Shown: one piece after another, positions 1-64,000 of the stretch | Numbering within the stretch: position 1 is the first letter of the stretch | Layout of the letters: each line of letters starts with the position of its first letter | NCBI RefSeq assembly: GCF_021129215.1 | Contig: NZ_JAJOLP010000001.1 | Coordinates: 2,294,001-2,358,000, forward strand | DNA length: 64,000 nucleotides | Source: Agromyces sp. S2-1-8 | GTDB lineage: Bacteria > Actinomycetota > Actinomycetes > Actinomycetales > Microbacteriaceae | Reading direction: 5' to 3' | Position numbers and translations under genes: made by a program | Notes under the pieces: generated by a model | The model's database searches: none | Told to the model about the DNA's origin: nothing | What the model saw: only the letters and a program-made list of their open reading frames with translations

Positions 1-672
1 GACGAACTGCAGCAGACGCTGCAGATCGAGATCGATCCCGCCCTGCTCCAACTCGCGCTCACGCACCGGTCGTTCGCGTACGAGAACGGCGGCATCCCGA
101 CGAACGAGCGCCTCGAGTTCCTCGGCGACTCGATCCTCGGGCAGGCCGTCACGGTGAAGCTCTTCCGCGACCATCCCGACCTCGACGAGGGCGAGCTCGC
201 GAAGCGCCGCGCCAGCCTGGTGTCGAGTGTCGCACTGGCCGAGGTCGGTCGTGCGATCGGCGTCGGTCGGTACATCCGGCTCGGCCGCGGCGAGACCCTC
301 ACCGGGGGAGCCGACAAGCCGTCGATCCTCGCCGACACGGTCGAGGCGATCATCGGCGCCGTCTACCTCGACGCCGGCGGCGACGTCGCGACCGGTCTCG
401 TGCTGCGCCTCATCACGCCGCTCATGCAGGACCCCGAGCGATTCGGCGCGGCGATGGACCCGAAGACGAGCCTGCAGGAGATCGCGGCGCGGCGCAGCGC
501 CCCTGCACCCGCGTACTCGGTGGCCGAATCCGGCCCCGACCACAACAAGCACTTCGTCGCGACCGTGACGGTCGGCGAGCTCGTGCAGGCGTCGGGCGAG
601 GGATCGAGCAAGAAGCAGGCCGAGATGGCCGCGGCGCTCGAGGCGTGGACCCTGCTCAACGGCGCGAACTGA
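1..672 (+). CDS. rnc: Ribonuclease III (5' end missing)
   Basis: Double-stranded RNA endonuclease that matures rRNA and cuts structured mRNAs in the cytoplasm. The reading frame is open from base 1, so the true start lies upstream; 223 residues are visible against a usual 225-240. The catalytic signature NERLEFLGDS lies at visible residues 35-44 and the second acidic motif DTVEAIIGAVYLDAGG follows. The last 70 or so residues form a dsRNA-binding domain. The stop codon is one base before the mutM start, so the two genes are probably co-transcribed. The rnc-mutM-smc order is typical of actinobacteria. Confidence 0.96.
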   Translation, partial: DELQQTLQIEIDPALLQLALTHRSFAYENGGIPTNERLEFLGDSILGQAVTVKLFRDHPDLDEGELAKRRASLVSSVALAEVGRAIGVGRYIRLGRGETLTGGADKPSILADTVEAIIGAVYLDAGGDVATGLVLRLITPLMQDPERFGAAMDPKTSLQEIAARRSAPAPAYSVAESGPDHNKHFVATVTVGELVQASGEGSSKKQAEMAAALEAWTLLNGAN

Positions 673-673
673 A

Positions 674-1609
674 TTGCCCGAGCTTCCCGAGGTCGAGGTC
701 GTCCGCGCAGGGCTCGCGCCCGCGGTGACCGGCGCCGTCATCACCGCCGTCGAGGTGCTCGACCGGCGTTCGCTGAAGCGCCACGATCCGGCCGTCGGCG
801 ACTTCGAGCGCCTGCTGGCGGGCGCGCGAGTCAGCGCGGCCGTGCGTCGCGGCAAGTTCCTCTGGCTGCCGCTCGACGACGAGACCGCCGCGGGCGATCG
901 GGCGGGTGCCCGCGCGATCGTCGGCCACCTCGGCATGAGCGGGCAGATGCTGCTGCGCACGCCCGATCACCCGGGCGACGACCGGCACGCCCGCGTACGA
1001 CTGAACGTCGAGCACCCCGAGCACGGCGAACTCCGAATCGACTTCGTCGACCAGCGCATCTTCGGCTCGCTCGCCGTCGACCGCATGGGGCCGACCGACG
1101 ACGGCGAGATCGCCGGGTTCTCGGCGTCGGTCACGGGGGAGTGGGCGCGCTCGATCCCGAGCCAGGTGTCGCACATCGCCCGCGACCCGCTCGACCCGGC
1201 GTTCTCCGACGACCTGTTCGCCGCACGGCTCGCACGTCGCGCCAGCGGCATCAAACGCGTGCTCCTCGACCAGGGCGTCGTCAGCGGCATCGGCAACATC
1301 TACGCCGACGAGTCGCTCTGGGCGGTGCGACTGCACCCCGAGCAGCTCGCCTCGTCGCTCAGCCGGCGCCGCACGACCGAGCTGCTCGCCGCCGTGCGCG
1401 ACGTGCTCGGGCGCGCCCTCGTCGAGGGCGGCACGAGCTTCGACGCGCAGTACGTGAACGTCAACGGCGCGTCGGGCTACTTCGCGCACTCGCTCAACGC
1501 CTACGGACGTGGGGGAGAGCCGTGCCCACGGTGCGGGGGGCCGATCCGTCGTGAGGCCTTCATGAATCGCTCCAGCCATTACTGCCCGAAGTGCCAGCGC
1601 CGGCGCTGA
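674..1609 (+). CDS. mutM: Formamidopyrimidine-DNA glycosylase (Fpg/MutM)
   Basis: Bifunctional base-excision repair glycosylase/AP lyase that removes 8-oxoguanine and formamidopyrimidines. 311 residues. The start is TTG at 674, chosen because it gives the invariant N-terminus MPELPEVE; Pro2 becomes the catalytic amine after Met removal. The C-terminal zinc finger is complete, with Cys284, Cys287, Cys304 and Cys307. The gene starts one base after the rnc stop and has no convincing ribosome site of its own, so translation is probably coupled to rnc. The start codon is certain from the protein motif even though TTG is rare. Confidence 0.97.
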   Translation: MPELPEVEVVRAGLAPAVTGAVITAVEVLDRRSLKRHDPAVGDFERLLAGARVSAAVRRGKFLWLPLDDETAAGDRAGARAIVGHLGMSGQMLLRTPDHPGDDRHARVRLNVEHPEHGELRIDFVDQRIFGSLAVDRMGPTDDGEIAGFSASVTGEWARSIPSQVSHIARDPLDPAFSDDLFAARLARRASGIKRVLLDQGVVSGIGNIYADESLWAVRLHPEQLASSLSRRRTTELLAAVRDVLGRALVEGGTSFDAQYVNVNGASGYFAHSLNAYGRGGEPCPRCGGPIRREAFMNRSSHYCPKCQRRR

Positions 1610-1642
1610 GCCCGGCTTCAGCACCCAGCGTCGTGCGAGACG

Positions 1643-2203
1643 TCAACGTCGCGTTCGATAGCGAGCGGAGATCAATCCGGACGGGAAGGAGCGCTGCTCG
1701 ACGAGCTCGAGGTCGAGGCGCACGTCGTCGGGGAAGAACCGCGTGCCCCCGCCGACCACGCTCGTGGTGATGAAGAGGTGGTATTCGTCGACCAGGCCGG
1801 CCCTGATCGCCTGGGCCGCGAGGTGGGGGCCGTCCACCGAGAGGTCGTGGTCGGACTCGGCCTTGAGCCGCCGGACCGCCTCCGGGTCGAAGCTTCGCTC
1901 GATGCGGGTCCTCGCGCTCGAAACGGACTCCAGTGTCGTCGAGTAGACGACCTTCTCCGCGGCCCGCCAGTCGTTCGCGTACTGGAGGATGTGCGGCGGC
2001 ACCTCGGGCTCGTCGCGCACGGTCTCCCAGAAGACCATGGTCTCGTACATCCGCCGGCCGTAGAGGAAGGTGCCGATGTCGCGGAACGCGTCGCCGATGA
2101 AGGTGTGCACCTCCTCGTCTTCCGCACCTCTGCCGAGATCGCCCTCGGCGGCTTCGGCGTACCCGTCGAGCGAGGTGATCATCGAGTAGATGAGCTTGGC
2201 CAT
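1643..2203 (-). CDS. Dihydrofolate reductase family protein (RibD C-terminal domain)
   Basis: 186-residue stand-alone RibD-C/DHFR-like domain, starting MAKLIYSMITSLDGY as in YwjB/YyaP-type proteins. These are presumed NAD(P)H-dependent reductases whose substrates are generally unknown. The start at 2203 is chosen over an upstream in-frame start (2284) because AAGGAG lies at good spacing and the family N-terminus begins there. The gene is divergent from a TetR gene 96 bases away. Its promoter overlaps two copies of an inverted repeat, so it is probably the regulator's target. The substrate cannot be told from sequence. Confidence 0.85.
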   Translation of the reverse strand: MAKLIYSMITSLDGYAEAAEGDLGRGAEDEEVHTFIGDAFRDIGTFLYGRRMYETMVFWETVRDEPEVPPHILQYANDWRAAEKVVYSTTLESVSSARTRIERSFDPEAVRRLKAESDHDLSVDGPHLAAQAIRAGLVDEYHLFITTSVVGGGTRFFPDDVRLDLELVEQRSFPSGLISARYRTRR

Positions 2204-2220
2204 GTGCAGCTCCTTCGTGA

Positions 2221-2244
2221 GAGGTGAGTCGGTGGGCTCACCTC
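2221..2244. promoter_or_regulatory. TetR-type operator, copy 1
   Basis: Perfect inverted repeat GAGGTGAG-N8-CTCACCTC. It lies between the reductase start and its predicted -10 box, so a bound repressor would block the leftward promoter. The core recurs 43 bases downstream. Confidence 0.7.
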
Positions 2245-2246
2245 CG

Positions 2247-2275
2247 AAGGTAGCCCTTCTCGAGTGGTGAGTCAA
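2247..2275 (-). promoter_or_regulatory. Promoter of the reductase gene
   Basis: On the minus strand TTGACT (2275-2270) and TACCTT (2252-2247) are separated by exactly 17 bases. The -35 box lies inside operator copy 2 and the -10 box abuts operator copy 1. Confidence 0.6.
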
Positions 2276-2285
2276 CGGGCTCACC
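2266..2285. promoter_or_regulatory. TetR-type operator, copy 2
   Basis: GGTGAG-N8-CTCACC, sharing the GGTGAGTC....GGGCTCACCTC core with copy 1. It lies directly upstream of the TATGAT box of tetR and over the -35 box of the reductase gene, so one site could control both directions. Confidence 0.7.
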
Positions 2286-2287
2286 TC

Positions 2288-2293
2288 TATGAT
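2288..2293 (+). promoter_or_regulatory. -10 box of the TetR gene, leaderless transcript predicted
   Basis: TATGAT ends 6 bases before the ATG at 2300, so transcription should begin at or next to the start codon. No Shine-Dalgarno is visible, which agrees with a leaderless mRNA. Confidence 0.5.
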
Positions 2294-2299
2294 GGCGGC

Positions 2300-2932
2300 A
2301 TGTCACGCGAGCTTTCGAGCTACCACCGTCGGGTCGCCGCGACCAACCGGGCGACGATTCTCGACGCCGCCAACGAGCTGTTCCTCGAGCACGGCTACGA
2401 CCGAACGTCACTGGCACGCGTCGCCGAGCGGGCCGGGGTCTCCAAGGCGACGCTGTTCAAGCAGTTCCCGACCAAGGCCGAGCTCTTCGAGGCGATGGTG
2501 CTCTCCGCGGCCGGCTCGACGGAGGGCGCTGTCGAGGAACTGCCGTCGGGCGACTTCAGCGCAAGCCTGACCGGCTTGGGCCTCGCCTACGTCGAGCTCC
2601 TGAACCGGCCCGGGATGACGGACCTGATCCGCGCGGTGATCGCCGAGTCGTCGCGCTTCCCCGAACTCCGGGAACGGGTCTTCGACTTCGGCACGCTGCC
2701 GCTGTTCGCGGCGGTGCGGCGCTGCTTCGTCACCGCGCACGCCGAGGGCACCGCGGTCGTCGACGACCCGGACACCGCCTCCGCGCAGTTCCTCGGCATG
2801 ATCTCGACCGTCGTCTTCTGGCCGCGACTGATCCACGGCGGCTGGTCGCTGAGCGACGCCGAGATGCGTCGCGTGGTGCACGAGGCGATGCTGACCATCG
2901 TGGCACGGTACGGTGCGCGAACCGGCGACTGA
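2300..2932 (+). CDS. TetR/AcrR family transcriptional regulator
   Basis: 210-residue one-component repressor. The N-terminal helix-turn-helix (about residues 14-60) carries the family pattern RATILDAANELFLEHGYD followed by VAERAGVSKATLFKQFPTK. The C-terminal half is a variable ligand-binding domain resembling the TetR_C group common in actinobacteria. The start MSRELS at 2300 is preferred over an upstream GTG at 2264, because that GTG lies inside operator copy 2 and upstream of the -10 box. It is divergent from the reductase gene, with two matching palindromes between them, so autorepression and control of the reductase are likely. The inducer is unknown. Confidence 0.9.
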   Translation: MSRELSSYHRRVAATNRATILDAANELFLEHGYDRTSLARVAERAGVSKATLFKQFPTKAELFEAMVLSAAGSTEGAVEELPSGDFSASLTGLGLAYVELLNRPGMTDLIRAVIAESSRFPELRERVFDFGTLPLFAAVRRCFVTAHAEGTAVVDDPDTASAQFLGMISTVVFWPRLIHGGWSLSDAEMRRVVHEAMLTIVARYGARTGD

Positions 2933-3061
2933 TCGACCGGATCATCCGCGGCGCGCGGTGCACCGGGTCAGGCGGGCCCTGCGCCCTCGTAGAGGATGCG
3001 TGCGAGCACGACTCGACGATGCTCCGGCGAGACATGGGAACGCGGTGGAGTTCCCTCCCGC

Positions 3062-4129
3062 TCACCCGCGCTGCCACTCGGCGGAGATCCCGCGGAGTCC
3101 GAAGCCCAGCGCGATGTTGATCGCGAGCATGTGCTCGTTCTCGTCGGCGTTCCACGTGTAGACATCGGTGCGTTCGGGGGCGAACTCGCCGAGCAGCACG
3201 AGGTTCGCGAGTTTCACGCGCATGCCCAGCCCGTGACCGCGGTGCGCCGCGACGACCAGCGTGTCCGATTGATAGGCGACCGTCTTCCCGGGCGGCAGCA
3301 GCAGCTCGGTGTACCCGGCGACGGTGCCGTCGGGGGCGACCGCCGCCTGCACGAGCAGGGAGCGCCCGCCGTCGAGCGAGCGATCCTCGTGGGCGCGAAC
3401 GCGGGCCGCGTCCCACTCCTCCTCGTCGATCGTCAGGCCGCCCGCAGGCACGTCCAGCGCCATGCGCGCGCGGGCCGCCGCATAGCTGTCGACGAGCTCG
3501 TCGGGCGTTCGGTCGACCCAGCCGACGAGCCGATAGCCGGATGCCTCGGCCTCGCGCTCCTCGGACGCGGCGCGGAACTCCTCGAGACGCCCCGCGACCG
3601 TGAGTCCGCTCTGCCGCTCGAGCTGTCGCAGCGTGTACCCGTGCCGGGTCGCGAACCGCACGCTCGGCAGGTCGGCCGGGATCGAGGCATCGCCCTGGGG
3701 GGCTCGCAACCGCTCGCCGGCTCGCTGGGTCACGGTGATCGGGAAGTCGTCGAAGCCGGCGAACGCCTGGCGTCCGAGCCCGCGGATCACGGCCTCCGCG
3801 CGTTCGATCAGCCGCGAACCGATGCCGGCCCGTCGGTACGCCGGGTGCACCTCGACGATGAGATTGCCCACCGTCGCGGCCGGGTCGGCCTCCCAGAACG
3901 TCACCACGCGACCCACGCAACGCTCGCCGTCCCACGCGGCGAAGAGCCGTCGCGGCAGGTACTCGTCGCGGTACATGGCGAGGAGCTCCGGGGCGGTGAA
4001 TGCGAACCGGTCGTCGCCCCAGCGTTCGACCTCGATGGCGGTCATGAACTCGACGACGCGTTCGAACTCGATGGCCTCTGGTGCGCCGAGCGTCGCGGGG
4101 AGGGCCACCTCGCGGATCTCGACCGGCAT
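3062..4129 (-). CDS. Tandem GNAT-domain acetyltransferase
   Basis: 355 residues with two GNAT folds. The first acetyl-CoA motif is VHPAYRRAGIGSRLIE near residue 95 and the second is VAAHRGHGLGMRVKLANL near residue 295. This double-GNAT layout is that of mycothiol synthase (MshD) and related actinobacterial acetyltransferases. The gene does not sit with other mycothiol genes and lacks clear MshD hallmarks, so the substrate stays open. It converges with tetR across 129 bases and is divergent from smc. The start gives MPVEIREV; the upstream motif is a weak AGGAG-like sequence. Confidence 0.85.
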   Translation of the reverse strand: MPVEIREVALPATLGAPEAIEFERVVEFMTAIEVERWGDDRFAFTAPELLAMYRDEYLPRRLFAAWDGERCVGRVVTFWEADPAATVGNLIVEVHPAYRRAGIGSRLIERAEAVIRGLGRQAFAGFDDFPITVTQRAGERLRAPQGDASIPADLPSVRFATRHGYTLRQLERQSGLTVAGRLEEFRAASEEREAEASGYRLVGWVDRTPDELVDSYAAARARMALDVPAGGLTIDEEEWDAARVRAHEDRSLDGGRSLLVQAAVAPDGTVAGYTELLLPPGKTVAYQSDTLVVAAHRGHGLGMRVKLANLVLLGEFAPERTDVYTWNADENEHMLAINIALGFGLRGISAEWQRG

Positions 4130-4311
4130 CGGCTGCTCCTCTCGTGCGGGTTCCGACGCATCGGGCCGCCGACCGGGCAGCCGCCCAGACTATCGACCCC
4201 GCCCGGCGGCGGCAAGGGCCGATCACCGAAGCGCGGCGCGCGTGCGCGGATCGGCCCCGAACCTCGGATACCGTAGTCGGCAGCGTTCGTGCGGCGAGGA
4301 GAGGGTGGAGC

Positions 4312-7300
4312 GTGTACCTGAAGAGTCTGACGCTCAAGGGCTTCAAGTCCTTCGCACAGCCGACGACCTTCGCCTTCGAACCCGGCGTCACCTGCATCGT
4401 CGGCCCGAACGGATCGGGAAAGTCGAACGTCGTCGACGCGCTCGCCTGGGTCATGGGCGAGCAGGGCGCGAAGACCCTCCGCGGCGGCAAGATGGAGGAC
4501 GTCATCTTCGCCGGCACCTCGACCCGTGGACCGCTCGGACGCGCCGAAGTGAGCCTCACGATCGACAACACCGACGGTGCGCTGCCGATCGAGTACACCG
4601 AGGTGACGATCTCGCGCACCCTGTTCCGCAACGGCACGAGCGAGTACGCCATCAACGGCGACCAGTGCCGGTTGCTCGATGTGCAGGAGCTCCTCAGCGA
4701 CTCGGGCCTCGGTCGCGAGATGCACGTCATCGTCGGCCAGGGACAGCTCGACCAGGTGCTGCGCGCCACTCCCGAGGACCGCCGCGGCTTCATCGAGGAG
4801 GCCGCCGGCATCCTCAAGCACCGTCGTCGCAAGGAGAAGACCCTCCGCAAGCTCGACGCGATGCAGACGAACCTCACTCGCCTCTCCGATCTCGCGGGCG
4901 AGATCCGTCGGCAGCTGAAGCCGCTCGGCCGGCAGGCCGAGGTCGCCCGCGAGGCGGCCACGATCGCCGCGGTCGTGCGCGACGCGAAGGCGCGCCTGCT
5001 CGCCGATGAGGTCGTCGGGCTGCGACGCGCACTCGAGGAGCACGGCAAGAGCGAGCACGAGCGGCACGCCGAGCGACTCGTGCTGCAGGAACGGCTCGAG
5101 CAGCATCAGGCGAAGGTGACGGCGCTCGAGCAGGCGCAGGGCGGCGACTCCGTCGACCGTGCCCGTTCGACGAGCTTCGCCCTCGAGCAGGCCCAGGCGA
5201 GGCTCCGCTCGCTCGATTCGCTCGCCCGTCAGCGCATCGCGCTCCTCGAGGGCGCCTCGGAAGAGGCGGATGCCTCGCCGAGCGTGACCCGCGAGATGAT
5301 CGACGCCGCCGTCGCCGAGCTCGAGGGCCTGCGCGACGGCATCGGCGCCGCGGCATCCGCCCTCGACGAGGCGCACGAGACGACCATGCGCACCCGCGCC
5401 GAGCTCGACGCCGTCGACCAGGAGATCGCCCGGCAGTCGGCCGAGGTGTCGGCCTACGACCTCGAACTCTCGAAGCTGTCGGGGCAGGCCGACTCGGCCG
5501 CCTCGAAACTCGCCGCCGTGCGCGGCGAGGTGCTGCGGCACGCGAATGCGCTCGAGGCGTCGGCCGGCCGACGTGCGGCGGCGACCACCGCGCTCGCCGA
5601 GGCCGAGGCTGCTGCGAGTGTCGAGGAGTCGGCCGAGACCGACCTCGACGAGGCCTACGAGCTGGCCCAGGCCGCGGTCTTCGAGGCGGAGGCCGAGATC
5701 GAGCGCATCCGCGAGGAGCTGCACGGCCGCGAGCGCGAGCAGGGGGCGCTCAGCGCCCGCACCCAGGCGCTCTCGCTCGCCCTCGACCAGAAGGACGGCT
5801 CGGCCGCGCTCGTCGCCGCGGGCGTCGACGGCGTGCGCGGACTCCTCGCCGAGTCGATGCAGGTCGAGCCCGGCTTCGAGGCAGCGATCGCCGCCGCGCT
5901 CGGGTCGCTCGCCGACGCCGTGCTCGTCGACGACCGTGATGCCGCGTACCGGGCGCTCGACCGCGCCGAGGCGGGCGAACTCGGCCGGGTGGCGCTCGCC
6001 GTCGCCGAGCCCGGGGTCGAGGCCGCGGCGACGCCGGTCCTCGCCGGGCTCACGCCGGCCGCGTCGGTCGTCACCGCGCCCGCCGGCGTGCGCGGCCTCC
6101 TCGCCGAGGTGTTCATCGCCGACGACCGCGACTCGGCTCGCGCCGCCGAACCCGCGCTCGGGGGGCTCGACCGGCCCGCGACCGTGATCACGCGCGAGGG
6201 CACCGTCATCGGCCGATACGTCGTGCGCGGCGGCTCCGGGCGCAAGCAGAGCCGCATCGAACTCATCGCCGAGCGCGACCGCGCCGCCGCCCGCCTCGAG
6301 GAGGTGCGCGGCGAGATCGAGCGCAGCCGCACCGAACTCGCCGAGCAGCGCCGGCTCGTCGAGCAGTCCAAGGAGCAGTCGAAGCGCGCTCTCGCGGCGC
6401 TGCGCGAGTTCGACGCGCAGCTCGCCCAGCGCACCGAGCGCCTCAACCGCGCGCGCGTTCAGGCCGAGGCCGCCGAGGCCGAGTCCGAGCGACTGCAGCA
6501 GGCGTCGGCGAATGCCGAAGAACGGGTCGCGGACGCCGAACGCGCCGCCGACGAGGCGAAGGCCGCCCTCGAGGCGGCACGCGCCGTGCCGCGTCCCGTG
6601 CTCGACGTCGCAGCGCGCGACGGGGCGCTCGCGTCGGTCGAGGCCGCCCGCGAGGCCGAGGTCGAGGCGAAGCTCAGGCTCGAGACCGCGAAGGAGCGGG
6701 TCCGCGCCGAGGAAGCGCGGATCCGGGCGATGGAGGCCCAGTTCGACCAGGAACGGCGCGCCGCCGACGAGGCGGCGCGGCGCGCCGTCATCCGCCGCGC
6801 GCAGCTCGACGCCGCCCGACGCGTCGCCGAGGCGCTGCCGCCCGCGCTCGCGTCAGTCGACGCGTCGGTCGCCGAGGCTCGCGTCGCCCTCGGCCGCGCC
6901 GAGGCCGAGCGTGCGAGCCGCAACGAGGAGTTGCAGGCGGTTCGGCGTGAGGAGTCGGTCGTGCGCGAGCGGCTGCACGCGGTCACCGAGGACGTGCACG
7001 GCCTCGAGCTGCGCATCTACGAGAAGAAGCTGCACGTGACGGGGCTCGTCGAGCGCGCCGAGTCGGAGCTCGGGCTCGACGAGACCGTGCTCATCGACGA
7101 GTACGGTCCCGAGCAGCCGGTGCCCGCCGAGACGGAGGACGGCGAGGCCGTGCCGTTCCGTCGTGAGGAGCAGCAGCGACGGCTCGCCGCCGCCGAGCGC
7201 AAGTACGCCCAGCTCGGCCGGGTCAACCCGCTCGCGCTCGAGGAGTTCGCCGCGCTCGAGCAGCGCCACCAGTTCTTGAGCGAGCAGCTGACGGACCTCG

Positions 7301-7830
7301 CGAACACGCGCAAGGACCTGCTGACGATCATCGAGGAGATCGACGGCAAGATGGAGTCGATCTTCCGCAGCGCCTTCGACGACACGAAGGCCGCGTTCGC
7401 CGAGGTCTTCCCCGTGCTCTTCCCGGGCGGCGCGGGCAGCATCTCGCTCACGAACCCCGACGACATGCTCACGACCGGCATCGAGGTCAGCGTCAAGCCC
7501 GCCGGCAAGAAGATCGAGCGGCTCTCGCTGCTCTCCGGCGGCGAGCGCTCGCTCGCGGCCGTCGCGCTGCTCATGGCGATCTTCAAGGCCCGCCCCAGCC
7601 CGTTCTACATCATGGACGAGGTCGAGGCCGCGCTCGACGACGCGAACCTCGGGCGCCTGCTGACGACCTTCGAGGACCTGCGCGACTCGAGCCAGCTCAT
7701 CGTGATCACCCACCAGAAGCGCACGATGGAGATCGCCGACGCCCTCTACGGCGTCTCGATGCGCCAGGACGGCGTCTCGGCCGTGGTCGGGCAGCGCGTG
7801 CGAGAGGAGCGCGAGCAGCAGGCGAGCTGA
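4312..7830 (+). CDS. smc: Chromosome segregation ATPase SMC
   Basis: Condensin-type ATPase that organises and segregates the chromosome with ScpA/ScpB. 1172 residues, the usual length. Walker A GPNGSGKS is at residues 31-38. Two long Glu/Ala/Arg-rich coiled coils flank a hinge near residues 500-650. The C-terminal head carries the LSGGER signature and Walker B FYIMDEVEAALDD. The start is GTG at 4312 behind GAGGAGAGGG and gives MYLKSLTLKGFKSFA, the canonical SMC N-terminus; the frame remains open upstream to 4081 but without homology. scpA and scpB are not in the window. Confidence 0.98.
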   Translation: MYLKSLTLKGFKSFAQPTTFAFEPGVTCIVGPNGSGKSNVVDALAWVMGEQGAKTLRGGKMEDVIFAGTSTRGPLGRAEVSLTIDNTDGALPIEYTEVTISRTLFRNGTSEYAINGDQCRLLDVQELLSDSGLGREMHVIVGQGQLDQVLRATPEDRRGFIEEAAGILKHRRRKEKTLRKLDAMQTNLTRLSDLAGEIRRQLKPLGRQAEVAREAATIAAVVRDAKARLLADEVVGLRRALEEHGKSEHERHAERLVLQERLEQHQAKVTALEQAQGGDSVDRARSTSFALEQAQARLRSLDSLARQRIALLEGASEEADASPSVTREMIDAAVAELEGLRDGIGAAASALDEAHETTMRTRAELDAVDQEIARQSAEVSAYDLELSKLSGQADSAASKLAAVRGEVLRHANALEASAGRRAAATTALAEAEAAASVEESAETDLDEAYELAQAAVFEAEAEIERIREELHGREREQGALSARTQALSLALDQKDGSAALVAAGVDGVRGLLAESMQVEPGFEAAIAAALGSLADAVLVDDRDAAYRALDRAEAGELGRVALAVAEPGVEAAATPVLAGLTPAASVVTAPAGVRGLLAEVFIADDRDSARAAEPALGGLDRPATVITREGTVIGRYVVRGGSGRKQSRIELIAERDRAAARLEEVRGEIERSRTELAEQRRLVEQSKEQSKRALAALREFDAQLAQRTERLNRARVQAEAAEAESERLQQASANAEERVADAERAADEAKAALEAARAVPRPVLDVAARDGALASVEAAREAEVEAKLRLETAKERVRAEEARIRAMEAQFDQERRAADEAARRAVIRRAQLDAARRVAEALPPALASVDASVAEARVALGRAEAERASRNEELQAVRREESVVRERLHAVTEDVHGLELRIYEKKLHVTGLVERAESELGLDETVLIDEYGPEQPVPAETEDGEAVPFRREEQQRRLAAAERKYAQLGRVNPLALEEFAALEQRHQFLSEQLTDLANTRKDLLTIIEEIDGKMESIFRSAFDDTKAAFAEVFPVLFPGGAGSISLTNPDDMLTTGIEVSVKPAGKKIERLSLLSGGERSLAAVALLMAIFKARPSPFYIMDEVEAALDDANLGRLLTTFEDLRDSSQLIVITHQKRTMEIADALYGVSMRQDGVSAVVGQRVREEREQQAS

Positions 7831-7835
7831 GGCGG

Positions 7836-7855
7836 TCGGCCCCGGGCCCGGCCGA
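7836..7855. terminator. Possible bidirectional hairpin terminator
   Basis: TCGGCC-N8-GGCCGA lies in the 34-base gap between the convergent smc and GH13 stop codons. There is no T-tract. It is suggestive only because of its position. Confidence 0.35.
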
Positions 7856-7864
7856 TGGGGCCGC

Positions 7865-9526
7865 TCACGTGAGCCGGCGGTCGTCGGGCTCCACGATGCG
7901 GAACCAGCGATAGCCGTACGCGTCGAGGTGGACCTCGATTCGCCCGCGCTCGTCGAGCGGGTAGGTGTCGGGCGCGAACAGGTCGCTCAGCACGGCGTCG
8001 GGCGCGACCCTGCCGAGCTCGAGCGGCACGACCGTCGGCGTCGGGGCGAAGTTGTGGACGGCGACGAAGCGGCCGACATCGGCCGTGATGCGGTGCGCGA
8101 GCACCTCGTCGAGACCCGTCGACAGCACGTCGAGCACGCCCCAGCCGATCTCGGGGGAGCTCCGGTACCTGGTCGCGAGCTGCTTGATGAAGGCGAGCAG
8201 CGAGTCGGGGTCGTGCATCTGCGCCTCGACGTTCACGTGCTCCGGCGCGTAGCCGTCGGCCGGAGGTGCCGCGGCGAGCCGTGAGGGCGTCGCCCGCGAG
8301 AATCCGCCGTTGCGCTCGTCGGTCCACTGCATGGGGGTGCGCACGGCCTGCCGACCCTTCTGCGCGCCGTTCTCGCCCATGCCGATCTCCTCGCCGTAGA
8401 ACAGCACGGGTGTTCCGGGCAACGAGAAGAGCAGGCTGTAGACGAGCCTGATCCGGCGCGGGTCCCCGTCGAGCATCGGCGGGAGGCGTCGGACGATCCC
8501 CCGACCGTAGACGCGCATCCACTCCTCGGGCGCGAACGCCTCGAAGACCTCGTCGCGCTCGGCGTCCGAGAGCTTGTCGAGGGTGAGCTCGTCGTGGTTC
8601 CGCACGAAGTTCGCCCACTGCGCCTCGGGCTCGATGCTCGGCCGCTTCGCGAGCGATGCCGCGAGCGGGCGGGCGTCCTCTCGGGCCAGCGAGAGGTAGA
8701 GGGCCTGCATGCCGAGGAAGTCGAACTGCATCGTGAGCTCGGCCGCGTCGCCGACCCGCCCGAAGTACTCGAGCTGCTCGGAGTAGGGCAGATTGACCTC
8801 GCCGAGCAGGACCGCCTCGCTCGAGCGCCGCTGCAGGAATCGCCGGAGATCGCGGAGGAACTCGTGCGGGTCGCCGACGTCGACGCCGTCTGGCGGCTCG
8901 ATGAGGAACGGCACCGCGTCGACCCGGAAGCCGGAGACGCCGAGCTCGAGCCAGAAGCCGACGGTCTTGGCGATCTCGTCGCGCACCGCGGGGTTCGCGA
9001 TGTTCAGGTCGGGCTGGTGCCGGTAGAAGCTGTGCAGGAAGTACTGGCCGGCGCGCTCGTCGAACTCCCAGATCGAGTCCTCCTCGCCCGGGAAGACCGC
9101 GTTCGGCGCCTTCGGCGGGTCGTCCTGCCAGACGTACCAGTCGCGGTACGGCGACCTCCGGCTCCGCCTGGCCGACCTGAACCAGGGATGCCTCGCCGAC
9201 GTGTGGTTCATCACGAGATCGACGATCACGCGCATGCCCCGGTCGCGGGCGGTGCGCGTGAACTCGGCGACGTCGCCGAGCGAGCCCAGCCGCGGGTCGA
9301 CGCCGAGGAAGTCGGTGATGTCGTACCCGTCGTCGCGGTCGGGGGTCGGTTGGAACGGCATGAGCCAGATGCAGGTCACGCCGAGCTCGGCGAGGTGGTC
9401 GAGTCGGTGGGCGAGCCCCTCGAAGTCGCCGAACCCGTCGTCGTTCCAGTCCATGAAGGTCTCGACGTCGAGGCAGTAGACGACCGCGGTCTTCCACCAG
9501 AGGTCGCTGCGATCCGTGATCCTCAT
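7865..9526 (-). CDS. GH13 alpha-amylase family protein (trehalose-synthase-like)
   Basis: 553 residues. The GH13 (beta/alpha)8 barrel motifs are intact: DLVMNHTS near 103-110, nucleophile Asp203 in GFRVDAV, acid/base Glu243 in LLGEVNL, and transition-state Asp312 in FVRNHDE. The DDGYDITDF segment near residue 65 resembles trehalose synthase and related glucosyl-isomerising or hydrolysing enzymes. At 553 residues it lacks a fused maltokinase. Its ATG overlaps the stop of the LLM oxidoreductase gene (ATGA), so the two are translationally coupled. Substrate (trehalose, maltose or short maltodextrins) is not resolved by sequence reading. Confidence 0.88.
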   Translation of the reverse strand: MRITDRSDLWWKTAVVYCLDVETFMDWNDDGFGDFEGLAHRLDHLAELGVTCIWLMPFQPTPDRDDGYDITDFLGVDPRLGSLGDVAEFTRTARDRGMRVIVDLVMNHTSARHPWFRSARRSRRSPYRDWYVWQDDPPKAPNAVFPGEEDSIWEFDERAGQYFLHSFYRHQPDLNIANPAVRDEIAKTVGFWLELGVSGFRVDAVPFLIEPPDGVDVGDPHEFLRDLRRFLQRRSSEAVLLGEVNLPYSEQLEYFGRVGDAAELTMQFDFLGMQALYLSLAREDARPLAASLAKRPSIEPEAQWANFVRNHDELTLDKLSDAERDEVFEAFAPEEWMRVYGRGIVRRLPPMLDGDPRRIRLVYSLLFSLPGTPVLFYGEEIGMGENGAQKGRQAVRTPMQWTDERNGGFSRATPSRLAAAPPADGYAPEHVNVEAQMHDPDSLLAFIKQLATRYRSSPEIGWGVLDVLSTGLDEVLAHRITADVGRFVAVHNFAPTPTVVPLELGRVAPDAVLSDLFAPDTYPLDERGRIEVHLDAYGYRWFRIVEPDDRRLT

Positions 9527-10491
9527 GCTGAGACCGCCTCGAGGTCGGGAACGACGCGCTCGCCGAAGGTGTCGATGAACGCCTCCTGCTCCGTGCCGAC
9601 GTGGTGCAGGTAGATCCGGTCGACGCCGAGCTCGGCGATGCGCGCCAGGTGCGCGAGGTGGCGCGCCGGGTCGGCCGAGACGAGCAGCGTGGCGGCGACC
9701 TCCTCGGGCGTCGCGTCGGCGGTGCGGGCGTCGAAGTCCTCGGGCCGATCGAGCTCCCACGAGAGGTGCGCCGGCACGAGCCCCTGCCGCCACTGGTCGT
9801 GGGCGATCGCCAGCGCCTCCCCGTCGGTGCGAGCCCAGCTCAGGTGCACCTGCACGCCGACCGGCCCGCGACCGCCCGCGCCCCGATAGGCGTCGATGAA
9901 CTCGCGGAGCGCGTCCCGCGGCTGGTCGACCGTGATCACGCCCTCGGCCCAGCCGGCGGCCGCGCGCGCCGTGTCGGCGCTCACCGCGGCGGCGAGGAGC
10001 GGCGCCGGCACCACCGGCAGGCTCCACACCCGCGCGCGATCGACGCGGATCCGCCCGTTCGCGGTCACCTCCTCGCCGGCGAGCAGGCGCCGCATGACGT
10101 CGACGGCTTCGACGAGCCGCGCGTCGCGATCGTCCTTCGCCGGCCACGGGTCGCCGGTGACGTGCTCGTTGAGCGCCTCGCCGCTGCCGAGCGCCGCCCA
10201 GAATCGACCCGGGTACATCTCGGCGAGGGTGGCGATCTTCTGGGCCGCGACGGCCGGGTGGTACCGCTGTCCTGGAGCCGTCACGACGCCGATGGAGAAG
10301 CGCGTGGCCTCGAGCGCCGCGCCGAGCCAGCTCCAGGCGTACCCGGACTGCCCCTGTCGGACGCTCCACGGCTCGAGGTGATCGCTGCACATCGCCGCCC
10401 CGAAGCCGGCCTCCTCTGCGCGCTTGACGGCGTCGAGCAACCGCCCGGGCGGCAGCTGCTCGTGCGAGGCATGGAATCCCACCGAGGTCAT
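9523..10491 (-). CDS. LLM-class flavin-dependent oxidoreductase (TIGR03885-like)
   Basis: Luciferase-like monooxygenase fold, 322 residues, starting MTSVGFHASHEQLPPG. The family features are AAMCSDHLEPWS and ALGSGEALNEHVTG. It resembles the TIGR03885 group of FMN/F420-type oxidoreductases that sit next to trehalose-synthase-like GH13 genes, as here. The start at 10491 is preferred over 10497 because GGAAGG lies 6 bases ahead of it but directly against the other ATG. The reaction is unknown. It is first in a two-gene leftward operon inserted between smc and ftsY. Confidence 0.82.
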   Translation of the reverse strand: MTSVGFHASHEQLPPGRLLDAVKRAEEAGFGAAMCSDHLEPWSVRQGQSGYAWSWLGAALEATRFSIGVVTAPGQRYHPAVAAQKIATLAEMYPGRFWAALGSGEALNEHVTGDPWPAKDDRDARLVEAVDVMRRLLAGEEVTANGRIRVDRARVWSLPVVPAPLLAAAVSADTARAAAGWAEGVITVDQPRDALREFIDAYRGAGGRGPVGVQVHLSWARTDGEALAIAHDQWRQGLVPAHLSWELDRPEDFDARTADATPEEVAATLLVSADPARHLAHLARIAELGVDRIYLHHVGTEQEAFIDTFGERVVPDLEAVSA

Positions 10492-10625
10492 CTGCATCCT
10501 TCCGATGCCCCGAGACTCCCGTGGCCCGTCCGTCGTGGCAACCCCTTGCGCGGTCCCGGCCCGCCGGGTAGCGGCTCACGCCCCCGCGCTCCGGGGCACG
10601 GCAGTCGCCGAGGCATCCGCCCCCG

Positions 10626-10631
10626 TAGGCT
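10626..10631 (+). promoter_or_regulatory. -10 box of ftsY, leaderless transcript predicted
   Basis: TAGGCT ends 6 bases before the ftsY ATG at 10638. The same TAnnnT-N6/7-ATG layout recurs at several genes in the window. Confidence 0.45.
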
Positions 10632-10637
10632 GGAGCC

Positions 10638-11513
<876 letters not shown>

Positions 11514-11538
11514 CGCAAGGACTCGGGAGGAGAGCCCC

Positions 11539-12027
11539 ATGTCGATCGAACACGACTACTTCGGACTCGTCGGCGACTACTGGTCGGAGACGTTCGAGTA
11601 CGCCGACCAGCGCGTCGAGGTCGTCCTCGACGCCGACGCCGACCTGGTGTCGACGGCGGCGCTCGACGTCGCGTCGGCGATCGTCGGCGAGCTCGAGCTC
11701 GTCGACGACGAGCTGCGGCAGGCGTTCGTCAGCCAGCTCGACACCCGCTCCTCGCCGATCGTGCGATTCCTCGACACGATGCTCGACCCCGAGCTCGAGC
11801 AGGCTGACGAGATCGAGGCGGCGATCGGCCGCGAGTCCGGCGACCGCCAGGTCGACGCGCTGCGTTCGCTCAGCCTCGTGCGCGTCGACCTGCGGCCCGA
11901 CGCCGACGAACCCGGCGACGCGTTCGCCGAGTTCGAGTACGCCCTCGCGCCCGACGACACCGACGAGCGACTCATCGCCGCGATCGACCTCGAGCGCGAG
12001 ATCGTCGACGTCCGCTTCGAGGGCTGA
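11539..12027 (+). CDS. DUF2004-like acidic protein
   Basis: 162-residue acidic cytoplasmic protein without signal peptide or membrane segment, starting MSIEHDYFGLVGDYWSETFEY. It resembles the DUF2004 family found in Microbacteriaceae near ftsY and ffh; that assignment is from memory of the family pattern. Over a quarter of residues are Asp or Glu. GGAGGAGAG precedes the ATG and the gap to ftsY is 25 bases, so the two form an operon. The function is unknown; the SRP neighbourhood is only circumstantial. Confidence 0.75.
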   Translation: MSIEHDYFGLVGDYWSETFEYADQRVEVVLDADADLVSTAALDVASAIVGELELVDDELRQAFVSQLDTRSSPIVRFLDTMLDPELEQADEIEAAIGRESGDRQVDALRSLSLVRVDLRPDADEPGDAFAEFEYALAPDDTDERLIAAIDLEREIVDVRFEG

Positions 12028-12104
12028 GCGCCCCGCTCGAGGGCCGAACGCCCGGCCGGAGGAGCCGCGTCGGCCCGCGCAGCGGGGAGGCATCCGGACT
12101 CGCT

Positions 12105-12110
12105 TAGAAT
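12105..12110 (+). promoter_or_regulatory. -10 box of ffh
   Basis: TAGAAT lies 10 bases ahead of the ATG at 12121, leaving a leader of only a few bases. A weak GAAGG lies between. Confidence 0.4.
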
Positions 12111-12120
12111 CGAAGGCACC

Positions 12121-13701
12121 ATGGCTACCTTCGGAAACCTGTCTGACCGCCTCGCCGAGACCTTCAAGAACCTCCGCACCAAGGGCAAGCTGTCCGCGTC
12201 CGACGTCGACGGCACCGTTCGCGAGATCCGTCGCGCGCTGCTCGACGCCGACGTCTCGCTCGACGTGGTCAAGCAGTTCACCGCGCACGTGCGCGAGCGC
12301 GCGCTCGGCGACGAGGTCAACAAGGCGCTCAACCCGGCCCAGCAGGTCGTGCAGATCGTCAACGAAGAGCTCGTGGCGATCCTCGGCGGCCAGCAGCGCC
12401 GCCTGCAGTTCGCGAAGACCCCGCCGACCGTGATCATGCTCGCGGGCCTCCAGGGCGCCGGAAAGACGACCCTCGCGGGAAAGCTCGCGAAGCACCTCGC
12501 GAAGGAGGGGCACACGCCGCTGCTCGTCGCGAGCGACCTGCAGCGCCCGAACGCCGTGAACCAGCTCCAGGTCGTCGGGTCGCAGGCGGGCGTGCCGGTG
12601 TACGCACCCGAGCCGGGCAACGGCGTCGGCGACCCGGTGAAGGTCGCGAGAGACGGTGTCGCCGAGGCGCGTCGCGCCCTCCACGACGTCGTCATCATCG
12701 ACACCGCCGGCCGTCTCGGCGTCGACGCCGAGATGATGAAGCAGGCGTCGAACATCCGCAAGGCGACCGATCCCGACGAGGTGCTCTTCGTCATCGACGC
12801 GATGATCGGCCAAGACGCGGTCGCGACCGCCAAGGCCTTCCAGGAGGGCGTCGACTTCACGGGCGTCGTGCTCTCGAAGCTCGACGGCGACGCGCGCGGC
12901 GGTGCCGCGCTCTCGGTCGCGTCGATCACCGGGCGCCCGATCATCTTCGCGTCGACGGGCGAGGGGCTCGACGACTTCGAGCCGTTCCACCCCGACCGCA
13001 TGGCGAGCCGCATCCTCGACCTCGGCGACATCCTCACCCTCATCGAGCAGGCCCAGCAGGCCTTCGACGAGGAGGAGGCGATGAAGGTCGCCGAGAAGCT
13101 CGCGAAGGAGCAGTTCACCCTCGAGGACTTCCTCGCGCAGATGCAGCAGCTGCGCGGCGCCGGCTCGATCAAGAAGATGCTCGGCATGCTGCCGGGCGCG
13201 GGCGGCATGAAGCAGCAGCTCGAGAACTTCGACGAGCGCGAGATCGTGCGCACCGAGGCGATCATCCAGTCGATGACCCCGGCCGAGCGGCAGAACACGA
13301 AGCTCCTGAACGGCTCGCGACGCCTGCGCATCGCGAAGGGCTCCGGCATGACCGTGACGGACGTGAACCAGCTCGTGCAGCGGTTCGAACAGGCCGCGAA
13401 GATGATGAAGACCGTCGCGCGCGGCGGTGTGCCGCAGATTCCCGGCATGGGGCCGATCCCGGGTGCCGGCGGCTACGGCGGCGGCAAGCGGCAGGCGGCC
13501 AAGAACAAGAAGAAGTCGGGCGGCTCGCGTTCGGGCAACCCCGCGAAGCGCGCCGCCGAGAACGCGGCGATCGCACAGGGCGTCACGCCCGCCGGCCAGG
13601 GCGCGCCCGCGGGTTCGGGCTTCGGGCTCGGCGGCGCGAAGCCCGACGGGCCGAGCGAGCAGGACCTCGCTGCGATGCAGAAGCTGCTCGGCGGCCGATA
13701 G
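12121..13701 (+). CDS. ffh: Signal recognition particle protein Ffh (SRP54)
   Basis: GTPase subunit of SRP that binds signal peptides and 4.5S RNA and delivers ribosomes to FtsY. 526 residues: N-domain 1-95, G-domain with P-loop GLQGAGKTT at 109-117 and DTAGRLGVD, then a Met-rich M-domain from about 300 (EDFLAQMQQL, KKMLGMLPGAGGM) for signal peptide and RNA binding. The C-terminus after about 440 is a Gly/Lys/Pro-rich low-complexity tail, longer than in E. coli but common in actinobacteria. It follows ftsY and the DUF2004 gene on the same strand. Confidence 0.98.
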   Translation: MATFGNLSDRLAETFKNLRTKGKLSASDVDGTVREIRRALLDADVSLDVVKQFTAHVRERALGDEVNKALNPAQQVVQIVNEELVAILGGQQRRLQFAKTPPTVIMLAGLQGAGKTTLAGKLAKHLAKEGHTPLLVASDLQRPNAVNQLQVVGSQAGVPVYAPEPGNGVGDPVKVARDGVAEARRALHDVVIIDTAGRLGVDAEMMKQASNIRKATDPDEVLFVIDAMIGQDAVATAKAFQEGVDFTGVVLSKLDGDARGGAALSVASITGRPIIFASTGEGLDDFEPFHPDRMASRILDLGDILTLIEQAQQAFDEEEAMKVAEKLAKEQFTLEDFLAQMQQLRGAGSIKKMLGMLPGAGGMKQQLENFDEREIVRTEAIIQSMTPAERQNTKLLNGSRRLRIAKGSGMTVTDVNQLVQRFEQAAKMMKTVARGGVPQIPGMGPIPGAGGYGGGKRQAAKNKKKSGGSRSGNPAKRAAENAAIAQGVTPAGQGAPAGSGFGLGGAKPDGPSEQDLAAMQKLLGGR

Positions 13702-13758
13702 GCGCCGCCCAGCGCCGGCTGCGCGGCCGGCAGGCGCCGACCGGCGCCCGCACGGGCG

Positions 13759-14904
13759 TCAGCGGCCGTCCATGCCCTCGCGCAGCTCCCGTGCGAGGTG
13801 GGCGACGACGGCTCGCAGGTCGCCCCCGGATGCCTCGGCGACGTGCACCTGCCGCTGCGCGCTGGCCCCCGCCGCGACCATGTGCGCGACCTCCGCGAGT
13901 TCGTTCGCGCAGCCGAGGCGCGCTGCGACGGGGGCGAGGGTCTCGACGAGTTCGACGAGATCGGCGGAGACGGGGCGCTCCGAGCCCGAGGCATCCGTGA
14001 TGACCACGGCCTCGAGCCCGTAGCGGGCGGCCCGCCACTTGTTCTCCCTGGTGTACCAGGGCTGCAGCACCTCGAGCGGCTCGCCGTGGTCGAGCCGGGT
14101 CGACATCCATTCGACGAGGCACTGCACGAGGGCGCCGATCGCGCCGAGCTCGCGGGCGGTCGAGACGCCGTCGCACACGCGCACCTCGATCGTGCCCCAG
14201 CGCGGCGACGGCCGGATGTCCCAGCGGACCTCGCTGTGGTCCTCGATGACGCCCGTGCGCTGCAGGTCGTCGACGAAGCGCTCGTACGCGGCCCAGTCGT
14301 CGAGCCGGTAGGGGAGCCCCGCGGTCGGCAGCTGCTGGAACATGAGCGCCCGGTTCGACGCGTAGCCGGTCTCGACCCCGGCCCAGTACGGGCTCGAGGC
14401 GCTGAGCGCCTGCAGGTGCGGCAGGTAGGTGAGCAGGCCGTCGAGCAGGGGTAGCGCCTTGTCGCGATCCTCGACGCCGACGTGCACGTGCACGCCCCAG
14501 ATCATCATGTTGCGACCCCACCACCGGGTGCGCTCGATGAGCTTGTGGTAGCGCGGCTTGTCGGTGAGATGCTGGTCGTACCACTGGCTGTACGGGTGCG
14601 ATCCGGCGCAGATGAGCTCGTAGTCGCCGAGCTGCTCGACGACGGTCCGCACCTCGGCGAGCTGGTGCTCGAGGTCGGCGACCGCGGCGGCCACCGTCGC
14701 GTGCACGCTCGAGACGAGCTCGACCGTGTTCGTCAGCAGCTCCGAGGTGATGAACGGGTGCTGCCCGCCGGGGCTGATCGCGTCGAGCATGGCGAGCACG
14801 CGATCGCCGACAGAGGCGAGCTCGCCCGTGCTGCGATCGACGATCGCGATCTCCCACTCGAGACCGACGGTCGAGCGCGGCGACCGGGCGAACTCGATCG
14901 ACAT
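13759..14904 (-). CDS. Carboxylate-amine ligase, glutamate-cysteine ligase family 2 (YbdK-like)
   Basis: 381 residues with the GCS2 fold: TVGLEWEIAIVDRSTGEL at the start, WGVHVHVGVEDRDKALP in the middle and TIEVRVCDGVSTARE late. The family makes gamma-glutamylcysteine weakly or ligates other amines to carboxylates; the physiological substrate is not known in mycothiol-producing actinobacteria. The start at 14904 is chosen because GAGGAGGG precedes it and it gives the family N-terminus; the frame is open upstream to 15063 without similarity. The gene converges with ffh and is divergent from gntR. Confidence 0.88.
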   Translation of the reverse strand: MSIEFARSPRSTVGLEWEIAIVDRSTGELASVGDRVLAMLDAISPGGQHPFITSELLTNTVELVSSVHATVAAAVADLEHQLAEVRTVVEQLGDYELICAGSHPYSQWYDQHLTDKPRYHKLIERTRWWGRNMMIWGVHVHVGVEDRDKALPLLDGLLTYLPHLQALSASSPYWAGVETGYASNRALMFQQLPTAGLPYRLDDWAAYERFVDDLQRTGVIEDHSEVRWDIRPSPRWGTIEVRVCDGVSTARELGAIGALVQCLVEWMSTRLDHGEPLEVLQPWYTRENKWRAARYGLEAVVITDASGSERPVSADLVELVETLAPVAARLGCANELAEVAHMVAAGASAQRQVHVAEASGGDLRAVVAHLARELREGMDGR

Positions 14905-15061
14905 GGACGGCCCTCCTCGGGCGGGTCGCCCGACCCGCCCCGTGCGGCAATCATGACACGGTCGAGACGGTCGGGGCGGGGTGCGACGCCGCGTGACGCG
15001 CCGATCGCCGAGGGCGCTCGGTTCGGTGGCACGAGGCGTCGATTGGCATACGATGTGGCAC

Positions 15062-15073
15062 ATGATGTATCAC
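15062..15073. promoter_or_regulatory. Predicted GntR operator A (upstream of gntR)
   Basis: ATGATGTATCAC matches the palindrome GTGATRTATYAC at 11 of 12 positions. It ends 14 bases before the gntR ATG, so it could mediate autorepression. It is one of four matching sites in this catabolic island. Confidence 0.6.
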
Positions 15074-15087
15074 GTGCGCGGTGCGCG

Positions 15088-15750
15088 ATGAGTCCGGAGC
15101 CGATCCGGCTGCTCGAGGTGCAGAGCCTTCGCGAGCAGGTCGAGCGCACCCTGTCGTCGCGCATCGTCGCGGGCGAGTTCGCGCCCGGCACGGTGCTCAC
15201 GGTACCGACCCTCGCGAACGAGTTCGGCGTGAGCGCCACGCCCGTGCGCGAGGCGATGCTGAATCTCGCACGGCGGGGATTCCTGAGTCCCATCCGCAAT
15301 CGCGGCTTCCGGGTGACCGAGGTCTCCGACGACGAGCTCCGCGAGCTCCGCGAGGTGCGGGTGCTGCTCGAGGCCCCGCCCATGCGCGCGATCGCCGGCA
15401 AGGTGCCCGCCGGCACGGTCGGCGAACTCCAGGCGCTCGCCGACGAGATCGTGAGCGCCGGGCGCGAAGGGCGCTTCGAGGACTACCTCGAGGCCGACAC
15501 CACGTTCCACCTGACGCTGCTCGAGCTCACGGGCAACCGGCACCTCGTGCGCCTCGTGCGCGAGCTGCGGCAGCAGACTCGTCTCGTCGGGCTCGTGGAC
15601 CTCGCCGAGACCGACGCGCTCGCGGCGTCGTCGCTCGAGCACGCCGAGCTCGTGCGGCTGCTCGTCGACGGCGACGGCGAGGCGGCCGAGCAGCTCATGC
15701 GCCGCCACATCGGGCATGTCGCGGGGCTCTGGAGCGGTCGCGACGAGTAG
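15088..15750 (+). CDS. GntR family regulator, FCD subfamily
   Basis: 220 residues. The N-terminal winged helix contains VPTLANEFGVSATPVREAMLNLARRGFL (about 30-57). The C-terminal FCD ligand domain keeps the metal-binding Asp/His pattern (DTTFH, EHAEL, RRHIGH). FCD regulators typically repress catabolic operons and are released by a substrate or intermediate. It lies directly upstream of the importer and hydroxyproline genes, with a palindrome in its own leader that recurs in front of livK, the permease and the divergent pair. I infer it controls this island. ATG at 15088 gives MSPEPIRL. Confidence 0.88.
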   Translation: MSPEPIRLLEVQSLREQVERTLSSRIVAGEFAPGTVLTVPTLANEFGVSATPVREAMLNLARRGFLSPIRNRGFRVTEVSDDELRELREVRVLLEAPPMRAIAGKVPAGTVGELQALADEIVSAGREGRFEDYLEADTTFHLTLLELTGNRHLVRLVRELRQQTRLVGLVDLAETDALAASSLEHAELVRLLVDGDGEAAEQLMRRHIGHVAGLWSGRDE

Positions 15751-15832
15751 TCGCACTGGCGACGACCGATTACCGGGCCGTGGGATGCCTCGCGGTCGGC
15801 GAGGCTGCCGGGAGGCCGTTCGGCGTCGTGGT

Positions 15833-15865
15833 TTGCGCGATGGTCGATCATGAGTAATATGTCAC
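15833..15865 (+). promoter_or_regulatory. livK promoter with GntR operator B
   Basis: GTAATATGTCAC (15854-15865) is, on the other strand, GTGACATATTAC, one base from operator C. TAATAT (15855-15860) inside it makes a good -10 box with TTGCGC (15833-15838) 16 bases upstream, so the operator covers the promoter and binding should repress the importer operon. Confidence 0.6.
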
Positions 15866-15938
15866 GTACCGCACGGCGGCGTGGCACCAGCGACGCGAGC
15901 CCGAGGTCATGCAATGACGCAGACAGAGGAGAGTCCCC

Positions 15939-17123
15939 ATGTCCCACGCTCCACGGCGCCGTACGCGCCTCCTGCAGTTCGCCGCCGCGGCGAGCCTCGT
16001 GATCGCCACCGCCGGTTGCTCCGGCGGCCTTGGTGGTGGGGGCGATGACGGCGGCTCCGACGACGGCCCGATCAAGCTCGGCATGCTGGCGCCGTTCTCG
16101 GGCAGCGAGTCGGCCTTCGGCGAGTACATGCAGAACGGCGCCCAGCTCGCCGTGGACGAGCTCAACGCCGACGGAGGCGTGCTCGGCCGCGACCTCGAGC
16201 TCGTCGTCGAAGACGACGCCTGCGACGCGACCACCGCCGTCGCCGGTGCGAACAAGCTCGTCACCGACGGCATCGCCGCCTCGGTCGGCGGCTACTGCTC
16301 GGGCGCGACGCTGCCCACGCTGCCGATCTTCGACGAGGCGGGCATCCCCATGGTCATCCCCGCGGCGAACTCGAACGAGCTCGTCGAGCAGCAGCTCCCC
16401 GGCGTCTTCCTCATCAACGGCACCGGCACCCAGCAGGCTCAGGCCGCCGTCGCCTACTCGGAGAAGATCGGCGCCTCCTCGGTCGCCGCGATCGACGACG
16501 CGACCGCATACTCCGCCGACCTCGCGGCATCCTTCGTCGAGCAGGCGACCGACGCCGGCCTCGACGTCGCGTTCGAGGCGACCATCACGCCGGGCGAGAA
16601 CGACTACTCGGCGGTCGCCACGCAGCTCGCCAACGAGCAGCCCGCCCTCGTCTACTGGACCGGCTACTACCAGGAGGGCGGCCTGATCGCCCGCCAGGCG
16701 AAGGACGCCGGCTTCGACGGCGTGTTCCTCGTCGGCGACGGCTCGGTCGACGCCAAGTTCGCCGAGATCGCGGGCGACGGCTACACCGACAACGTCGTGG
16801 GGACCTTCACCCAGACGCCCGACATGATCGAGGGTGCCGACGAGTGGATCGCCGACTACACGGAGCTCGCGGGTGCGGCCCCCGGTCCGTACTCGACGCA
16901 GTCGTACGACGCCGTCCGCGTCATCGCGCAGGCCATGGAGGACGCCGGGTCGACCGACTTCGACGAGGTCGTCGCAGGCCTCGAGGGGCTCGAGGACTTC
17001 GACACCTTCGCCGGCCCCCTGACCTTCACCGACGACCACACCCTCTCGGGCGGCGGCTTCGTGATCGTCGCGATCGACCCGGCCACCGGTGCCTTCGTGC
17101 TGAAGGACGACCTGCAGGGTTGA
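15939..17123 (+). CDS. Substrate-binding lipoprotein of Liv/HAAT-type ABC importer
   Basis: 394 residues. Arg-rich n-region, hydrophobic core and a lipobox ATAGC with lipidated Cys27, then a Gly/Asp/Ser linker. The mature part is a type I periplasmic binding fold (IKLGMLAPFSGSESAFGEYM; GGYCSGATLPTL), the Liv-type amino-acid receptor family. It is first in an operon with two permeases and two ATPases. The neighbours all handle imino acids, so hydroxyproline or proline is the likely ligand (inference). A strong GC hairpin follows the stop codon, which may raise the level of this protein over the membrane components. GAGGAGAG precedes the ATG. Confidence 0.92.
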   Translation: MSHAPRRRTRLLQFAAAASLVIATAGCSGGLGGGGDDGGSDDGPIKLGMLAPFSGSESAFGEYMQNGAQLAVDELNADGGVLGRDLELVVEDDACDATTAVAGANKLVTDGIAASVGGYCSGATLPTLPIFDEAGIPMVIPAANSNELVEQQLPGVFLINGTGTQQAQAAVAYSEKIGASSVAAIDDATAYSADLAASFVEQATDAGLDVAFEATITPGENDYSAVATQLANEQPALVYWTGYYQEGGLIARQAKDAGFDGVFLVGDGSVDAKFAEIAGDGYTDNVVGTFTQTPDMIEGADEWIADYTELAGAAPGPYSTQSYDAVRVIAQAMEDAGSTDFDEVVAGLEGLEDFDTFAGPLTFTDDHTLSGGGFVIVAIDPATGAFVLKDDLQG

Positions 17124-17128
17124 GCCGC

Positions 17129-17156
17129 CGGGGCGGGGGCGCGAGCCCCCGCCCCG
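17129..17156. terminator. GC hairpin between livK and livH (attenuator or mRNA stabiliser)
   Basis: Perfect 12-bp inverted repeat CGGGGCGGGGGC / GCCCCCGCCCCG with a four-base GCGA loop (GNRA type), 6 bases after the livK stop. There is no T-run, so it may act as partial terminator or 3' stabiliser of the binding-protein message. Confidence 0.65.
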
Positions 17157-17200
17157 CCTCGAACCCCCAGGCCCCCGGCGGAAAGGACACCGCTGTCGTG

Positions 17201-18088
17201 ATGCAACTCATCTGGAACGGGCTCATCGTCGGCTCGTTCTACGCACTCGTCGCGCTCGGCTACAGCATGGTCTACGGGATCATCAAGCTGCTGAACTTCG
17301 CGCACGGCGACATCTACATGCTCGGCGCCTTCGTCGGGTTCTTCACCCTCTCGGCGTTCGGCATCTCGAACGAGACCTCGATCCCGCTGCTGCTCGTCAT
17401 CATGCTGCTCTCGATGGTGACGACGGGCCTCATCGGCGTCGGCATCGAGCGGATCGCCTACCGGCCGCTCCGCAACAGCCCGCGGCTCGCCGTGCTCATC
17501 ACCGCGATCGGCGTGTCGTTCACGCTCGAGTACGGCGTGCGCCAGCTGTTCGGGCCCAACCCCGAGGCGTTCCCGATCCGGCTCGCCTCGACCGGGTTCG
17601 ACGTGCTCGGCATGCGCATCACGGCCTCGCAGCTCGTGCTCGTCGTCATCGCGGCCGTGCTCATGCTCGTGCTCGCGCACATCGTCGAGCGCACGAGCCA
17701 GGGCCGAGCGATGCGTGCGATCGCCCTCGACCCCCAGGGCGCCCAGCTCATGGGGGTCAACGTCAACCGGGTCATCGCGACCGTCTTCTTCATCGGCTCC
17801 GCCCTCGCGGGCGCGGCCGGCGTCATGGCGGGTGCGTACTACGGCTCGATCGACTTCCTGATGGGCTTCATCATCGGGCTCAAGGCGTTCACCGCCGCGG
17901 TCATCGGCGGCATCGGCAACCTCTACGGCGCCATGCTCGGCGGGCTGCTGCTCGGCCTCCTCGAATCGTTCGGCGCGGCGTGGTTCGGCGGCGAGTGGCG
18001 CGACGTGTTCTCGTTCGCGTTCCTCATCCTGTTCCTCACCTTCAAACCCACCGGGCTCCTCGGCGCCCGCGTCGTCGAGAGGATGTGA
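17201..18088 (+). CDS. livH: Liv-type ABC importer permease, LivH family
   Basis: 295-residue polytopic inner-membrane protein with about eight hydrophobic segments. The LivH hallmark GYSMVYGIIKLLNFAHGD lies near residues 20-40. With LivM it forms the channel of a branched-chain/hydrophobic amino-acid type importer. The start is ATG at 17201; a GTG at 17198 is equally in frame and slightly closer to the GGAAAGGA ribosome site. The stop is one base before the livM ATG. Substrate is inferred from neighbours to be an imino acid. Confidence 0.93.
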   Translation: MQLIWNGLIVGSFYALVALGYSMVYGIIKLLNFAHGDIYMLGAFVGFFTLSAFGISNETSIPLLLVIMLLSMVTTGLIGVGIERIAYRPLRNSPRLAVLITAIGVSFTLEYGVRQLFGPNPEAFPIRLASTGFDVLGMRITASQLVLVVIAAVLMLVLAHIVERTSQGRAMRAIALDPQGAQLMGVNVNRVIATVFFIGSALAGAAGVMAGAYYGSIDFLMGFIIGLKAFTAAVIGGIGNLYGAMLGGLLLGLLESFGAAWFGGEWRDVFSFAFLILFLTFKPTGLLGARVVERM

Positions 18089-18089
18089 C

Positions 18090-19289
18090 ATGGCCGGCCG
18101 ACTCGACCAGGCGCTCAAGCACGCGCCGCTGCGCGCGCCGTCGCCGCTCTTCGATCGTCCGCGCGCCCCGCGCGGCGTGTTCACCTCGCAGACCGGCTTC
18201 CTCCGGGCGCTCGGCGGCCTCGCCGTCGTGCTGCTCCTCGTGCTCCCGTTCATGGACGCGTCGCGGTACACGATGTCGATCGCGACGAGCGCCCTCATCT
18301 ACGTCATGCTCTGCATGGGCCTCAACGTGGTCGTGGGCTTCGCGGGACTGCTCGACCTCGGGTACATCGCCTTCTTCGCCGTGGGCGCCTACGTCTCGGG
18401 CATCTTCACGACGGTGCTCGGCTTCCCGATGTGGCTCTCGCTCATCGCCACGATCTGCGCGTGCATCATCGCGGGAATCATCATCGGCGCCCCCACGCTG
18501 CGCCTGCGCAGCGACTACCTCGCGATCGTGACGCTCGGCTTCGGCGAGATCATCCGGATCACGGCGAACAACCTCGACATCACGGGCGGCCCGAGCGGCA
18601 TCCACGGCATCCCGTCGTGGGAGTTCGGCGGCTGGAGCTTCGACGACGGCTTCTCGATCGGCGGCATCGAGTTCCCCGGCTACGTGGTGTTCTACTACTT
18701 CGTCGCGCTCGTCGTCGTGGTCGTCGGCGTGATCGGGGCGGGCCGCCTCGGCAAGGGCAAGATGGGCCGCGCCTGGAAGGCCGTGCGCGACGACGAGGAC
18801 GCCGCCGAGGCGATGGGCATCAACACCTACATCGCGAAGATCTCGGCGTACATCATCGGCGCCGTGTGGGCCGGCATGGCCGGACAGCTCATGGCGACGC
18901 ACCTGTCGGCGATCAGCCCGAACAGCTTCCAGTTCCTGTACTCGGCCCTCATCCTCATGGCGGTCGTGCTCGGCGGAATGGGCTCGACGCCCGGCGTCAT
19001 CATCGGCGCGCTGTTCGTCTCGCTCGCCCCCGAGCTCCTGCGCGACTTCGCCGAGTGGCGGTTCCTGATCTTCGGCGTGCTGCTCGTCGTCGTGATGCTG
19101 TTCCGACCGGCCGGGCTCTGGCCGGCGACCGCGGTGCTGCCGTGGCTGAAGCGGCAGAAGCCGCAGCCGCCGCCCTTCACCTCCGCCGTGTCGGCGGTCG
19201 ACCACGGCGAGCCGACCGTGCCGCCGAGCGTGATGGAGTCGGTCGACGGCCTGCCGGCGACCGACGCCGAGGAGGGGAGGCAGCCGTGA
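18090..19289 (+). CDS. livM: Liv-type ABC importer permease, LivM family
   Basis: 399 residues with an N-terminal cytoplasmic stretch of about 45 residues, then about ten membrane segments. The family blocks [24 protein letters not shown] and [21 protein letters not shown] are clear. The last 45 residues are a hydrophilic tail. It starts one base after the livH stop, and its own stop overlaps the livG start (GTGA), so it is translated within a tightly coupled operon. Confidence 0.93.
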
Positions 19290-20164
19290 GCGCGCTCCTG
19301 GAGGTCCGCGACCTGCGACTGCAGTTCGGCGGCGTGAAGGCCGTCGACGGCCTCAGCTTCGAGGTCCGGACCGGTGAGATCCTCGCGGTGATCGGCCCGA
19401 ACGGCGCCGGCAAGACGAGCGCGTTCAACTGCATCTCCGCGTTCTACCTGCCGACGTCGGGCTCGGTCGAGTTCGACGGCAATCGCATCGTTCGCGAGGT
19501 GCCAGGGTTCTGGCGGCGGCTCGGCCTCACCCATCTGCTCCAGAGCTTCGGCTTCTACCGGGTGCTCCCGTCGAGGGTCACGAAGTGGGGCATGGCCCGC
19601 ACGTTCCAGAACCTGCGGCTCTTCCGGGAGCTCAGCGTGCTCGACAACGTGAAGACGGCGATGCACGCGAACCTGCGCGAGGGGTTCTGGTCGACGCTGC
19701 TGCACACGCCCGGATACCGCAGGGCGGAGGAGGCGTGCGCCCGCGAGGCGCGCGGCTGGCTCGACTTCGTCGGCTTCGCCGAGGACGAGAACCTCTACGT
19801 GACGCAGCTGCCCTACGGCGAGCAGCGTCGGGTCGAGATCGCCCGCGCGCTCGCGACGAGCCCGAAGCTGCTGCTGCTCGACGAGCCCGCCGCGGGCCTC
19901 AACTTCAACGAGAAGCAGTCGCTCATGGAGCTGATCCGCAAGATCCGAGACATGGGGGTGGCGGTCGTCCTGATCGAGCACGACATGGGCCTCGTCATGG
20001 AGCTCGCCGAGCGCATCGTCGTGCTGAACTACGGCAAGGAGATCGCCGACGGCACGCCCGAGGAGATCAAGAACGACCCGGTCGTCATCGAGGCCTACCT
20101 CGGCGTCGACGAGGATGAGGGCGGCGCCACGAGCACCGCCCGTGCGGACGGAGGCCGATCGTGA
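19286..20164 (+). CDS. livG: Liv-type ABC importer ATPase, LivG family
   Basis: 292 residues. Walker [10 protein letters not shown] near residue 36, Q-loop region FQNLRLF, signature [15 protein letters not shown] (the usual LSYGxQR variant of LivG), and Walker [13 protein letters not shown]. An insertion of about 25 residues ([20 protein letters not shown] region) separates Walker A from the Q-loop, somewhat longer than in E. coli LivG. Start GTG at 19286 overlaps the livM stop; its own stop overlaps the livF start in the same GTGA way. Confidence 0.94.
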
Positions 20165-20871
20165 GCGTGCTCGAGGTGAACGAGGCCGACGTCTACTACG
20201 GCCGGGTGCATGCCCTGCGAGGGCTGAGCTTCGCGGTCGAGGAGGGCGAGATCGTGTGCCTGCTCGGCAACAACGGCGCGGGCAAGTCGACGACGATGAA
20301 CATGCTCTCCGGCCTCGTACGGCCGAAGTCGGGAGAGGTGCGCTGGAACGGCCTCGACCTGACGACCGCGAAGCCGTGGAACATCGTCTCGGCGGGGCTC
20401 CTCCACGTGCCTGAGGGGCGGCGCATCTTCTCGACGATGACCGTGCACGAGAACCTGCTGCTCGGCGGCTACACCGTGCGCGACAAACGGGCGATCCAGA
20501 CCAGGCTCGACGAGGTGTACGGCCTCATGCCGCGCCTCGCCGAGCGGCGCAGGCAGCAGGGCGGAACGCTCTCGGGCGGCGAGCAGCAGATGGTCGCGAT
20601 CGGCCGGGCGCTCATCGGCGGGCCGAAGCTGCTGCTGCTCGACGAGCCCTCCATGGGGCTCGCACCGCTCATCGTGAAGCAGGTGATGGAGATCATCCAG
20701 CAGGTGAACGCCCAGGGCACGACCGTGCTGCTCGTCGAGCAGAACGCCCGTGCGGCCCTCAAGATCGCGCATCGCGCGTACGTCGTCGAGACCGGTGCGG
20801 TGACCCTGTCGGGTCCCGCCGCCGAGCTCGCCGCCGATCCGCGCGTGGTCGAGGCGTACCTCGGCGCGTGA
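20161..20871 (+). CDS. livF: Liv-type ABC importer ATPase, LivF family
   Basis: 236 residues. Walker A GNNGAGKST near residue 37, signature LSGGEQQMVAIGRAL, Walker B LLLLDEPSMGL, and the switch His region VLLVEQNARAAL typical of LivF. It pairs with LivG to power import. Start GTG at 20161 overlaps the livG stop. The dehydrogenase genes begin 40 bases later with their own ribosome site, so the importer and the first catabolic enzyme are probably on one transcript. Confidence 0.94.
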   Translation: MSVLEVNEADVYYGRVHALRGLSFAVEEGEIVCLLGNNGAGKSTTMNMLSGLVRPKSGEVRWNGLDLTTAKPWNIVSAGLLHVPEGRRIFSTMTVHENLLLGGYTVRDKRAIQTRLDEVYGLMPRLAERRRQQGGTLSGGEQQMVAIGRALIGGPKLLLLDEPSMGLAPLIVKQVMEIIQQVNAQGTTVLLVEQNARAALKIAHRAYVVETGAVTLSGPAAELAADPRVVEAYLGA

Positions 20872-20911
20872 GCGCACGCCGCATCGAAACGACAGGGAAA
20901 GGGGTGGCGCG

Positions 20912-22072
20912 GTGCGCGTCATCGTGATCGGCGCCGGGGCGATCGGCGCGGCCAGTGCACTCGCGCTCGCCGAGGCGGGTGCCGAGGTGGTCGTCGTCGA
21001 TCGGGCCGGCGTCGCGGGGGAGACCTCGAGCCGGTGCGAGGGCAACATCCTCGTCTCCGACAAGGGCCCGGGCGCCGAGGCCGAGCTCGCGATCGTCGCG
21101 AATCGCGCCTGGCGTGCACTCGCCGAGCGGCTCGACGCCGACCGCGGGCCGGGACAGCCGGCGACCGAGTTCGAGGCGAAGGGCGGCGTCGTCGTCGCAT
21201 TCCCAGGCGGCGAGGCAGCGCTCGGCGCGTTCGCCGCGTCCCAGCGCGGCATCGGCATCACGGCGAACGAGGTGGATGCCTCGGCGCTGCGCGCGCTCGA
21301 GCCCCACCTGTCGCCGGAGGTCGTGCGAGGCATCCACTACCCCGACGACGCGCAGGTGCAGCCGAGCCTCGCGACCCAGGCGATGCTCGCCCGGGCCGTG
21401 CGCCTCGGGGCGACCGTCCGCGTGACGGAGGCGACCGGAGCCCGGGTGCGCGCGGGCCGGGCCATCGGCGTCGAGACGCCGGAAGGCCCGATCGAGGGCG
21501 ACGCCGTCGTGAACTGCGCGGGGCCGTGGGCGGGCGAGGTCGCGGCACGCTTCGGCGCCCGGCTCGACATCCGGCCGCGCCGCGGCCTCATCCTCGTGAC
21601 GGTGCCGATGCCGCAGCGCGTCTTCCACAAGGTCTACGACGCCGACTACGTCGGCGCGGTCGGCTCCGCGGATGCTGCCCTGCAGACCTCGACCGTCGTC
21701 GAGTCGACCCCGGCGGGCACCGTGCTGATCGGCTCGAGCCGCGAACGCGTCGGGTTCTCGGAGTCGAACACGCTGCCGGCGCTCGCCGAGATCGCGGCGA
21801 AGGCGGCTCGGCTGTTCCCGTTCCTCGCCGACACGATGCTGCTGCGCAGCTACCACGGCTTCCGCCCGTACGCCCCCGACCACCTGCCGGCGATCGGCGC
21901 CGACGGCGAGGTCGCCGGGCTCTTCCACGCGGCCGGCCACGAGGGCGCGGGCATCGGGCTCGCGCCGACGACCGGCGACCTCGTCGCGCACGCCGTCCTC
22001 GGCGTGCCCGCGCCGATCGACCCGGCGCCGTTCCTGCCCACGAGGGCCGCACTGCGGGAGGAGGCCGCATGA
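20912..22072 (+). CDS. FAD-dependent oxidoreductase, probable D-hydroxyproline dehydrogenase FAD subunit
   Basis: 386-residue DAO-fold flavoprotein with the dinucleotide motif VIVIGAGAIGAASALALAEAG at residues 3-23. It resembles HcnC and the beta-type subunits of heteromeric proline/hydroxyproline dehydrogenases. Together with the small [2Fe-2S] protein and the NAD/FAD-fold protein downstream it forms the three-part architecture known for heteromeric D-hydroxyproline dehydrogenases, which oxidise cis-4-hydroxy-D-proline to pyrroline-4-hydroxy-2-carboxylate. Start GTG at 20912 follows GGAAAGGGG; the stop overlaps the next gene (ATGA). Neighbouring epimerase and deaminase support the substrate. 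Confidence 0.85.
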   Translation: MRVIVIGAGAIGAASALALAEAGAEVVVVDRAGVAGETSSRCEGNILVSDKGPGAEAELAIVANRAWRALAERLDADRGPGQPATEFEAKGGVVVAFPGGEAALGAFAASQRGIGITANEVDASALRALEPHLSPEVVRGIHYPDDAQVQPSLATQAMLARAVRLGATVRVTEATGARVRAGRAIGVETPEGPIEGDAVVNCAGPWAGEVAARFGARLDIRPRRGLILVTVPMPQRVFHKVYDADYVGAVGSADAALQTSTVVESTPAGTVLIGSSRERVGFSESNTLPALAEIAAKAARLFPFLADTMLLRSYHGFRPYAPDHLPAIGADGEVAGLFHAAGHEGAGIGLAPTTGDLVAHAVLGVPAPIDPAPFLPTRAALREEAA

Positions 22073-22311
22073 CCATCCGCATCAGCTTCGACGGCGACGA
22101 GGTCCTCGGGCGCGAGGGCCAGACGATCGCCGGGGTGCTGCTCGCCTCCGGGCGCCGGAGCTGGCGCACCGCCGACGGGGAGGAGCGCGGCGTGTTCTGC
22201 GGCATCGGCGTCTGCCAGGACTGCGTCGTGACCGTGAACGGGGTCGGGAGCGTGCGCGCCTGCCAGCGCACGGCGTGCGACGGCGATGCGATCGAGCGGG
22301 AGGTGCGATGA
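22069..22311 (+). CDS. Small (2Fe-2S) subunit of the imino-acid dehydrogenase (HcnA-like)
   Basis: 80-residue ferredoxin-like protein. Cys44, Cys49, Cys52 and Cys65 form the C-x4-C-x2-C-xn-C pattern (CGIGVCQDC then RACQ) of plant-type [2Fe-2S] clusters. It matches the small HcnA-like subunit that links the two flavoprotein subunits in heteromeric hydroxyproline dehydrogenases. Start and stop both overlap the neighbouring genes by 4 bases (ATGA at each end), so stoichiometric translation is expected. Confidence 0.88.
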   Translation: MTIRISFDGDEVLGREGQTIAGVLLASGRRSWRTADGEERGVFCGIGVCQDCVVTVNGVGSVRACQRTACDGDAIEREVR

Positions 22312-23687
22312 AGCGACGGGTCGTCATCCTCGGGGCGGGGCCGGCCGGCCTCGCCGCCGCGCAGGCCGCGCTCGCCCACGGGGCCGACGTCGTCGTGATC
22401 GACGAGGGCGAGCGGGTCGGCGGGCAGTTCTGGCGCCACCACGACACGCTCACCGATCGTCGCCTCCAGCATCAGTGGGCGAGGTTCGAGCGGTTGCGCG
22501 GCGCGCTCGAGCGGGCGACGGTGCACGCCTCGACGAGCGTCTGGCGCGTCGACACCGAGCACGGGGTGCGCGTGCACGCGCTGCACGGCCCGGTGGACGC
22601 CGTCGATCGCGAACCGCTCGTGATCGACGCCGATGCCCTCGTGATCGCGACGGGCGCGCACGACCGTGCCCTCCCGGTTCCGGGCTGGACCCTGCCTGGC
22701 GTCACGACCGCCGGTGCCGCCCAGGCGCTGGCCAAACGCGACGGGGTCGCGCTCGGCGGGCGCACGGTGGTCGCAGGTGCTGGCCCGTTCCTGCTGCCGG
22801 TCGCGGCGAGCCTCGCGCAGGTCGGCGGCGAGGTCGTCGAGGTCGTCGAGGCGGCCGGCGCCCGTGCGATCGCACGCGGTTGGGGTCGGGCCCCGTGGCA
22901 GTTCGCCGGGGTCGCGGGCAAGGCGGGGGAACTGGGGGAGTACGCGCTCTCGCTCGCACGCCACCGCACGCCCTACCGGATCGGGCAGGCCGTGACCCGG
23001 ATCCACGGCGAGCGCGCCGTCGAGGGAGTCACGATCCAGCGCGTCGACGCCCGTTGGCGCCCGATCGCCGGCACGGAACGCCACGTCGAGTGCGACGCGG
23101 TCGCGCTCGGGCACGGGTTCACGCCGCGGATCGAGGCCGCGATCCAGGCCGGCTGCGCGATCTCGCCCGACCGGTTCGTCGTGGTCGACGCACGTCAGGG
23201 CACGAGCGTCGCGGGGGTCTTCGCGGCCGGCGAGGTCACCGGCATCGGGGGCGCCGACGCCGCACTCGCCGAAGGTGCCGTCGCGGGCTTCGCCGCCGCC
23301 GGGGGAGACCCGGCCGACGCGAGGATGCGAGGGCCGCTCGCGGCGCGCCGGCGCATGCACGCGTTCGCCGCGCGCCTCGCGACGCACGACATCGCACCGG
23401 GGTGGACCGCCTGGCTCGACGACGAGACGATCATGTGCCGGTGCGAGTCGGTCACCGTCGCCCGCTTGACCGCGGCGGCCGGGGCGGCGGGCTCGAGCCG
23501 AGGCATCCGCCTCGCCACGCGCGCAGGACTCGGCGCCTGCCAGGGGCGGACCTGCGGACGCAGCGTGGAGGCCCTGCTCGGCCGGCCGCTCGGCCTCGAC
23601 CGGCGACCGGTCCTCTCGTCGGTGCGGATCGGCGAGCTCGCCGCCTGCGCCGATGAAGCACCCGCCGCGTCGGCCGACGCCGGCTGA
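22308..23687 (+). CDS. NAD/FAD-fold subunit with BFD-like (2Fe-2S) domain (HcnB-like)
   Basis: 459 residues. FAD motif VVILGAGPAGLAAAQ at residues 5-19, a second dinucleotide fold around residue 150 (VVAGAGPFLLPVAASLAQVGG), and a C-terminal BFD-like cluster-binding domain (IMCRCESVT ... AGLGACQGRTCG). This is the alpha subunit of HcnABC-type dehydrogenases and passes electrons from the DAO-type subunit onward. It starts within the stop of the small ferredoxin gene. It is the last gene of the probable importer-dehydrogenase operon; the permease promoter with operator C follows. Confidence 0.87.
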   Translation: MKRRVVILGAGPAGLAAAQAALAHGADVVVIDEGERVGGQFWRHHDTLTDRRLQHQWARFERLRGALERATVHASTSVWRVDTEHGVRVHALHGPVDAVDREPLVIDADALVIATGAHDRALPVPGWTLPGVTTAGAAQALAKRDGVALGGRTVVAGAGPFLLPVAASLAQVGGEVVEVVEAAGARAIARGWGRAPWQFAGVAGKAGELGEYALSLARHRTPYRIGQAVTRIHGERAVEGVTIQRVDARWRPIAGTERHVECDAVALGHGFTPRIEAAIQAGCAISPDRFVVVDARQGTSVAGVFAAGEVTGIGGADAALAEGAVAGFAAAGGDPADARMRGPLAARRRMHAFAARLATHDIAPGWTAWLDDETIMCRCESVTVARLTAAAGAAGSSRGIRLATRAGLGACQGRTCGRSVEALLGRPLGLDRRPVLSSVRIGELAACADEAPAASADAG

Positions 23688-23732
23688 GGCTCGACGATGC
23701 GCTCGGCAGCCACCCGTTCCTAGGAGTAGTGT

Positions 23733-23744
23733 GTGATATATTAC
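23733..23744. promoter_or_regulatory. Predicted GntR operator C (upstream of the permease)
   Basis: GTGATATATTAC, a perfect match to GTGATRTATYAC, 30 bases before the permease ATG. TATATT inside it could be the -10 box, so binding would repress the permease-deaminase-epimerase-dehydrogenase operon. Confidence 0.65.
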
Positions 23745-23774
23745 ATAGCACGTATCGCGACAAGGGAGCCGCCA

Positions 23775-25091
23775 ATGACCGCCACCGCAACCGGAGAACG
23801 CATCGCCCCGCCCGGCGACGACGAGGCGCGCCGCGTCCGCAAGGTCATGCGCTCCTCGGCAATCGGGCATTTCGTCGAGTGGTTCGACTTCGCGGTCTAC
23901 GCGTACGCGGCTCCGGTGATCGCGTCGCTCTTCTTCCCCGACTCCGACCCGGCTGCGGCCCTCATGGCCGTCTTCGCGATCTACGCGGTCGGCTTCGTCG
24001 CCCGCCCGATCGGCGCGTTCCTGCTCGGCCACCTCGGCGACCGGTTCGGCCGCAAGCGCGTGCTCGCCGGCGTCATCCTCGTCATGGGCGTCTCCACGAC
24101 GCTCATCGGCCTGCTGCCGACCTACGCCGTCATCGGGGTCGCCGCGCCCGTGCTGCTCATCCTGCTGCGCATGGTGCAGGGCCTCTCCGCCGCAGGCGAG
24201 ACGATCGGCTCGAACTCGTTCGTCGCCGAGCACTCGCCGACCGCGCGCCGCGGGCTCAACGTCGGCCTCGTGTACACGTGGTCGAACCTGCCGCCCGTCA
24301 TCGCCGCCCTGCTGGTGCTCGCGCTCACGACCGTGCTCTCGCCCGAGGCGTACGAGACCTGGGGCTGGCGCGTGCCGTTCCTGCTCGGCGCGCCCCTCGC
24401 CGTCGTCGGCCTTTACATCCGCTCCCGCGTCGACGAGTCGCCCGCCTTCCTCGAGATGCGCGAGAGCCGCCAGGTCGAGTCGGCGCCGATCCGCACGGTG
24501 TTCCGCGAGCAGTGGCGCAACATGGTCGTCTGCTTCAGCATCGCCGCCGTCGCGAGCCTCGGCTACTACTCGCTCACCGGCTACTTCTACTCGTACATGA
24601 CCGTGACCATCGGCCTCGACTCGTCGGCCGCGCTCATCTCGAACAGCATCGCCCTGCTCATCACCTTCTTCACCGTGCCAGTCGCGGCGTACTGCTCCGA
24701 CCGCATCGGCCGACGCCGAATGCTGCTGATCGCCGGCCTCTTCGGCGCGCTCGTCGCCGTGCCCGCGTACCTGCTCGTCGGCGTCGGCACGCTCGGCGCC
24801 GCGGTCGTGAGCCAGGGCCTGCTCGGTCTCGCGCTCGGGCTCTTCTTCGGCCCGGCGGGTGCGGCCTTCGTCGAGCTCTTCCCCGCGCGGGTGCGGTACA
24901 CGGGAGCCTCGATCAGCTACAACCTCGCGTTCACGATCTTCGGCGGCACCGCACCGCTCATCGCCACGTGGCTCATCGGGCTCACCGGCTCGACCGTGGC
25001 GCCGGCCTGGTACGTCGTCGCGGTCACGGTGCTCGCGCTCCTCGTCGTGCTCACGATGCCCGAGACGAACCGGCGTTCGATGCGCGACTGA
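23775..25091 (+). CDS. MFS permease, metabolite:H+ symporter (MHS) family
   Basis: 438 residues, twelve predicted membrane segments. The MHS hallmarks are GHFVEWFDFAVYAYAAPVIA in the first helix and GHLGDRFGRKRVL in the loop between helices 2 and 3. Relatives such as ProP move proline, betaine or organic acids with protons. Start ATG at 23775 with AAGGGAG upstream is preferred over GTG at 23733, which lies inside operator C. It heads an operon with the deaminase, epimerase and aldehyde dehydrogenase, so it is a likely second, lower-affinity hydroxyproline uptake route beside the ABC importer. Confidence 0.9.
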   Translation: MTATATGERIAPPGDDEARRVRKVMRSSAIGHFVEWFDFAVYAYAAPVIASLFFPDSDPAAALMAVFAIYAVGFVARPIGAFLLGHLGDRFGRKRVLAGVILVMGVSTTLIGLLPTYAVIGVAAPVLLILLRMVQGLSAAGETIGSNSFVAEHSPTARRGLNVGLVYTWSNLPPVIAALLVLALTTVLSPEAYETWGWRVPFLLGAPLAVVGLYIRSRVDESPAFLEMRESRQVESAPIRTVFREQWRNMVVCFSIAAVASLGYYSLTGYFYSYMTVTIGLDSSAALISNSIALLITFFTVPVAAYCSDRIGRRRMLLIAGLFGALVAVPAYLLVGVGTLGAAVVSQGLLGLALGLFFGPAGAAFVELFPARVRYTGASISYNLAFTIFGGTAPLIATWLIGLTGSTVAPAWYVVAVTVLALLVVLTMPETNRRSMRD

Positions 25092-25169
25092 CCACCACCT
25101 CCGGCATCACCCGCGGACTTCACCAACCCCGTCGCCCTCAGGGGCGAGAACGATCAGAATGGAAAGCAG

Positions 25170-26102
25170 ATGACCACGAACAACATGGACCTGGGCGGCG
25201 TCGTCGTCGCCACCACGCTCGCCTTCAAGGAGGACGCGCAGGCGCCCGCCGGGCTGGCCGTCGACTACGACAGGTTCGCCGAGCACGTCGACTTCCTCAT
25301 GGCGAACGGCTGCCGCGGCGTCGGGCCCAACGGCTCGCTCGGCGAGTACTCGTCGCTCACCGACGAGGAGCGCCGCAAGGTCATCCAGGTCGCCGTCGAG
25401 GCGGTCGACGGGCGCGGCATCGTGATCGCCGGCGTGCACGGCGTCGGCAGCCACCAGGCGCGCCTCTGGGCCGAGTACGCGAAGGAGGACGGCGCCGACG
25501 GCGTGCTGCTGCTGCCGCCCACGATCTACCGGGCCAACGAGGGCGAGGTCATCGCGCACTACCAGGAGGTCGCGAAGGTCGGCCTGCCGATCATGGCCTA
25601 CAACAACCCCTTCGACACCAAGGTCGACCTCGTGCCGTCGCTCGTCGCGAAGCTCGCCGAGATCCCCGAGGTCGTCGCCATCAAGGAGTTCTCGGGCGAC
25701 GTGCGCCGCGTCTACGAGATCAAGGAGCAGTGCGACATCGACGTCATCGCCGGTGCCGACGACGTGCTCTTCGAACTCATGGTGAACGGTGCCGTCGGCT
25801 GGTTCGCCGGCTACCCGAACGCCTTCCCGCGCGAGGCCGTCGAGCTCTACAACCTCTGCGCCGAGGGCAAGTGGCACGAGGCGAAGGCGCTCTACGAGCA
25901 GCTCGTCGCCGTGTTCCGCTGGGACTCGCGCACCGAGTTCGTGCAGGCCATCAAGCTGTCGATGGACATCTGCGGCAACTCGTACGGCGGCCCGACCCGC
26001 CCGCCGCGCGGCCCGCTGTCGGCCGAGCAGCGCGCCCAGGTCACCGCCGACACCGAGCGGGCGCTCGCGGCGCTCGCGGCGCGGCGGGCGGCGGTCGCCT
26101 GA
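25170..26102 (+). CDS. DapA-family lyase, probable pyrroline-4-hydroxy-2-carboxylate deaminase
   Basis: 310-residue class I aldolase fold of the DapA/NAL superfamily. Schiff-base Lys172 in VVAIKEFSGD and Tyr144 in MAYNNP are present; the GPNGSLGEYSSL loop replaces the usual GTTGE. In hydroxyproline pathways this family deaminates and dehydrates pyrroline-4-hydroxy-2-carboxylate to 2-oxoglutarate semialdehyde. The neighbouring epimerase and aldehyde dehydrogenase make that assignment much more likely than lysine biosynthesis. Its stop overlaps the next start by one base (TGATG). Confidence 0.85.
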   Translation: MTTNNMDLGGVVVATTLAFKEDAQAPAGLAVDYDRFAEHVDFLMANGCRGVGPNGSLGEYSSLTDEERRKVIQVAVEAVDGRGIVIAGVHGVGSHQARLWAEYAKEDGADGVLLLPPTIYRANEGEVIAHYQEVAKVGLPIMAYNNPFDTKVDLVPSLVAKLAEIPEVVAIKEFSGDVRRVYEIKEQCDIDVIAGADDVLFELMVNGAVGWFAGYPNAFPREAVELYNLCAEGKWHEAKALYEQLVAVFRWDSRTEFVQAIKLSMDICGNSYGGPTRPPRGPLSAEQRAQVTADTERALAALAARRAAVA

Positions 26103-27103
26103 TGCGTGCGCGCCGGGTCCTCTCCGCCGTCGACTCCCACACCGAGGGCATGCCGACCCGTGTCGTCACGGGCGGCGTCGGCCGGATCCCCGGCGCGACC
26201 ATGAACGATCGCCGGCTCTACGCGATGGAGCACCTCGACGGGCTGCGGGGCCTGCTCATGAACGAGCCCCGCGGCCACGCGTCGATGTCGGGCGCGCTGC
26301 TGCAGCCGCCTGCGCGCGACGACGCCGACTGGGGGGTCGTCTTCATCGAGGCGAGCGGGTTCCTGCCCATGTGCGGGCACGGCACGATCGGCGTCGCGAC
26401 CGTGCTCGTCGAGACCGGCATGGTCGAGGTGACGGAGCCGGTCACCGAGGTCCGTCTCGACGTGCCCGCGGGACTCGTGATCGCGCGCGTCGCGGTCGAG
26501 GGCGGCCGCGCGAAGCACGTCACGATCGAGAACGTCCCGAGCTTCGTCGACCGGCTGGATGCCTCGATCGAGGTGCCCGGCTACGGCGAGGTGCCCTACT
26601 CGGTCGCCTTCGGCGGCAACTTCTACGCCCTCGTCGATCTCGACGCGGTCGGGCTGCCGTTCGATCGCGCCAGGCAGGGCGACATCCTGCGCGCCGGCCT
26701 CGCGATCATGGATGCGATCAACACGCAGGCGCCGCCGCAGCATCCCGTGATCGCTGGGGCGAACCACGTGCACCACGTCGAGTTCATCGCGCCCGGCTCA
26801 GACGCCGTGCGCTCGCGACACGCGATGGCGATCCACCCGGGGTGGTTCGACCGGTCGCCGTGCGGCACCGGCACGAGCGCGCGCATGGCCGAGCTCTTCG
26901 CCCGCGGCGAGCTCGCGCTCGACACCGATTTCGTCAACGAGTCGTTCATCGGCACCGAGTTCACGGGGCGCCTGATCCGCGAGACCGAGGTGGGCGGCGT
27001 CCCGGCCGTGGTGCCGACGATCACGGGCCGGGCGTGGGTCACCGGCCTCGGACAGTACTTCCTCGACGACGACGACCCCTTCCCCGAGGGCTTCGTCTTC
27101 TGA
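26102..27103 (+). CDS. Proline racemase family, probable 4-hydroxyproline 2-epimerase
   Basis: 333 residues. Both catalytic cysteines of the racemase fold are present: Cys91 in MCGHGTIG and Cys254 in DRSPCGTGT. The Cys/Cys pair marks a racemase or epimerase rather than the Cys/Thr dehydratases. In this context it would interconvert trans-4-hydroxy-L-proline and cis-4-hydroxy-D-proline, the substrate of the upstream dehydrogenase. It is translationally coupled to the deaminase gene and followed after 28 bases by the aldehyde dehydrogenase. Proline racemase activity is the main alternative. Confidence 0.87.
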   Translation: MRARRVLSAVDSHTEGMPTRVVTGGVGRIPGATMNDRRLYAMEHLDGLRGLLMNEPRGHASMSGALLQPPARDDADWGVVFIEASGFLPMCGHGTIGVATVLVETGMVEVTEPVTEVRLDVPAGLVIARVAVEGGRAKHVTIENVPSFVDRLDASIEVPGYGEVPYSVAFGGNFYALVDLDAVGLPFDRARQGDILRAGLAIMDAINTQAPPQHPVIAGANHVHHVEFIAPGSDAVRSRHAMAIHPGWFDRSPCGTGTSARMAELFARGELALDTDFVNESFIGTEFTGRLIRETEVGGVPAVVPTITGRAWVTGLGQYFLDDDDPFPEGFVF

Positions 27104-27131
27104 CGAACCCGACCACCTGGAGGACCTCCTG

Positions 27132-28631
27132 ATGACCACCGCTTCCGACGTCGACACCGACGCCGTCGCCGCCCGCGCGGCCCGCGCCGCCCGCCCCTTC
27201 GCCGAGACCGACCCGCGCGCCAGGGCCGCGGCGCTCGTCGCGGTCGCCGACGCGCTCGATGCGGCCGGCCCCGAGCTCATCGCCATCGCGATGCGCGAGA
27301 CCGGCCTGACCGAGGCCCGGCTCACCGGCGAGGTGCGTCGCACCACGAACCAGCTGCGACTCTTCGCCGAGGTGATCGTCGACGGCGGCTACCTCGACGC
27401 CCGCATCGACGACGCCGATCCCGCCTACGTCATCGGCCCGCGCCCCGACGTGCGGCGCGTGCTCGAGCCGGTCGGCCCCGTGCTGAACTTCGCCGCATCG
27501 AACTTCCCGTTCGCCTTCTCGGTGGCCGGCGGCGACTCGGCCGCAGCCCTCGCGGCCGGCTGCCCGCTCATCGTGAAGGCGCACTCGGGTCACCCCGAGC
27601 TCTCCCGCCGCACGGGCGAGATCGTCGCCGAGGCACTCGCGACCGCCGGCATGCCCGACGGCGTCTTCCAGGTCGTGGCGGGGCAGCAGGCCGGCGTCGA
27701 GCTCCTGAAGGACGACCGCATCCGCGCCGGTGCCTTCACCGGGTCCACGCACGTCGGGCGCCTCCTCGCCGACATCGCGGCGTCGCGCCCGCGTCCGATC
27801 CCGTTCTACGGCGAGCTCGGCAGCGTGAACCCGGTCTATGCGACGGCGGGCGCCGTCGCGGGCGACCCCGAGTTGCTGCAGGGCTTCCTCACGTCGGTCT
27901 CGGGCTCGGCGGGCCAGCTCTGCACGAAGCCCGGATTCCTCTTCGTGCCGCGCGAGGCCGAGCTCGGTGCGGTCGGCGACACCGCCGCCTCGGTGTCCGA
28001 GCATCGGCTGCTGAACCCCGGCATCGGCCGGGCGTTCGAGGAGCGCCGGAGTGCCGTCCTCGGCGCGCCCGGTGTCGCCGTGCTCGCCGAGGGCGCCGTC
28101 CGCGTCGACGACGCCGAGCAGCGCTTCGCGACGCCGACGGTGGTCGAGGTCGACCTCGACACCCTGCGCGCGCACCGCGACGAGCTGCTCGAGGAGTCGT
28201 TCGGCCCGCTCTCGATCATCGTGCGCTACGACGACGCCGGCGAGCTGCCCGACGTGCAGCGCGAGCTGTTCCCGGGCAACCTCACCTCGACGCTGCACGC
28301 GAGCGACGCCGAGCTCTCCGGCGGCGGGCTCGCCGACCTCGTCGACGCCCTCGCCGAGACGAGCGGCCGGGTGCTCTTCGGCGGATGGCCGACGGGGGTG
28401 TCGGTGACGAGCGCGATGCAGCACGGCGGCCCGTACCCGGCGACGACGAGCGACGCGACGAGCGTCGGGACCGCGGCGATCACGCGGTTCCTCCGCGGCG
28501 TCGCCTACCAGAACGCGCCGCAGGCGCTGCTGCCGGCACCGCTCCGCGACGAAAACCCGTGGGGCGTGCCGCAGCGCCGCAGCGCGGCGGGCCGGTCCGC
28601 CGAGTGGGGAAGCCTCACGGGCTCGCACTGA
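27132..28631 (+). CDS. Aldehyde dehydrogenase, probable 2-oxoglutarate semialdehyde dehydrogenase
   Basis: 499-residue ALDH. Asn124 in NFAASNFPF, catalytic Glu228 in FYGELGS and nucleophile Cys264 in GQLCTKPG are all in place. The PFAFSVAGGD and GQLCTKPG wording is typical of the 2,5-dioxovalerate (2-oxoglutarate semialdehyde) branch. It would finish hydroxyproline breakdown by making 2-oxoglutarate for the TCA cycle. GGAGG precedes the ATG. It is the last gene of the rightward operon and converges with the second racemase gene across a long hairpin. Confidence 0.88.
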   Translation: MTTASDVDTDAVAARAARAARPFAETDPRARAAALVAVADALDAAGPELIAIAMRETGLTEARLTGEVRRTTNQLRLFAEVIVDGGYLDARIDDADPAYVIGPRPDVRRVLEPVGPVLNFAASNFPFAFSVAGGDSAAALAAGCPLIVKAHSGHPELSRRTGEIVAEALATAGMPDGVFQVVAGQQAGVELLKDDRIRAGAFTGSTHVGRLLADIAASRPRPIPFYGELGSVNPVYATAGAVAGDPELLQGFLTSVSGSAGQLCTKPGFLFVPREAELGAVGDTAASVSEHRLLNPGIGRAFEERRSAVLGAPGVAVLAEGAVRVDDAEQRFATPTVVEVDLDTLRAHRDELLEESFGPLSIIVRYDDAGELPDVQRELFPGNLTSTLHASDAELSGGGLADLVDALAETSGRVLFGGWPTGVSVTSAMQHGGPYPATTSDATSVGTAAITRFLRGVAYQNAPQALLPAPLRDENPWGVPQRRSAAGRSAEWGSLTGSH

Positions 28632-28667
28632 CCGGGCCTGCACGTCGACCGCCGCTGGAGCCCGTGC

Positions 28668-28719
28668 AGTCGCTGGAAACGGTCCTTCGACGCGTGAGGA
28701 AGGGCTGTTTCCAACGACT
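28668..28719. terminator. Long two-part hairpin between convergent genes
   Basis: AGTCGCTGGAAAC (28668-28680) pairs with GTTTCCAACGACT (28707-28719) with one mismatch. Inside the loop CCTTC (28684-28688) pairs with GAAGG (28699-28703). It lies midway between two convergent stop codons and is the obvious candidate for a bidirectional terminator, though no T-tract is present. Confidence 0.6.
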
Positions 28720-28747
28720 CGCGCCGCCTGATGGGTGCGGGAAGGCG

Positions 28748-29731
28748 TCAGCGCAGGCTGAAGCCGTCGGCGAGCGGGTCGGCGGGGTCGAGCTCGAACT
28801 CGCAGCGGCCGACCCGGTACGCCTGCCCGGTGACCTCGGGGACGACCCCGCCCTCGGTGCGAGCGGCCACCCGCGCGAGGAACCGCGTGCCGATGATCGA
28901 GTCGTGCGTGAGCGTCTCGCCGTCGGCGAGCGCACCCGTCTCCGCGAGGAATGCGACCCGCGAGGCGGTGCCCGAACCGCACGGGCTGCGGTCGACCTCG
29001 CCGTCGGCGAAGACCGTGACGTTGCGCTGCCACGGGCCTTCGTCGGTGCGGCCCAGGTCGTCGACGAGGATCGTGCCGTAGACGCCCGAGAGCCGGTCGT
29101 CGTCGAGCTGCGCGGCCGGGTGGTCGTTCAGGGCCCACTTGATCTCGCGGCCGAGGCGGATGAGCTCGGTCGTGTGCGCGGGCGCGACCTCGAGGCCGAG
29201 CGATGCGGCCGGCAGCGTCGCGTAGACGGCGCCGCCGAAGACGAGGTCGACCTCGACGTCGCCGCGGCTCGTCGTGAGCGGGATGCCTCGTGCGAGCACG
29301 CGGGAGGCGACGTTGCGGAACACGACCCCGGTGGTGACGCCCGCGGAGCGGTGCACGCGCGCCTGCACCCGCCCGCTCGGCACGTCGATGGTGACGATCG
29401 CCTCGCCGTCGTCGGGCGCGGAGACCCGCCCCGTCGCGACGGCCCACGCGCCGAGCGCCATCGTGCCGTGCCCGCATGCGGTCGAGAACCCGTCCTTGTG
29501 CCAGAACAGCACGCCGAAGTCGGCGCCGTCATCGTCGGGCGGCGTGACGAACCCGCCGTACATGTCGTCGTGGCCGCGCGGCTCGAGGCAGAGGAACCGG
29601 CGCACCCGGTCGGGTTCGCCGGCCATGGCGTGCACGCGTCGTTCGGCGACCGTCGCGCCCTCGGTCGCGACGCCCTCGACGATGCGGAACGGCTCGCCCG
29701 CCGTGTGCCAGTCCTCGGTGGTCCACCGCAT
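28748..29731 (-). CDS. Second proline racemase family protein
   Basis: 327 residues, the same fold as the gene at 26102 but divergent in sequence (begins MRWTTEDWHTAGEPFRI). Cys86 in TACGHGT and Cys251 in DRSPCGSGT are both present. Known trans-3-hydroxy-L-proline dehydratases of this fold carry Thr in place of the second Cys, so the residues point to an epimerase, whereas the coupling to an ornithine-cyclodeaminase-family gene points to the 3-hydroxyproline/pyrroline-2-carboxylate route. Its ATG overlaps the upstream stop (TGATG). The exact reaction is unresolved. Confidence 0.85.
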   Translation of the reverse strand: MRWTTEDWHTAGEPFRIVEGVATEGATVAERRVHAMAGEPDRVRRFLCLEPRGHDDMYGGFVTPPDDDGADFGVLFWHKDGFSTACGHGTMALGAWAVATGRVSAPDDGEAIVTIDVPSGRVQARVHRSAGVTTGVVFRNVASRVLARGIPLTTSRGDVEVDLVFGGAVYATLPAASLGLEVAPAHTTELIRLGREIKWALNDHPAAQLDDDRLSGVYGTILVDDLGRTDEGPWQRNVTVFADGEVDRSPCGSGTASRVAFLAETGALADGETLTHDSIIGTRFLARVAARTEGGVVPEVTGQAYRVGRCEFELDPADPLADGFSLR

Positions 29732-30672
29732 CACGCGCCTCCGTCTCCGTCGAGCGCGGCCTGTGCGACCGCAAGGTCCTGCCATCCCATGCCGCACGTC
29801 TTGACGACGCGGGGCCGGTCGTGCGCGACCTCCACGACGCCGGTCGCGATGCGTGCCATCGGCACGATATCGGCGGGGGAGAGGTGCCCCTCGTCGAACG
29901 CCATGATGACGTCGCCCGCCTCGGTGCGGGCGACCCGGTCGGTCTCGACGATCACCTGCGCCCGACCGAGCAGCTCGCCGGGCAGCTCGCGCACGCCTCG
30001 CTCGTGCGAGCCGACGGCGACGAGTGCGGCGCGGTCGCGCACGAGGTCGGCGTCGAAGAGCGGCTCGCGTGCGGTCGTCGCGCAGACGACGAGGTCGGCC
30101 TCGGCCACGTCGCCGGCGTCGCCGACGGCGATGTCGAGCCCGGATGCCGCGCACTCGGCCACCGCGCGCAGCGCCTTCGCCCGATCGCGGCCGATGAAGC
30201 GCACGCGTTCGATCGGCCGGATCGCGCGCATCGCCTCGACGTGGCGGATGCCCTGCGGACCGGTGCCGAACACCACGAGGCTCGTCGCGTCGGGCTCGGC
30301 GACGAGGTCGAGCATCGCCGCCGACATCGCGGGCGTGCGCAGGCTCGTGAGCTCGGTGCCGTCGAGGAGCGCGACGGGGGTGAGGCTCTCGGCGTCGAGC
30401 ACGACGTAGACCGCCTGGATGCGCTCGAGCCCTCGGGCGGGATTCGAGGGAGCGACGGTCGCGAGCTTCTGGCCCGCGTAGCGGCCGAGGTCGGCAGGCA
30501 TGAGCAGGAGCTGCCCGTGCCGCACGTCGACGATCGATCGGGGCGGGTCGTCGTCGGGATCGAACCCGGCGCGAAGCGCGGCCTGCAGGGCTCGGACGGC
30601 GCGGGGCATGTCGATGCGCGCGCGGAGCGCGGCGGCATCGAGGATCCGCATGGCGGCGATGACATCGGACAT
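29731..30672 (-). CDS. Ornithine cyclodeaminase/mu-crystallin family, probable pyrroline-2-carboxylate reductase
   Basis: 313 residues. Rossmann motif VVFGTGPQGIRHVEAM near residue 140 and substrate-region motifs HGQLLLMPADLG and GQKLATVAPSNP are family-typical. In hydroxyproline clusters this family (LhpI-like) reduces delta1-pyrroline-2-carboxylate to L-proline. It is the first gene of a leftward two-gene operon with the second racemase. ATG at 30672 lies 6 bases after a TAGGCT box, so the mRNA is probably leaderless. Lysine/ornithine cyclodeaminase is less likely given the neighbours. Confidence 0.83.
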   Translation of the reverse strand: MSDVIAAMRILDAAALRARIDMPRAVRALQAALRAGFDPDDDPPRSIVDVRHGQLLLMPADLGRYAGQKLATVAPSNPARGLERIQAVYVVLDAESLTPVALLDGTELTSLRTPAMSAAMLDLVAEPDATSLVVFGTGPQGIRHVEAMRAIRPIERVRFIGRDRAKALRAVAECAASGLDIAVGDAGDVAEADLVVCATTAREPLFDADLVRDRAALVAVGSHERGVRELPGELLGRAQVIVETDRVARTEAGDVIMAFDEGHLSPADIVPMARIATGVVEVAHDRPRVVKTCGMGWQDLAVAQAALDGDGGA

Positions 30673-30678
30673 GCACCA

Positions 30679-30684
30679 AGCCTA
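30679..30684 (-). promoter_or_regulatory. -10 box of the leftward pair, leaderless transcript predicted
   Basis: TAGGCT on the minus strand, 6 bases before the ATG at 30672. The -35 region falls on operator D. Confidence 0.5.
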
Positions 30685-30695
30685 CTATGTGATGC

Positions 30696-30707
30696 GTAAT
30701 ACATCAC
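30696..30707. promoter_or_regulatory. Predicted GntR operator D (divergent promoter)
   Basis: GTAATACATCAC, on the other strand GTGATGTATTAC, a perfect match to the GTGATRTATYAC palindrome. A wider repeat GTGATG-N7-CATCAC (30689-30707) overlaps it. It covers the -35 region of the leftward pair and lies 40 bases before the aminopeptidase start. Confidence 0.65.
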
Positions 30708-30746
30708 CTCGATGCGAGCGCGCGAAGCAGCGCAGAAGGAGCGGAC

Positions 30747-32237
30747 ATGCACGCCGACGAAGGCGCCGCCACGATCAACCCCGTCGATCGCACGGAGGCC
30801 GGCGCGGCGCCCGGGCCCGCGCGCTCGATGCCGCAGGCGCCCGAGCCCGATCCGCGGATGCCGCGCCTTGCCGGGTCGCCCGGATTCCGCGAGTTCATGC
30901 AGCGCGGCTGGGCCGACGCCGACCGCACGCCCGTCATCCCCTCCGGCGCGCCCGCCGCCGCAGCACGGCACCGCGAGCGGCTCTCGGCGGCCGCCGGGGG
31001 ACTGGTGATCGCGATCGCGGCCGGCCGGGCGCCGATGCGCGTCAACGACAACGCGCACGAGTTCCGCGCCGACAGCGACTTCCTCTGGCTCGTCGGTGCG
31101 GGGGTGGAGGACGCCGTGCTCGTGCTCGAACCGGCGGGCGGCGGCCACGATGCGACGCTCTACCTGCCGTCGCCCTTCCGCCCGGGCGACGAGGGCTTCT
31201 TCGCCGACCCGCTGCGGGGTGAGCTGTGGGTCGGCCCGATCGCCGGCCTCGCCGAGTACGCCGACGTGCTCGGCGTGCGCACGCGGCGCATCGAGGAGCT
31301 CGACCTGCCGAGCGGCGCCCTCCTCGCCGGCACGCCTCCGACGACGGGTCCGGGTGCCGCGATCGCCGCTCACCCGCGGTCGGGCGAGCTCGCGCGCGTA
31401 CTGGCCGAACTCCGCATGGTGAAGGACGACTGGGAGCTCGCCGAGCTGCGCGCCGCGGTCGACACCACGGTCGACGGCTTCGCGGCCACCGCGTTCGAGA
31501 TCCCGGCCGCGGTGCGCCGCGGTGGCGAGCGATGGCTGCAGGGCACGTTCGACCGGTACGCGCGCACCTTCGGTGCGGGCACGGGGTACGCCTCGATCGT
31601 CGGATCCGGCGCCCACGCGCCCGTCCTGCACTGGGTGCGCGCCGAGGGCGACGTCGACCCCGAGGCGCTGCTGCTGCTCGACCTCGGCGTCGAGCGCCGG
31701 TCGGGCTACACGGCCGACGTCACCCGCACGCTGCCCGCGTCGGGCTCGTTCTCGACCGCCCAGCGCGAGGTGCACGACCTCGTCGAGGCCTCCCACCGCG
31801 CGGGGCTCGCAGCCGTCGGGCCGGGTCGTGACTGGGCCGACTTCCACACGGCGTGCATGGAGGTGCTCGCCCGGGGGCTCGCCGACTGGGGCCTCCTGCC
31901 GGTCTCGGTGGACGAGGCGCTCTCGCCAGAGGGGCAGCAGCATCGCCGATACATCGTGTGCGGCGTCGGCCACCACCTCGGCATCGACGTGCACGACTGC
32001 TCGGCCGCGAGCCACGCGGCGTACCAGGGCGCGAAGATGCGGCCGGGCATGGCGCTCACCGTCGAACCCGGGCTCTACTTCCACGCCTTCGACGAGACGG
32101 TCCCGCCCGAGCTCCGCGGGCTCGGCGTGCGGCTCGAGGACGACGTCGTCGTGACCGCCGACGGCGGCGAGGTGCTCTCGCGCGGGCTCCCGATCGACGC
32201 CGCGGGCATCGAGGCGTGGATGGCCGGGCTCCGCTGA
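30747..32237 (+). CDS. Xaa-Pro aminopeptidase (M24B)
   Basis: 496-residue PepP-type metallopeptidase. N-terminal creatinase-like domain (HEFRADSDFLWLVG) and C-terminal pita-bread domain with the five metal ligands: Asp in LLLDLGVE, Asp in YTADVTRT, His in GVGHHLG, Glu in TVEPGLYF and Glu in RLEDDVVV. It removes residues that precede proline or hydroxyproline, which would free imino acids from peptides. The divergent promoter with operator D suggests co-control with the catabolic genes. AAGGAG precedes the ATG. No signal peptide, so it acts on imported peptides. Confidence 0.93.
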   Translation: MHADEGAATINPVDRTEAGAAPGPARSMPQAPEPDPRMPRLAGSPGFREFMQRGWADADRTPVIPSGAPAAAARHRERLSAAAGGLVIAIAAGRAPMRVNDNAHEFRADSDFLWLVGAGVEDAVLVLEPAGGGHDATLYLPSPFRPGDEGFFADPLRGELWVGPIAGLAEYADVLGVRTRRIEELDLPSGALLAGTPPTTGPGAAIAAHPRSGELARVLAELRMVKDDWELAELRAAVDTTVDGFAATAFEIPAAVRRGGERWLQGTFDRYARTFGAGTGYASIVGSGAHAPVLHWVRAEGDVDPEALLLLDLGVERRSGYTADVTRTLPASGSFSTAQREVHDLVEASHRAGLAAVGPGRDWADFHTACMEVLARGLADWGLLPVSVDEALSPEGQQHRRYIVCGVGHHLGIDVHDCSAASHAAYQGAKMRPGMALTVEPGLYFHAFDETVPPELRGLGVRLEDDVVVTADGGEVLSRGLPIDAAGIEAWMAGLR

Positions 32238-32276
32238 CACGTCGCGGGATCGGCTCCGCCGACCGTGCGGCGCCGG

Positions 32277-32306
32277 TTCGCGGCATCCGCCCCGATCTGG
32301 CAGAAT
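32277..32306 (+). promoter_or_regulatory. Candidate rpsP promoter
   Basis: TTCGCG-18-CAGAAT followed by AGGGGGTTG. A similar block, TTGGCT-18-CACAAT followed by AGAGGATTG, precedes rplS, which suggests a shared ribosomal-protein promoter type. The box quality is modest. Confidence 0.35.
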
Positions 32307-32428
32307 AGGGGGTTGGATCGCCGCCCGACCCTCTATCAGGCCGCGGTCCGACCATTTCGAGCTTCCGCCGGGTGTGCACCCCACGCTCCAGGCGATCGGT
32401 TCAACCTTTCTACACATTCAGGAGAATC

Positions 32429-32854
32429 GTGGCTGTCAAGATCCGTCTCAAGCGTCTCGGCAAGATCCGTGCGCCGTACTACCGCATCGTCGTCGCCGAC
32501 TCGCGCACCAAGCGCGACGGTCGTGTGATCGAGGAGATCGGCAAGTACCACCCCACCGAGCAGCCCTCGTTCATCGAGGTCGACTCCGACCGCGCGCAGT
32601 ACTGGCTCGGCGTCGGCGCGCAGCCGACCGAGCAGGTGCTCGCCATCCTCAAGCTCACGGGCGACTGGGGCAAGTTCAAGGGCGACGAGAACGCCGTCTC
32701 GAAGGTGCAGACGAAGGACGCCAAGGCCGAGTTCGTCGCCGACGAGAAGAAGAAGCCGGTGCTGAAGCCCAAGGCCGAGAAGCCGGCCCCCAAGGCCGAG
32801 GAGCCCGCCGAGGCCGAGGCCGAGGCTGCGGAGACCGCGACGGACGAGGCGTAA
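32429..32854 (+). CDS. rpsP: 30S ribosomal protein S16 with acidic C-terminal tail
   Basis: 141 residues. The conserved S16 fold occupies about 1-85 ([34 protein letters not shown]). From about residue 100 a Lys/Glu/Ala/Pro-rich low-complexity tail makes the protein roughly 50 residues longer than E. coli S16. Start GTG at 32429 behind AGGAG gives the canonical N-terminus. It leads the conserved rpsP-KH-rimM-trmD operon for 30S assembly and tRNA modification. Confidence 0.97.
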
Positions 32855-32858
32855 GGCC

Positions 32859-33095
32859 TTGCTCCAGTCCGCGCTCGAACACCTCGTCAAGGGGATCGTC
32901 GATCACCCTGACGATGTGAAGGTCGTCTCCGCGTCGAGCGCACGCGGCGAGGTCCTCGAGGTTCACGTGAACCCCGAGGACCTCGGCCGTGTCATCGGCC
33001 GGGCCGGTCGCACCGCAAAGGCCCTCCGCACGCTCGTCACGGCGCTCGCCGACGGCCGCCGCGTGCGGGTCGACGTCGTCGACACCGACGACTGA
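32859..33095 (+). CDS. KH-domain RNA-binding protein (KhpA/YlqC type)
   Basis: 78 residues, a single KH domain with the GxxG loop in VIGRAGRTAKALRTL. Such proteins bind RNA, usually with KhpB, and influence translation and cell elongation. Start TTG at 32859, 4 bases after the rpsP stop, is required to give the family N-terminus MLQSALEHLVKGIVDHP. The position between rpsP and rimM is the standard one in actinobacteria and Firmicutes. Confidence 0.93.
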   Translation: MLQSALEHLVKGIVDHPDDVKVVSASSARGEVLEVHVNPEDLGRVIGRAGRTAKALRTLVTALADGRRVRVDVVDTDD

Positions 33096-33096
33096 C

Positions 33097-33732
33097 GTGG
33101 CCGAAGCACCGAAGTCGCAGCTCCGGGTCGGTCGCCTCACGAAGGCGCACGGCCTGAAGGGCGCGATCAAGCTCGAGCTCTACACCGACGACCCCGAGCG
33201 ACGTTTCACGCCCGGGGCCGAGTTCTCGCTGCAGGTGCCGAAGGAATCGCCCTGGCACGGCAAGCGCCTCGTGCTGCGCGAGCTCCGCTGGTACAACGGG
33301 CACCCCGTCGGATTCTTCGAGGGTGTCGACGACCGCACCGCGGCCGAGACCCTCATCAAGGCGATCCTCTGGGTCGAGCACGCCGACGACGAGGCGGCCG
33401 AGCCCGACGCGTGGTACGACCACCAGCTCGTCGGGCTCGCGGTCGTCCGCGACGGCGAGCGCATCGGCGAGGTCGTCCATGTCGACCACCTCCCCGCGCA
33501 GGACCTGCTCATCGTCAAGACCGCGGGCGTCGAGGTCATGGTGCCGTTCGTCTCCGCGATCGTGCCCGAGGTCGACCTCGAGGCCGGCACGCTCACGGTG
33601 ACCCCGCCGGCCGGGCTCTTCGAGGAGATCCCCGAGACGGGGCAGCAGGATGCCTCGGCCGACGAGTCGGCCGACGCCGGCGCCGAGCTGCCCGGCGACG
33701 AGCCCGCCGCCGGCGACGAGCCCCGCGCGTAG
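33097..33732 (+). CDS. rimM: Ribosome maturation factor RimM
   Basis: 211 residues. N-terminal RimM barrel ([19 protein letters not shown]) and C-terminal PRC-barrel ([19 protein letters not shown]). RimM binds S19 and helps 16S 3' domain maturation. Start GTG at 33097, one base after the KH gene stop. The last 30 residues are an acidic Asp/Glu/Ala tail beyond the fold, similar in style to the tails of S16 and S2 in this window. Confidence 0.95.
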
Positions 33733-33742
33733 GAGCGGGTCC

Positions 33743-34456
33743 GTGCGCGTCGACATCGTCACGATCTTCCCCGAGTTCTTCTCGGTGCTCGATCTCTCGC
33801 TGCTCGGTCGTGCGCGGGAGTCGGGCCTGCTCGAGATCACCGCGCACGACCTGCGAGACCACACGCACGACCGGCACCGCACCGTCGACGACACGCCGTA
33901 CGGCGGCGGCGCGGGCATGGTCATGAAGCCCGAGCCGTGGGGCGAGGCACTCGACGCGATCGTCGGCGAGGGCGAGTCCGATGCGCTGCTCGTCGTGCCG
34001 TCGCCTGCGGGCGAGCCGTTCACGCAGCAGCTCGCTCGCGAGCTCGCGGCCGAGCCGCACGTCGTCTTCGCGTGCGGGCGGTACGAGGGCATCGACCAAC
34101 GCGTCGTCGACCACTATTCGACGCGCATGCGGGTGCGGCTCATCTCGCTCGGCGACTACGTGCTCAACGGCGGCGAGGTCGCGGTGATGGCGATGATCGA
34201 GGCGGCGGGCCGTCTCGTGCCCGGCGTCGTCGGCAACCCCGAGTCGCTCGTCGAGGAGTCGCACGAGAACGGGCTCCTCGAGTACCCGAGCTACACCAAG
34301 CCCGCCGAGTGGCGAGGACTCGAGGTGCCGCCGGTGCTGCGATCGGGCAACCACGGCGCGGTCGCCGCCTGGCGTCACGAGCAGCAGCTCGAGCGCACCC
34401 GCCGGGTCCGACCCGAGCTGCTCGCCGGAGGCGATGGCGCCGACAGCGACGCGTGA
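33743..34456 (+). CDS. trmD: tRNA (guanine-N1)-methyltransferase TrmD
   Basis: SPOUT methyltransferase that makes m1G37 in tRNAs and prevents +1 frameshifts. 237 residues; knot motifs [24 protein letters not shown] and [13 protein letters not shown] are complete. Start GTG at 33743 behind AGGAGCGGG. Last gene of the rpsP operon. The nitrate island begins directly after it. Confidence 0.97.
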
Positions 34457-34463
34457 GCCGTTC

Positions 34464-34517
34464 TTCACCCGTTCGAAACACCCGGAACGCGTCCGCGTAA
34501 CACCGCCTTCCTACCGT
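34464..34517 (+). promoter_or_regulatory. GlnR-like box and promoter of the chelatase gene
   Basis: TTCAC-N6-GAAAC-N6-AACGC-N6-GTAAC (34464-34501), strictly 11-bp phased, then N10 and a -10 box TACCGT (34512-34517). The form resembles actinobacterial GlnR boxes (GTnAC-N6-GAAAC). The same GnAAC-N10-TAnnnT spacing recurs at narK, nirB and nirD. Confidence 0.6.
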
Positions 34518-34562
34518 CGAAGCCGCGGGTGCCCTGATCCCCGCGGGAGGCGGGGTTCGAAC

Positions 34563-35318
34563 ATGGCCGTCACGAGTGCGGGTTCGCCCGCGATGCGGGC
34601 ATCGACCCGCAGCCTGCGACTGGTCGCGGTGACGCACGGCCGGCCGACGTCGGCGAACCGAGCGGCCATCATCCGGCTCGTCGACGCCGTGGCCTCGTCG
34701 CGCCCGGCACTCGACGTGTCGATCGCCTTCATCGACGCCCGCGCTCGAGAGCCGATCGAGCTCGTCGCCGACCGCGATGAGGGCGCGGTCATCGTGCCGC
34801 TCGTCCTCTCAGCCGGATTCCACGTGCGAACGGGGCTCGAGCTCGGCATCGCCCACTCGCGATCGCACGCCGGGCTGGCCGCCGGGCTCGGTCCCGACGA
34901 TCGCATCGTCGACGTGCTCGCGAGGCGACTCGACCGGACCGGGCTCGACGACGACGACGTCGTCGTGCTCGCCGCCGCCGGCTCGAACGACCCGCGGGCG
35001 GTGCGCGAGTGCTTCGAGACCGCCCGCCGGCTCGGGCTGCGACTCGGTCGGCCCGTCACGGTCGGTTTCATCGCCGCGGGGCTGCCGCGGCTGCGCGACG
35101 CGATCGAGATGATCCGCGAGCTGCACCGCGGCCGGCGCGTGGTCGTCGGGCCCTACCTGCTCGCGCCCGGGCAGTTCTACGACGCGATCCTGACCTCCGG
35201 CGCGGACGTCGTCGCCGATGCGCTGCTCACACCCGACGCGTCGGCGCCGGCCGAGCTCGTCGACCTGGTGCTCGCCCGCTTCGACGAGACCCGGCCCGAC
35301 ACCCTACCCGGGGCCTGA
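34563..35318 (+). CDS. CbiX-family sirohydrochlorin chelatase
   Basis: 251 residues with two CbiX repeats: LVAVTHGRPTSANRA near residue 20 with its metal-binding His, and a second half with VVVGPYLLAPGQFYD. The family inserts iron or cobalt into sirohydrochlorin. The flanking nitrite reductase needs siroheme, so ferrochelatase activity is likely. Start ATG at 34563 behind GGGAGGCGG; a second ATG at 34593 is possible. It is divergent from nothing and stands alone behind a GlnR-like promoter. Confidence 0.82.
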   Translation: MAVTSAGSPAMRASTRSLRLVAVTHGRPTSANRAAIIRLVDAVASSRPALDVSIAFIDARAREPIELVADRDEGAVIVPLVLSAGFHVRTGLELGIAHSRSHAGLAAGLGPDDRIVDVLARRLDRTGLDDDDVVVLAAAGSNDPRAVRECFETARRLGLRLGRPVTVGFIAAGLPRLRDAIEMIRELHRGRRVVVGPYLLAPGQFYDAILTSGADVVADALLTPDASAPAELVDLVLARFDETRPDTLPGA

Positions 35319-35402
35319 CTCGGGCAGCGCTCCGCCGCACCTGCTCGGGCCGACGGTGCGCGTGGGCCGGGCCGCTCGCACCGGTGACCGCTCGGTCCGC
35401 CG

Positions 35403-37063
35403 TCAGCCGGCCCGGCTCGGTGCGTCGTCGGCCTCGAACGCGCGGGCGAGCAGCTCCGCGATCCGGCCGCGACAACCACCGCAGCCCGTGCCGGCACGGG
35501 TGTCGCGCCCGATCGCATCGACGGTGGCGTTGCCGCAGGCGGCCGACTCGGCGATGCGCCCGGCCGTGACCCCGTTGCACCAGCACACCGTCGCGGCGGG
35601 GGCGAGCCCAGCCGAACCGGTGCTCGGGTCGTCGTCGGGGCCGTCGAGGCGCAGCAGCATCGAGCGGTCGGCGGGCAGTTCGGCCCGTCGTTCGAACAGC
35701 AGCGTGAGCTCGGCGGCGGTGCGCGGCATCCCGACGCTCGCGAAGGCCGTGAGCACGCCGTCCTCGGTGACCATCTTGACGTATCGGTCGTGCTCCGGGT
35801 CGGCCCACTGGGCCACCCGCCGACGCGGGCGTTCGCGGTCGTCGTCCCACGGGTCGGCCGACACGTCGCCCACGGCGACCACGTCGAGGTGCTCGGCCTT
35901 CAGCATGACGATGGGTTCGCGTTCCGGCGCGAGCGCCTCGTCGGCGGCGATGGGCGGCGATCCCGGCGCGGCCGGGACGGCCCCGAGCGGCGCCAGATCG
36001 GACGATCGGGCCGAGCGCGCCGCCGCGACGAAGCGACCGGCGAGCCAGGCCGCCTGGCGCCATCCCGGGCCGATGAGGCCGGCGGGGGCGCCCGGGACGA
36101 TCCGGTCGGAGCCGTGCCCGGCCGAGTCGGCGATCTGCGCGCAGTCGCCGATCGCGTGGATCGCCGGGTCGGTCCACGTCTGCAGTGACGGGTGCACGAC
36201 GATGCCGACCGCGGTGCGCAGGCCGGCGAGCGTCGCGAGCTCGTTGCGCGGGCTCACACCGCACGAGAGCACGAGGAGGTCGCCGCGGAGCTCCTTGCCG
36301 TCGGCGGTGATCAGCCGGTCGAATCGGCGCTCGTCGTCCGCTCCGCGGAATCCGATCGCCTCGGCGCGGGAGTTCGCGACGACCGCGATCCCGCTTCGGC
36401 GGAGAGCTGCCCGGAGCACGAGTCCGCCTCCGCGATCGAGGTTGCGCGGCATCGGGTGCTGGCCGTGGTGCACGACGCAGACCTCGGCTCCGGCGTGCGC
36501 GGCCGCGAGCGCGAGCTCGAGTCCGAGAACGCCGGCGCCGAGCACGATGATCCGCTTGCGCTCACGTACCGTGGCGAGCACTCGTTCGGCGTCGTCGAGG
36601 TCGCGGAGCGTCGTGACGCCGGCCGGCAGGTCGCCGTCACGACCGACGAGCGCGGCGCCGTGCCGCTCGAGCGACGTGAGGTCGCGTCGCGGCCGGTCGA
36701 CGCCGTCGAGCGTCGGCACGTTGGCCCGGGCGCCCGTCGCCAGCACGAGCCGGTCGTACGGCACGAACTCGCCCGTCGAGAGCTCGACCGTCCTCGCATC
36801 GCGGTGGATCGCGCGTGCGGAGACCCCGAGCAGCACGCGGGCGCCGGCGGCTTCGGCGGCGTCGCGGTCGCCGATGGTCATCGCACCGAGCTCGGTGGCG
36901 CCGACGGCGTACTCGGCGACCAGCACCCGGTTGTACGCCTCGACGTCTTCGCCGCCGATGACCGTGAGCTCGAGCACGCCCTCGGCGACGGCGGGGAGCA
37001 GTTCGTCGACGAAGCGGGCGCCGACCGGGCCGTATCCGATGAGGACGATGCGGTGAGGTGGGC

Positions 37064-37067
<4 letters not shown>
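35403..37067 (-). CDS. Nitrate reductase electron-transfer flavoprotein with BFD domain (NasB-like)
   Basis: 554 residues. FAD motif IVLIGYGPVGARFVDELL at residues 7-24, NAD motif IIVLGAGVLGLELALAAAHAG near 165-185, and a C-terminal BFD-like [2Fe-2S] site (VCWCNGVTAGRIAE ... GTGCGGCRGRIAELL). It is like the first half of NirB without the siroheme module and would feed NAD(P)H electrons to the assimilatory nitrate reductase. Its ATG overlaps the nitrate reductase stop (ATGA), which fixes the partnership. Confidence 0.85.
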
Positions 37068-39241
<2,174 letters not shown>

Positions 39242-39251
39242 CGCGGGTTCC

Positions 39252-40640
39252 TCACACCCGGTGCGAACGAAGCGGACGCACGTAGACGAGGGCGGTCAGG
39301 AGGAGGAGCCCGGCGTAGGCGGCGACGAATCCGAGGAACGCCGCCGAGTAGCCGCCCGTCGTCTGGAACGAGAGGTTCAGGGCCTGCGGGATGAGGAAGC
39401 CGCCGTACGCGCCGATCGCCGAGATGAGGCCGAGCGCCGCCGCCGCCTTCCGGCGACGGGCGGCGTCGTCGCCGGAGGCGCGGAGCGCGAAGACGACCGG
39501 CACCATGCGATACGTCGAGCCGTTGCCGATGCCGGCCGCGGCGAACAGCAGGAGGAACAGCCCGAGGAACGGCCAGAAGCCGGCCGCGGGCACGACCACG
39601 ACGACGACGAGGGTGATGGCACCCATGGCCGCGAAGGCGCACATCGTGATGCGGGCCCCGCCGAACCGGTCGGCGAGCCGGCCGCCGAAGGGACGGGCGA
39701 GCGACCCCACGAGCGCCCCGAGGAAGGCGAGGGAGACCGACGCGCCGCCGACCGCGAAGGTCGAGAACGCGGGGAACTGGTCCGCGATGAGCTTCGGGAA
39801 CACGCTCGCGAAGCCGATGAACGAACCGAACGTGCCGATGTAGAGCGAAGAGAGCAACCAGAGGTGCGGCTCCTTGAGGGCGGCCGCCGAGCCGGCGAGG
39901 TCGGCCTTCGCGTTCGAGAGGTTGTCCATGCGGCGCCAGGCGCCGATCATCGCCACGACGATGAGCGGCACCCAGATCCAGCCGGCGAGCGGCAGTTGCA
40001 GGGTCGCGCCGGCGCCGATCGTGATGATGACGGGCACGGCGAACTGCGCGACCGCGGCGCCGAGGTTGCCGCCCGCGGCGTTGAGGCCGAGCGCCCAGCC
40101 CTTCTCGCGCTGCGGGTAGAAGTACGTGATGTTCGCCATGGAGCTCGCGAAGTTGCCGCCGCCGAACCCGGCGAGCGCCGCGGCGGCGAGGAGCACGGGG
40201 AACGGCGTCGCCGGGTTCACGACGCAGACGGCGAGCGCGATCGTCGGCACGAGGAGCAGCCCGGCCGAGACGATCGTCCAGTTGCGTCCGCCGAACCTCG
40301 GCACGAGGAACGAGTAGGGGATGCGCAGGGTCGCGCCGACGAGGCTCGGAATCGAGATGAGCCAGAACACCTCGCTCGTCGAGAGCACGAACCCCGCATC
40401 CGGCAGCGCGACCGCGACGATCGACCAGAGCTGCCACACCACGAAGCCGAGGAACTCGGCGAAGATCGACCAGCGCAGGTTGCGGCGGGCGATGCTGCGC
40501 CCCTGCGACGCCCACTGCACCGCATCCTCGGGGTCCCAGCCGTCGATCCACCGGCCGGGCCGGGTGACGAGGTCCGGTGCGGGCTGCGCAGCGGTCGGGC
40601 TCTGGGTCGAGTGCGGTTCGGTGCTCACGGTGTCGGTCAT
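39252..40640 (-). CDS. narK: NarK-type nitrate/nitrite transporter
   Basis: 462-residue MFS protein with about twelve helices after a 60-residue cytoplasmic N-terminus. The nitrate signature AGFGGGNFASSMANITYFYP in helix 5 is clear, and the second half carries GNGSTYRMVPVVFAL. It imports nitrate for the reductase encoded next. GGAGG precedes the ATG. Upstream lies a GlnR-like box with a TAGCGT -10 element. Confidence 0.92.
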   Translation of the reverse strand: MTDTVSTEPHSTQSPTAAQPAPDLVTRPGRWIDGWDPEDAVQWASQGRSIARRNLRWSIFAEFLGFVVWQLWSIVAVALPDAGFVLSTSEVFWLISIPSLVGATLRIPYSFLVPRFGGRNWTIVSAGLLLVPTIALAVCVVNPATPFPVLLAAAALAGFGGGNFASSMANITYFYPQREKGWALGLNAAGGNLGAAVAQFAVPVIITIGAGATLQLPLAGWIWVPLIVVAMIGAWRRMDNLSNAKADLAGSAAALKEPHLWLLSSLYIGTFGSFIGFASVFPKLIADQFPAFSTFAVGGASVSLAFLGALVGSLARPFGGRLADRFGGARITMCAFAAMGAITLVVVVVVPAAGFWPFLGLFLLLFAAAGIGNGSTYRMVPVVFALRASGDDAARRRKAAAALGLISAIGAYGGFLIPQALNLSFQTTGGYSAAFLGFVAAYAGLLLLTALVYVRPLRSHRV

Positions 40641-40681
40641 CGGGGCCTCCGTTGCGGTCGCGGTCGGGGTTCGTGACGTCG

Positions 40682-40724
40682 ACGCTAGTGAGCGGGTGTT
40701 TCGACCGGTCGCTGCGGTCGTGAA
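40682..40724 (-). promoter_or_regulatory. GlnR-like box and promoter of narK
   Basis: On the minus strand TTCAC (40724-40720), N17, GAAAC (40702-40698), N10, TAGCGT (40687-40682). The 22-base distance between TTCAC and GAAAC keeps the 11-bp phase. The GAAAC-N10-TAGCGTCG block is spaced exactly as at nirD. Confidence 0.6.
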
Positions 40725-40776
40725 CGCTGCGTCTCCACCTGCTCACCCGCGCGGCGGCGACGTGTGAGGGCGGTCA

Positions 40777-41907
40777 TCAGACGTCGATCCGGTAGCCGCG
40801 CTTGACGACGGTCGTGATGAGTCCGGGAACGCCGATGGTGCGGCGCAGGCGGCTGAGCGCGACCTCGAGCGCGTGCGGGTCGGTCGTGCCGGGCAGGCCG
40901 GATGCCAGGCGGTCGCGTGCGACGACCGCGCCGTGGGCGAGGACGAGCGCGCGCAGCAGCGCGAGCGCGACGGGGGCGAGCGGCACTCGTCGATCGTGGA
41001 TGTCGAGCATCGAGCCGCGGAGCTCGAGCGGCCCGTGCCGGGTGTCGAGGCGGATGACGCGCGACTGCTCGAGGTGCTCGCACACGAGGCGGATGAGTGC
41101 GCCCATCCGGTAGCGCTCCGGCGTGATCGGGGTGATGCCGGCATCCTCGAGCGGGGCGGCGGTCACGGGACCGACGGCCGCGGCGACGACGGGACCGCAC
41201 ATCGCGTCGACGAGCTCGTCGTACCGCCCGCGCGCCTCAGCGGCGCCGAAGAGCGCGTGCACCGCCGGCGCGCTCGTGAAGGTGATGCAGTCGAGCCCGC
41301 CCGAGCAGGCCGCGTCGATGAGCCGGTCGACGCGGTCGTCGTCGGCGTCGGTCTCCACCCAGCGGTACGGCTCGACCGTGAGCACGCGGGCGTGCGCCTC
41401 GTGCAGCCGTTCGAGCTGGAACGGCTGCAGGAAGCCGTGCAGCTGCACCGCGACGGTGAGACCCGGCGGATAGCGTTCGAGCACCTCGTCGACGAGCGAC
41501 TCGGTCGTCTCCTCGGCGCTCATCCCCACGTCGCCGAGGCCCGCGGCGCGGATGCCGCCGCGCGCCTTCGGCCCGCGCACGAGGATGTCGGTCGCGGAGA
41601 GCGCCTCGACGAGGTCCTCGCCGAGCCCAGCGGCATCGGCGACCTCGAACCAGCGCCGCACCCCGTACGCGGTCGTGGCGAGCAGCACGTCGGGGCGTGC
41701 GGCGATGATCGCCCTGGTGTCGGCGATCACGGGATCGTCGGAGACCGCGTTCGCCATGCGCAGCGTCGGTGCGTGCAGCACCTGGGCGCCCCGTCGTGCG
41801 AGGGCGTCGATCAGGTCGCCCGCGCGGCGGTCGCTCGTCACGCCGATCCGGAATCCGGCGAGCTGGTCGGGCCGGAAGCCCGGCGCGCAGTCCGAGGCAT
41901 CCGTCAT
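40777..41907 (-). CDS. Uroporphyrinogen-III synthase-like domain fused to a winged-helix domain
   Basis: 376 residues. Residues about 10-265 are a HemD fold (FRIGVTSDRRAGDLIDALARRG; ITFTSAPAVHALF). Residues about 275-376 are an OmpR/PhoB-type DNA-binding domain (VALALLRALVLAHGAVV ... TTVVKRGYRIDV) without a receiver domain. This fusion is known near actinobacterial nitrite reductase genes and is a candidate regulator that senses a tetrapyrrole precursor; enzyme activity is uncertain. Its ATG overlaps the SUMT stop. Confidence 0.87.
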   Translation of the reverse strand: MTDASDCAPGFRPDQLAGFRIGVTSDRRAGDLIDALARRGAQVLHAPTLRMANAVSDDPVIADTRAIIAARPDVLLATTAYGVRRWFEVADAAGLGEDLVEALSATDILVRGPKARGGIRAAGLGDVGMSAEETTESLVDEVLERYPPGLTVAVQLHGFLQPFQLERLHEAHARVLTVEPYRWVETDADDDRVDRLIDAACSGGLDCITFTSAPAVHALFGAAEARGRYDELVDAMCGPVVAAAVGPVTAAPLEDAGITPITPERYRMGALIRLVCEHLEQSRVIRLDTRHGPLELRGSMLDIHDRRVPLAPVALALLRALVLAHGAVVARDRLASGLPGTTDPHALEVALSRLRRTIGVPGLITTVVKRGYRIDV

Positions 41908-42677
41908 GCGACCACCGACCAGCGGGCGGCGCGCTCCATGAGCTCGGCGGCGCTCGCGTCGCCGTCGTGCGCGAGGCGCACGACCTCGCCGACGACCACG
42001 ACGGCGGGTGAGGCGACCCGGGCCCGTGCCGCCGCCTGCACGATGTCGCCGAGCGTGCCGAGCGTCGTCCGTTGCGCCGGGGTGCAGCCGCGTTCCACGA
42101 CGGCGACGGGATGCCGTGCCGGGAGTCCGTGCCTCGCGAGGCCGGCCGCGAGCGACGGCAGCGTGCCGATGCCCATGAGGACGACGATCGTGCCGCCGAG
42201 CCCTGCGAGGTGGCGCAGCTCGTCGTCGGCGAGCGGGGCGTGACCCGACACGACGGTGAATGCGTGGCTCACCCCGCGGTGCGTGAGCGGGATGCCGGCG
42301 GCCGCCGGCACCGAGATCGCACTCGTGACGCCGGGCACCACGTCGACGGGGATGCCCGCGGCATGGCAGGCGAGCACCTCCTCGCCGCCGCGGCCGAGCA
42401 CGTAGGGATCGCCGCCCTTCAGTCGGACGACGTGGGCGCCGGATGCCGCGTGGCCGACGAGCATCGCCTCGATCTCGTGCTGAGGCACGGCGTGGTGGCC
42501 CGGGCGCTTCCCGACATCGACGAGCAGCGCCCCCGGCGCGAGAGCTGCGAGCTCGTCGTGCGGAGCCAGCCGGTCGTAGAGCACGACATCGGCGTCGGCG
42601 AGCGCACGCGCGGCGCGCAGCGTCAGCAGGTCGACGGCGCCCGGGCCCCCGCCGACGAGCGTCACCCGGCCGGTCAT
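41904..42677 (-). CDS. cobA: Uroporphyrinogen-III C-methyltransferase (SUMT)
   Basis: 257-residue SAM methyltransferase that makes precorrin-2 for siroheme. Signatures [22 protein letters not shown] at the start, [16 protein letters not shown] near 95-110 and [19 protein letters not shown]. It is a stand-alone SUMT without the CysG dehydrogenase/chelatase half. ATGA overlaps link it to nirB upstream and the HemD-like gene downstream, so siroheme supply is translated with nitrite reductase. Confidence 0.93.
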
Positions 42678-45274
42678 CGTGCGCCCTCCCGCACGGGGAT
42701 GCGCGCCCCCGAGACGAGCACCGCCCGCCCGTCGGCGCGCTCCTCGGGGGTCGCCGGGCGGAACTGGTCCCGTTCCGGTACCCGGGCGATAGACGGGTCG
42801 GGGGTGCCGGGGGCGTTGACGAACGAGCGGAAGCGCCGGAGCCGCTCGGGGTCGGCGAGGGTCGCCGCCCACTCGTCCTCGTAGTGCTCGACGTGCGCGC
42901 CGACCGCGGCTTCCAGTTCTGCTGCGAGGCCGAGCGAGTCGTCGACGACGACCTCGCGCACGTGGCCGATCCCGCCCTCGAGGTCCTCCATCCAGCGGGC
43001 GGTCCGCTGCAGGCGGTCGGCGGTGCGGATGTAGTACATCAGGTACCGGTCGATATACCGGATGAGCGTCTCGTCGTCGAGGTCGCTCGCGAGCAGCTGC
43101 GCGTGCGCCGGCTGGAAGCCGCCGTTGCCGCCGACGTAGAGGTTCCAGCCCGCGTCGGTCGCGATCACGCCGACGTCCTTGCCGCGCGCCTCCGCGCACT
43201 CGCGGGCGCACCCCGAGACGCCGAACTTGAGCTTGTGCGGGGAGCGGAGACCGCGGTAGCGCAGTTCGAGGCGGACCGCCATGGCCACCGAATCCTGCAC
43301 GCCGTAGCGGCACCAGGTCGAGCCGACGCAGCTCTTCACGTTGCGCAGTGCCTTGCCGTACGCCTGCCCCGACTCGAAGCCGGCGTCGACGAGCCGGCGC
43401 CAGATGTCGGGCAGCTGGTCGAGCCGTGCGCCGAACAGGTCGATGCGCTGGCCGCCGGTGATCTTCGTGTACAGGCCGAACTCCATCGCCACCTCGGCGA
43501 TGACCGCGAGCTTCTCAGGAGTGACCTCGCCGGCGGGGATGCGGGGGACGACCGAGTAGGTGCCGTCCTTCTGCATGTTCGCCATCGCCCGGTCGTTGGT
43601 GTCCTGCAGTGCTCCGCGGCCGCCGTCGAGGATGTACGAGCCGTGCTGGGTGGCGAGGATCGACGCGATCACCGGTTTGCAGACGTCGCACCCCCGGCCG
43701 GTGCCGAGCCGCTCGACGATCTCGTCGAACGACGTGAGCCCGAGCACTCGGATCGACTCGAAGAGCTCCTGCCGGCTCAGGTCGAAGTGCTCGCACAGCG
43801 CGCGCGACGGGGTCACGCCCGACTTCACGAGCTCCGACTCGAGCAGCTTCTTCACGAGCGGCACGCAGGAGCCGCACTGCGTGCCGGCCCGGGTGCACGC
43901 CTTGAGCTCGCCGAGGTCGGTGCAGCCCGGCACGTGATCGTCGCCGGCGACCGCGCCGCGGATCGTGCCCGCGGCGACGTTGTTGCAGGCGCAGACGAGC
44001 GCGCCGTCCGGCAGCTCGTCGCCGGCGGGCGGCTCGACGCCGGCTGCCGACAGGTAGGCCGCGGGTTCGGCCGAGAGCTCCGTGCCGAGCAGCGGCCGGA
44101 GCGAGGAGTACGGAGCCGCGTCGCCGACGAACACGCCGCCGAGCAGCGTCTTCGCGTCGTCGGTCATGACGAGCTTCTGGTACAGCCCGCGAGCGGGGTC
44201 GGCGTAGACGATCTCGAGTGCGTGCTCGGTTCGCGCGAGGGCGTCGCCGAAGCTCGCGACGTCGACGCCCGAGAGCTTGAGCTTGGTCGCGTCGTCGACC
44301 GTCGTGAACTCCGCGGTCCCGCCGAGCAGCCGGTCGGCGACGACCTCCGCCATGGCGTTCGCCGGGGCGACGAGACCCGTGCACCGCCCGTCGAAGCTCG
44401 CCACCTCGCCGATGGCCCAGACGTTCGGCAGGGACGTCGCGCACGAGGTGTCGACGGCGACGCCGCCGCGCGGGCCGAGCTCGAGGCCGAGGTCGCGGGC
44501 GAGCTCGTCGCGCGGGGTGATGCCGATCGCGAAGACGATCACGTCGCAGTCGATGCGACGCCCGTTCGCGAGCTCGACGCCGACCACCGAACCGTGCTCG
44601 ACGACGACCGCCGCCGGGCGGGTGCCGAGGTGCAGGCCGATGCCCTGGCCCGCCATGATGCGGCCGAGTGCGCGTCCCGCGCCCTCGTCGAGCTGGGCCG
44701 ACATGAGCCAGCCGCCCGAGTGCACGACGGCCGTGTGCGCGCCGAGCCCGGCGAGCCCGCCCGCGGCCTCGAGGCCGAGCAGCCCGCCGCCTGCGACGAC
44801 GACCTGGGCGGGCCTGCCTCGCTCCCGGGCGATCGCCGCGGTCTCGGCGACGAGCGCGTCGACGTCGTCGATCGTGCGGTACACGCGGGCGTGCTCGGCC
44901 CCGGGGAGGTCGGGAACCGGTGCGCTCGAACCCGTCGCGAGCACGAGCTCGTCCCACGGCAGGACCAGGCCGCTCGAGGTCGTCGCGGTGCGCGCCGAGG
45001 CGTCGACGTCGACGACCCGGTCGCCCACGACGAGCTCGACGCGGCCGTCATCCCACATCGCGCTCGGTTCGAGGGTGAGGTCCGTCGCGGCATCCGCGAG
45101 CCGGGTGCTGAGCGCGACCCGGTCGTACGGCGCATGGCGTTCTTCGCCGACGACGGTGACGCGCAGCGCGTGGTCGGCGTCGCGGGCGTGCAGGCTGTCG
45201 GCGAGGCGATGGGCCGCGGGCCCGCCGCCGACGATGACGACGTCGCGCACCGCGGCACGGCTGTTCTCGGTCAT
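42674..45274 (-). CDS. nirB: Assimilatory nitrite reductase large subunit
   Basis: 866 residues. N-terminal FAD/NAD modules (VVIVGGGPAAHRLADSLHARD; VVVAGGGLLGLEAAGGLAGLG), two BFD-like [2Fe-2S] sites (VCACNNVAAGTIRGAV ... TQCGSCVPLVKKLL; GCDVCKPVIASIL), and the C-terminal siroheme/[4Fe-4S] module with CVGSTWC and SGCARECAEA. It reduces nitrite to ammonium with NAD(P)H. It is first in an operon with cobA and the HemD-like gene and is divergent from nirD. Confidence 0.95.
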   Translation of the reverse strand: MTENSRAAVRDVVIVGGGPAAHRLADSLHARDADHALRVTVVGEERHAPYDRVALSTRLADAATDLTLEPSAMWDDGRVELVVGDRVVDVDASARTATTSSGLVLPWDELVLATGSSAPVPDLPGAEHARVYRTIDDVDALVAETAAIARERGRPAQVVVAGGGLLGLEAAGGLAGLGAHTAVVHSGGWLMSAQLDEGAGRALGRIMAGQGIGLHLGTRPAAVVVEHGSVVGVELANGRRIDCDVIVFAIGITPRDELARDLGLELGPRGGVAVDTSCATSLPNVWAIGEVASFDGRCTGLVAPANAMAEVVADRLLGGTAEFTTVDDATKLKLSGVDVASFGDALARTEHALEIVYADPARGLYQKLVMTDDAKTLLGGVFVGDAAPYSSLRPLLGTELSAEPAAYLSAAGVEPPAGDELPDGALVCACNNVAAGTIRGAVAGDDHVPGCTDLGELKACTRAGTQCGSCVPLVKKLLESELVKSGVTPSRALCEHFDLSRQELFESIRVLGLTSFDEIVERLGTGRGCDVCKPVIASILATQHGSYILDGGRGALQDTNDRAMANMQKDGTYSVVPRIPAGEVTPEKLAVIAEVAMEFGLYTKITGGQRIDLFGARLDQLPDIWRRLVDAGFESGQAYGKALRNVKSCVGSTWCRYGVQDSVAMAVRLELRYRGLRSPHKLKFGVSGCARECAEARGKDVGVIATDAGWNLYVGGNGGFQPAHAQLLASDLDDETLIRYIDRYLMYYIRTADRLQRTARWMEDLEGGIGHVREVVVDDSLGLAAELEAAVGAHVEHYEDEWAATLADPERLRRFRSFVNAPGTPDPSIARVPERDQFRPATPEERADGRAVLVSGARIPVREGAR

Positions 45275-45301
45275 GCTGCCTCCCCGGGCTCGGATGAGGC
45301 G

Positions 45302-45344
45302 AGCGTAGGTGGGGGCGGTTTCGGGGCTGTTACGGCGGGGTAAC
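45302..45344 (-). promoter_or_regulatory. GlnR-like box and promoter of nirB
   Basis: On the minus strand GTTAC (45344-45340), N6, GTAAC (45333-45329), N6, GAAAC (45322-45318), N10, TACGCT (45307-45302). Three consecutive 11-bp phased half-sites make this the best GlnR-like match in the window. Confidence 0.65.
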
Positions 45345-45382
45345 CTCGGCGCACCGGCGCCGCACGCGCCCGGTCGCCGGGT

Positions 45383-45448
45383 GTGAGGCGGACGTCATGC
45401 GGGTGTAACGGCGACGGGAGGGTCGTCGAAACAGGCGGCCGCTAGCGT
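45383..45448 (+). promoter_or_regulatory. GlnR-like box and promoter of nirD
   Basis: GTGAG-N6-GTCAT-N6-GTAAC (45383-45409), then GAAAC (45428-45432), N10 and TAGCGT (45443-45448). The upstream trio is out of phase with GAAAC by one base, so two overlapping sites are possible. Confidence 0.5.
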
Positions 45449-45496
45449 CGGACGCACGCGCCGGCGCCCCGAGCGCCGCCGAGGAGAGGAGCCGCC

Positions 45497-45847
45497 ATGT
45501 CGACGACGATCGAGTCGAGGGTCGCCTGGGTGCGGACCTGCGGCGTCGACGACCTCGAGCCTGGCTGGGGCGAGGTCGCACTGCACGGGTCTCGCCAGAT
45601 CGCCCTGGTCCTGCTCGACGATCGCGAGGTCTACGCCGTCGACCACCACGATCCGCACACGGGCGCACCCGTGATGGCGCGCGGCATCGTGGGGTCGCGG
45701 GGCGAGCGCCCGACGATCGCCTCGCCGCTGCACAAGGAGGTCTACGACCTCGGCACGGGGGAGTGCTTCACCGACGGCTCGCTCGCGCTTCGCACCTACC
45801 GCACCCGGATCGTCGGAGGCATGATCGAGGTCGAGCTCGACGTGTGA
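45497..45847 (+). CDS. nirD: Nitrite reductase small subunit NirD
   Basis: 116 residues with the Rieske-like NirD fold (REVYAVDHHDPHTGAPVMARGIVGSRG). The Cys/His cluster ligands of true Rieske proteins are absent, as is normal for NirD. Start ATG at 45497 behind GAGGAG. It is transcribed away from nirB instead of following it as in most nirBD operons, and has its own GAAAC-N10-TAGCGT promoter. It converges with map across 17 bases. Confidence 0.92.
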   Translation: MSTTIESRVAWVRTCGVDDLEPGWGEVALHGSRQIALVLLDDREVYAVDHHDPHTGAPVMARGIVGSRGERPTIASPLHKEVYDLGTGECFTDGSLALRTYRTRIVGGMIEVELDV

Positions 45848-45864
45848 ACCTGTACGCCGTCGGT

Positions 45865-46653
45865 TCAGCCGCGCTGCGTGAGCACGATCGGGTCGCCGTC
45901 GGTGACGGCGATCGTGTGCTCCGAGTGCGCGCCGCGCGAGCCGTCGGCACTGCGGAGCGTCCAGCCGTCGGGATCGGTGAAGATCTCGTCGGTCGTCTCG
46001 AGCCACCACGGCTCGATCGCGATCACGAGGCCGGGCTTGAGGGGAAGCCCGCGACCCGGGCGCCCGCTGTTCGGGATGTGCGGGTCGCCGTGCATGGTGC
46101 GGCCGACGCCGTGCCCTCCGAAGTCGGTGTTGACGCGGTAGCCCGACGCCTTCGCGACGTCGCCGATCGCCCGGGAGATGTCGCCGATGCGGTTGCCGGG
46201 ACGCGCGGCGGCGATGCCGGCGGCGAGCGCGCGCTCCGTCGAGTCGATGAGCCGCAGATCCTCGTCGCGAGGGGTGCCGACGACGATCGATCGCGCCGAG
46301 TCGGCGACCCAGCCGTTCACCGAGGCGGCGAAGTCGAGGCTCAGCAGGTCGCCGTCGCGCAGCTTGTAGTCGCGGGGGAGCCCGTGCAGCACCGCGTCGT
46401 TCACCGAGGTGCAGATGACCTTGCCGAACGGACTCGCGCCGAACGACGGGTGGTAGTCGATGTAGCAGCTCTCCGCTCCGGCCTTGCGGATCATCTCGTG
46501 CGCGAGCGCGTCGAGCTCGAGCAGGTTGACGCCGACGGCCGCGGCCTTCGACGTCGCCTCGATGACGCTCGCGACGAAGCGGCCGGCGGGCCGCATCTCC
46601 TCGATCTCGGCGGGGGTCCTCAGTTCGATCACGGTCATCCTCTCCGAGTCCAT
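45865..46653 (-). CDS. map: Type I methionine aminopeptidase
   Basis: 262 residues. Metal ligands are in place: Asp in LSLDFAASVNG, Asp in VADSARS, His in GGHGVGRTMH, Glu in AIEPWW and Glu in HSEHTIAV. It removes initiator Met from nascent proteins. The start at 46653 (MDSERMTVIEL) is chosen because GGAG lies 8 bases ahead; ATG at 46638 has its GGAGAGG directly adjacent and GTG at 46680 lacks support. Divergent from a small membrane protein gene. Confidence 0.93.
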   Translation of the reverse strand: MDSERMTVIELRTPAEIEEMRPAGRFVASVIEATSKAAAVGVNLLELDALAHEMIRKAGAESCYIDYHPSFGASPFGKVICTSVNDAVLHGLPRDYKLRDGDLLSLDFAASVNGWVADSARSIVVGTPRDEDLRLIDSTERALAAGIAAARPGNRIGDISRAIGDVAKASGYRVNTDFGGHGVGRTMHGDPHIPNSGRPGRGLPLKPGLVIAIEPWWLETTDEIFTDPDGWTLRSADGSRGAHSEHTIAVTDGDPIVLTQRG

Positions 46654-46706
46654 TCTGTCGGCTCCGCCCTGAGTGAACACCCGGCGCGCTCGCAGGCGGT
46701 CGGGAT

Positions 46707-46712
46707 TAGCCT
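46707..46712 (+). promoter_or_regulatory. -10 box, leaderless transcript predicted
   Basis: TAGCCT ends 6 bases before ATG at 46719; no Shine-Dalgarno in between. Confidence 0.45.
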
Positions 46713-46718
46713 TGGCAC

Positions 46719-47249
46719 ATGCTCATCCGGCGCCTCTTCTACCGCTGGCAGTTCATCGCGATCGTCGCGCTGCCGGTGTGGTTGCTCGTGGGCTGGGCGA
46801 TCTTCGGCTCGGGCGGCTGGGGCACGCTCGGGCTCGTCATCGTCGTGCCGATCGCGTTCCTCACGCTCGGGGTGGTCGCCCTGCTCGTGAACGCGAGGCC
46901 GACGGTCCGCCGCGAGCGGGCGGTCTCGTGGACCGACGTCGGCGTGCTCGGCGCCTGGCACGCCGCCATCATCGGCACCGGGTTCTACCTCGCCTCCAGC
47001 GGCGTGTTCGGCCTCCTCGCGGTGGTCGGTGCGATCGCCGCGTTCTGGGTGGTCCTGTGGGAACTCGTGCGCGACGGCGCGAGGCGCATGAACGCGTCGA
47101 TGGCCGAGTTCGAGCGGCTCGCGGCCGAGCAGCGCGGCGGCGGACCGGCGGGGGATGCCTCGGCGCGGCGTCCGCCGTTCCCGTCGACCGGCTCGGGGCG
47201 GGGCGACGACGACGGCGATGTCATCATCGTCCACGAGGTGCGCGACTGA
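46719..47249 (+). CDS. Membrane protein of unknown function
   Basis: 176 residues. Four predicted membrane segments (about 10-30, 35-57, 75-95 and 97-115) and a charged cytoplasmic tail of about 55 residues ending DDDGDVIIVHEVRD. No catalytic motif is visible. Similar small proteins lie between map and rplS in related actinobacteria by my recollection. The mRNA is probably leaderless. rplS follows after a 216-base gap with its own promoter, so no operon is implied. Confidence 0.8.
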   Translation: MLIRRLFYRWQFIAIVALPVWLLVGWAIFGSGGWGTLGLVIVVPIAFLTLGVVALLVNARPTVRRERAVSWTDVGVLGAWHAAIIGTGFYLASSGVFGLLAVVGAIAAFWVVLWELVRDGARRMNASMAEFERLAAEQRGGGPAGDASARRPPFPSTGSGRGDDDGDVIIVHEVRD

Positions 47250-47288
47250 TCACCGTCGCGGCGCGGTCGAGGCATCCGTCTCGTCGCT

Positions 47289-47331
47289 TTGGCTGTCGGG
47301 CCGTCGGCATGGCACAATAGAGGATTGTGCC
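47289..47331 (+). promoter_or_regulatory. rplS promoter with inverted repeat
   Basis: TTGGCT (47289-47294), 18 bases, CACAAT (47313-47318). GGCACAA-TAGAGGA-TTGTGCC (47311-47331) is a perfect 7-bp inverted repeat laid over the -10 region. The resulting leader would be about 140 bases and could hold an L19 autoregulatory structure, which I cannot confirm. Confidence 0.4.
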
Positions 47332-47465
47332 GCTGCAGGAGCGATCCTGCCGACGACTCTGCCTCCGGGGAGCATGCGACGCACGGTCACCGTGCGAGGC
47401 GGCACCAGACACTTTCCCATCAAGATCCGCGTTCGACCGGTGGCGGGCGCAGAGAGCGAATCATC

Positions 47466-47813
47466 ATGCACATCCTCGACCATGTCGACGCGGCGAGCCT
47501 GCGTTCCGACATCCCGGAGTTCCGGGCGGGTGACACCGTCAAGGTGCACGTGAACATCATCGAAGGCACGCGCTCGCGCATCCAGGTCTTCCAGGGCGTC
47601 GTCATCGGCCGCTCGGGCGAAGGCGTGCGCGAGACCTTCACGGTCCGCAAGGTCAGCTTCCAGGTCGGCGTCGAGCGCAAGTTCCCGGTGCACTCCCCGG
47701 TCATCGACCACATCGAGGTCGTGACCCGCGGTGACGTGCGTCGCGCGAAGCTCTACTACCTGCGCAAGCTGCGCGGCAAGAAGGCGAAGATCAAGGAGAA
47801 GCGCGACGCCTGA
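47466..47813 (+). CDS. rplS: 50S ribosomal protein L19
   Basis: 115 residues, the usual length, located at the 30S-50S interface. [31 protein letters not shown] starts the fold, and [22 protein letters not shown] and [18 protein letters not shown] are diagnostic. ATG at 47466 is chosen from homology although the frame opens upstream at 47289. It is separated from trmD here by the nitrate island, whereas in many actinobacteria the two lie close together. Confidence 0.97.
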
Positions 47814-47854
47814 TCCGGCGCGCGTGAATCGCGGCCTGCCGCGAACTTCCGACC

Positions 47855-47885
47855 GAGCTCCCCACCATAGACTGGTGGGGAGCTC
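47855..47885. terminator. Perfect 13-bp hairpin between rplS and lepB with a -10-like loop
   Basis: GAGCTCCCCACCA / TGGTGGGGAGCTC with the five-base loop TAGAC. The loop plus next base reads TAGACT, a good -10 hexamer 22 bases before lepB. There is no T-run. It could terminate rplS, serve as an operator, or sequester the GGGGAG ribosome site of lepB in read-through mRNA. Confidence 0.6.
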
Positions 47886-47895
47886 GGGCGGTTAA

Positions 47896-48642
47896 ATGAC
47901 AGAAGAAGACACCACCACGCGCGCAGATCGCGCGGGTACGGCAACGGCACGACGGCAGCGCAGCTTCCTCCTCTTCCTGAGGGACCTGCTCGTCATCTTC
48001 GTGGTGGCGGTGCTCGTTTCGTTCCTCATCAAGACGTTCCTCATCCGATCGTTCTTCATCCCATCGCAGTCGATGGAGGAGACGCTCGTGAAAGACGACC
48101 GCATCATCGTGAACCAGCTGGTGCCGGAGCTCACGCCGATCTCGCGCGGCGACGTGGTCGTCTTCAAGGATCCGGGGGGCTGGCTGACGTCGGTGCCCGA
48201 GCCGAACCAGCCGCCGCTCGTCGCGGCCGTCGACTGGTTCCTCGCGTTCGTCGGGCTGAGTGCGCCCGACTCGAACGACCACCTCGTGAAGCGCGTCATC
48301 GGGCTGCCGGGCGATCACGTCGAGTGCTGCAACGCGCTCGGCCAGATGAGCGTCAACGGGGTGCCGCTCGACGAGCCGTACATCTTCCTGCCGCCGGGCG
48401 ACACGAAGGCCTCGGAGGTGGACTTCGACGAGGTCGTCCCCGACGACTCGCTCTGGGTCATGGGCGACAACCGCAACAACTCGAAGGACTCGCGCTACAA
48501 CGCCGACACCCCGCTCAAGGGCTTCGTCCCGATCGAGAACGTCGTCGGTCGCGCGTTCGTCGTCAGCTGGCCGCTCTCGCACTGGTCGTGGCTCGACAAC
48601 TACCCCGACGTGTTCGAGGGCGTCGACGAGGGTACGGGCTGA
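47896..48642 (+). CDS. lepB: Type I signal peptidase
   Basis: 248 residues. One N-terminal membrane anchor (about 27-48), nucleophile Ser59 in IPSQSMEETL and general base Lys132 in HLVKRVIGLPGD; box E VMGDNRNNSKDSR is complete. It cleaves signal peptides on the outer face of the membrane. The position between rplS and rnhB is the standard actinobacterial one. The stop overlaps the rnhB start by one base (TGATG). Confidence 0.96.
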   Translation: MTEEDTTTRADRAGTATARRQRSFLLFLRDLLVIFVVAVLVSFLIKTFLIRSFFIPSQSMEETLVKDDRIIVNQLVPELTPISRGDVVVFKDPGGWLTSVPEPNQPPLVAAVDWFLAFVGLSAPDSNDHLVKRVIGLPGDHVECCNALGQMSVNGVPLDEPYIFLPPGDTKASEVDFDEVVPDDSLWVMGDNRNNSKDSRYNADTPLKGFVPIENVVGRAFVVSWPLSHWSWLDNYPDVFEGVDEGTG

Positions 48643-49328
48643 TGCCGAAGCAGGCGATCCCGAACCTCAAGCTCGAGCGCGAGCTGTTCGACGAGGGGGC
48701 CCCGTTCGTGCTCGCCTGCGACGAGGTGGGCCGGGGTGCGCTCGCCGGCCCGGTCACGGTCGGACTGGTCGTCATCGACCAGACGGTCAGGCGCATGCCG
48801 ACGGGGCTGCGCGACTCGAAGCTCATGACCGAGCCCCGCCGCGAGGCGATGGCGCCCCGAGCTGCCGCATGGGTCATGGCGGCTGCGGTCGGCGAGGCGT
48901 CGGCGAACGAGATCGACGCGCTCGGCATCATGGCCTGCCTGGGTCTGGCGGGGGCCAGGGCACTCGCCTCGCTGCCGGCAGAACTCGCCCCCGAGCTCCG
49001 TGGGGCGCCGCTCATCCTCGACGGCAACCACGACTGGCTGAGCCCGGCGATCGAGTACCGCGCCCGCGTGCGCACGCGCATCAAGGCCGACCGCGACTGC
49101 GCGTCGGTCGCTGCGGCGTCGGTCATCGCGAAGGTGCACCGCGACGGCGGCATGCGCCTGGCGCACACCGAGACCCCGTTGTACTCGTGGGACGAGAACA
49201 AGGGCTACTCGAGCCGCGCGCACTTCGCCGCGATCGACGAGCACGGTCCGAGCGACCTGCACCGCCGGACCTGGCTGCACGAGCGCGAGCGCGAGGCGCC
49301 GGCGTTGTTCGACCTCGGCGTAGGATGA
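48642..49328 (+). CDS. rnhB: Ribonuclease HII
   Basis: 228 residues. Catalytic Asp27 and Glu28 in CDEVGRGALAGPV, with later acidic residues in LDGNHDWL and ADRDCASVAAASVIAKV. It cuts RNA in RNA-DNA hybrids and removes single ribonucleotides from DNA. It starts inside the lepB stop codon, so it is coupled, and DUF2469 follows 6 bases after its stop. Confidence 0.96.
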   Translation: MPKQAIPNLKLERELFDEGAPFVLACDEVGRGALAGPVTVGLVVIDQTVRRMPTGLRDSKLMTEPRREAMAPRAAAWVMAAAVGEASANEIDALGIMACLGLAGARALASLPAELAPELRGAPLILDGNHDWLSPAIEYRARVRTRIKADRDCASVAAASVIAKVHRDGGMRLAHTETPLYSWDENKGYSSRAHFAAIDEHGPSDLHRRTWLHEREREAPALFDLGVG

Positions 49329-49334
49329 TTCGCG

Positions 49335-49658
49335 ATGGATGAAGACGAGTTCGAAGACTACGACCGCGAGGTCGAGCTGGCCCTGTACCGCGAGTATCGC
49401 GACATCGTCGCGCAGTTCAAGTACGTGGTCGAGACCGAGCGACGGTTCTACCTCGCGAACGAGGTCGAACTCGTTCGACGCGACACCGAGCACGACTTCT
49501 ACTTCGAGCTCACGATGAAGGACGTCTGGGTGTGGGACGTCTACCGAGCCGACCGTTTCGTGAAGAGCGTGCGCGTGCTCACCTTCAAGGACGTCAACGT
49601 CGAGGAGCTCGCCACCCGCGAGTTCGAGCTTCCGAAGGAGCTCGCGCTCGACGAGTGA
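49335..49658 (+). CDS. DUF2469 family protein
   Basis: 107-residue acidic protein with no membrane segment, found almost always after rnhB in actinobacteria. MDEDEFEDYDREVELALYRE and RRFYLANEVELVRRD are the family pattern. The function is unknown; its fixed place beside rnhB suggests a nucleic-acid role but nothing in the sequence proves it. It is the last gene of the lepB-rnhB operon and converges with dprA. Confidence 0.93.
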   Translation: MDEDEFEDYDREVELALYREYRDIVAQFKYVVETERRFYLANEVELVRRDTEHDFYFELTMKDVWVWDVYRADRFVKSVRVLTFKDVNVEELATREFELPKELALDE

Positions 49659-49717
49659 GCCCGCGGGGGCCCGCTCCCCGGCACCGCTCCGAGAGGGCGG
49701 GGCCTCTGACTCACGGC

Positions 49718-50971
49718 TCATCGTCGTCGGATCCGTCGCGTCCAGAGCCCTCCGGTGTCGCGCCGGGCGTGCCCCTCGACCTCGAGTTCGGCGAGCGTGG
49801 ACATGACATGTCCCGGCGACATACCGCTTCGGCGGGCCAGGTCGTCGACTCCGCGGGCCGCACGCGTGCTGAGCGCATCGAGCACGCGGAGCCCGTCGTG
49901 GCTCGGCTCGACGGGTGCGGACGTCGAAACTCGGCCGCCCGACGGGGAAGCCCCGCCGATGGCGGCGCCGAGGCCCGAGGCGAGTTCGGCCATCTGGGCC
50001 GCGTCGACGACGCAGATCGCGTCGCGTTCGCGGAAGAGCCGATGGCAGCCTGCTGACGCAGGACTCGTGACGGGCCCGGGCACCGCCCCGAGCGGTCGGC
50101 CGAGCTCGGTGGCGTGCGTGGCGGTGTTGAGCGAGCCCGACCGCAGTCCGGCCTCGAGCACGACGGTCGCATCGCCGGCCGCGGCGATGAGTCGGTTGCG
50201 CATGAGGAACCGCCACTTCGACGGCGCGGTGCCGCACGCGACCTCCGAATAGACGGCGCCCGTCTCGGCGATGCGTGAGAGCAGTGCCTCGTGACCGCTG
50301 GGGTAGTAGCGGTCGATCCCGCCGGCGAGGAACGCGACCGTCGTCCCGTCGCTCGCGAGCGCGGCCCGGTGCGCCGTGCCGTCGATGCCGTATGCGCCGC
50401 CCGAGACGATCGCGAACCCGCGGTCCACGAGCCCGGCCGAGGCCTCGGCGGTGACGTGCTGGCCATAGCCGGTGGCCGCCCTGGCGCCCACGAGCGAGAT
50501 GGTGGCCTGCCCCTCGGCGAGGGCCTCCGGGCGCCCTCGCACCCACAGCGAGACCGGCGCGGCCGCGCCCAGATCGTCGATGCGCCACGGCCACTCGGGA
50601 TCGCCCGGTACGAGCAGGCGCGCCCCGACGCGCGCCGCCTGCACGAGCGAGCGGGCGAAGGCCTCGTCGTCGAGGCGCGGTCGCCACCGCCCGAGCGCCT
50701 GCACGGCCGACTGCAGGGTCGCCGTCTCGCCGTCGCGGCCCAGCACCTCGGCGAGCGCCGAAGCGGGTGCCCCGCCGGCGACGAGGCCTGCGACGGCGCG
50801 GGCGCCGGCAGCGGCGACCGCCCTGCCGAGCACGCCGTCGCCGGGTTCGGCCAGGAACCCGAGCAGTGCCCGGGCCTCGGCATCGGCGCGGCGCTCGTCG
50901 CCGGTGCGGGCATGTGCGCGGACGGCGTCGAACACGGCGGCGTCGACATGGCGGAACGGGTCGGTGCTCAT
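49718..50971 (-). CDS. dprA: DNA processing protein DprA
   Basis: 417 residues. An N-terminal helical extension of about 100 residues, the Rossmann-like DprA core (SLVGARAATGYGQHV; GFAIVSGGAYGIDGTAHRAAL; TVAFLAGGIDRYYPSGH) and a C-terminal winged helix (about 355-417). In transformable bacteria DprA loads RecA on incoming single strands. Its ATG overlaps the comM stop (ATGA), giving the operon yraN-comM-dprA. The presence of these genes is not proof of competence because they are widespread. Confidence 0.94.
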   Translation of the reverse strand: MSTDPFRHVDAAVFDAVRAHARTGDERRADAEARALLGFLAEPGDGVLGRAVAAAGARAVAGLVAGGAPASALAEVLGRDGETATLQSAVQALGRWRPRLDDEAFARSLVQAARVGARLLVPGDPEWPWRIDDLGAAAPVSLWVRGRPEALAEGQATISLVGARAATGYGQHVTAEASAGLVDRGFAIVSGGAYGIDGTAHRAALASDGTTVAFLAGGIDRYYPSGHEALLSRIAETGAVYSEVACGTAPSKWRFLMRNRLIAAAGDATVVLEAGLRSGSLNTATHATELGRPLGAVPGPVTSPASAGCHRLFRERDAICVVDAAQMAELASGLGAAIGGASPSGGRVSTSAPVEPSHDGLRVLDALSTRAARGVDDLARRSGMSPGHVMSTLAELEVEGHARRDTGGLWTRRIRRR

Positions 50972-52503
50972 GCCTCTGCTCCCGTCTTGAAGAAGCTCGC
51001 GCGGCCGACGTGCTCGGCTCCGGGCGATCCGGCCCCCGCGAGATCGGCGAGGGTCCACGCGACCTTGAGGATTCGGTCGTAGCCGCGCATCGTGATGGCA
51101 CCGAGCTCGAGCATCCGGTCGATGCCCTTCGTGGCTGCGCCGCCGGGATGCAGCCGGCCGGCGCCGCGCAGCCAGGTACCGGGCATCTCCGCGTTGGTGC
51201 GCCACGGCGTACCGCGCAGGCGTTCGGCCGCCGCCAGCCTCGCCTCGCCGACGCGATGTCGTGCTTCGGCGGTCGAGACGGTCGAACCGTCGCCGGCCAG
51301 GCGCATCGCCGCCACGGTGATGCGAGGCACCCGCAGCTGGAGGTCGATCCGGTCGAGCAGCGGGCCCGAGAGTCGAGCGAGATAGCGCCGCTGCACGATC
51401 GGCGCGCACGTGCAGTCGCTCGTGCCCGCATTGCCGCACGGGCACGGGTTGGAGGCGAGGACGAGCTGGAAGCGCGCCGGGAACGTGGCGACGGCGTTCG
51501 CGCGATGGATCGAGATCGTGCCCGACTCGATGGGCTGCCGCAGCACGTCGAGCACCGCCCTCGGGAACTCCGGGGCCTCGTCGAGGAAGAGCACCCCGTG
51601 GGTCGCGCGGGCGGCGGCCCCCGGACGGATCATCCGGCTGCCGCCACCGACGATCGCCGCCGCCGTCGCGGTGTGGTGCGGCGCCTCGAACGGGGGACGG
51701 AACGAGAGCGACCCGTTGGGACGGAGGCCGGCGAGCGATCGGATCGACGCGACCTCGAGCGCGGCGTCGGCATCGAGATCGGGCAGCAGGCCGGGCAGCC
51801 GCGCCGCGAGCATCGTCTTGCCGGCACCGGGCGGCCCCAGGAGGGAGAGGTGGTGTCCGCCTGCGGCGGCCACGAGCATCGCATCGACGGCGTCCGTGTT
51901 GCCCGCGACGTCGGCGAGATCGCCGGGCAGCTCGCAGACGACGTCGTCGACGGCGGGGGCCTCGACCGCTGCCACCTCGCGCGGAGGGTACGCGGCGCCG
52001 TGCCAGATCGCCGCCTCCAGGAGCGACGCGACCCCGACGACGCGCACCCCGGGGACGAGTGCCGCCTCGGCGGCGTTGGCGGTCGGCACCATCACGAGGT
52101 CGTGCCCCGCCCTCGCCGCCGCGAGCACCGCCGGCAGGACGCCGTCGATCGGGCGGAGGCGCCCGTCGAGCCCGAGTTCGCCGAGATGCACGACCCGGTC
52201 GATCGACGCCGTCGGCACCTCGCCCGCGGCGCCGAGGCAGGCGAGCGCGATCGCGAGGTCGAACCCCGACCCGTGCTTCGGGAGGGCGGCAGGGGAGAGG
52301 TTCACCGTGAGTCGTCGGGTCGGCAGCGGGCACCCGGCGTTGCTGGCGGCCGAACGGACACGGTCGCGGGCCTCGCCGAGTGCGGCATCGGGCAGCCCGA
52401 TGATGACGACGGCGGGCAGTTGCGAGGAGAGGTCGGCTTCGACCTCGACGATCGATCCCGTGAGGCCGAGCAGGGCGACGGAGCGCGTCCGGGCGACCGA
52501 CAT
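50968..52503 (-). CDS. comM: YifB/ComM family Mg-chelatase-like ATPase
   Basis: 511 residues. N-terminal Lon-like S16 domain, AAA+ core with Walker A GPPGAGKT near 220 and Walker B VLFLDEAPEF, a zinc-like CPCG-CTC cluster (NPCPCGN ... CTCAP) and a C-terminal Mg-chelatase lid. ComM is a branch-migration helicase that helps integrate incoming DNA. The start overlaps the yraN stop by one base (TGATG) and its stop overlaps dprA. Confidence 0.94.
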   Translation of the reverse strand: MSVARTRSVALLGLTGSIVEVEADLSSQLPAVVIIGLPDAALGEARDRVRSAASNAGCPLPTRRLTVNLSPAALPKHGSGFDLAIALACLGAAGEVPTASIDRVVHLGELGLDGRLRPIDGVLPAVLAAARAGHDLVMVPTANAAEAALVPGVRVVGVASLLEAAIWHGAAYPPREVAAVEAPAVDDVVCELPGDLADVAGNTDAVDAMLVAAAGGHHLSLLGPPGAGKTMLAARLPGLLPDLDADAALEVASIRSLAGLRPNGSLSFRPPFEAPHHTATAAAIVGGGSRMIRPGAAARATHGVLFLDEAPEFPRAVLDVLRQPIESGTISIHRANAVATFPARFQLVLASNPCPCGNAGTSDCTCAPIVQRRYLARLSGPLLDRIDLQLRVPRITVAAMRLAGDGSTVSTAEARHRVGEARLAAAERLRGTPWRTNAEMPGTWLRGAGRLHPGGAATKGIDRMLELGAITMRGYDRILKVAWTLADLAGAGSPGAEHVGRASFFKTGAEA

Positions 52504-52859
52504 CAGCTCACCCCCTCGAGGTGCTCGATGACCACCGCACCGGAGGGCGGCGCGAGGACCGAGACGGCGTCGATCCTGATGAGGTCGGCGCGCGCGCCGG
52601 TCTGGTCGCACCAGGCCGCCGCGAGTCGTCGGAGTCGCGCGAGCTTGCGCGGCGTGATCGACTCGAACGGGTGGCCGTAGCCGGCCCCCGAGCGTGTCTT
52701 CACCTCGACGAACACGAGGGTCGCACCCGCACGGGCCACCAGGTCGACTTCGCCGAGCGCACAGCGCCAGTTCCGGTCGACGACCGTCATGCCGGCGCCT
52801 TCGAGATGCTCGGCGGCGAGCTGTTCGCCACGTCGTCCGAGTTCGGTGTTGTGGTTCAT
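52503..52859 (-). CDS. YraN family endonuclease-fold protein (UPF0102)
   Basis: 118 residues with the restriction-endonuclease-like motif GEVDLVARAG...LVFVEVKTRS; the catalytic Asp, Glu and Lys of the PD-(D/E)xK fold are visible. The start at 52859 (MNHNTELGRRGEQLAAEHL) behind GGAGGTGG is chosen over an open upstream frame. It leads the yraN-comM-dprA operon and is divergent from the metallophosphoesterase. The biological role of YraN is not established. Confidence 0.92.
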   Translation of the reverse strand: MNHNTELGRRGEQLAAEHLEGAGMTVVDRNWRCALGEVDLVARAGATLVFVEVKTRSGAGYGHPFESITPRKLARLRRLAAAWCDQTGARADLIRIDAVSVLAPPSGAVVIEHLEGVS

Positions 52860-53056
52860 CGGCACCACCTCCGCGTCCAGCGTCGACCGTCTAGGACGGC
52901 GGTCCGCCATCGACTGCCGTCGAACCGACGGATCCGTCGCACCCCGAGCTGTCGAGGAGGGGTCGCCCGCACTGTCGAGGACGGGTGCACCGGCACGCCC
53001 GGCGTCGTCCGCGGACGTGTCGGCGCCCACGTCTAGGCTGGCCGCGAGGAGGACCC

Positions 53057-53959
53057 GTGCACCCACGACTCGGCTTGTATCCGGCGGCGCGAACCGTCAT
53101 CGCGCACGTGAGCGACACCCACCTGCTCGCGGGCGGCGCGCCGCTCGGTGGAGTCGCCGACACCGAGGGCGCGCTCGCGCAGGCTGCGACGCAGCTGCGG
53201 AGGCTCGGTCCGGCGCTCGACGCCATCGTGGTGACCGGCGACGTGGCCGACCTCGGCGAACCCGACGCGTACGCCCGCGCACGCGCGGCACTCGAGCCGG
53301 TCGCCGCCGGCGCCGGTGCCCGCCTCGTCTGGGTGATGGGCAACCACGACGAACGTGCGCCCTTCCGTACCGAGCTCCTCGACGAGCCCGCGAGCGACGA
53401 CCCCGTGCACCAGGTGTTCGACCTCGACGGGCTCCGCATCGTCGCACTCGACTCGAGCGTGCCGGGCTACCACCACGGCGAGCTGGACGCCTCGGCGCTG
53501 GCGTGGCTCGACGGGGTGCTGTCGGTGCCGGCACCACGGGGCACGGTGCTCGCGCTCCATCATGCGCCGATCCCGACCCCGCTCGTCCTCATGGACGTGC
53601 TCGAGCTCCGCGGGCAGCGCGCGCTCGCCGAGGTCGTCTGGGGTCGCGACGTACGGCTCATCCTCGGCGGGCACCTGCACTATCCGACGCAGGGAATGTT
53701 CGCAGGGGTGCCGGTCGCGGTCGCGGGGGCGACGGCGTACACGATGGACCTCTCGGCGCCGCCGCGCGAACTCGTCGGCGTCGACGGCGGTCGCTCCTTC
53801 TCGCTCGTCCATCTCTTCGACGATGCGGTCACCAGCTCGGTCGTCCCGCTGCCACCCGGCCAGGTGGTCACCCGATTCGACGAGGCGTATCTCGCCGAGC
53901 TCGAGTCCCTCGAACCGGCCCGACGGCTCGACCGGTTCTCACGCAAGCCGGAATCATGA
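53057..53959 (+). CDS. CpdA-like calcineurin-type metallophosphoesterase
   Basis: 300 residues. The five metal motifs of the family are present: SDTHLL, VTGDVADLG, GNHDE, LHHAP and GGHLHYP. Close relatives hydrolyse 3',5'-cAMP or phosphodiesters. Start GTG at 53057 follows GAGGAGGACC; TAGGCT at 53034-53039 is a likely -10 box. The stop overlaps the xerC ATG (ATGA), an uncommon partnership for a recombinase gene. Confidence 0.88.
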   Translation: MHPRLGLYPAARTVIAHVSDTHLLAGGAPLGGVADTEGALAQAATQLRRLGPALDAIVVTGDVADLGEPDAYARARAALEPVAAGAGARLVWVMGNHDERAPFRTELLDEPASDDPVHQVFDLDGLRIVALDSSVPGYHHGELDASALAWLDGVLSVPAPRGTVLALHHAPIPTPLVLMDVLELRGQRALAEVVWGRDVRLILGGHLHYPTQGMFAGVPVAVAGATAYTMDLSAPPRELVGVDGGRSFSLVHLFDDAVTSSVVPLPPGQVVTRFDEAYLAELESLEPARRLDRFSRKPES

Positions 53960-54900
53960 ACCTCGACGCGGCCATCGACGACTACCTCGGCGGCGTCCGT
54001 GCGGAGCGAGGCTACTCGGAGCACACCGTCGCCGCCTACCGGGCCGACCTCCTCGACCTGGCGACGTTCGCGGAGTCGCACGGCGTCGGCGATGCGCGCG
54101 ACCTCGACCTCGCGCTGCTTCGCGACTGGCTCTGGGCGTCGACCGAGCGCGGTCTCGCCCGGTCGAGCATCGCCCGGCGCGCGGCCTCGGCGCGCGGGCT
54201 GACGGCGTGGCTCACCCGCCAAGGCGAACTGGCCGCCGATCCCGGCGCGCGTCTTCGGGCGCCGCGCGCCCAGCGTGCGCTGCCGCGGGTGGTCACGGCC
54301 GATGCGCTCGCCGCCGCGCTCGCGCGCCTGGAGGCGCGCGCCGTGACGACGGGGGATCCGATCGCGGCGCGAGACGTCGCGATCGCCGAGCTCCTGTACG
54401 CGTCGGCGCTTCGAGTCTCGGAGCTCGTCGGCATCGATCGCGGCGATCTCGACCGGCGGCGCCGCACGGTCCGCGTGCTCGGCAAGGGGTCGAAGGAGCG
54501 CGTCGTGCCGTACGGCGCTCCCGCAGCGCGGGCGCTCGACCGCTATCTCGATGCCGCCCGGGGCGAGATCCTCGCCGCGGCCGACGAACGGCACGGCGAC
54601 GCGTCGTCACGTGCGCCGACGACCGAGGCCGTCTTCGTCGGCGAGCGGGGGGCTCGGTTGGGCACGCGCAGCGTGTACCGCCTCGTCGCCGGCCTGCTCG
54701 CGCAGATCCCCGGCACCGGCCCGAGCGGGCCGCACACCTTCCGGCACACCGCGGCGACCCACCTGCTCGACGGCGGCGCCGATCTTCGGGCCGTGCAGGA
54801 GTTCCTCGGCCATGCGAGCCTCGGCACCACCCAGATCTACACGCACGTGTCGGCCGAGCGCCTGAAGGAGAGCTACCGCACCGCGCATCCGCGGGCGTGA
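53956..54900 (+). CDS. xerC: Tyrosine recombinase XerC
   Basis: 314 residues. N-terminal SAM-like core-binding domain (about 1-95) and catalytic domain with Arg in ASALRVSEL, HTFRHTAATHLL and the nucleophile Tyr in TTQIYTHVS. With XerD it resolves chromosome dimers at dif during division. ATG at 53956 overlaps the phosphoesterase stop. No integrase-like neighbours or attachment sites are visible, so this is the housekeeping enzyme. Confidence 0.95.
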   Translation: MNLDAAIDDYLGGVRAERGYSEHTVAAYRADLLDLATFAESHGVGDARDLDLALLRDWLWASTERGLARSSIARRAASARGLTAWLTRQGELAADPGARLRAPRAQRALPRVVTADALAAALARLEARAVTTGDPIAARDVAIAELLYASALRVSELVGIDRGDLDRRRRTVRVLGKGSKERVVPYGAPAARALDRYLDAARGEILAAADERHGDASSRAPTTEAVFVGERGARLGTRSVYRLVAGLLAQIPGTGPSGPHTFRHTAATHLLDGGADLRAVQEFLGHASLGTTQIYTHVSAERLKESYRTAHPRA

Positions 54901-54902
54901 GC

Positions 54903-54916
54903 CGCCTTTCGAGGCG
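54903..54916. terminator. Small UUCG-loop hairpin between convergent genes
   Basis: CGCCT-TTCG-AGGCG sits in the 20-base gap between the xerC and M23 stop codons. Short stem with a stable UUCG tetraloop and no T-tract. Confidence 0.4.
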
Positions 54917-54920
54917 ATCG

Positions 54921-55514
54921 TCACGACAGCGGCAGCAGCACCGACCTGGGCAATCCGCCGAAGAACAGGAAGGGCGAGACGTACTCGCCGTCGACCCTGA
55001 TGCCGAAGTGCACGCAGTCGCCCTCGCAGTGGCCGCCGCGGTCGACGGCACCGATCCGATCGCCTGCGGCGAGCAGGTCGCCCTCCCGCACGAGCGCGGT
55101 GATCGGCTCGATGGAGCTGATGACGCCGTCGCCGTGGTCGATCGACACGACGCCCCGGCCCGCGACCATGCCGGCGAAGCGGACGGTGCCACCCGCGGCG
55201 GCGACGACGGTCGCGCCGGGTGCGACCGCGAGGTCGATGCCGCGGTGTCCGGCCGAGTAGGGCGTCGGCGGAGCACGGAACGGTGCGACGACCCTGATGG
55301 GCGCCGGCGCGGGCCAGACCCACTGCAACGGCCCCCGAGCCGGGCCCGTCGCCCCCGCGGGGGTCGGAGCGCGATCGAGCGCGGAAGCCGTGGGCGAGGT
55401 CGCGCCGCCCACAGCGGCGAGTAGGCCCACGACGAGGCAGGACAGTGCGGCGACGGTCCAGGCGGCTCGTCGAGGCCGCGGACGGGTCGGAACGGAACGG
55501 TCGAGATCATCCAT
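54921..55514 (-). CDS. M23 family (LytM) peptidase with altered active site
   Basis: 197 residues. Cytoplasmic Arg-rich start, membrane segment near 18-40, then a LytM domain: GHRGIDLAV keeps the H-x3-D metal motif, but the usual HxH is CVHFG, so the first His is Cys. Metal ligands remain while one catalytic His is missing; it may be a regulator of cell-wall amidases rather than an active endopeptidase. The start MDDLDRS at 55514 is chosen because upstream codons lack homology. Divergent from rpsB. Confidence 0.85.
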   Translation of the reverse strand: MDDLDRSVPTRPRPRRAAWTVAALSCLVVGLLAAVGGATSPTASALDRAPTPAGATGPARGPLQWVWPAPAPIRVVAPFRAPPTPYSAGHRGIDLAVAPGATVVAAAGGTVRFAGMVAGRGVVSIDHGDGVISSIEPITALVREGDLLAAGDRIGAVDRGGHCEGDCVHFGIRVDGEYVSPFLFFGGLPRSVLLPLS

Positions 55515-55590
55515 CCACCGATCGTGCGTCGGCGGGAGGCATCCCCTCGGCGGAAGCCGCGGCTTGTGGGCTGCGGTGCCCCTGCCGCGG

Positions 55591-55619
55591 TTGGGGAGGA
55601 CGGGTGCCGATGGTAGAGT
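55591..55619 (+). promoter_or_regulatory. rpsB promoter
   Basis: TTGGGG (55591-55596), 17 bases, TAGAGT (55614-55619). It predicts a leader of about 160 bases before rpsB, long enough for S2-mediated autoregulation. Confidence 0.55.
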
Positions 55620-55785
55620 ATCCGGAGCGCCTCGCATGTCGAGGTGACTACGCGTGCCCATTCGGCAGCCGACTCCATTCAGTCCGACCCGCTCATCGCG
55701 AGCGAGACCGGCGGAGCCGTGCCGGGCACCAGGGCTCCCGGCCGCCGGCCGGTTGCGACAACTGAGAACAGAAGGAGAACGGCTC

Positions 55786-56706
55786 ATGGCCGTCGTCACC
55801 ATTCGCCAGCTGCTCGACAGCGGCGTGCACTTCGGGCACCAGACCCGCCGCTGGAACCCGAAGATGAAGCGCTTCATCTTCACCGAGCGCTCGGGCATCT
55901 ACATCATCGACCTGCAGCAGTCGCTCGCCTACATCGACAAGGCCTACGACTTCGTCCGCGAGACGGTCGCCCACGGCGGCACCATCCTCTTCGTCGGCAC
56001 GAAGAAGCAGGCGCAGGAGTCGATCGCCGAGCAGGCGACCCGCGTCGGCCAGCCCTACGTCAACCAGCGTTGGCTCGGCGGCCTCCTCACCAATTTCCAG
56101 ACGGTCTCCAAGCGCCTCGCGCGCATGAAGGAGCTCGAGGAGCTCGACTTCGAGGGCACCACGAGCGGCTTCACCAAGAAGGAGCTCCTCATCAAGAAGC
56201 GCGAGCTCGACAAGCTGCACAAGTCGCTCGGCGGCATCCGCAACCTGTCGAAGACGCCGTCGGCCCTCTGGGTGGTCGACACCAAGAAGGAGCACCTCGC
56301 GATCGACGAGGCCAAGAAGCTCGGCATCCCCGTCATCGGCATCCTCGACACCAACTGCGACCCCGACGAGGTCCAGTACCCGATCCCGGGCAACGACGAC
56401 GCGATCCGCTCGGTGAGCCTGCTCACCCGCATCATCGCCGACGCCGCCGCAGAGGGGCTCATCGAGCGCCACCAGAAGCCTGAAGAGGCCGGCAACGTCT
56501 CGGCCGTCGAGCCGCTCGCCGAGTGGGAGCAGGAGCTCCTCCAGCAGGGCGCCGCGACCGAGAAGACCGCCGAGACCGAGGCCGAGGCCAAGGCCGAGGC
56601 TGCTGAGGTCGTCGACGAGGCCGCGACCGAGATCGCTGCGACCGAGTCGGCCGCCGACGTCGAAGGCGCAGAGGCCGCCGAGGCCGCCGCCACCCCCGCC
56701 GAATAA
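55786..56706 (+). CDS. rpsB: 30S ribosomal protein S2 with long acidic tail
   Basis: 306 residues against about 240-260 usually. The S2 fold is complete ([58 protein letters not shown]). From about residue 258 a Glu/Ala/Thr-rich low-complexity tail is added. ATG at 55786 follows AAGGAGAAC. It pairs with tsf as in nearly all bacteria. Confidence 0.97.
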
Positions 56707-56729
56707 GTCCCCGAAGGAGACAGCCACAC

Positions 56730-57554
56730 ATGGCAATCAGCATCGCTGACATCAAGGCCCTGCGCGAGCAGCTCGGCACGGGCATGGTCGACACGAAGAA
56801 GGCGCTCGAGGAGGCCGGTGGCGACCTCGAGAAGGCCACCGAGATCCTGCGCCTGAAGGGCGCCAAGGGCAACGCGAAGCGCGCCGACCGCTCGACGAGC
56901 GAGGGCCTTGTCGCCGCCAAGGAGTCGCCCGCCGGCTACACGATGATCCAGCTCGCCTGCGAGACGGACTTCGTCGCGAAGAACGACAAGTTCATCGCGC
57001 TCGCCGACAAGGTGCTCGACGCGGTCGCCGCCGCCGGTGCCGCCGACGTCGAGGCCGCTCTCGCGGCGCCGGTCGACGGCAAGACCGTCGGCGAGGTCAT
57101 CGACGAGCAGGCCGCCACGCTCGGCGAGAAGGTCGAGCTCGCGAAGGTCGTCACCCTCTCGGGCGACGAGTTCGCGGTCTACCTGCACAAGACGTCGAAG
57201 GACCTGCCGCCGCAGATCGGCGTGCTCGTCGCCTACACGGGTGCCGACGCCGAGACCGCTCGCGGGATCGCGCAGCACATCGCGATGTTCGACCCGTCGT
57301 TCATCTCGCGCGACGAGGTTCCGACCGATGTCGTCGAGAAGGAGCGCGAGCTCGTCACCGAGATCAGCCGCAACGAGGGCAAGCCCGAGGCCGCCCTGCC
57401 GAAGATCGTCGAGGGCCGCCTCACCGCGTTCTTCAAGCAGGTCGCCCTGCTCGAGCAGGACTACGCCCGCGACAACAAGCAGCAGGTCAAGAAGATCCTG
57501 GACGACGCCGGTCTCACCGTGACCGGGTTCGCCCGCTTCAAGGCCACGGCGTAA
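56730..57554 (+). CDS. tsf: Elongation factor Ts
   Basis: 274 residues; the nucleotide-exchange factor for EF-Tu. N-terminal UBA-like domain with IKALREQLGTGMVDTKKAL (about 7-25), core EF-Tu contact motif ETDFVAKNDKF, then a coiled-coil/dimerisation region. AAGGAGA precedes the ATG, 23 bases after rpsB. An intrinsic terminator follows its stop. Confidence 0.97.
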   Translation: MAISIADIKALREQLGTGMVDTKKALEEAGGDLEKATEILRLKGAKGNAKRADRSTSEGLVAAKESPAGYTMIQLACETDFVAKNDKFIALADKVLDAVAAAGAADVEAALAAPVDGKTVGEVIDEQAATLGEKVELAKVVTLSGDEFAVYLHKTSKDLPPQIGVLVAYTGADAETARGIAQHIAMFDPSFISRDEVPTDVVEKERELVTEISRNEGKPEAALPKIVEGRLTAFFKQVALLEQDYARDNKQQVKKILDDAGLTVTGFARFKATA

Positions 57555-57565
57555 CGCCGACATGA

Positions 57566-57604
57566 GGGAGTCCGGATCGTCCATTCGATCCGGGCTCCCT
57601 TTTC
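57566..57604 (+). terminator. Rho-independent terminator of rpsB-tsf
   Basis: AGGGAGTCCGGATCG pairs with CGATCCGGGCTCCCT (one G-T wobble) around a six-base loop TCCATT, followed by TTTT (57601-57604). It is the only classical hairpin-plus-T terminator in the window and lies 12 bases after the tsf stop. Confidence 0.9.
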
Positions 57605-57727
57605 CATGCGCGGATGCTTCGCCGTGCTCGTCCTCGGACGACGCCGCGCCGCGCGCCTCGACCGGATGCTGTGCACCCGGTCGGGTGAAGCACTAGTTTT
57701 GACACGGGCACCGGAAGGACGGCGGGG

Positions 57728-58459
57728 ATGACGGAACGCAAGCGCAGGGTGATGCTGAAGCTCTCGGGAGAGGCATTCGGCGGGGGAGCGCTCGGGGTCA
57801 ACCCCGACGTCGTGAGCGCCCTCGCGCGCGAGATCGCCGATGCGGCGCAGACGGTCGAGGTCGCGATCGTCGTCGGCGGCGGCAACTTCTTCCGCGGCGC
57901 GGAGCTCAGCCAGCGCGGCATGGATCGCGGTCGCGCGGACTACATGGGCATGCTCGGCACCGTCATGAACTCGCTCGCGCTCCAGGACTTCCTCGAGCAG
58001 GCCGGCGCAGAGACCCGCGTCCAGTCGGCGATCTCGATGACCCAGGTCGCCGAGCCGTACATCCCGCGTCGCGCCGAGCGGCACCTCGAGAAGGGCCGCG
58101 TCGTGATCTTCGGCGCGGGTGCGGGGCTCCCGTACTTCTCGACCGACACCGTCGCCGCGCAACGAGCGCTCGAGATCGATGCCGACGTGGTGCTCGTCGC
58201 GAAGAACGGCGTCGACGGCGTCTACTCGGACGACCCCCGGACGAACCCCGACGCCACGAAGATCGACCGCATCAGCTACCAGGAGGCGCTGCAGCGCGGC
58301 CTCAAGGTCGTCGACTCGACCGCCTTCAGCCTCTGCATGGACAACGGCATGCCGATGCAGGTGTTCGGCATGGAGCCGGCCGGCAACGTCACGGCGGCGA
58401 TCCTCGGCGCCGACCTCGGCACCGTCGTGAGCAACGGCGTGGAGTCGTCGAACCGATAG
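57728..58459 (+). CDS. pyrH: UMP kinase
   Basis: 243 residues, amino-acid-kinase fold. [16 protein letters not shown] at the start, [18 protein letters not shown] near 50-67 and [17 protein letters not shown]. It phosphorylates UMP to UDP for RNA, DNA and cell-wall precursors. ATG at 57728 lies behind GGAAGGAC; TAGTTT at 57694-57699 is a possible -10 box. Starts the pyrH-frr-cdsA series. Confidence 0.97.
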
Positions 58460-58521
58460 AACCCGACCGCGCCGGGCCGTGACGCCGAACGTGGCGTCGC
58501 GGCGAGCAACGGTGTGGACCC

Positions 58522-58539
58522 GGCCAGTCGATAGACTGG
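58522..58539 (+). promoter_or_regulatory. Inverted repeat over the probable frr -10 box
   Basis: GCCAGTC-GATA-GACTGGC. TAGACT (58531-58536) overlaps the loop and right arm and would be the -10 box of frr, 33 bases ahead of the start codon. The same TAGACTGG string lies in the palindrome upstream of lepB. Confidence 0.4.
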
Positions 58540-58568
58540 CACGAGTAGCGAACCGTAAAGGAGTTCCC

Positions 58569-59123
58569 GTGATCGCGGATGTACTTTCCGATGCCACCGC
58601 ACGCATGCAGAAGGCGGTCGAAGTCGCCAAGGACGACTTCGCCACCGTGCGTACGGGGCGGGCGAACCCCCAGCTCTTCCAGAAGATCATGGTGAGCTAC
58701 TACGGCACGCCGACGCCGCTCGCGCAGCTCGCGTCGCTGCAGAACCCCGAGGCGCGCACGCTGGTCGTCACGCCCTACGACAAGGGCGCGCTGCGCGACA
58801 TCGAGCAGGCGATCCGCGACACCCCGAACCTGGGCGCCAACCCGACGAACGACGGCAACCTCATCCGCGTGACGCTGCCCGAGCTGACGGAGGAGCGCCG
58901 CAAGGAGTACGTCAAGATGGTCCGTTCGAAGGCCGAAGACGCGAAGGTGTCGGTCCGCAACATCCGCCGCAAGGCGAAGGACGACCTCGACGCGCTCAAG
59001 GGCGAGGTCGGCGACGACGAGGTCGGGCGCGGCGAGAAGGAGCTCGAGCAGATCACGAAGACGCACGTCGACGCGATCGACGAGGCCCTCAAGCGCAAGG
59101 AAGCCGAACTCCTCGAGGTCTGA
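58569..59123 (+). CDS. frr: Ribosome recycling factor
   Basis: 184 residues, standard length. [25 protein letters not shown] and [32 protein letters not shown]-type motifs identify RRF, which splits post-termination ribosomes with EF-G. Start GTG at 58569 follows AAAGGAG; the frame is open upstream to 58479 but without homology. The cdsA gene begins 24 bases downstream. Confidence 0.97.
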
Positions 59124-59147
59124 GGGCTCGGGGGCTGAGGGAGGGCC

Positions 59148-60131
59148 ATGTCAGGCGTCCCAGAAGAGGGTCAGTCGGACGCCGGGGGGCAGGACCGCAC
59201 CGCGCGCGACGATTTCCGCGCACAGGTCACGGCGCGCAAGGCCGACCTCGAGCGTCAGTTCGAGGCATCCAAGGCGCAGTTCGACGAGGCCCAGGAACGG
59301 ATCAAGGCGCGCACGGGTCGCAACCTCATCGTCGCGATCCTCATCGGGCTCGTGTTCGGCGGCGCGCTGCTGCTGAGCCTGCTCGTCGTCAAAGAGCTCT
59401 TCATGCTCTTCGCCGTCGTGATCGCCGGGTTCGCGAGCTACGAACTCGCGCAGGCACTCCGCAAGGGCGACCTCCGCGTGCCGCGGCCACCGACCGTGGC
59501 GGTCGCGGTGATCGCGGTGCCCGTCGCCTACTACGGCGGTGCGGGCGGGCAGTTCCTCGCGGTCGTCGCGGGAGTCGCGATCGTGACGGCGTGGAGGCTC
59601 GTCGAGCAGGCACTGCCGTCCCGCCGGACCGACGGCGCGGCGCTCGGGCGAGACCTCGCCGCAGGTGCGTTCGTGCAGGGATACGTGACGTTCCTCGCAA
59701 CGTTCGCGGTCGTGCTGACCGCCGCCGACGGTGGACAGTGGTGGACCCTCGCGTTCATCGTGCTGGCGGTCGCCGCCGACACCGGGGCCTACGCGTTCGG
59801 TCTCATGTTCGGCAAGCACAAGATGGCGCCCGTGATCAGCCCGAAGAAGACCTGGGAGGGCTTCGCCGGCGGCGCCGCGACGAGCCTGGTCGCCGGTGTG
59901 CTGCTCGCCCTGTTCATGCTCGGCGAGCCGTGGTGGTTCGGGCTCGTCTTCGGCGGTGCGATCTTCCTCACCGCCACGCTCGGCGATCTCGTCGAATCGC
60001 TCGTCAAGCGCGACATCGGCATCAAGGACATGAGCTCGTGGCTGCCGGGCCACGGCGGGTTCCTCGACCGGCTCGATTCGATCCTGCCGTCGGCGGCCGT
60101 CGCCTTCGTGGCGTTCCGGCTCTTCGGATGA
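59148..60131 (+). CDS. cdsA: Phosphatidate cytidylyltransferase
   Basis: 327 residues. A hydrophilic N-terminal extension of about 58 residues with a short coiled coil, then about eight membrane helices and the C-terminal CDP-diglyceride synthase signature (KRDIGIKDMSSWLPGHGG, DRLDS). It makes CDP-diacylglycerol for phospholipids. The position after frr is conserved in bacteria. The stop overlaps the next ATG (ATGA). Confidence 0.95.
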   Translation: MSGVPEEGQSDAGGQDRTARDDFRAQVTARKADLERQFEASKAQFDEAQERIKARTGRNLIVAILIGLVFGGALLLSLLVVKELFMLFAVVIAGFASYELAQALRKGDLRVPRPPTVAVAVIAVPVAYYGGAGGQFLAVVAGVAIVTAWRLVEQALPSRRTDGAALGRDLAAGAFVQGYVTFLATFAVVLTAADGGQWWTLAFIVLAVAADTGAYAFGLMFGKHKMAPVISPKKTWEGFAGGAATSLVAGVLLALFMLGEPWWFGLVFGGAIFLTATLGDLVESLVKRDIGIKDMSSWLPGHGGFLDRLDSILPSAAVAFVAFRLFG

Positions 60132-60706
60132 GCGTGCGCGATACTGGTGCAGTGGATTCGACGTTCCCGCGCGCCAGAAAGCCCAGACTCGGGTACAAGA
60201 TCGATCAGGTCGAGGAGTTCCTGCAGCTCGCCCGCCGTGCCTACGACGGCACGGCGACGCCGGGTGACGAGCCGATGACGAGCGAGCGCATCCGGCTGAC
60301 CGCCTTCGCGATGCAGAAGGGCGGCTATTCGACGGAGCACGTCGACGCAGCGCTCGCCCGCCTGGAGGACGCGTTCGCCGCCCAGGAGCGGCAGGATGCG
60401 GCCCGGCTGCACGGCGACGAGGCGTGGCTGCGCGAGGCGCGCCTGACCGCGCAGGTGGTCTCCAACCGGCTCGCGCGGCCCGAGGGCGAGCGGTTCGAGC
60501 GAATGAATCCGCTCGTGCTCGGCTACAGCGTCCGCGAGGTCGACAAGTTCGCCGACAAACTCACCCGGTACTTCAGAGACGGTTGGCCCATCTCCGTCGA
60601 GGACGTCCGCTCGGTCGTCTTCGCGACCCAGCGCGGCGGGTACCGCGAGGCGCAGGTCGACCTCGTGCTCGACGCCGTCGTCGACGTCATGCTGGCGGTC
60701 CGGTGA
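60128..60706 (+). CDS. DivIVA-domain-like protein with two repeats
   Basis: 192 residues. Two segments resemble the DivIVA N-terminal motif: LGYKIDQVEEFLQLARRAY (about 22-40) and LGYSVREVDKFADKLTRYF (about 137-155), each followed by a helix ending in FAMQKGGYSTEHVDAAL or FATQRGGYREAQVDLVL. It has no long coiled coil. The gene is coupled to cdsA by a 4-base overlap. A role at the pole or septum is suggested only by the motif. Confidence 0.8.
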   Translation: MSVRDTGAVDSTFPRARKPRLGYKIDQVEEFLQLARRAYDGTATPGDEPMTSERIRLTAFAMQKGGYSTEHVDAALARLEDAFAAQERQDAARLHGDEAWLREARLTAQVVSNRLARPEGERFERMNPLVLGYSVREVDKFADKLTRYFRDGWPISVEDVRSVVFATQRGGYREAQVDLVLDAVVDVMLAVR

Positions 60707-60745
60707 GCCCGCGCGCGGCATTGGCCCGTCCGGCCGCCACTCCGC

Positions 60746-60751
60746 TACACT
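60746..60751 (+). promoter_or_regulatory. -10 box of the SLT-like gene
   Basis: TACACT lies 9 bases ahead of the GTG start at 60761, with no Shine-Dalgarno between. Confidence 0.4.
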
Positions 60752-60760
60752 CGTCGAATC

Positions 60761-61414
60761 GTGGGTAGGCATGCAGGATCGGGCGAGGCGGCGCAGCCGT
60801 CGTCCCCGACCGTTCCCAGAATCACCCGCGGGCCCGTGAAGCAGGCCGCGACCGTCGTCTTCGCGTTCCTCGCCTCGGTCAGCTTCGTGCTGGTGAACAT
60901 CGTCGACCCGTACAGCGGGGCGACCGCTTCGCCCGACTTCGCGCAGGGCGACCGGTTCGGCGGCGAGGCCGTGCAGTCGATCGCCGCCGGCGGCGACTAC
61001 GAGGTCACCGTCGACGGGCACGAGCAGTACGTCGTCGAGGAGAAGCCCGAGCCGGTCGTGGAGCCGGCTTCGTCCGGCGCCGGTTGGGCACCGCCCGCGG
61101 TGACGCCCGACCCGGGCTCCGCGCAGGCATACGCCGCCGGTGCCGTCGCCGCACGCGGCTGGCCCACCTCGGAGTTCGACTGCCTCGTCGCGCTCTGGAA
61201 CAAGGAGTCGGGCTGGCGGGTCAACGCCTACAACGCCGGGAGCGGCGCCTACGGCATCCCGCAGGCCCTGCCCGGGTCGAAGATGGCGACCGCGGGGGCC
61301 GACTGGGAGACGAACGCGGCGACGCAGATCGAATGGGGTCTCGGCTACGTCTCGGGCCGCTACGGCACGCCCTGCGGCGCCTGGGCCCACTCCGAGTCGG
61401 TCGGCTGGTACTGA
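60761..61414 (+). CDS. Exported transglycosylase-like (SLT/RPF-type) protein
   Basis: 217 residues. A membrane segment near 29-47 (signal anchor or signal peptide), a linker rich in Glu/Pro/Ala, and a C-terminal lysozyme-like domain starting FDCLVALWNKESGWRVNAYN with the candidate catalytic Glu in WNKESGW and YGIPQALPGSKM. Such proteins cleave peptidoglycan glycan strands or help resuscitation. Start GTG at 60761 is the only start that keeps the whole N-terminal segment. Activity is inferred from the fold. Confidence 0.85.
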   Translation: MGRHAGSGEAAQPSSPTVPRITRGPVKQAATVVFAFLASVSFVLVNIVDPYSGATASPDFAQGDRFGGEAVQSIAAGGDYEVTVDGHEQYVVEEKPEPVVEPASSGAGWAPPAVTPDPGSAQAYAAGAVAARGWPTSEFDCLVALWNKESGWRVNAYNAGSGAYGIPQALPGSKMATAGADWETNAATQIEWGLGYVSGRYGTPCGAWAHSESVGWY

Positions 61415-61470
61415 GCCGGGCCGTCCAGCCGAGGCATCCTCGGCGATGCGGCCTCGATGCGCGGCCGTTC

Positions 61471-61476
61471 TAGACT
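61471..61476 (+). promoter_or_regulatory. -10 box of the zinc-ribbon gene, leaderless transcript predicted
   Basis: TAGACT ends 7 bases before ATG at 61484; no ribosome site between. Confidence 0.45.
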
Positions 61477-61483
61477 TGGACGC

Positions 61484-61792
61484 ATGGCACGCTCGAACCG
61501 ACCCCGGTCGCGTGCCGCCCGTGCACGCGAGGGGCACCCCGAGCTCGACGTCGATCGGCTGAGCGCCGGCTGGCGCCGCACCGAGGTGCGCGCGGGCCGC
61601 GAATGGAACGTGCAGCCCGTCTCCGAGGCGCAGGCCGTCAAGGCGTACGTGTGCCCGGGGTGCGGCCTCGAGGTCGCACCGGGTGTCGCGCATCTCGTCG
61701 CCTGGCGGGCCGACGGCGTGCTGGGCGACGCGGCCGACCTTGCGGCGCGTCGGCATTGGCACACGCACTGCTGGAGGTTGGGCGCACGGTGA
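61484..61792 (+). CDS. Small zinc-ribbon-like protein
   Basis: 102 residues. Arg-rich N-terminus, then YVCPGCGLEVAPGVAHLVAW and RRHWHTHCWRLG, giving CPGC and HxHxxC as probable zinc ligands. Orthologues in Streptomyces are often labelled ATP/GTP-binding, but I see no P-loop here. The stop overlaps the hydrolase GTG start (GTGA), a coupling that also suggests a shared role. Function unknown. Confidence 0.82.
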   Translation: MARSNRPRSRAARAREGHPELDVDRLSAGWRRTEVRAGREWNVQPVSEAQAVKAYVCPGCGLEVAPGVAHLVAWRADGVLGDAADLAARRHWHTHCWRLGAR

Positions 61793-62541
61793 ACGAGACG
61801 GATGACACGATCGAGATCCGATCGGGAGTCGAGCTTCCGGCCCGCCGGGAGGAGATCGAACTGCACACGGCAGACGGCCTGCGCCTCGTCGGCGAGCTGG
61901 CGCTGCCCCTCGAGCGCGATCCCGTCGCGACGCTCGTCACGCTGCATCCGTTGCCGACGGCCGGCGGCTTCATGGACTCGCACATCCTGCGCAAGGCCGC
62001 CGCGCGGCTCCCCGCGCTGGCCGACCTCGCTGTGCTGCGGTTCAACACGCGAGGCACGGCGTCGCCGCGCGGGCGCAGCGAGGGCGAGTTCGGCGACGGC
62101 GTCGCCGAGCGGGCGGATGTCGCGGCGGCGATGTCGTTCGTGCAGCAGCGCGGACTCCCGCACCCGTGGCTGGTCGGGTGGTCGTTCGGCACCGAGCTCG
62201 CCCTGAAGTACGGGCTCGAGCACGGCATCGACGGCGCGATCCTGCTCTCGCCCCCGCTGCACCGCACGAGCACGGCCGAACTCGCACGCTGGTCGACCGC
62301 GAGCCCCGCGCTCGTCGCCCTCATCCCCGAGCACGACGACTACCTCAGGCCGGCCGAGGCGGCCGAACGCTTCTCCGGGCTGCCGAAGCTGCGGCGCATC
62401 GACGTCGCCGGCGGGCGCCACCTGTGGGTGGGGGAGACGCAGACGCGGCGCGTGCTCGACGAGATCGTGGCCGCGGTGAACCCCGAGGCTGCGCCGCTGC
62501 CGACTCGGTGGCCTGCGGCGTCCGCCTCCGACGAGGACTGA
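61789..62541 (+). CDS. Alpha/beta hydrolase
   Basis: 250 residues. Nucleophile Ser in GWSFGTELALKYG, acid Asp in the PEHDDYLRP segment and His in GGRHLWVGE form the triad. Oxyanion-side motif VTLHPLPTAGG precedes helix A, as in dienelactone-hydrolase-like or YeiG-like proteins. No signal peptide. Start GTG at 61789 lies inside the stop of the zinc-ribbon gene. The substrate is not evident. Converges with the AI-2E family gene. Confidence 0.87.
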   Translation: MNETDDTIEIRSGVELPARREEIELHTADGLRLVGELALPLERDPVATLVTLHPLPTAGGFMDSHILRKAAARLPALADLAVLRFNTRGTASPRGRSEGEFGDGVAERADVAAAMSFVQQRGLPHPWLVGWSFGTELALKYGLEHGIDGAILLSPPLHRTSTAELARWSTASPALVALIPEHDDYLRPAEAAERFSGLPKLRRIDVAGGRHLWVGETQTRRVLDEIVAAVNPEAAPLPTRWPAASASDED

Positions 62542-62547
62542 GCCGGC

Positions 62548-63612
62548 TCAGCGTTCGTTCTGGCGCGGTATGACGACCTGCTTGATGATGAGCAGGATGG
62601 CGGCGGCGACCGGGATGGCGACGAGCGCACCGAGGATGCCGCCGAGCGCGCCGCCGGCGAGGGCGGCGATCACGACGAGGGCGCCGGGCACCTTCACCGC
62701 CCGATGCATGATGCGCGGGCTCAGGATGTACGCCTCGACCTGCATGTAGACGATGTAGTAGATCGCCGCCGCGAGGGCGGTGATGGGCGAACCGAGGCCG
62801 GGAATCAGGCAGACGAGCACGATCACGATCGAGCCCGAGAGCGTGCCGACGAGCGGCACGAGCGAGAACATGAAGGCGAGGAACGCGAGCACGGCCGGGA
62901 ACGGCGCACGGATGATCGACAGGTAGATGAAACTCAGCACCCCGTTCACCGCCGCGAGCGAGACCTGACCCAGCACGTAGCGGCCGACCGACTGCGTGAT
63001 CTGCTCGGTGAGGTCGGCGAACCTGGCGCGCCGCGACGCCGGCACGAGCTGGTACGTGGCGCGCTTCATCGTGTTCAGCGACGCGGCGAAGTAGAGCATC
63101 AGGATGAACACGATCACGACCGCGAAGACGCCCGAGCCGATGGCGATCGCGACCTGCAGCACGCCGCCCGCGAGCTCGGAGAGCTTGTCGGGGTTGGTGA
63201 AGAAGTCGGTGAGGCCCGTCGTGACCTGCGCGTTGATCTCCTCGACCTGCAGCTGCGGGAACTGCTCCTGGAGCACGGCGAGCCAGTCCTGCGAGTTGAA
63301 CCGCTCGATGATGCCGGGGATCTCCTCGACGAGGTCGCCGATCTGATCGACGATGATCGGGACGACGGCGAGCACGAGCGCGGCGACGATGATGCCGACC
63401 CCGCTCATCACGATGAGGATCGCGGACCAACGCGGAAGCCCTCGGCGCTCGAGCCAGCTGATCGCCGGGTCGAGGCCGAGGGCCAGGAAGAGCGCCGCTC
63501 CGATGTAGGTGATGATCGTCGAGAGGCTGACGATCGAGGTCAGGATGAACAGGCCGACGCCGACACCGAGGGTGCCGACGAGGCCGATGCGGAACGCGTT
63601 GAGGATCTTCAC
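62548..63612 (-). CDS. AI-2E family transporter (UPF0118)
   Basis: 354 residues with about eight membrane helices and a large central extracellular region. Family blocks ALFLALGLDPAISWLERRGLPRW, LVGTLSGSIVIVLVCLI and VEAYILSPRIMHRAVKVPG are clear. Relatives export autoinducer-2 or act as Na+(K+)/H+ antiporters, so the name alone does not define the substrate. ATG at 63612; the upstream coiled-coil gene stops 23 bases before it on the same strand. Confidence 0.9.
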   Translation of the reverse strand: MKILNAFRIGLVGTLGVGVGLFILTSIVSLSTIITYIGAALFLALGLDPAISWLERRGLPRWSAILIVMSGVGIIVAALVLAVVPIIVDQIGDLVEEIPGIIERFNSQDWLAVLQEQFPQLQVEEINAQVTTGLTDFFTNPDKLSELAGGVLQVAIAIGSGVFAVVIVFILMLYFAASLNTMKRATYQLVPASRRARFADLTEQITQSVGRYVLGQVSLAAVNGVLSFIYLSIIRAPFPAVLAFLAFMFSLVPLVGTLSGSIVIVLVCLIPGLGSPITALAAAIYYIVYMQVEAYILSPRIMHRAVKVPGALVVIAALAGGALGGILGALVAIPVAAAILLIIKQVVIPRQNER

Positions 63613-63635
63613 GGAACCACCGCGCCCCTTCCGGA

Positions 63636-64000
63636 CTACTTCGTGTCGGCTGCGACCTGCTCGGCCTGCGTCAGCACGCCGCGCAGGCTCTCGAAGTAGC
63701 CGGCGACCGCGTCGCGCTCGATCCTAATCTGCGAGAGCCGGTCCTCGGCGTCGGCGACGAGCGCACGAGTGCGCTCCTCTGCGTCGGCGATGAGCTTGCG
63801 CGCCTGGTCGTGCGCAGCGGAGATGCGCTCGGACGCCTCCTGCTCGGCCTTCTCGCGGATGCCGGAGATCGCCGAGCGCGCCTCCGTCTCGAGACGCTCG
63901 GACTCGGCGCGGCTCTCGGCCGTGCGGGCGCTCGTCTCGGCGAGCTCGGCGTTCGCGTCGTCGAGGAACTTCTGCGTCTGGGCGACCGCCTCCTGGTGGG
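63636..64000 (-). CDS. DivIVA/Wag31-like coiled-coil protein (N-terminus beyond window)
   Basis: The minus-strand frame is open from the window edge to a TAG at 63636-63638 and gives 120 residues of Ala/Glu/Arg-rich coiled coil ending IERDAVAGYFESLRGVL, TQAEQVAADTK. Heptad patterning (LDDANAELAETSARTAES, ISAAHDQARKLIADAEERT) and the ERDxVAGYFESLRGVL ending resemble the C-terminal part of actinobacterial DivIVA-family proteins. The N-terminal domain that would prove this is outside the window. Confidence 0.75.
   Translation of the reverse strand, partial: HQEAVAQTQKFLDDANAELAETSARTAESRAESERLETEARSAISGIREKAEQEASERISAAHDQARKLIADAEERTRALVADAEDRLSQIRIERDAVAGYFESLRGVLTQAEQVAADTK

Follow-up and report, generated by a model that had tools for sequence, protein, structure and literature searches.

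A pair of overlapping genes in the soil actinobacterium Agromyces sp. S2-1-8 probably provides a pathway from the rare amino acid trans-3-hydroxy-L-proline (T3LHyp) to L-proline. Judging from sequence comparisons, PRS2, a proline-racemase-superfamily protein with cysteine at both catalytic positions, would be the dehydratase, and the gene upstream of it would encode the reductase. The pair lies in a 64,000-nucleotide stretch of a 4.1-Mb chromosome (the window), beside a complete set of trans-4-hydroxyproline pathway genes on the plus strand. We view this as an ordinary pathway with an uncharacterized active-site variant. The features of the window are as follows.

Ends at 15750: GntR-type regulator, preceding the ABC transporter genes (from translations)
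15939..20871, plus strand: branched-chain-type ABC transporter genes (read from translations)
20912..22072, plus strand: DAO-family FAD oxidoreductase, predicted subunit of cis-4-hydroxy-D-proline dehydrogenase
22069..22311, plus strand: small 2Fe-2S protein (Fer2_4), predicted dehydrogenase subunit
22308..23687, plus strand: FAD/NAD(P) oxidoreductase with a BFD-like 2Fe-2S domain, predicted dehydrogenase subunit
23733..25091, plus strand: MFS metabolite/H+ symporter (ProP-like)
25170..26102, plus strand: DHDPS-family deaminase
26102..27103, plus strand: PRS1, Cys/Cys proline-racemase-superfamily protein, predicted 4-hydroxyproline 2-epimerase
27132..28631, plus strand: aldehyde dehydrogenase, predicted alpha-ketoglutarate semialdehyde dehydrogenase
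28748..29731, minus strand: PRS2, proline-racemase-superfamily protein of 327 amino acids with Cys86 and Cys251
29729..29733, minus strand: TGATG in which the reductase gene stops and PRS2 starts; translation is likely coupled
29731..30672, minus strand: OCD/mu-crystallin family (OCD) protein of 313 amino acids, predicted Delta1-pyrroline-2-carboxylate reductase, the upstream gene of the pair
30747..32237, plus strand: Xaa-Pro aminopeptidase-like M24 peptidase, divergent from the reductase

The preliminary description of this DNA reported a racemase-fold gene with Cys86 and Cys251 coupled to a reductase-like gene, and the coordinates, the overlap, and the protein families all agree with it. 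Because a single TGATG holds both the stop of the reductase gene and the start of PRS2, the two genes are almost certainly on one transcript, and their translation is likely coupled. PRS2 is a clear member of PF05544 (Pro_racemase; 250 bits, with a curated cutoff of 27), and its catalytic positions 86 and 251 lie within FSTACGHGTMALG and DRSPCGSGTASR. The reductase is a clear member of PF02423 (OCD/mu-crystallin; 138 bits). Its best NCBIfam match is a Delta1-pyrroline-2-carboxylate reductase model (NF004793; 178.8 of 322 bits, which is below the cutoff). Among its relatives of solved structure are alanine dehydrogenase (107 bits) and 6t3e (92 bits). PRS1 and PRS2 were the only superfamily members found in the genome; PRS1 is the divergent second Cys/Cys homolog that had been noticed 1.6 kb away (1.64 kb from PRS2, and 36% identical to it).

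The position of PRS2 in the family supports a dehydratase. We left out the column of residue 251 and built a careful maximum-likelihood tree from 63 proteins of the superfamily, in which PRS2 falls inside a clade of 46 rows (support of 100/100) with the human and Thermococcus litoralis T3LHyp dehydratases (7qpo and 6r76) and the LhpH proteins. The proline racemases, TlProR, and all of the 4-hydroxyproline epimerases are outside of this clade. The preliminary description had proposed a family tree of both homologs, and the tree separates them, with PRS1 among the epimerases. A quicker tree of 86 rows agrees. Within the dehydratase clade, most members of an actinobacterial group (100/99) are Cys/Cys; three separate lineages are Cys/Thr instead, and one member is Cys/Ser. 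The nearest lineage outside the Actinobacteria is a Cys/Cys protein from Bacillus badius (99/93), and the next gene there encodes an OCD protein. Over the whole tree, position 251 changed at least five times.

The preliminary description expected that dehydratases of this type have Thr at position 251. The human, Thermococcus, and LhpH types agree with this, but it does not hold throughout: a Ser/Thr dehydratase has been described (PMC4113996), and position 251 switches repeatedly within the clade. We therefore do not take Thr251 as defining the family.

Residues outside the catalytic pair also place PRS2 with the dehydratases. Four positions split the Thr-containing dehydratases from the epimerases and racemases: position 58 (Tyr versus Ser, Phe, or Val), position 83 (Ser versus Leu), position 92 (Ala versus mostly Gly), and position 168 (Ala versus Asn or Ser, with Asn being usual). 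At each of these, PRS2 has the residue of the dehydratases (Tyr58, Ser83, Ala92, and Ala168). All 32 of the actinobacterial rows have Tyr58, Ser83, and Ala168, no matter which of Cys, Thr, and Ser is at position 251. None of the 17 epimerases or racemases has any of these three residues; among 13 Thr dehydratases, they are found in 13, 12, and 13, respectively. Ala92 is present in 31 of 32 actinobacterial rows (the other has Thr), in 13 of 13 Thr dehydratases, and in 3 of 17 epimerases or racemases. Position 58 aligns with "site 1" of the family's ligand-binding residues, which is Phe in ProR, and the F62S and F62V mutants of TlProR were made to mimic HypE (PMC4364671). Ala (once Val) at position 85, just before Cys86, is the one residue that distinguishes the actinobacterial group from the other groups in the comparison; the epimerases have Met there, and the other dehydratases have Met or His.

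Among solved sequences, PRS2 is closest to the T. litoralis T3LHyp dehydratase (237 bits), and its best NCBIfam model is also for T3LHyp dehydratase, but PRS2 reaches neither dehydratase cutoff (271 of 540 bits and 123 of 550 bits). Cys/Thr proteins from the same clade (L172, L231, and L234) miss these cutoffs as well, so the cutoffs are narrow. PRS2 is also below the cutoffs of NCBIfam models for 4-hydroxyproline 2-epimerase (191 of 376, 149 of 450, and 104 of 442 bits) and of the proline racemase model NF010576 (199 of 556 bits). Across 296 genomes, no actinobacterial member exceeded the cutoff of NF045511. We did not assign PRS2 to any NCBIfam equivalog, as it reached no cutoff. The AlphaFold2 model of PRS2 (mean pLDDT of 92.8) has only superfamily members as its best structural matches, and the comparison of folds did not discriminate between dehydratases and racemases, as 6r76 (Z = 43.7) and the proline racemase of Trypanosoma cruzi (Z = 43.2) were tied.

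Next to PRS2 genes, a reductase gene is common. Among 394 genomes of the class, we considered 20 previously uncounted PRS2 genes (at least 48% identical). An OCD gene was within 1.5 kb of 14 of these 20; for other superfamily genes, the figure was 2 of 40 (Fisher P = 2e-7, which is indicative only, as the 40 were a chosen subset from genomes without PRS2 and the genomes are related). In the order, PRS2 was found in 28 of 297 sampled genomes (about 9%), with an OCD gene within 1.5 kb in 9 of the 28 and within 15 kb in 14. Across at least 80 named PRS2 loci, an OCD gene was within 1.5 kb at 44 of 80 among the matches listed, and 43 of these were on the same strand. Of these OCD loci, 14 with at least 9 kb on both flanks were without 4-hydroxyproline genes, among the matches listed. 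The pair was also found twice with a cis-3-hydroxyproline-dehydratase-like gene, and it is repeatedly associated with hydroxyproline genes and prolyl peptidases. Because the same pair recurs across Actinobacteria, the pairing is not due to chance.

In the wider clade, OCD genes adjoin Cys/Cys members (L183, L185, L187, L191, and L197) and Cys/Thr members (L170 and L194) alike. The partner is not fully diagnostic, because in some genomes an OCD gene is beside a 4-hydroxyproline-epimerase-type gene instead of PRS2 (Citricoccus, L236:5974-7931; Arthrobacter, L237:10925-12935; G719, G907, and G894). We therefore rejected the OCD neighbor as a strict marker of dehydratases. Also, we did not find an OCD gene near many of the PRS2 genes from Streptomyces and Kribbella; at five of these loci (L093, L094, L096, L100, and L101), no reductase or hydroxyproline genes were recognized within 10 kb.

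A few other loci are of note. Zhihengliuella salsuginis has a natural Cys/Thr version within the Cys/Cys group (L127:10001-10996; about 61% identical), with no reductase gene nearby. Genome G271 carries a Cys/Ser copy and a Cys/Cys copy of PRS2 that are 20 kb apart (at L045:8483-9457 and L046:9615-10613), with 4-hydroxyproline genes and an OCD gene in the vicinity. In Glaciibacter superstes, a second, diverged paralog (L087:11964-12960; 48% identical to PRS2) directly follows the reductase gene and has the motifs SCGHGTMALG and DRSPCGSATGAR. Superfamily genes that lost the catalytic Cys are found in tandem with an epimerase-type gene in Priestia (L182:4017-4973) and Paenibacillus (L235:6006-7004, with SVSGHG and DRSPGGAG at the lost Cys). 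Azospirillum brasilense has a Cys/Gly protein (L181:2965-3978) near leuC-like and isocitrate-lyase-family genes.

If PRS2 is a T3LHyp dehydratase, then the pair would follow the established pathway of dehydration, tautomerization, and reduction with NAD(P)H to L-proline (PMC4113996, PMC9309405). PRS2 would convert T3LHyp to Delta2-pyrroline-2-carboxylate, which would become Delta1-pyrroline-2-carboxylate; the cotranscribed OCD-type enzyme would reduce this to L-proline, which could be used by the proline dehydrogenase that is present in the genome. We infer that Cys86 is the base that takes the alpha-proton from the L-substrate; for a family epimerase, the first of the two catalytic residues is described as working on the L-epimer, in the trans-to-cis direction (PMC4113996). 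Because the alpha-proton and the 3-hydroxyl of T3LHyp are on the same face of the ring, elimination should not require an acid on the opposite face, and Cys86 should suffice. Residue 251 would be on the opposite face and would be needed only for epimerization. As it would be dispensable for elimination, it could be Thr, Ser, or Cys and could drift while the rest of the site remains fixed.

Since Cys251 could reprotonate the other face, some epimerization to cis-3-hydroxy-D-proline could occur, like that reported for PA1255, and a side epimerase activity for PRS2 is plausible. A stronger version of this idea is that PRS2 is bifunctional in vivo: besides dehydrating T3LHyp, it would epimerize 3- or 4-hydroxyproline by means of D-face reprotonation by Cys251, with the D-products going to the neighboring FAD dehydrogenase and the dehydration product going to the reductase. 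This would be a subcase of the T3LHyp dehydratase explanation and does not exclude it. Both cysteines are present in 52 of the 58 rows of the clade, PA1255 (PaLhpL) is reported to be bifunctional toward T3LHyp (PMC5144071), TlProR (Cys/Cys) epimerizes T3LHyp (PMC4364671), and the window holds both pathways. On the other hand, a dedicated 4-hydroxyproline epimerase is just 1.6 kb away, the 14 loci described above have PRS2 and the reductase without 4-hydroxyproline genes, and versions exist that have Thr or Ser at position 251 and share the other residues. We consider bifunctionality in vivo to be a tentative suggestion. Similarly, the actinobacterial Cys/Cys clade might consist of true bifunctional dehydratase/epimerases whose reaction is set by Tyr58, Ser83, Ala85, and Ala168 instead of by one residue, but we would bet against it.

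It is unlikely that PRS2 acts as a proline racemase or as another 4-hydroxyproline epimerase besides PRS1, with the reductase only salvaging pyrroline-2-carboxylate from the oxidation of D-proline. In the original work on the human enzyme, epimerase activity was reportedly regained by putting the Cys back, which speaks for this reading. Cys/Cys is the classical pair of racemases and epimerases (PMC4364671), the genes are within a 4-hydroxyproline cluster, and the difference between Cys and Thr is said to decide the reaction of the human enzyme (PMC8142540, a review); by this rule, Cys251 would make PRS2 an epimerase. However, PRS2 is on the wrong side of the tree: although it has the two catalytic cysteines of 4-hydroxyproline 2-epimerases, it groups outside of the epimerase families. 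Its site 1 is Tyr58, not the Phe of ProR or the Ser or Val of HypE, and it has Ala168 instead of the usual Asn. Also, it would be redundant with PRS1, and PRS2 and the reductase occur together without 4-hydroxyproline genes. Of the two readings in the preliminary description, a Cys/Cys dehydratase is the better supported, by the tree, by the residues other than Cys251, and by the gene context; the other ("something else," such as recycling D-proline) fared worse. Finally, it is very improbable that the substrate of the pair is a different cyclic imino acid or a different beta-hydroxylated cyclic amino acid, such as 3-hydroxypipecolate via piperideine-2-carboxylate. The model that the reductase matches best is for a bifunctional enzyme of both pyrroline- and piperideine-2-carboxylate, and the pocket may differ with Ala instead of Met before Cys86, but the recurrent company of hydroxyproline genes, of prolyl peptidases, and of a cis-3-hydroxyproline-dehydratase-like gene argues against this.

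The T3LHyp pathway was already known, as was the arrangement of a 4-hydroxyproline epimerase adjoining a T3LHyp dehydratase (PMC4113996). PRS1 is the epimerase expected in the adjoining trans-4-hydroxyproline cluster and is not a puzzle. What is new, as far as the literature we searched shows, is a large actinobacterial Cys/Cys clade with Ala85. If PRS2-type enzymes are dehydratases, then annotations based on residue 251 are wrong for these 28 of 297 genomes and for the at least 80 named loci. The human enzyme gave rise to the idea that a single residue, Cys or Thr, determines whether the protein is an epimerase or a dehydratase. The clade offers a natural test of this, and the Thr version from Zhihengliuella and the Ser and Cys copies in G271 are ready-made comparisons.

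Among known systems, the 4-hydroxyproline 2-epimerases and proline racemases share the fold and the Cys/Cys pair with PRS2, but they differ at positions 58, 83, 92, and 168 and form separate branches. PA1255, which is a T3LHyp dehydratase/2-epimerase (PMC5144071), is a precedent for the two activities within a single protein of the superfamily. The LhpH/LhpI type of Paraburkholderia and Agrobacterium (these gene names differ between authors and databases) is in the same clade as PRS2 and has the same partner in Paraburkholderia, but it is Cys/Thr with His before the first Cys. We take the database entry for BC0905, the Bacillus cereus protein that was assayed, to be Cys/Cys, but we gave this no weight. 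The t3HypD family of Bacilli (cluster 5, "navy," in PMC4113996) resembles PRS2 in having an OCD partner, and its representative from B. badius is Cys/Cys with the OCD gene next, but this family has Met at position 85 instead of Ala. The published qPCR primers for BC0905 (PMC4113996) translate to FADGQV and LSVTAV, which flank the residue without covering it; they match the B. badius protein at 9 of 13 positions, which is no better than for a few other rows. The sequence from B. badius suggests that the relatives in Bacilli, which belong to a group that was assayed in 2014, could already have the Cys/Cys pair, and if the assayed dehydratases themselves are Cys/Cys, then the novelty would shrink. 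The T. litoralis T3LHyp dehydratase is in the same clade as PRS2, with the same kind of partner and the same Tyr58/Ser83/Ala168 type, and differs in having Thr251 and Met85, where PRS2 has Cys251 and Ala85.
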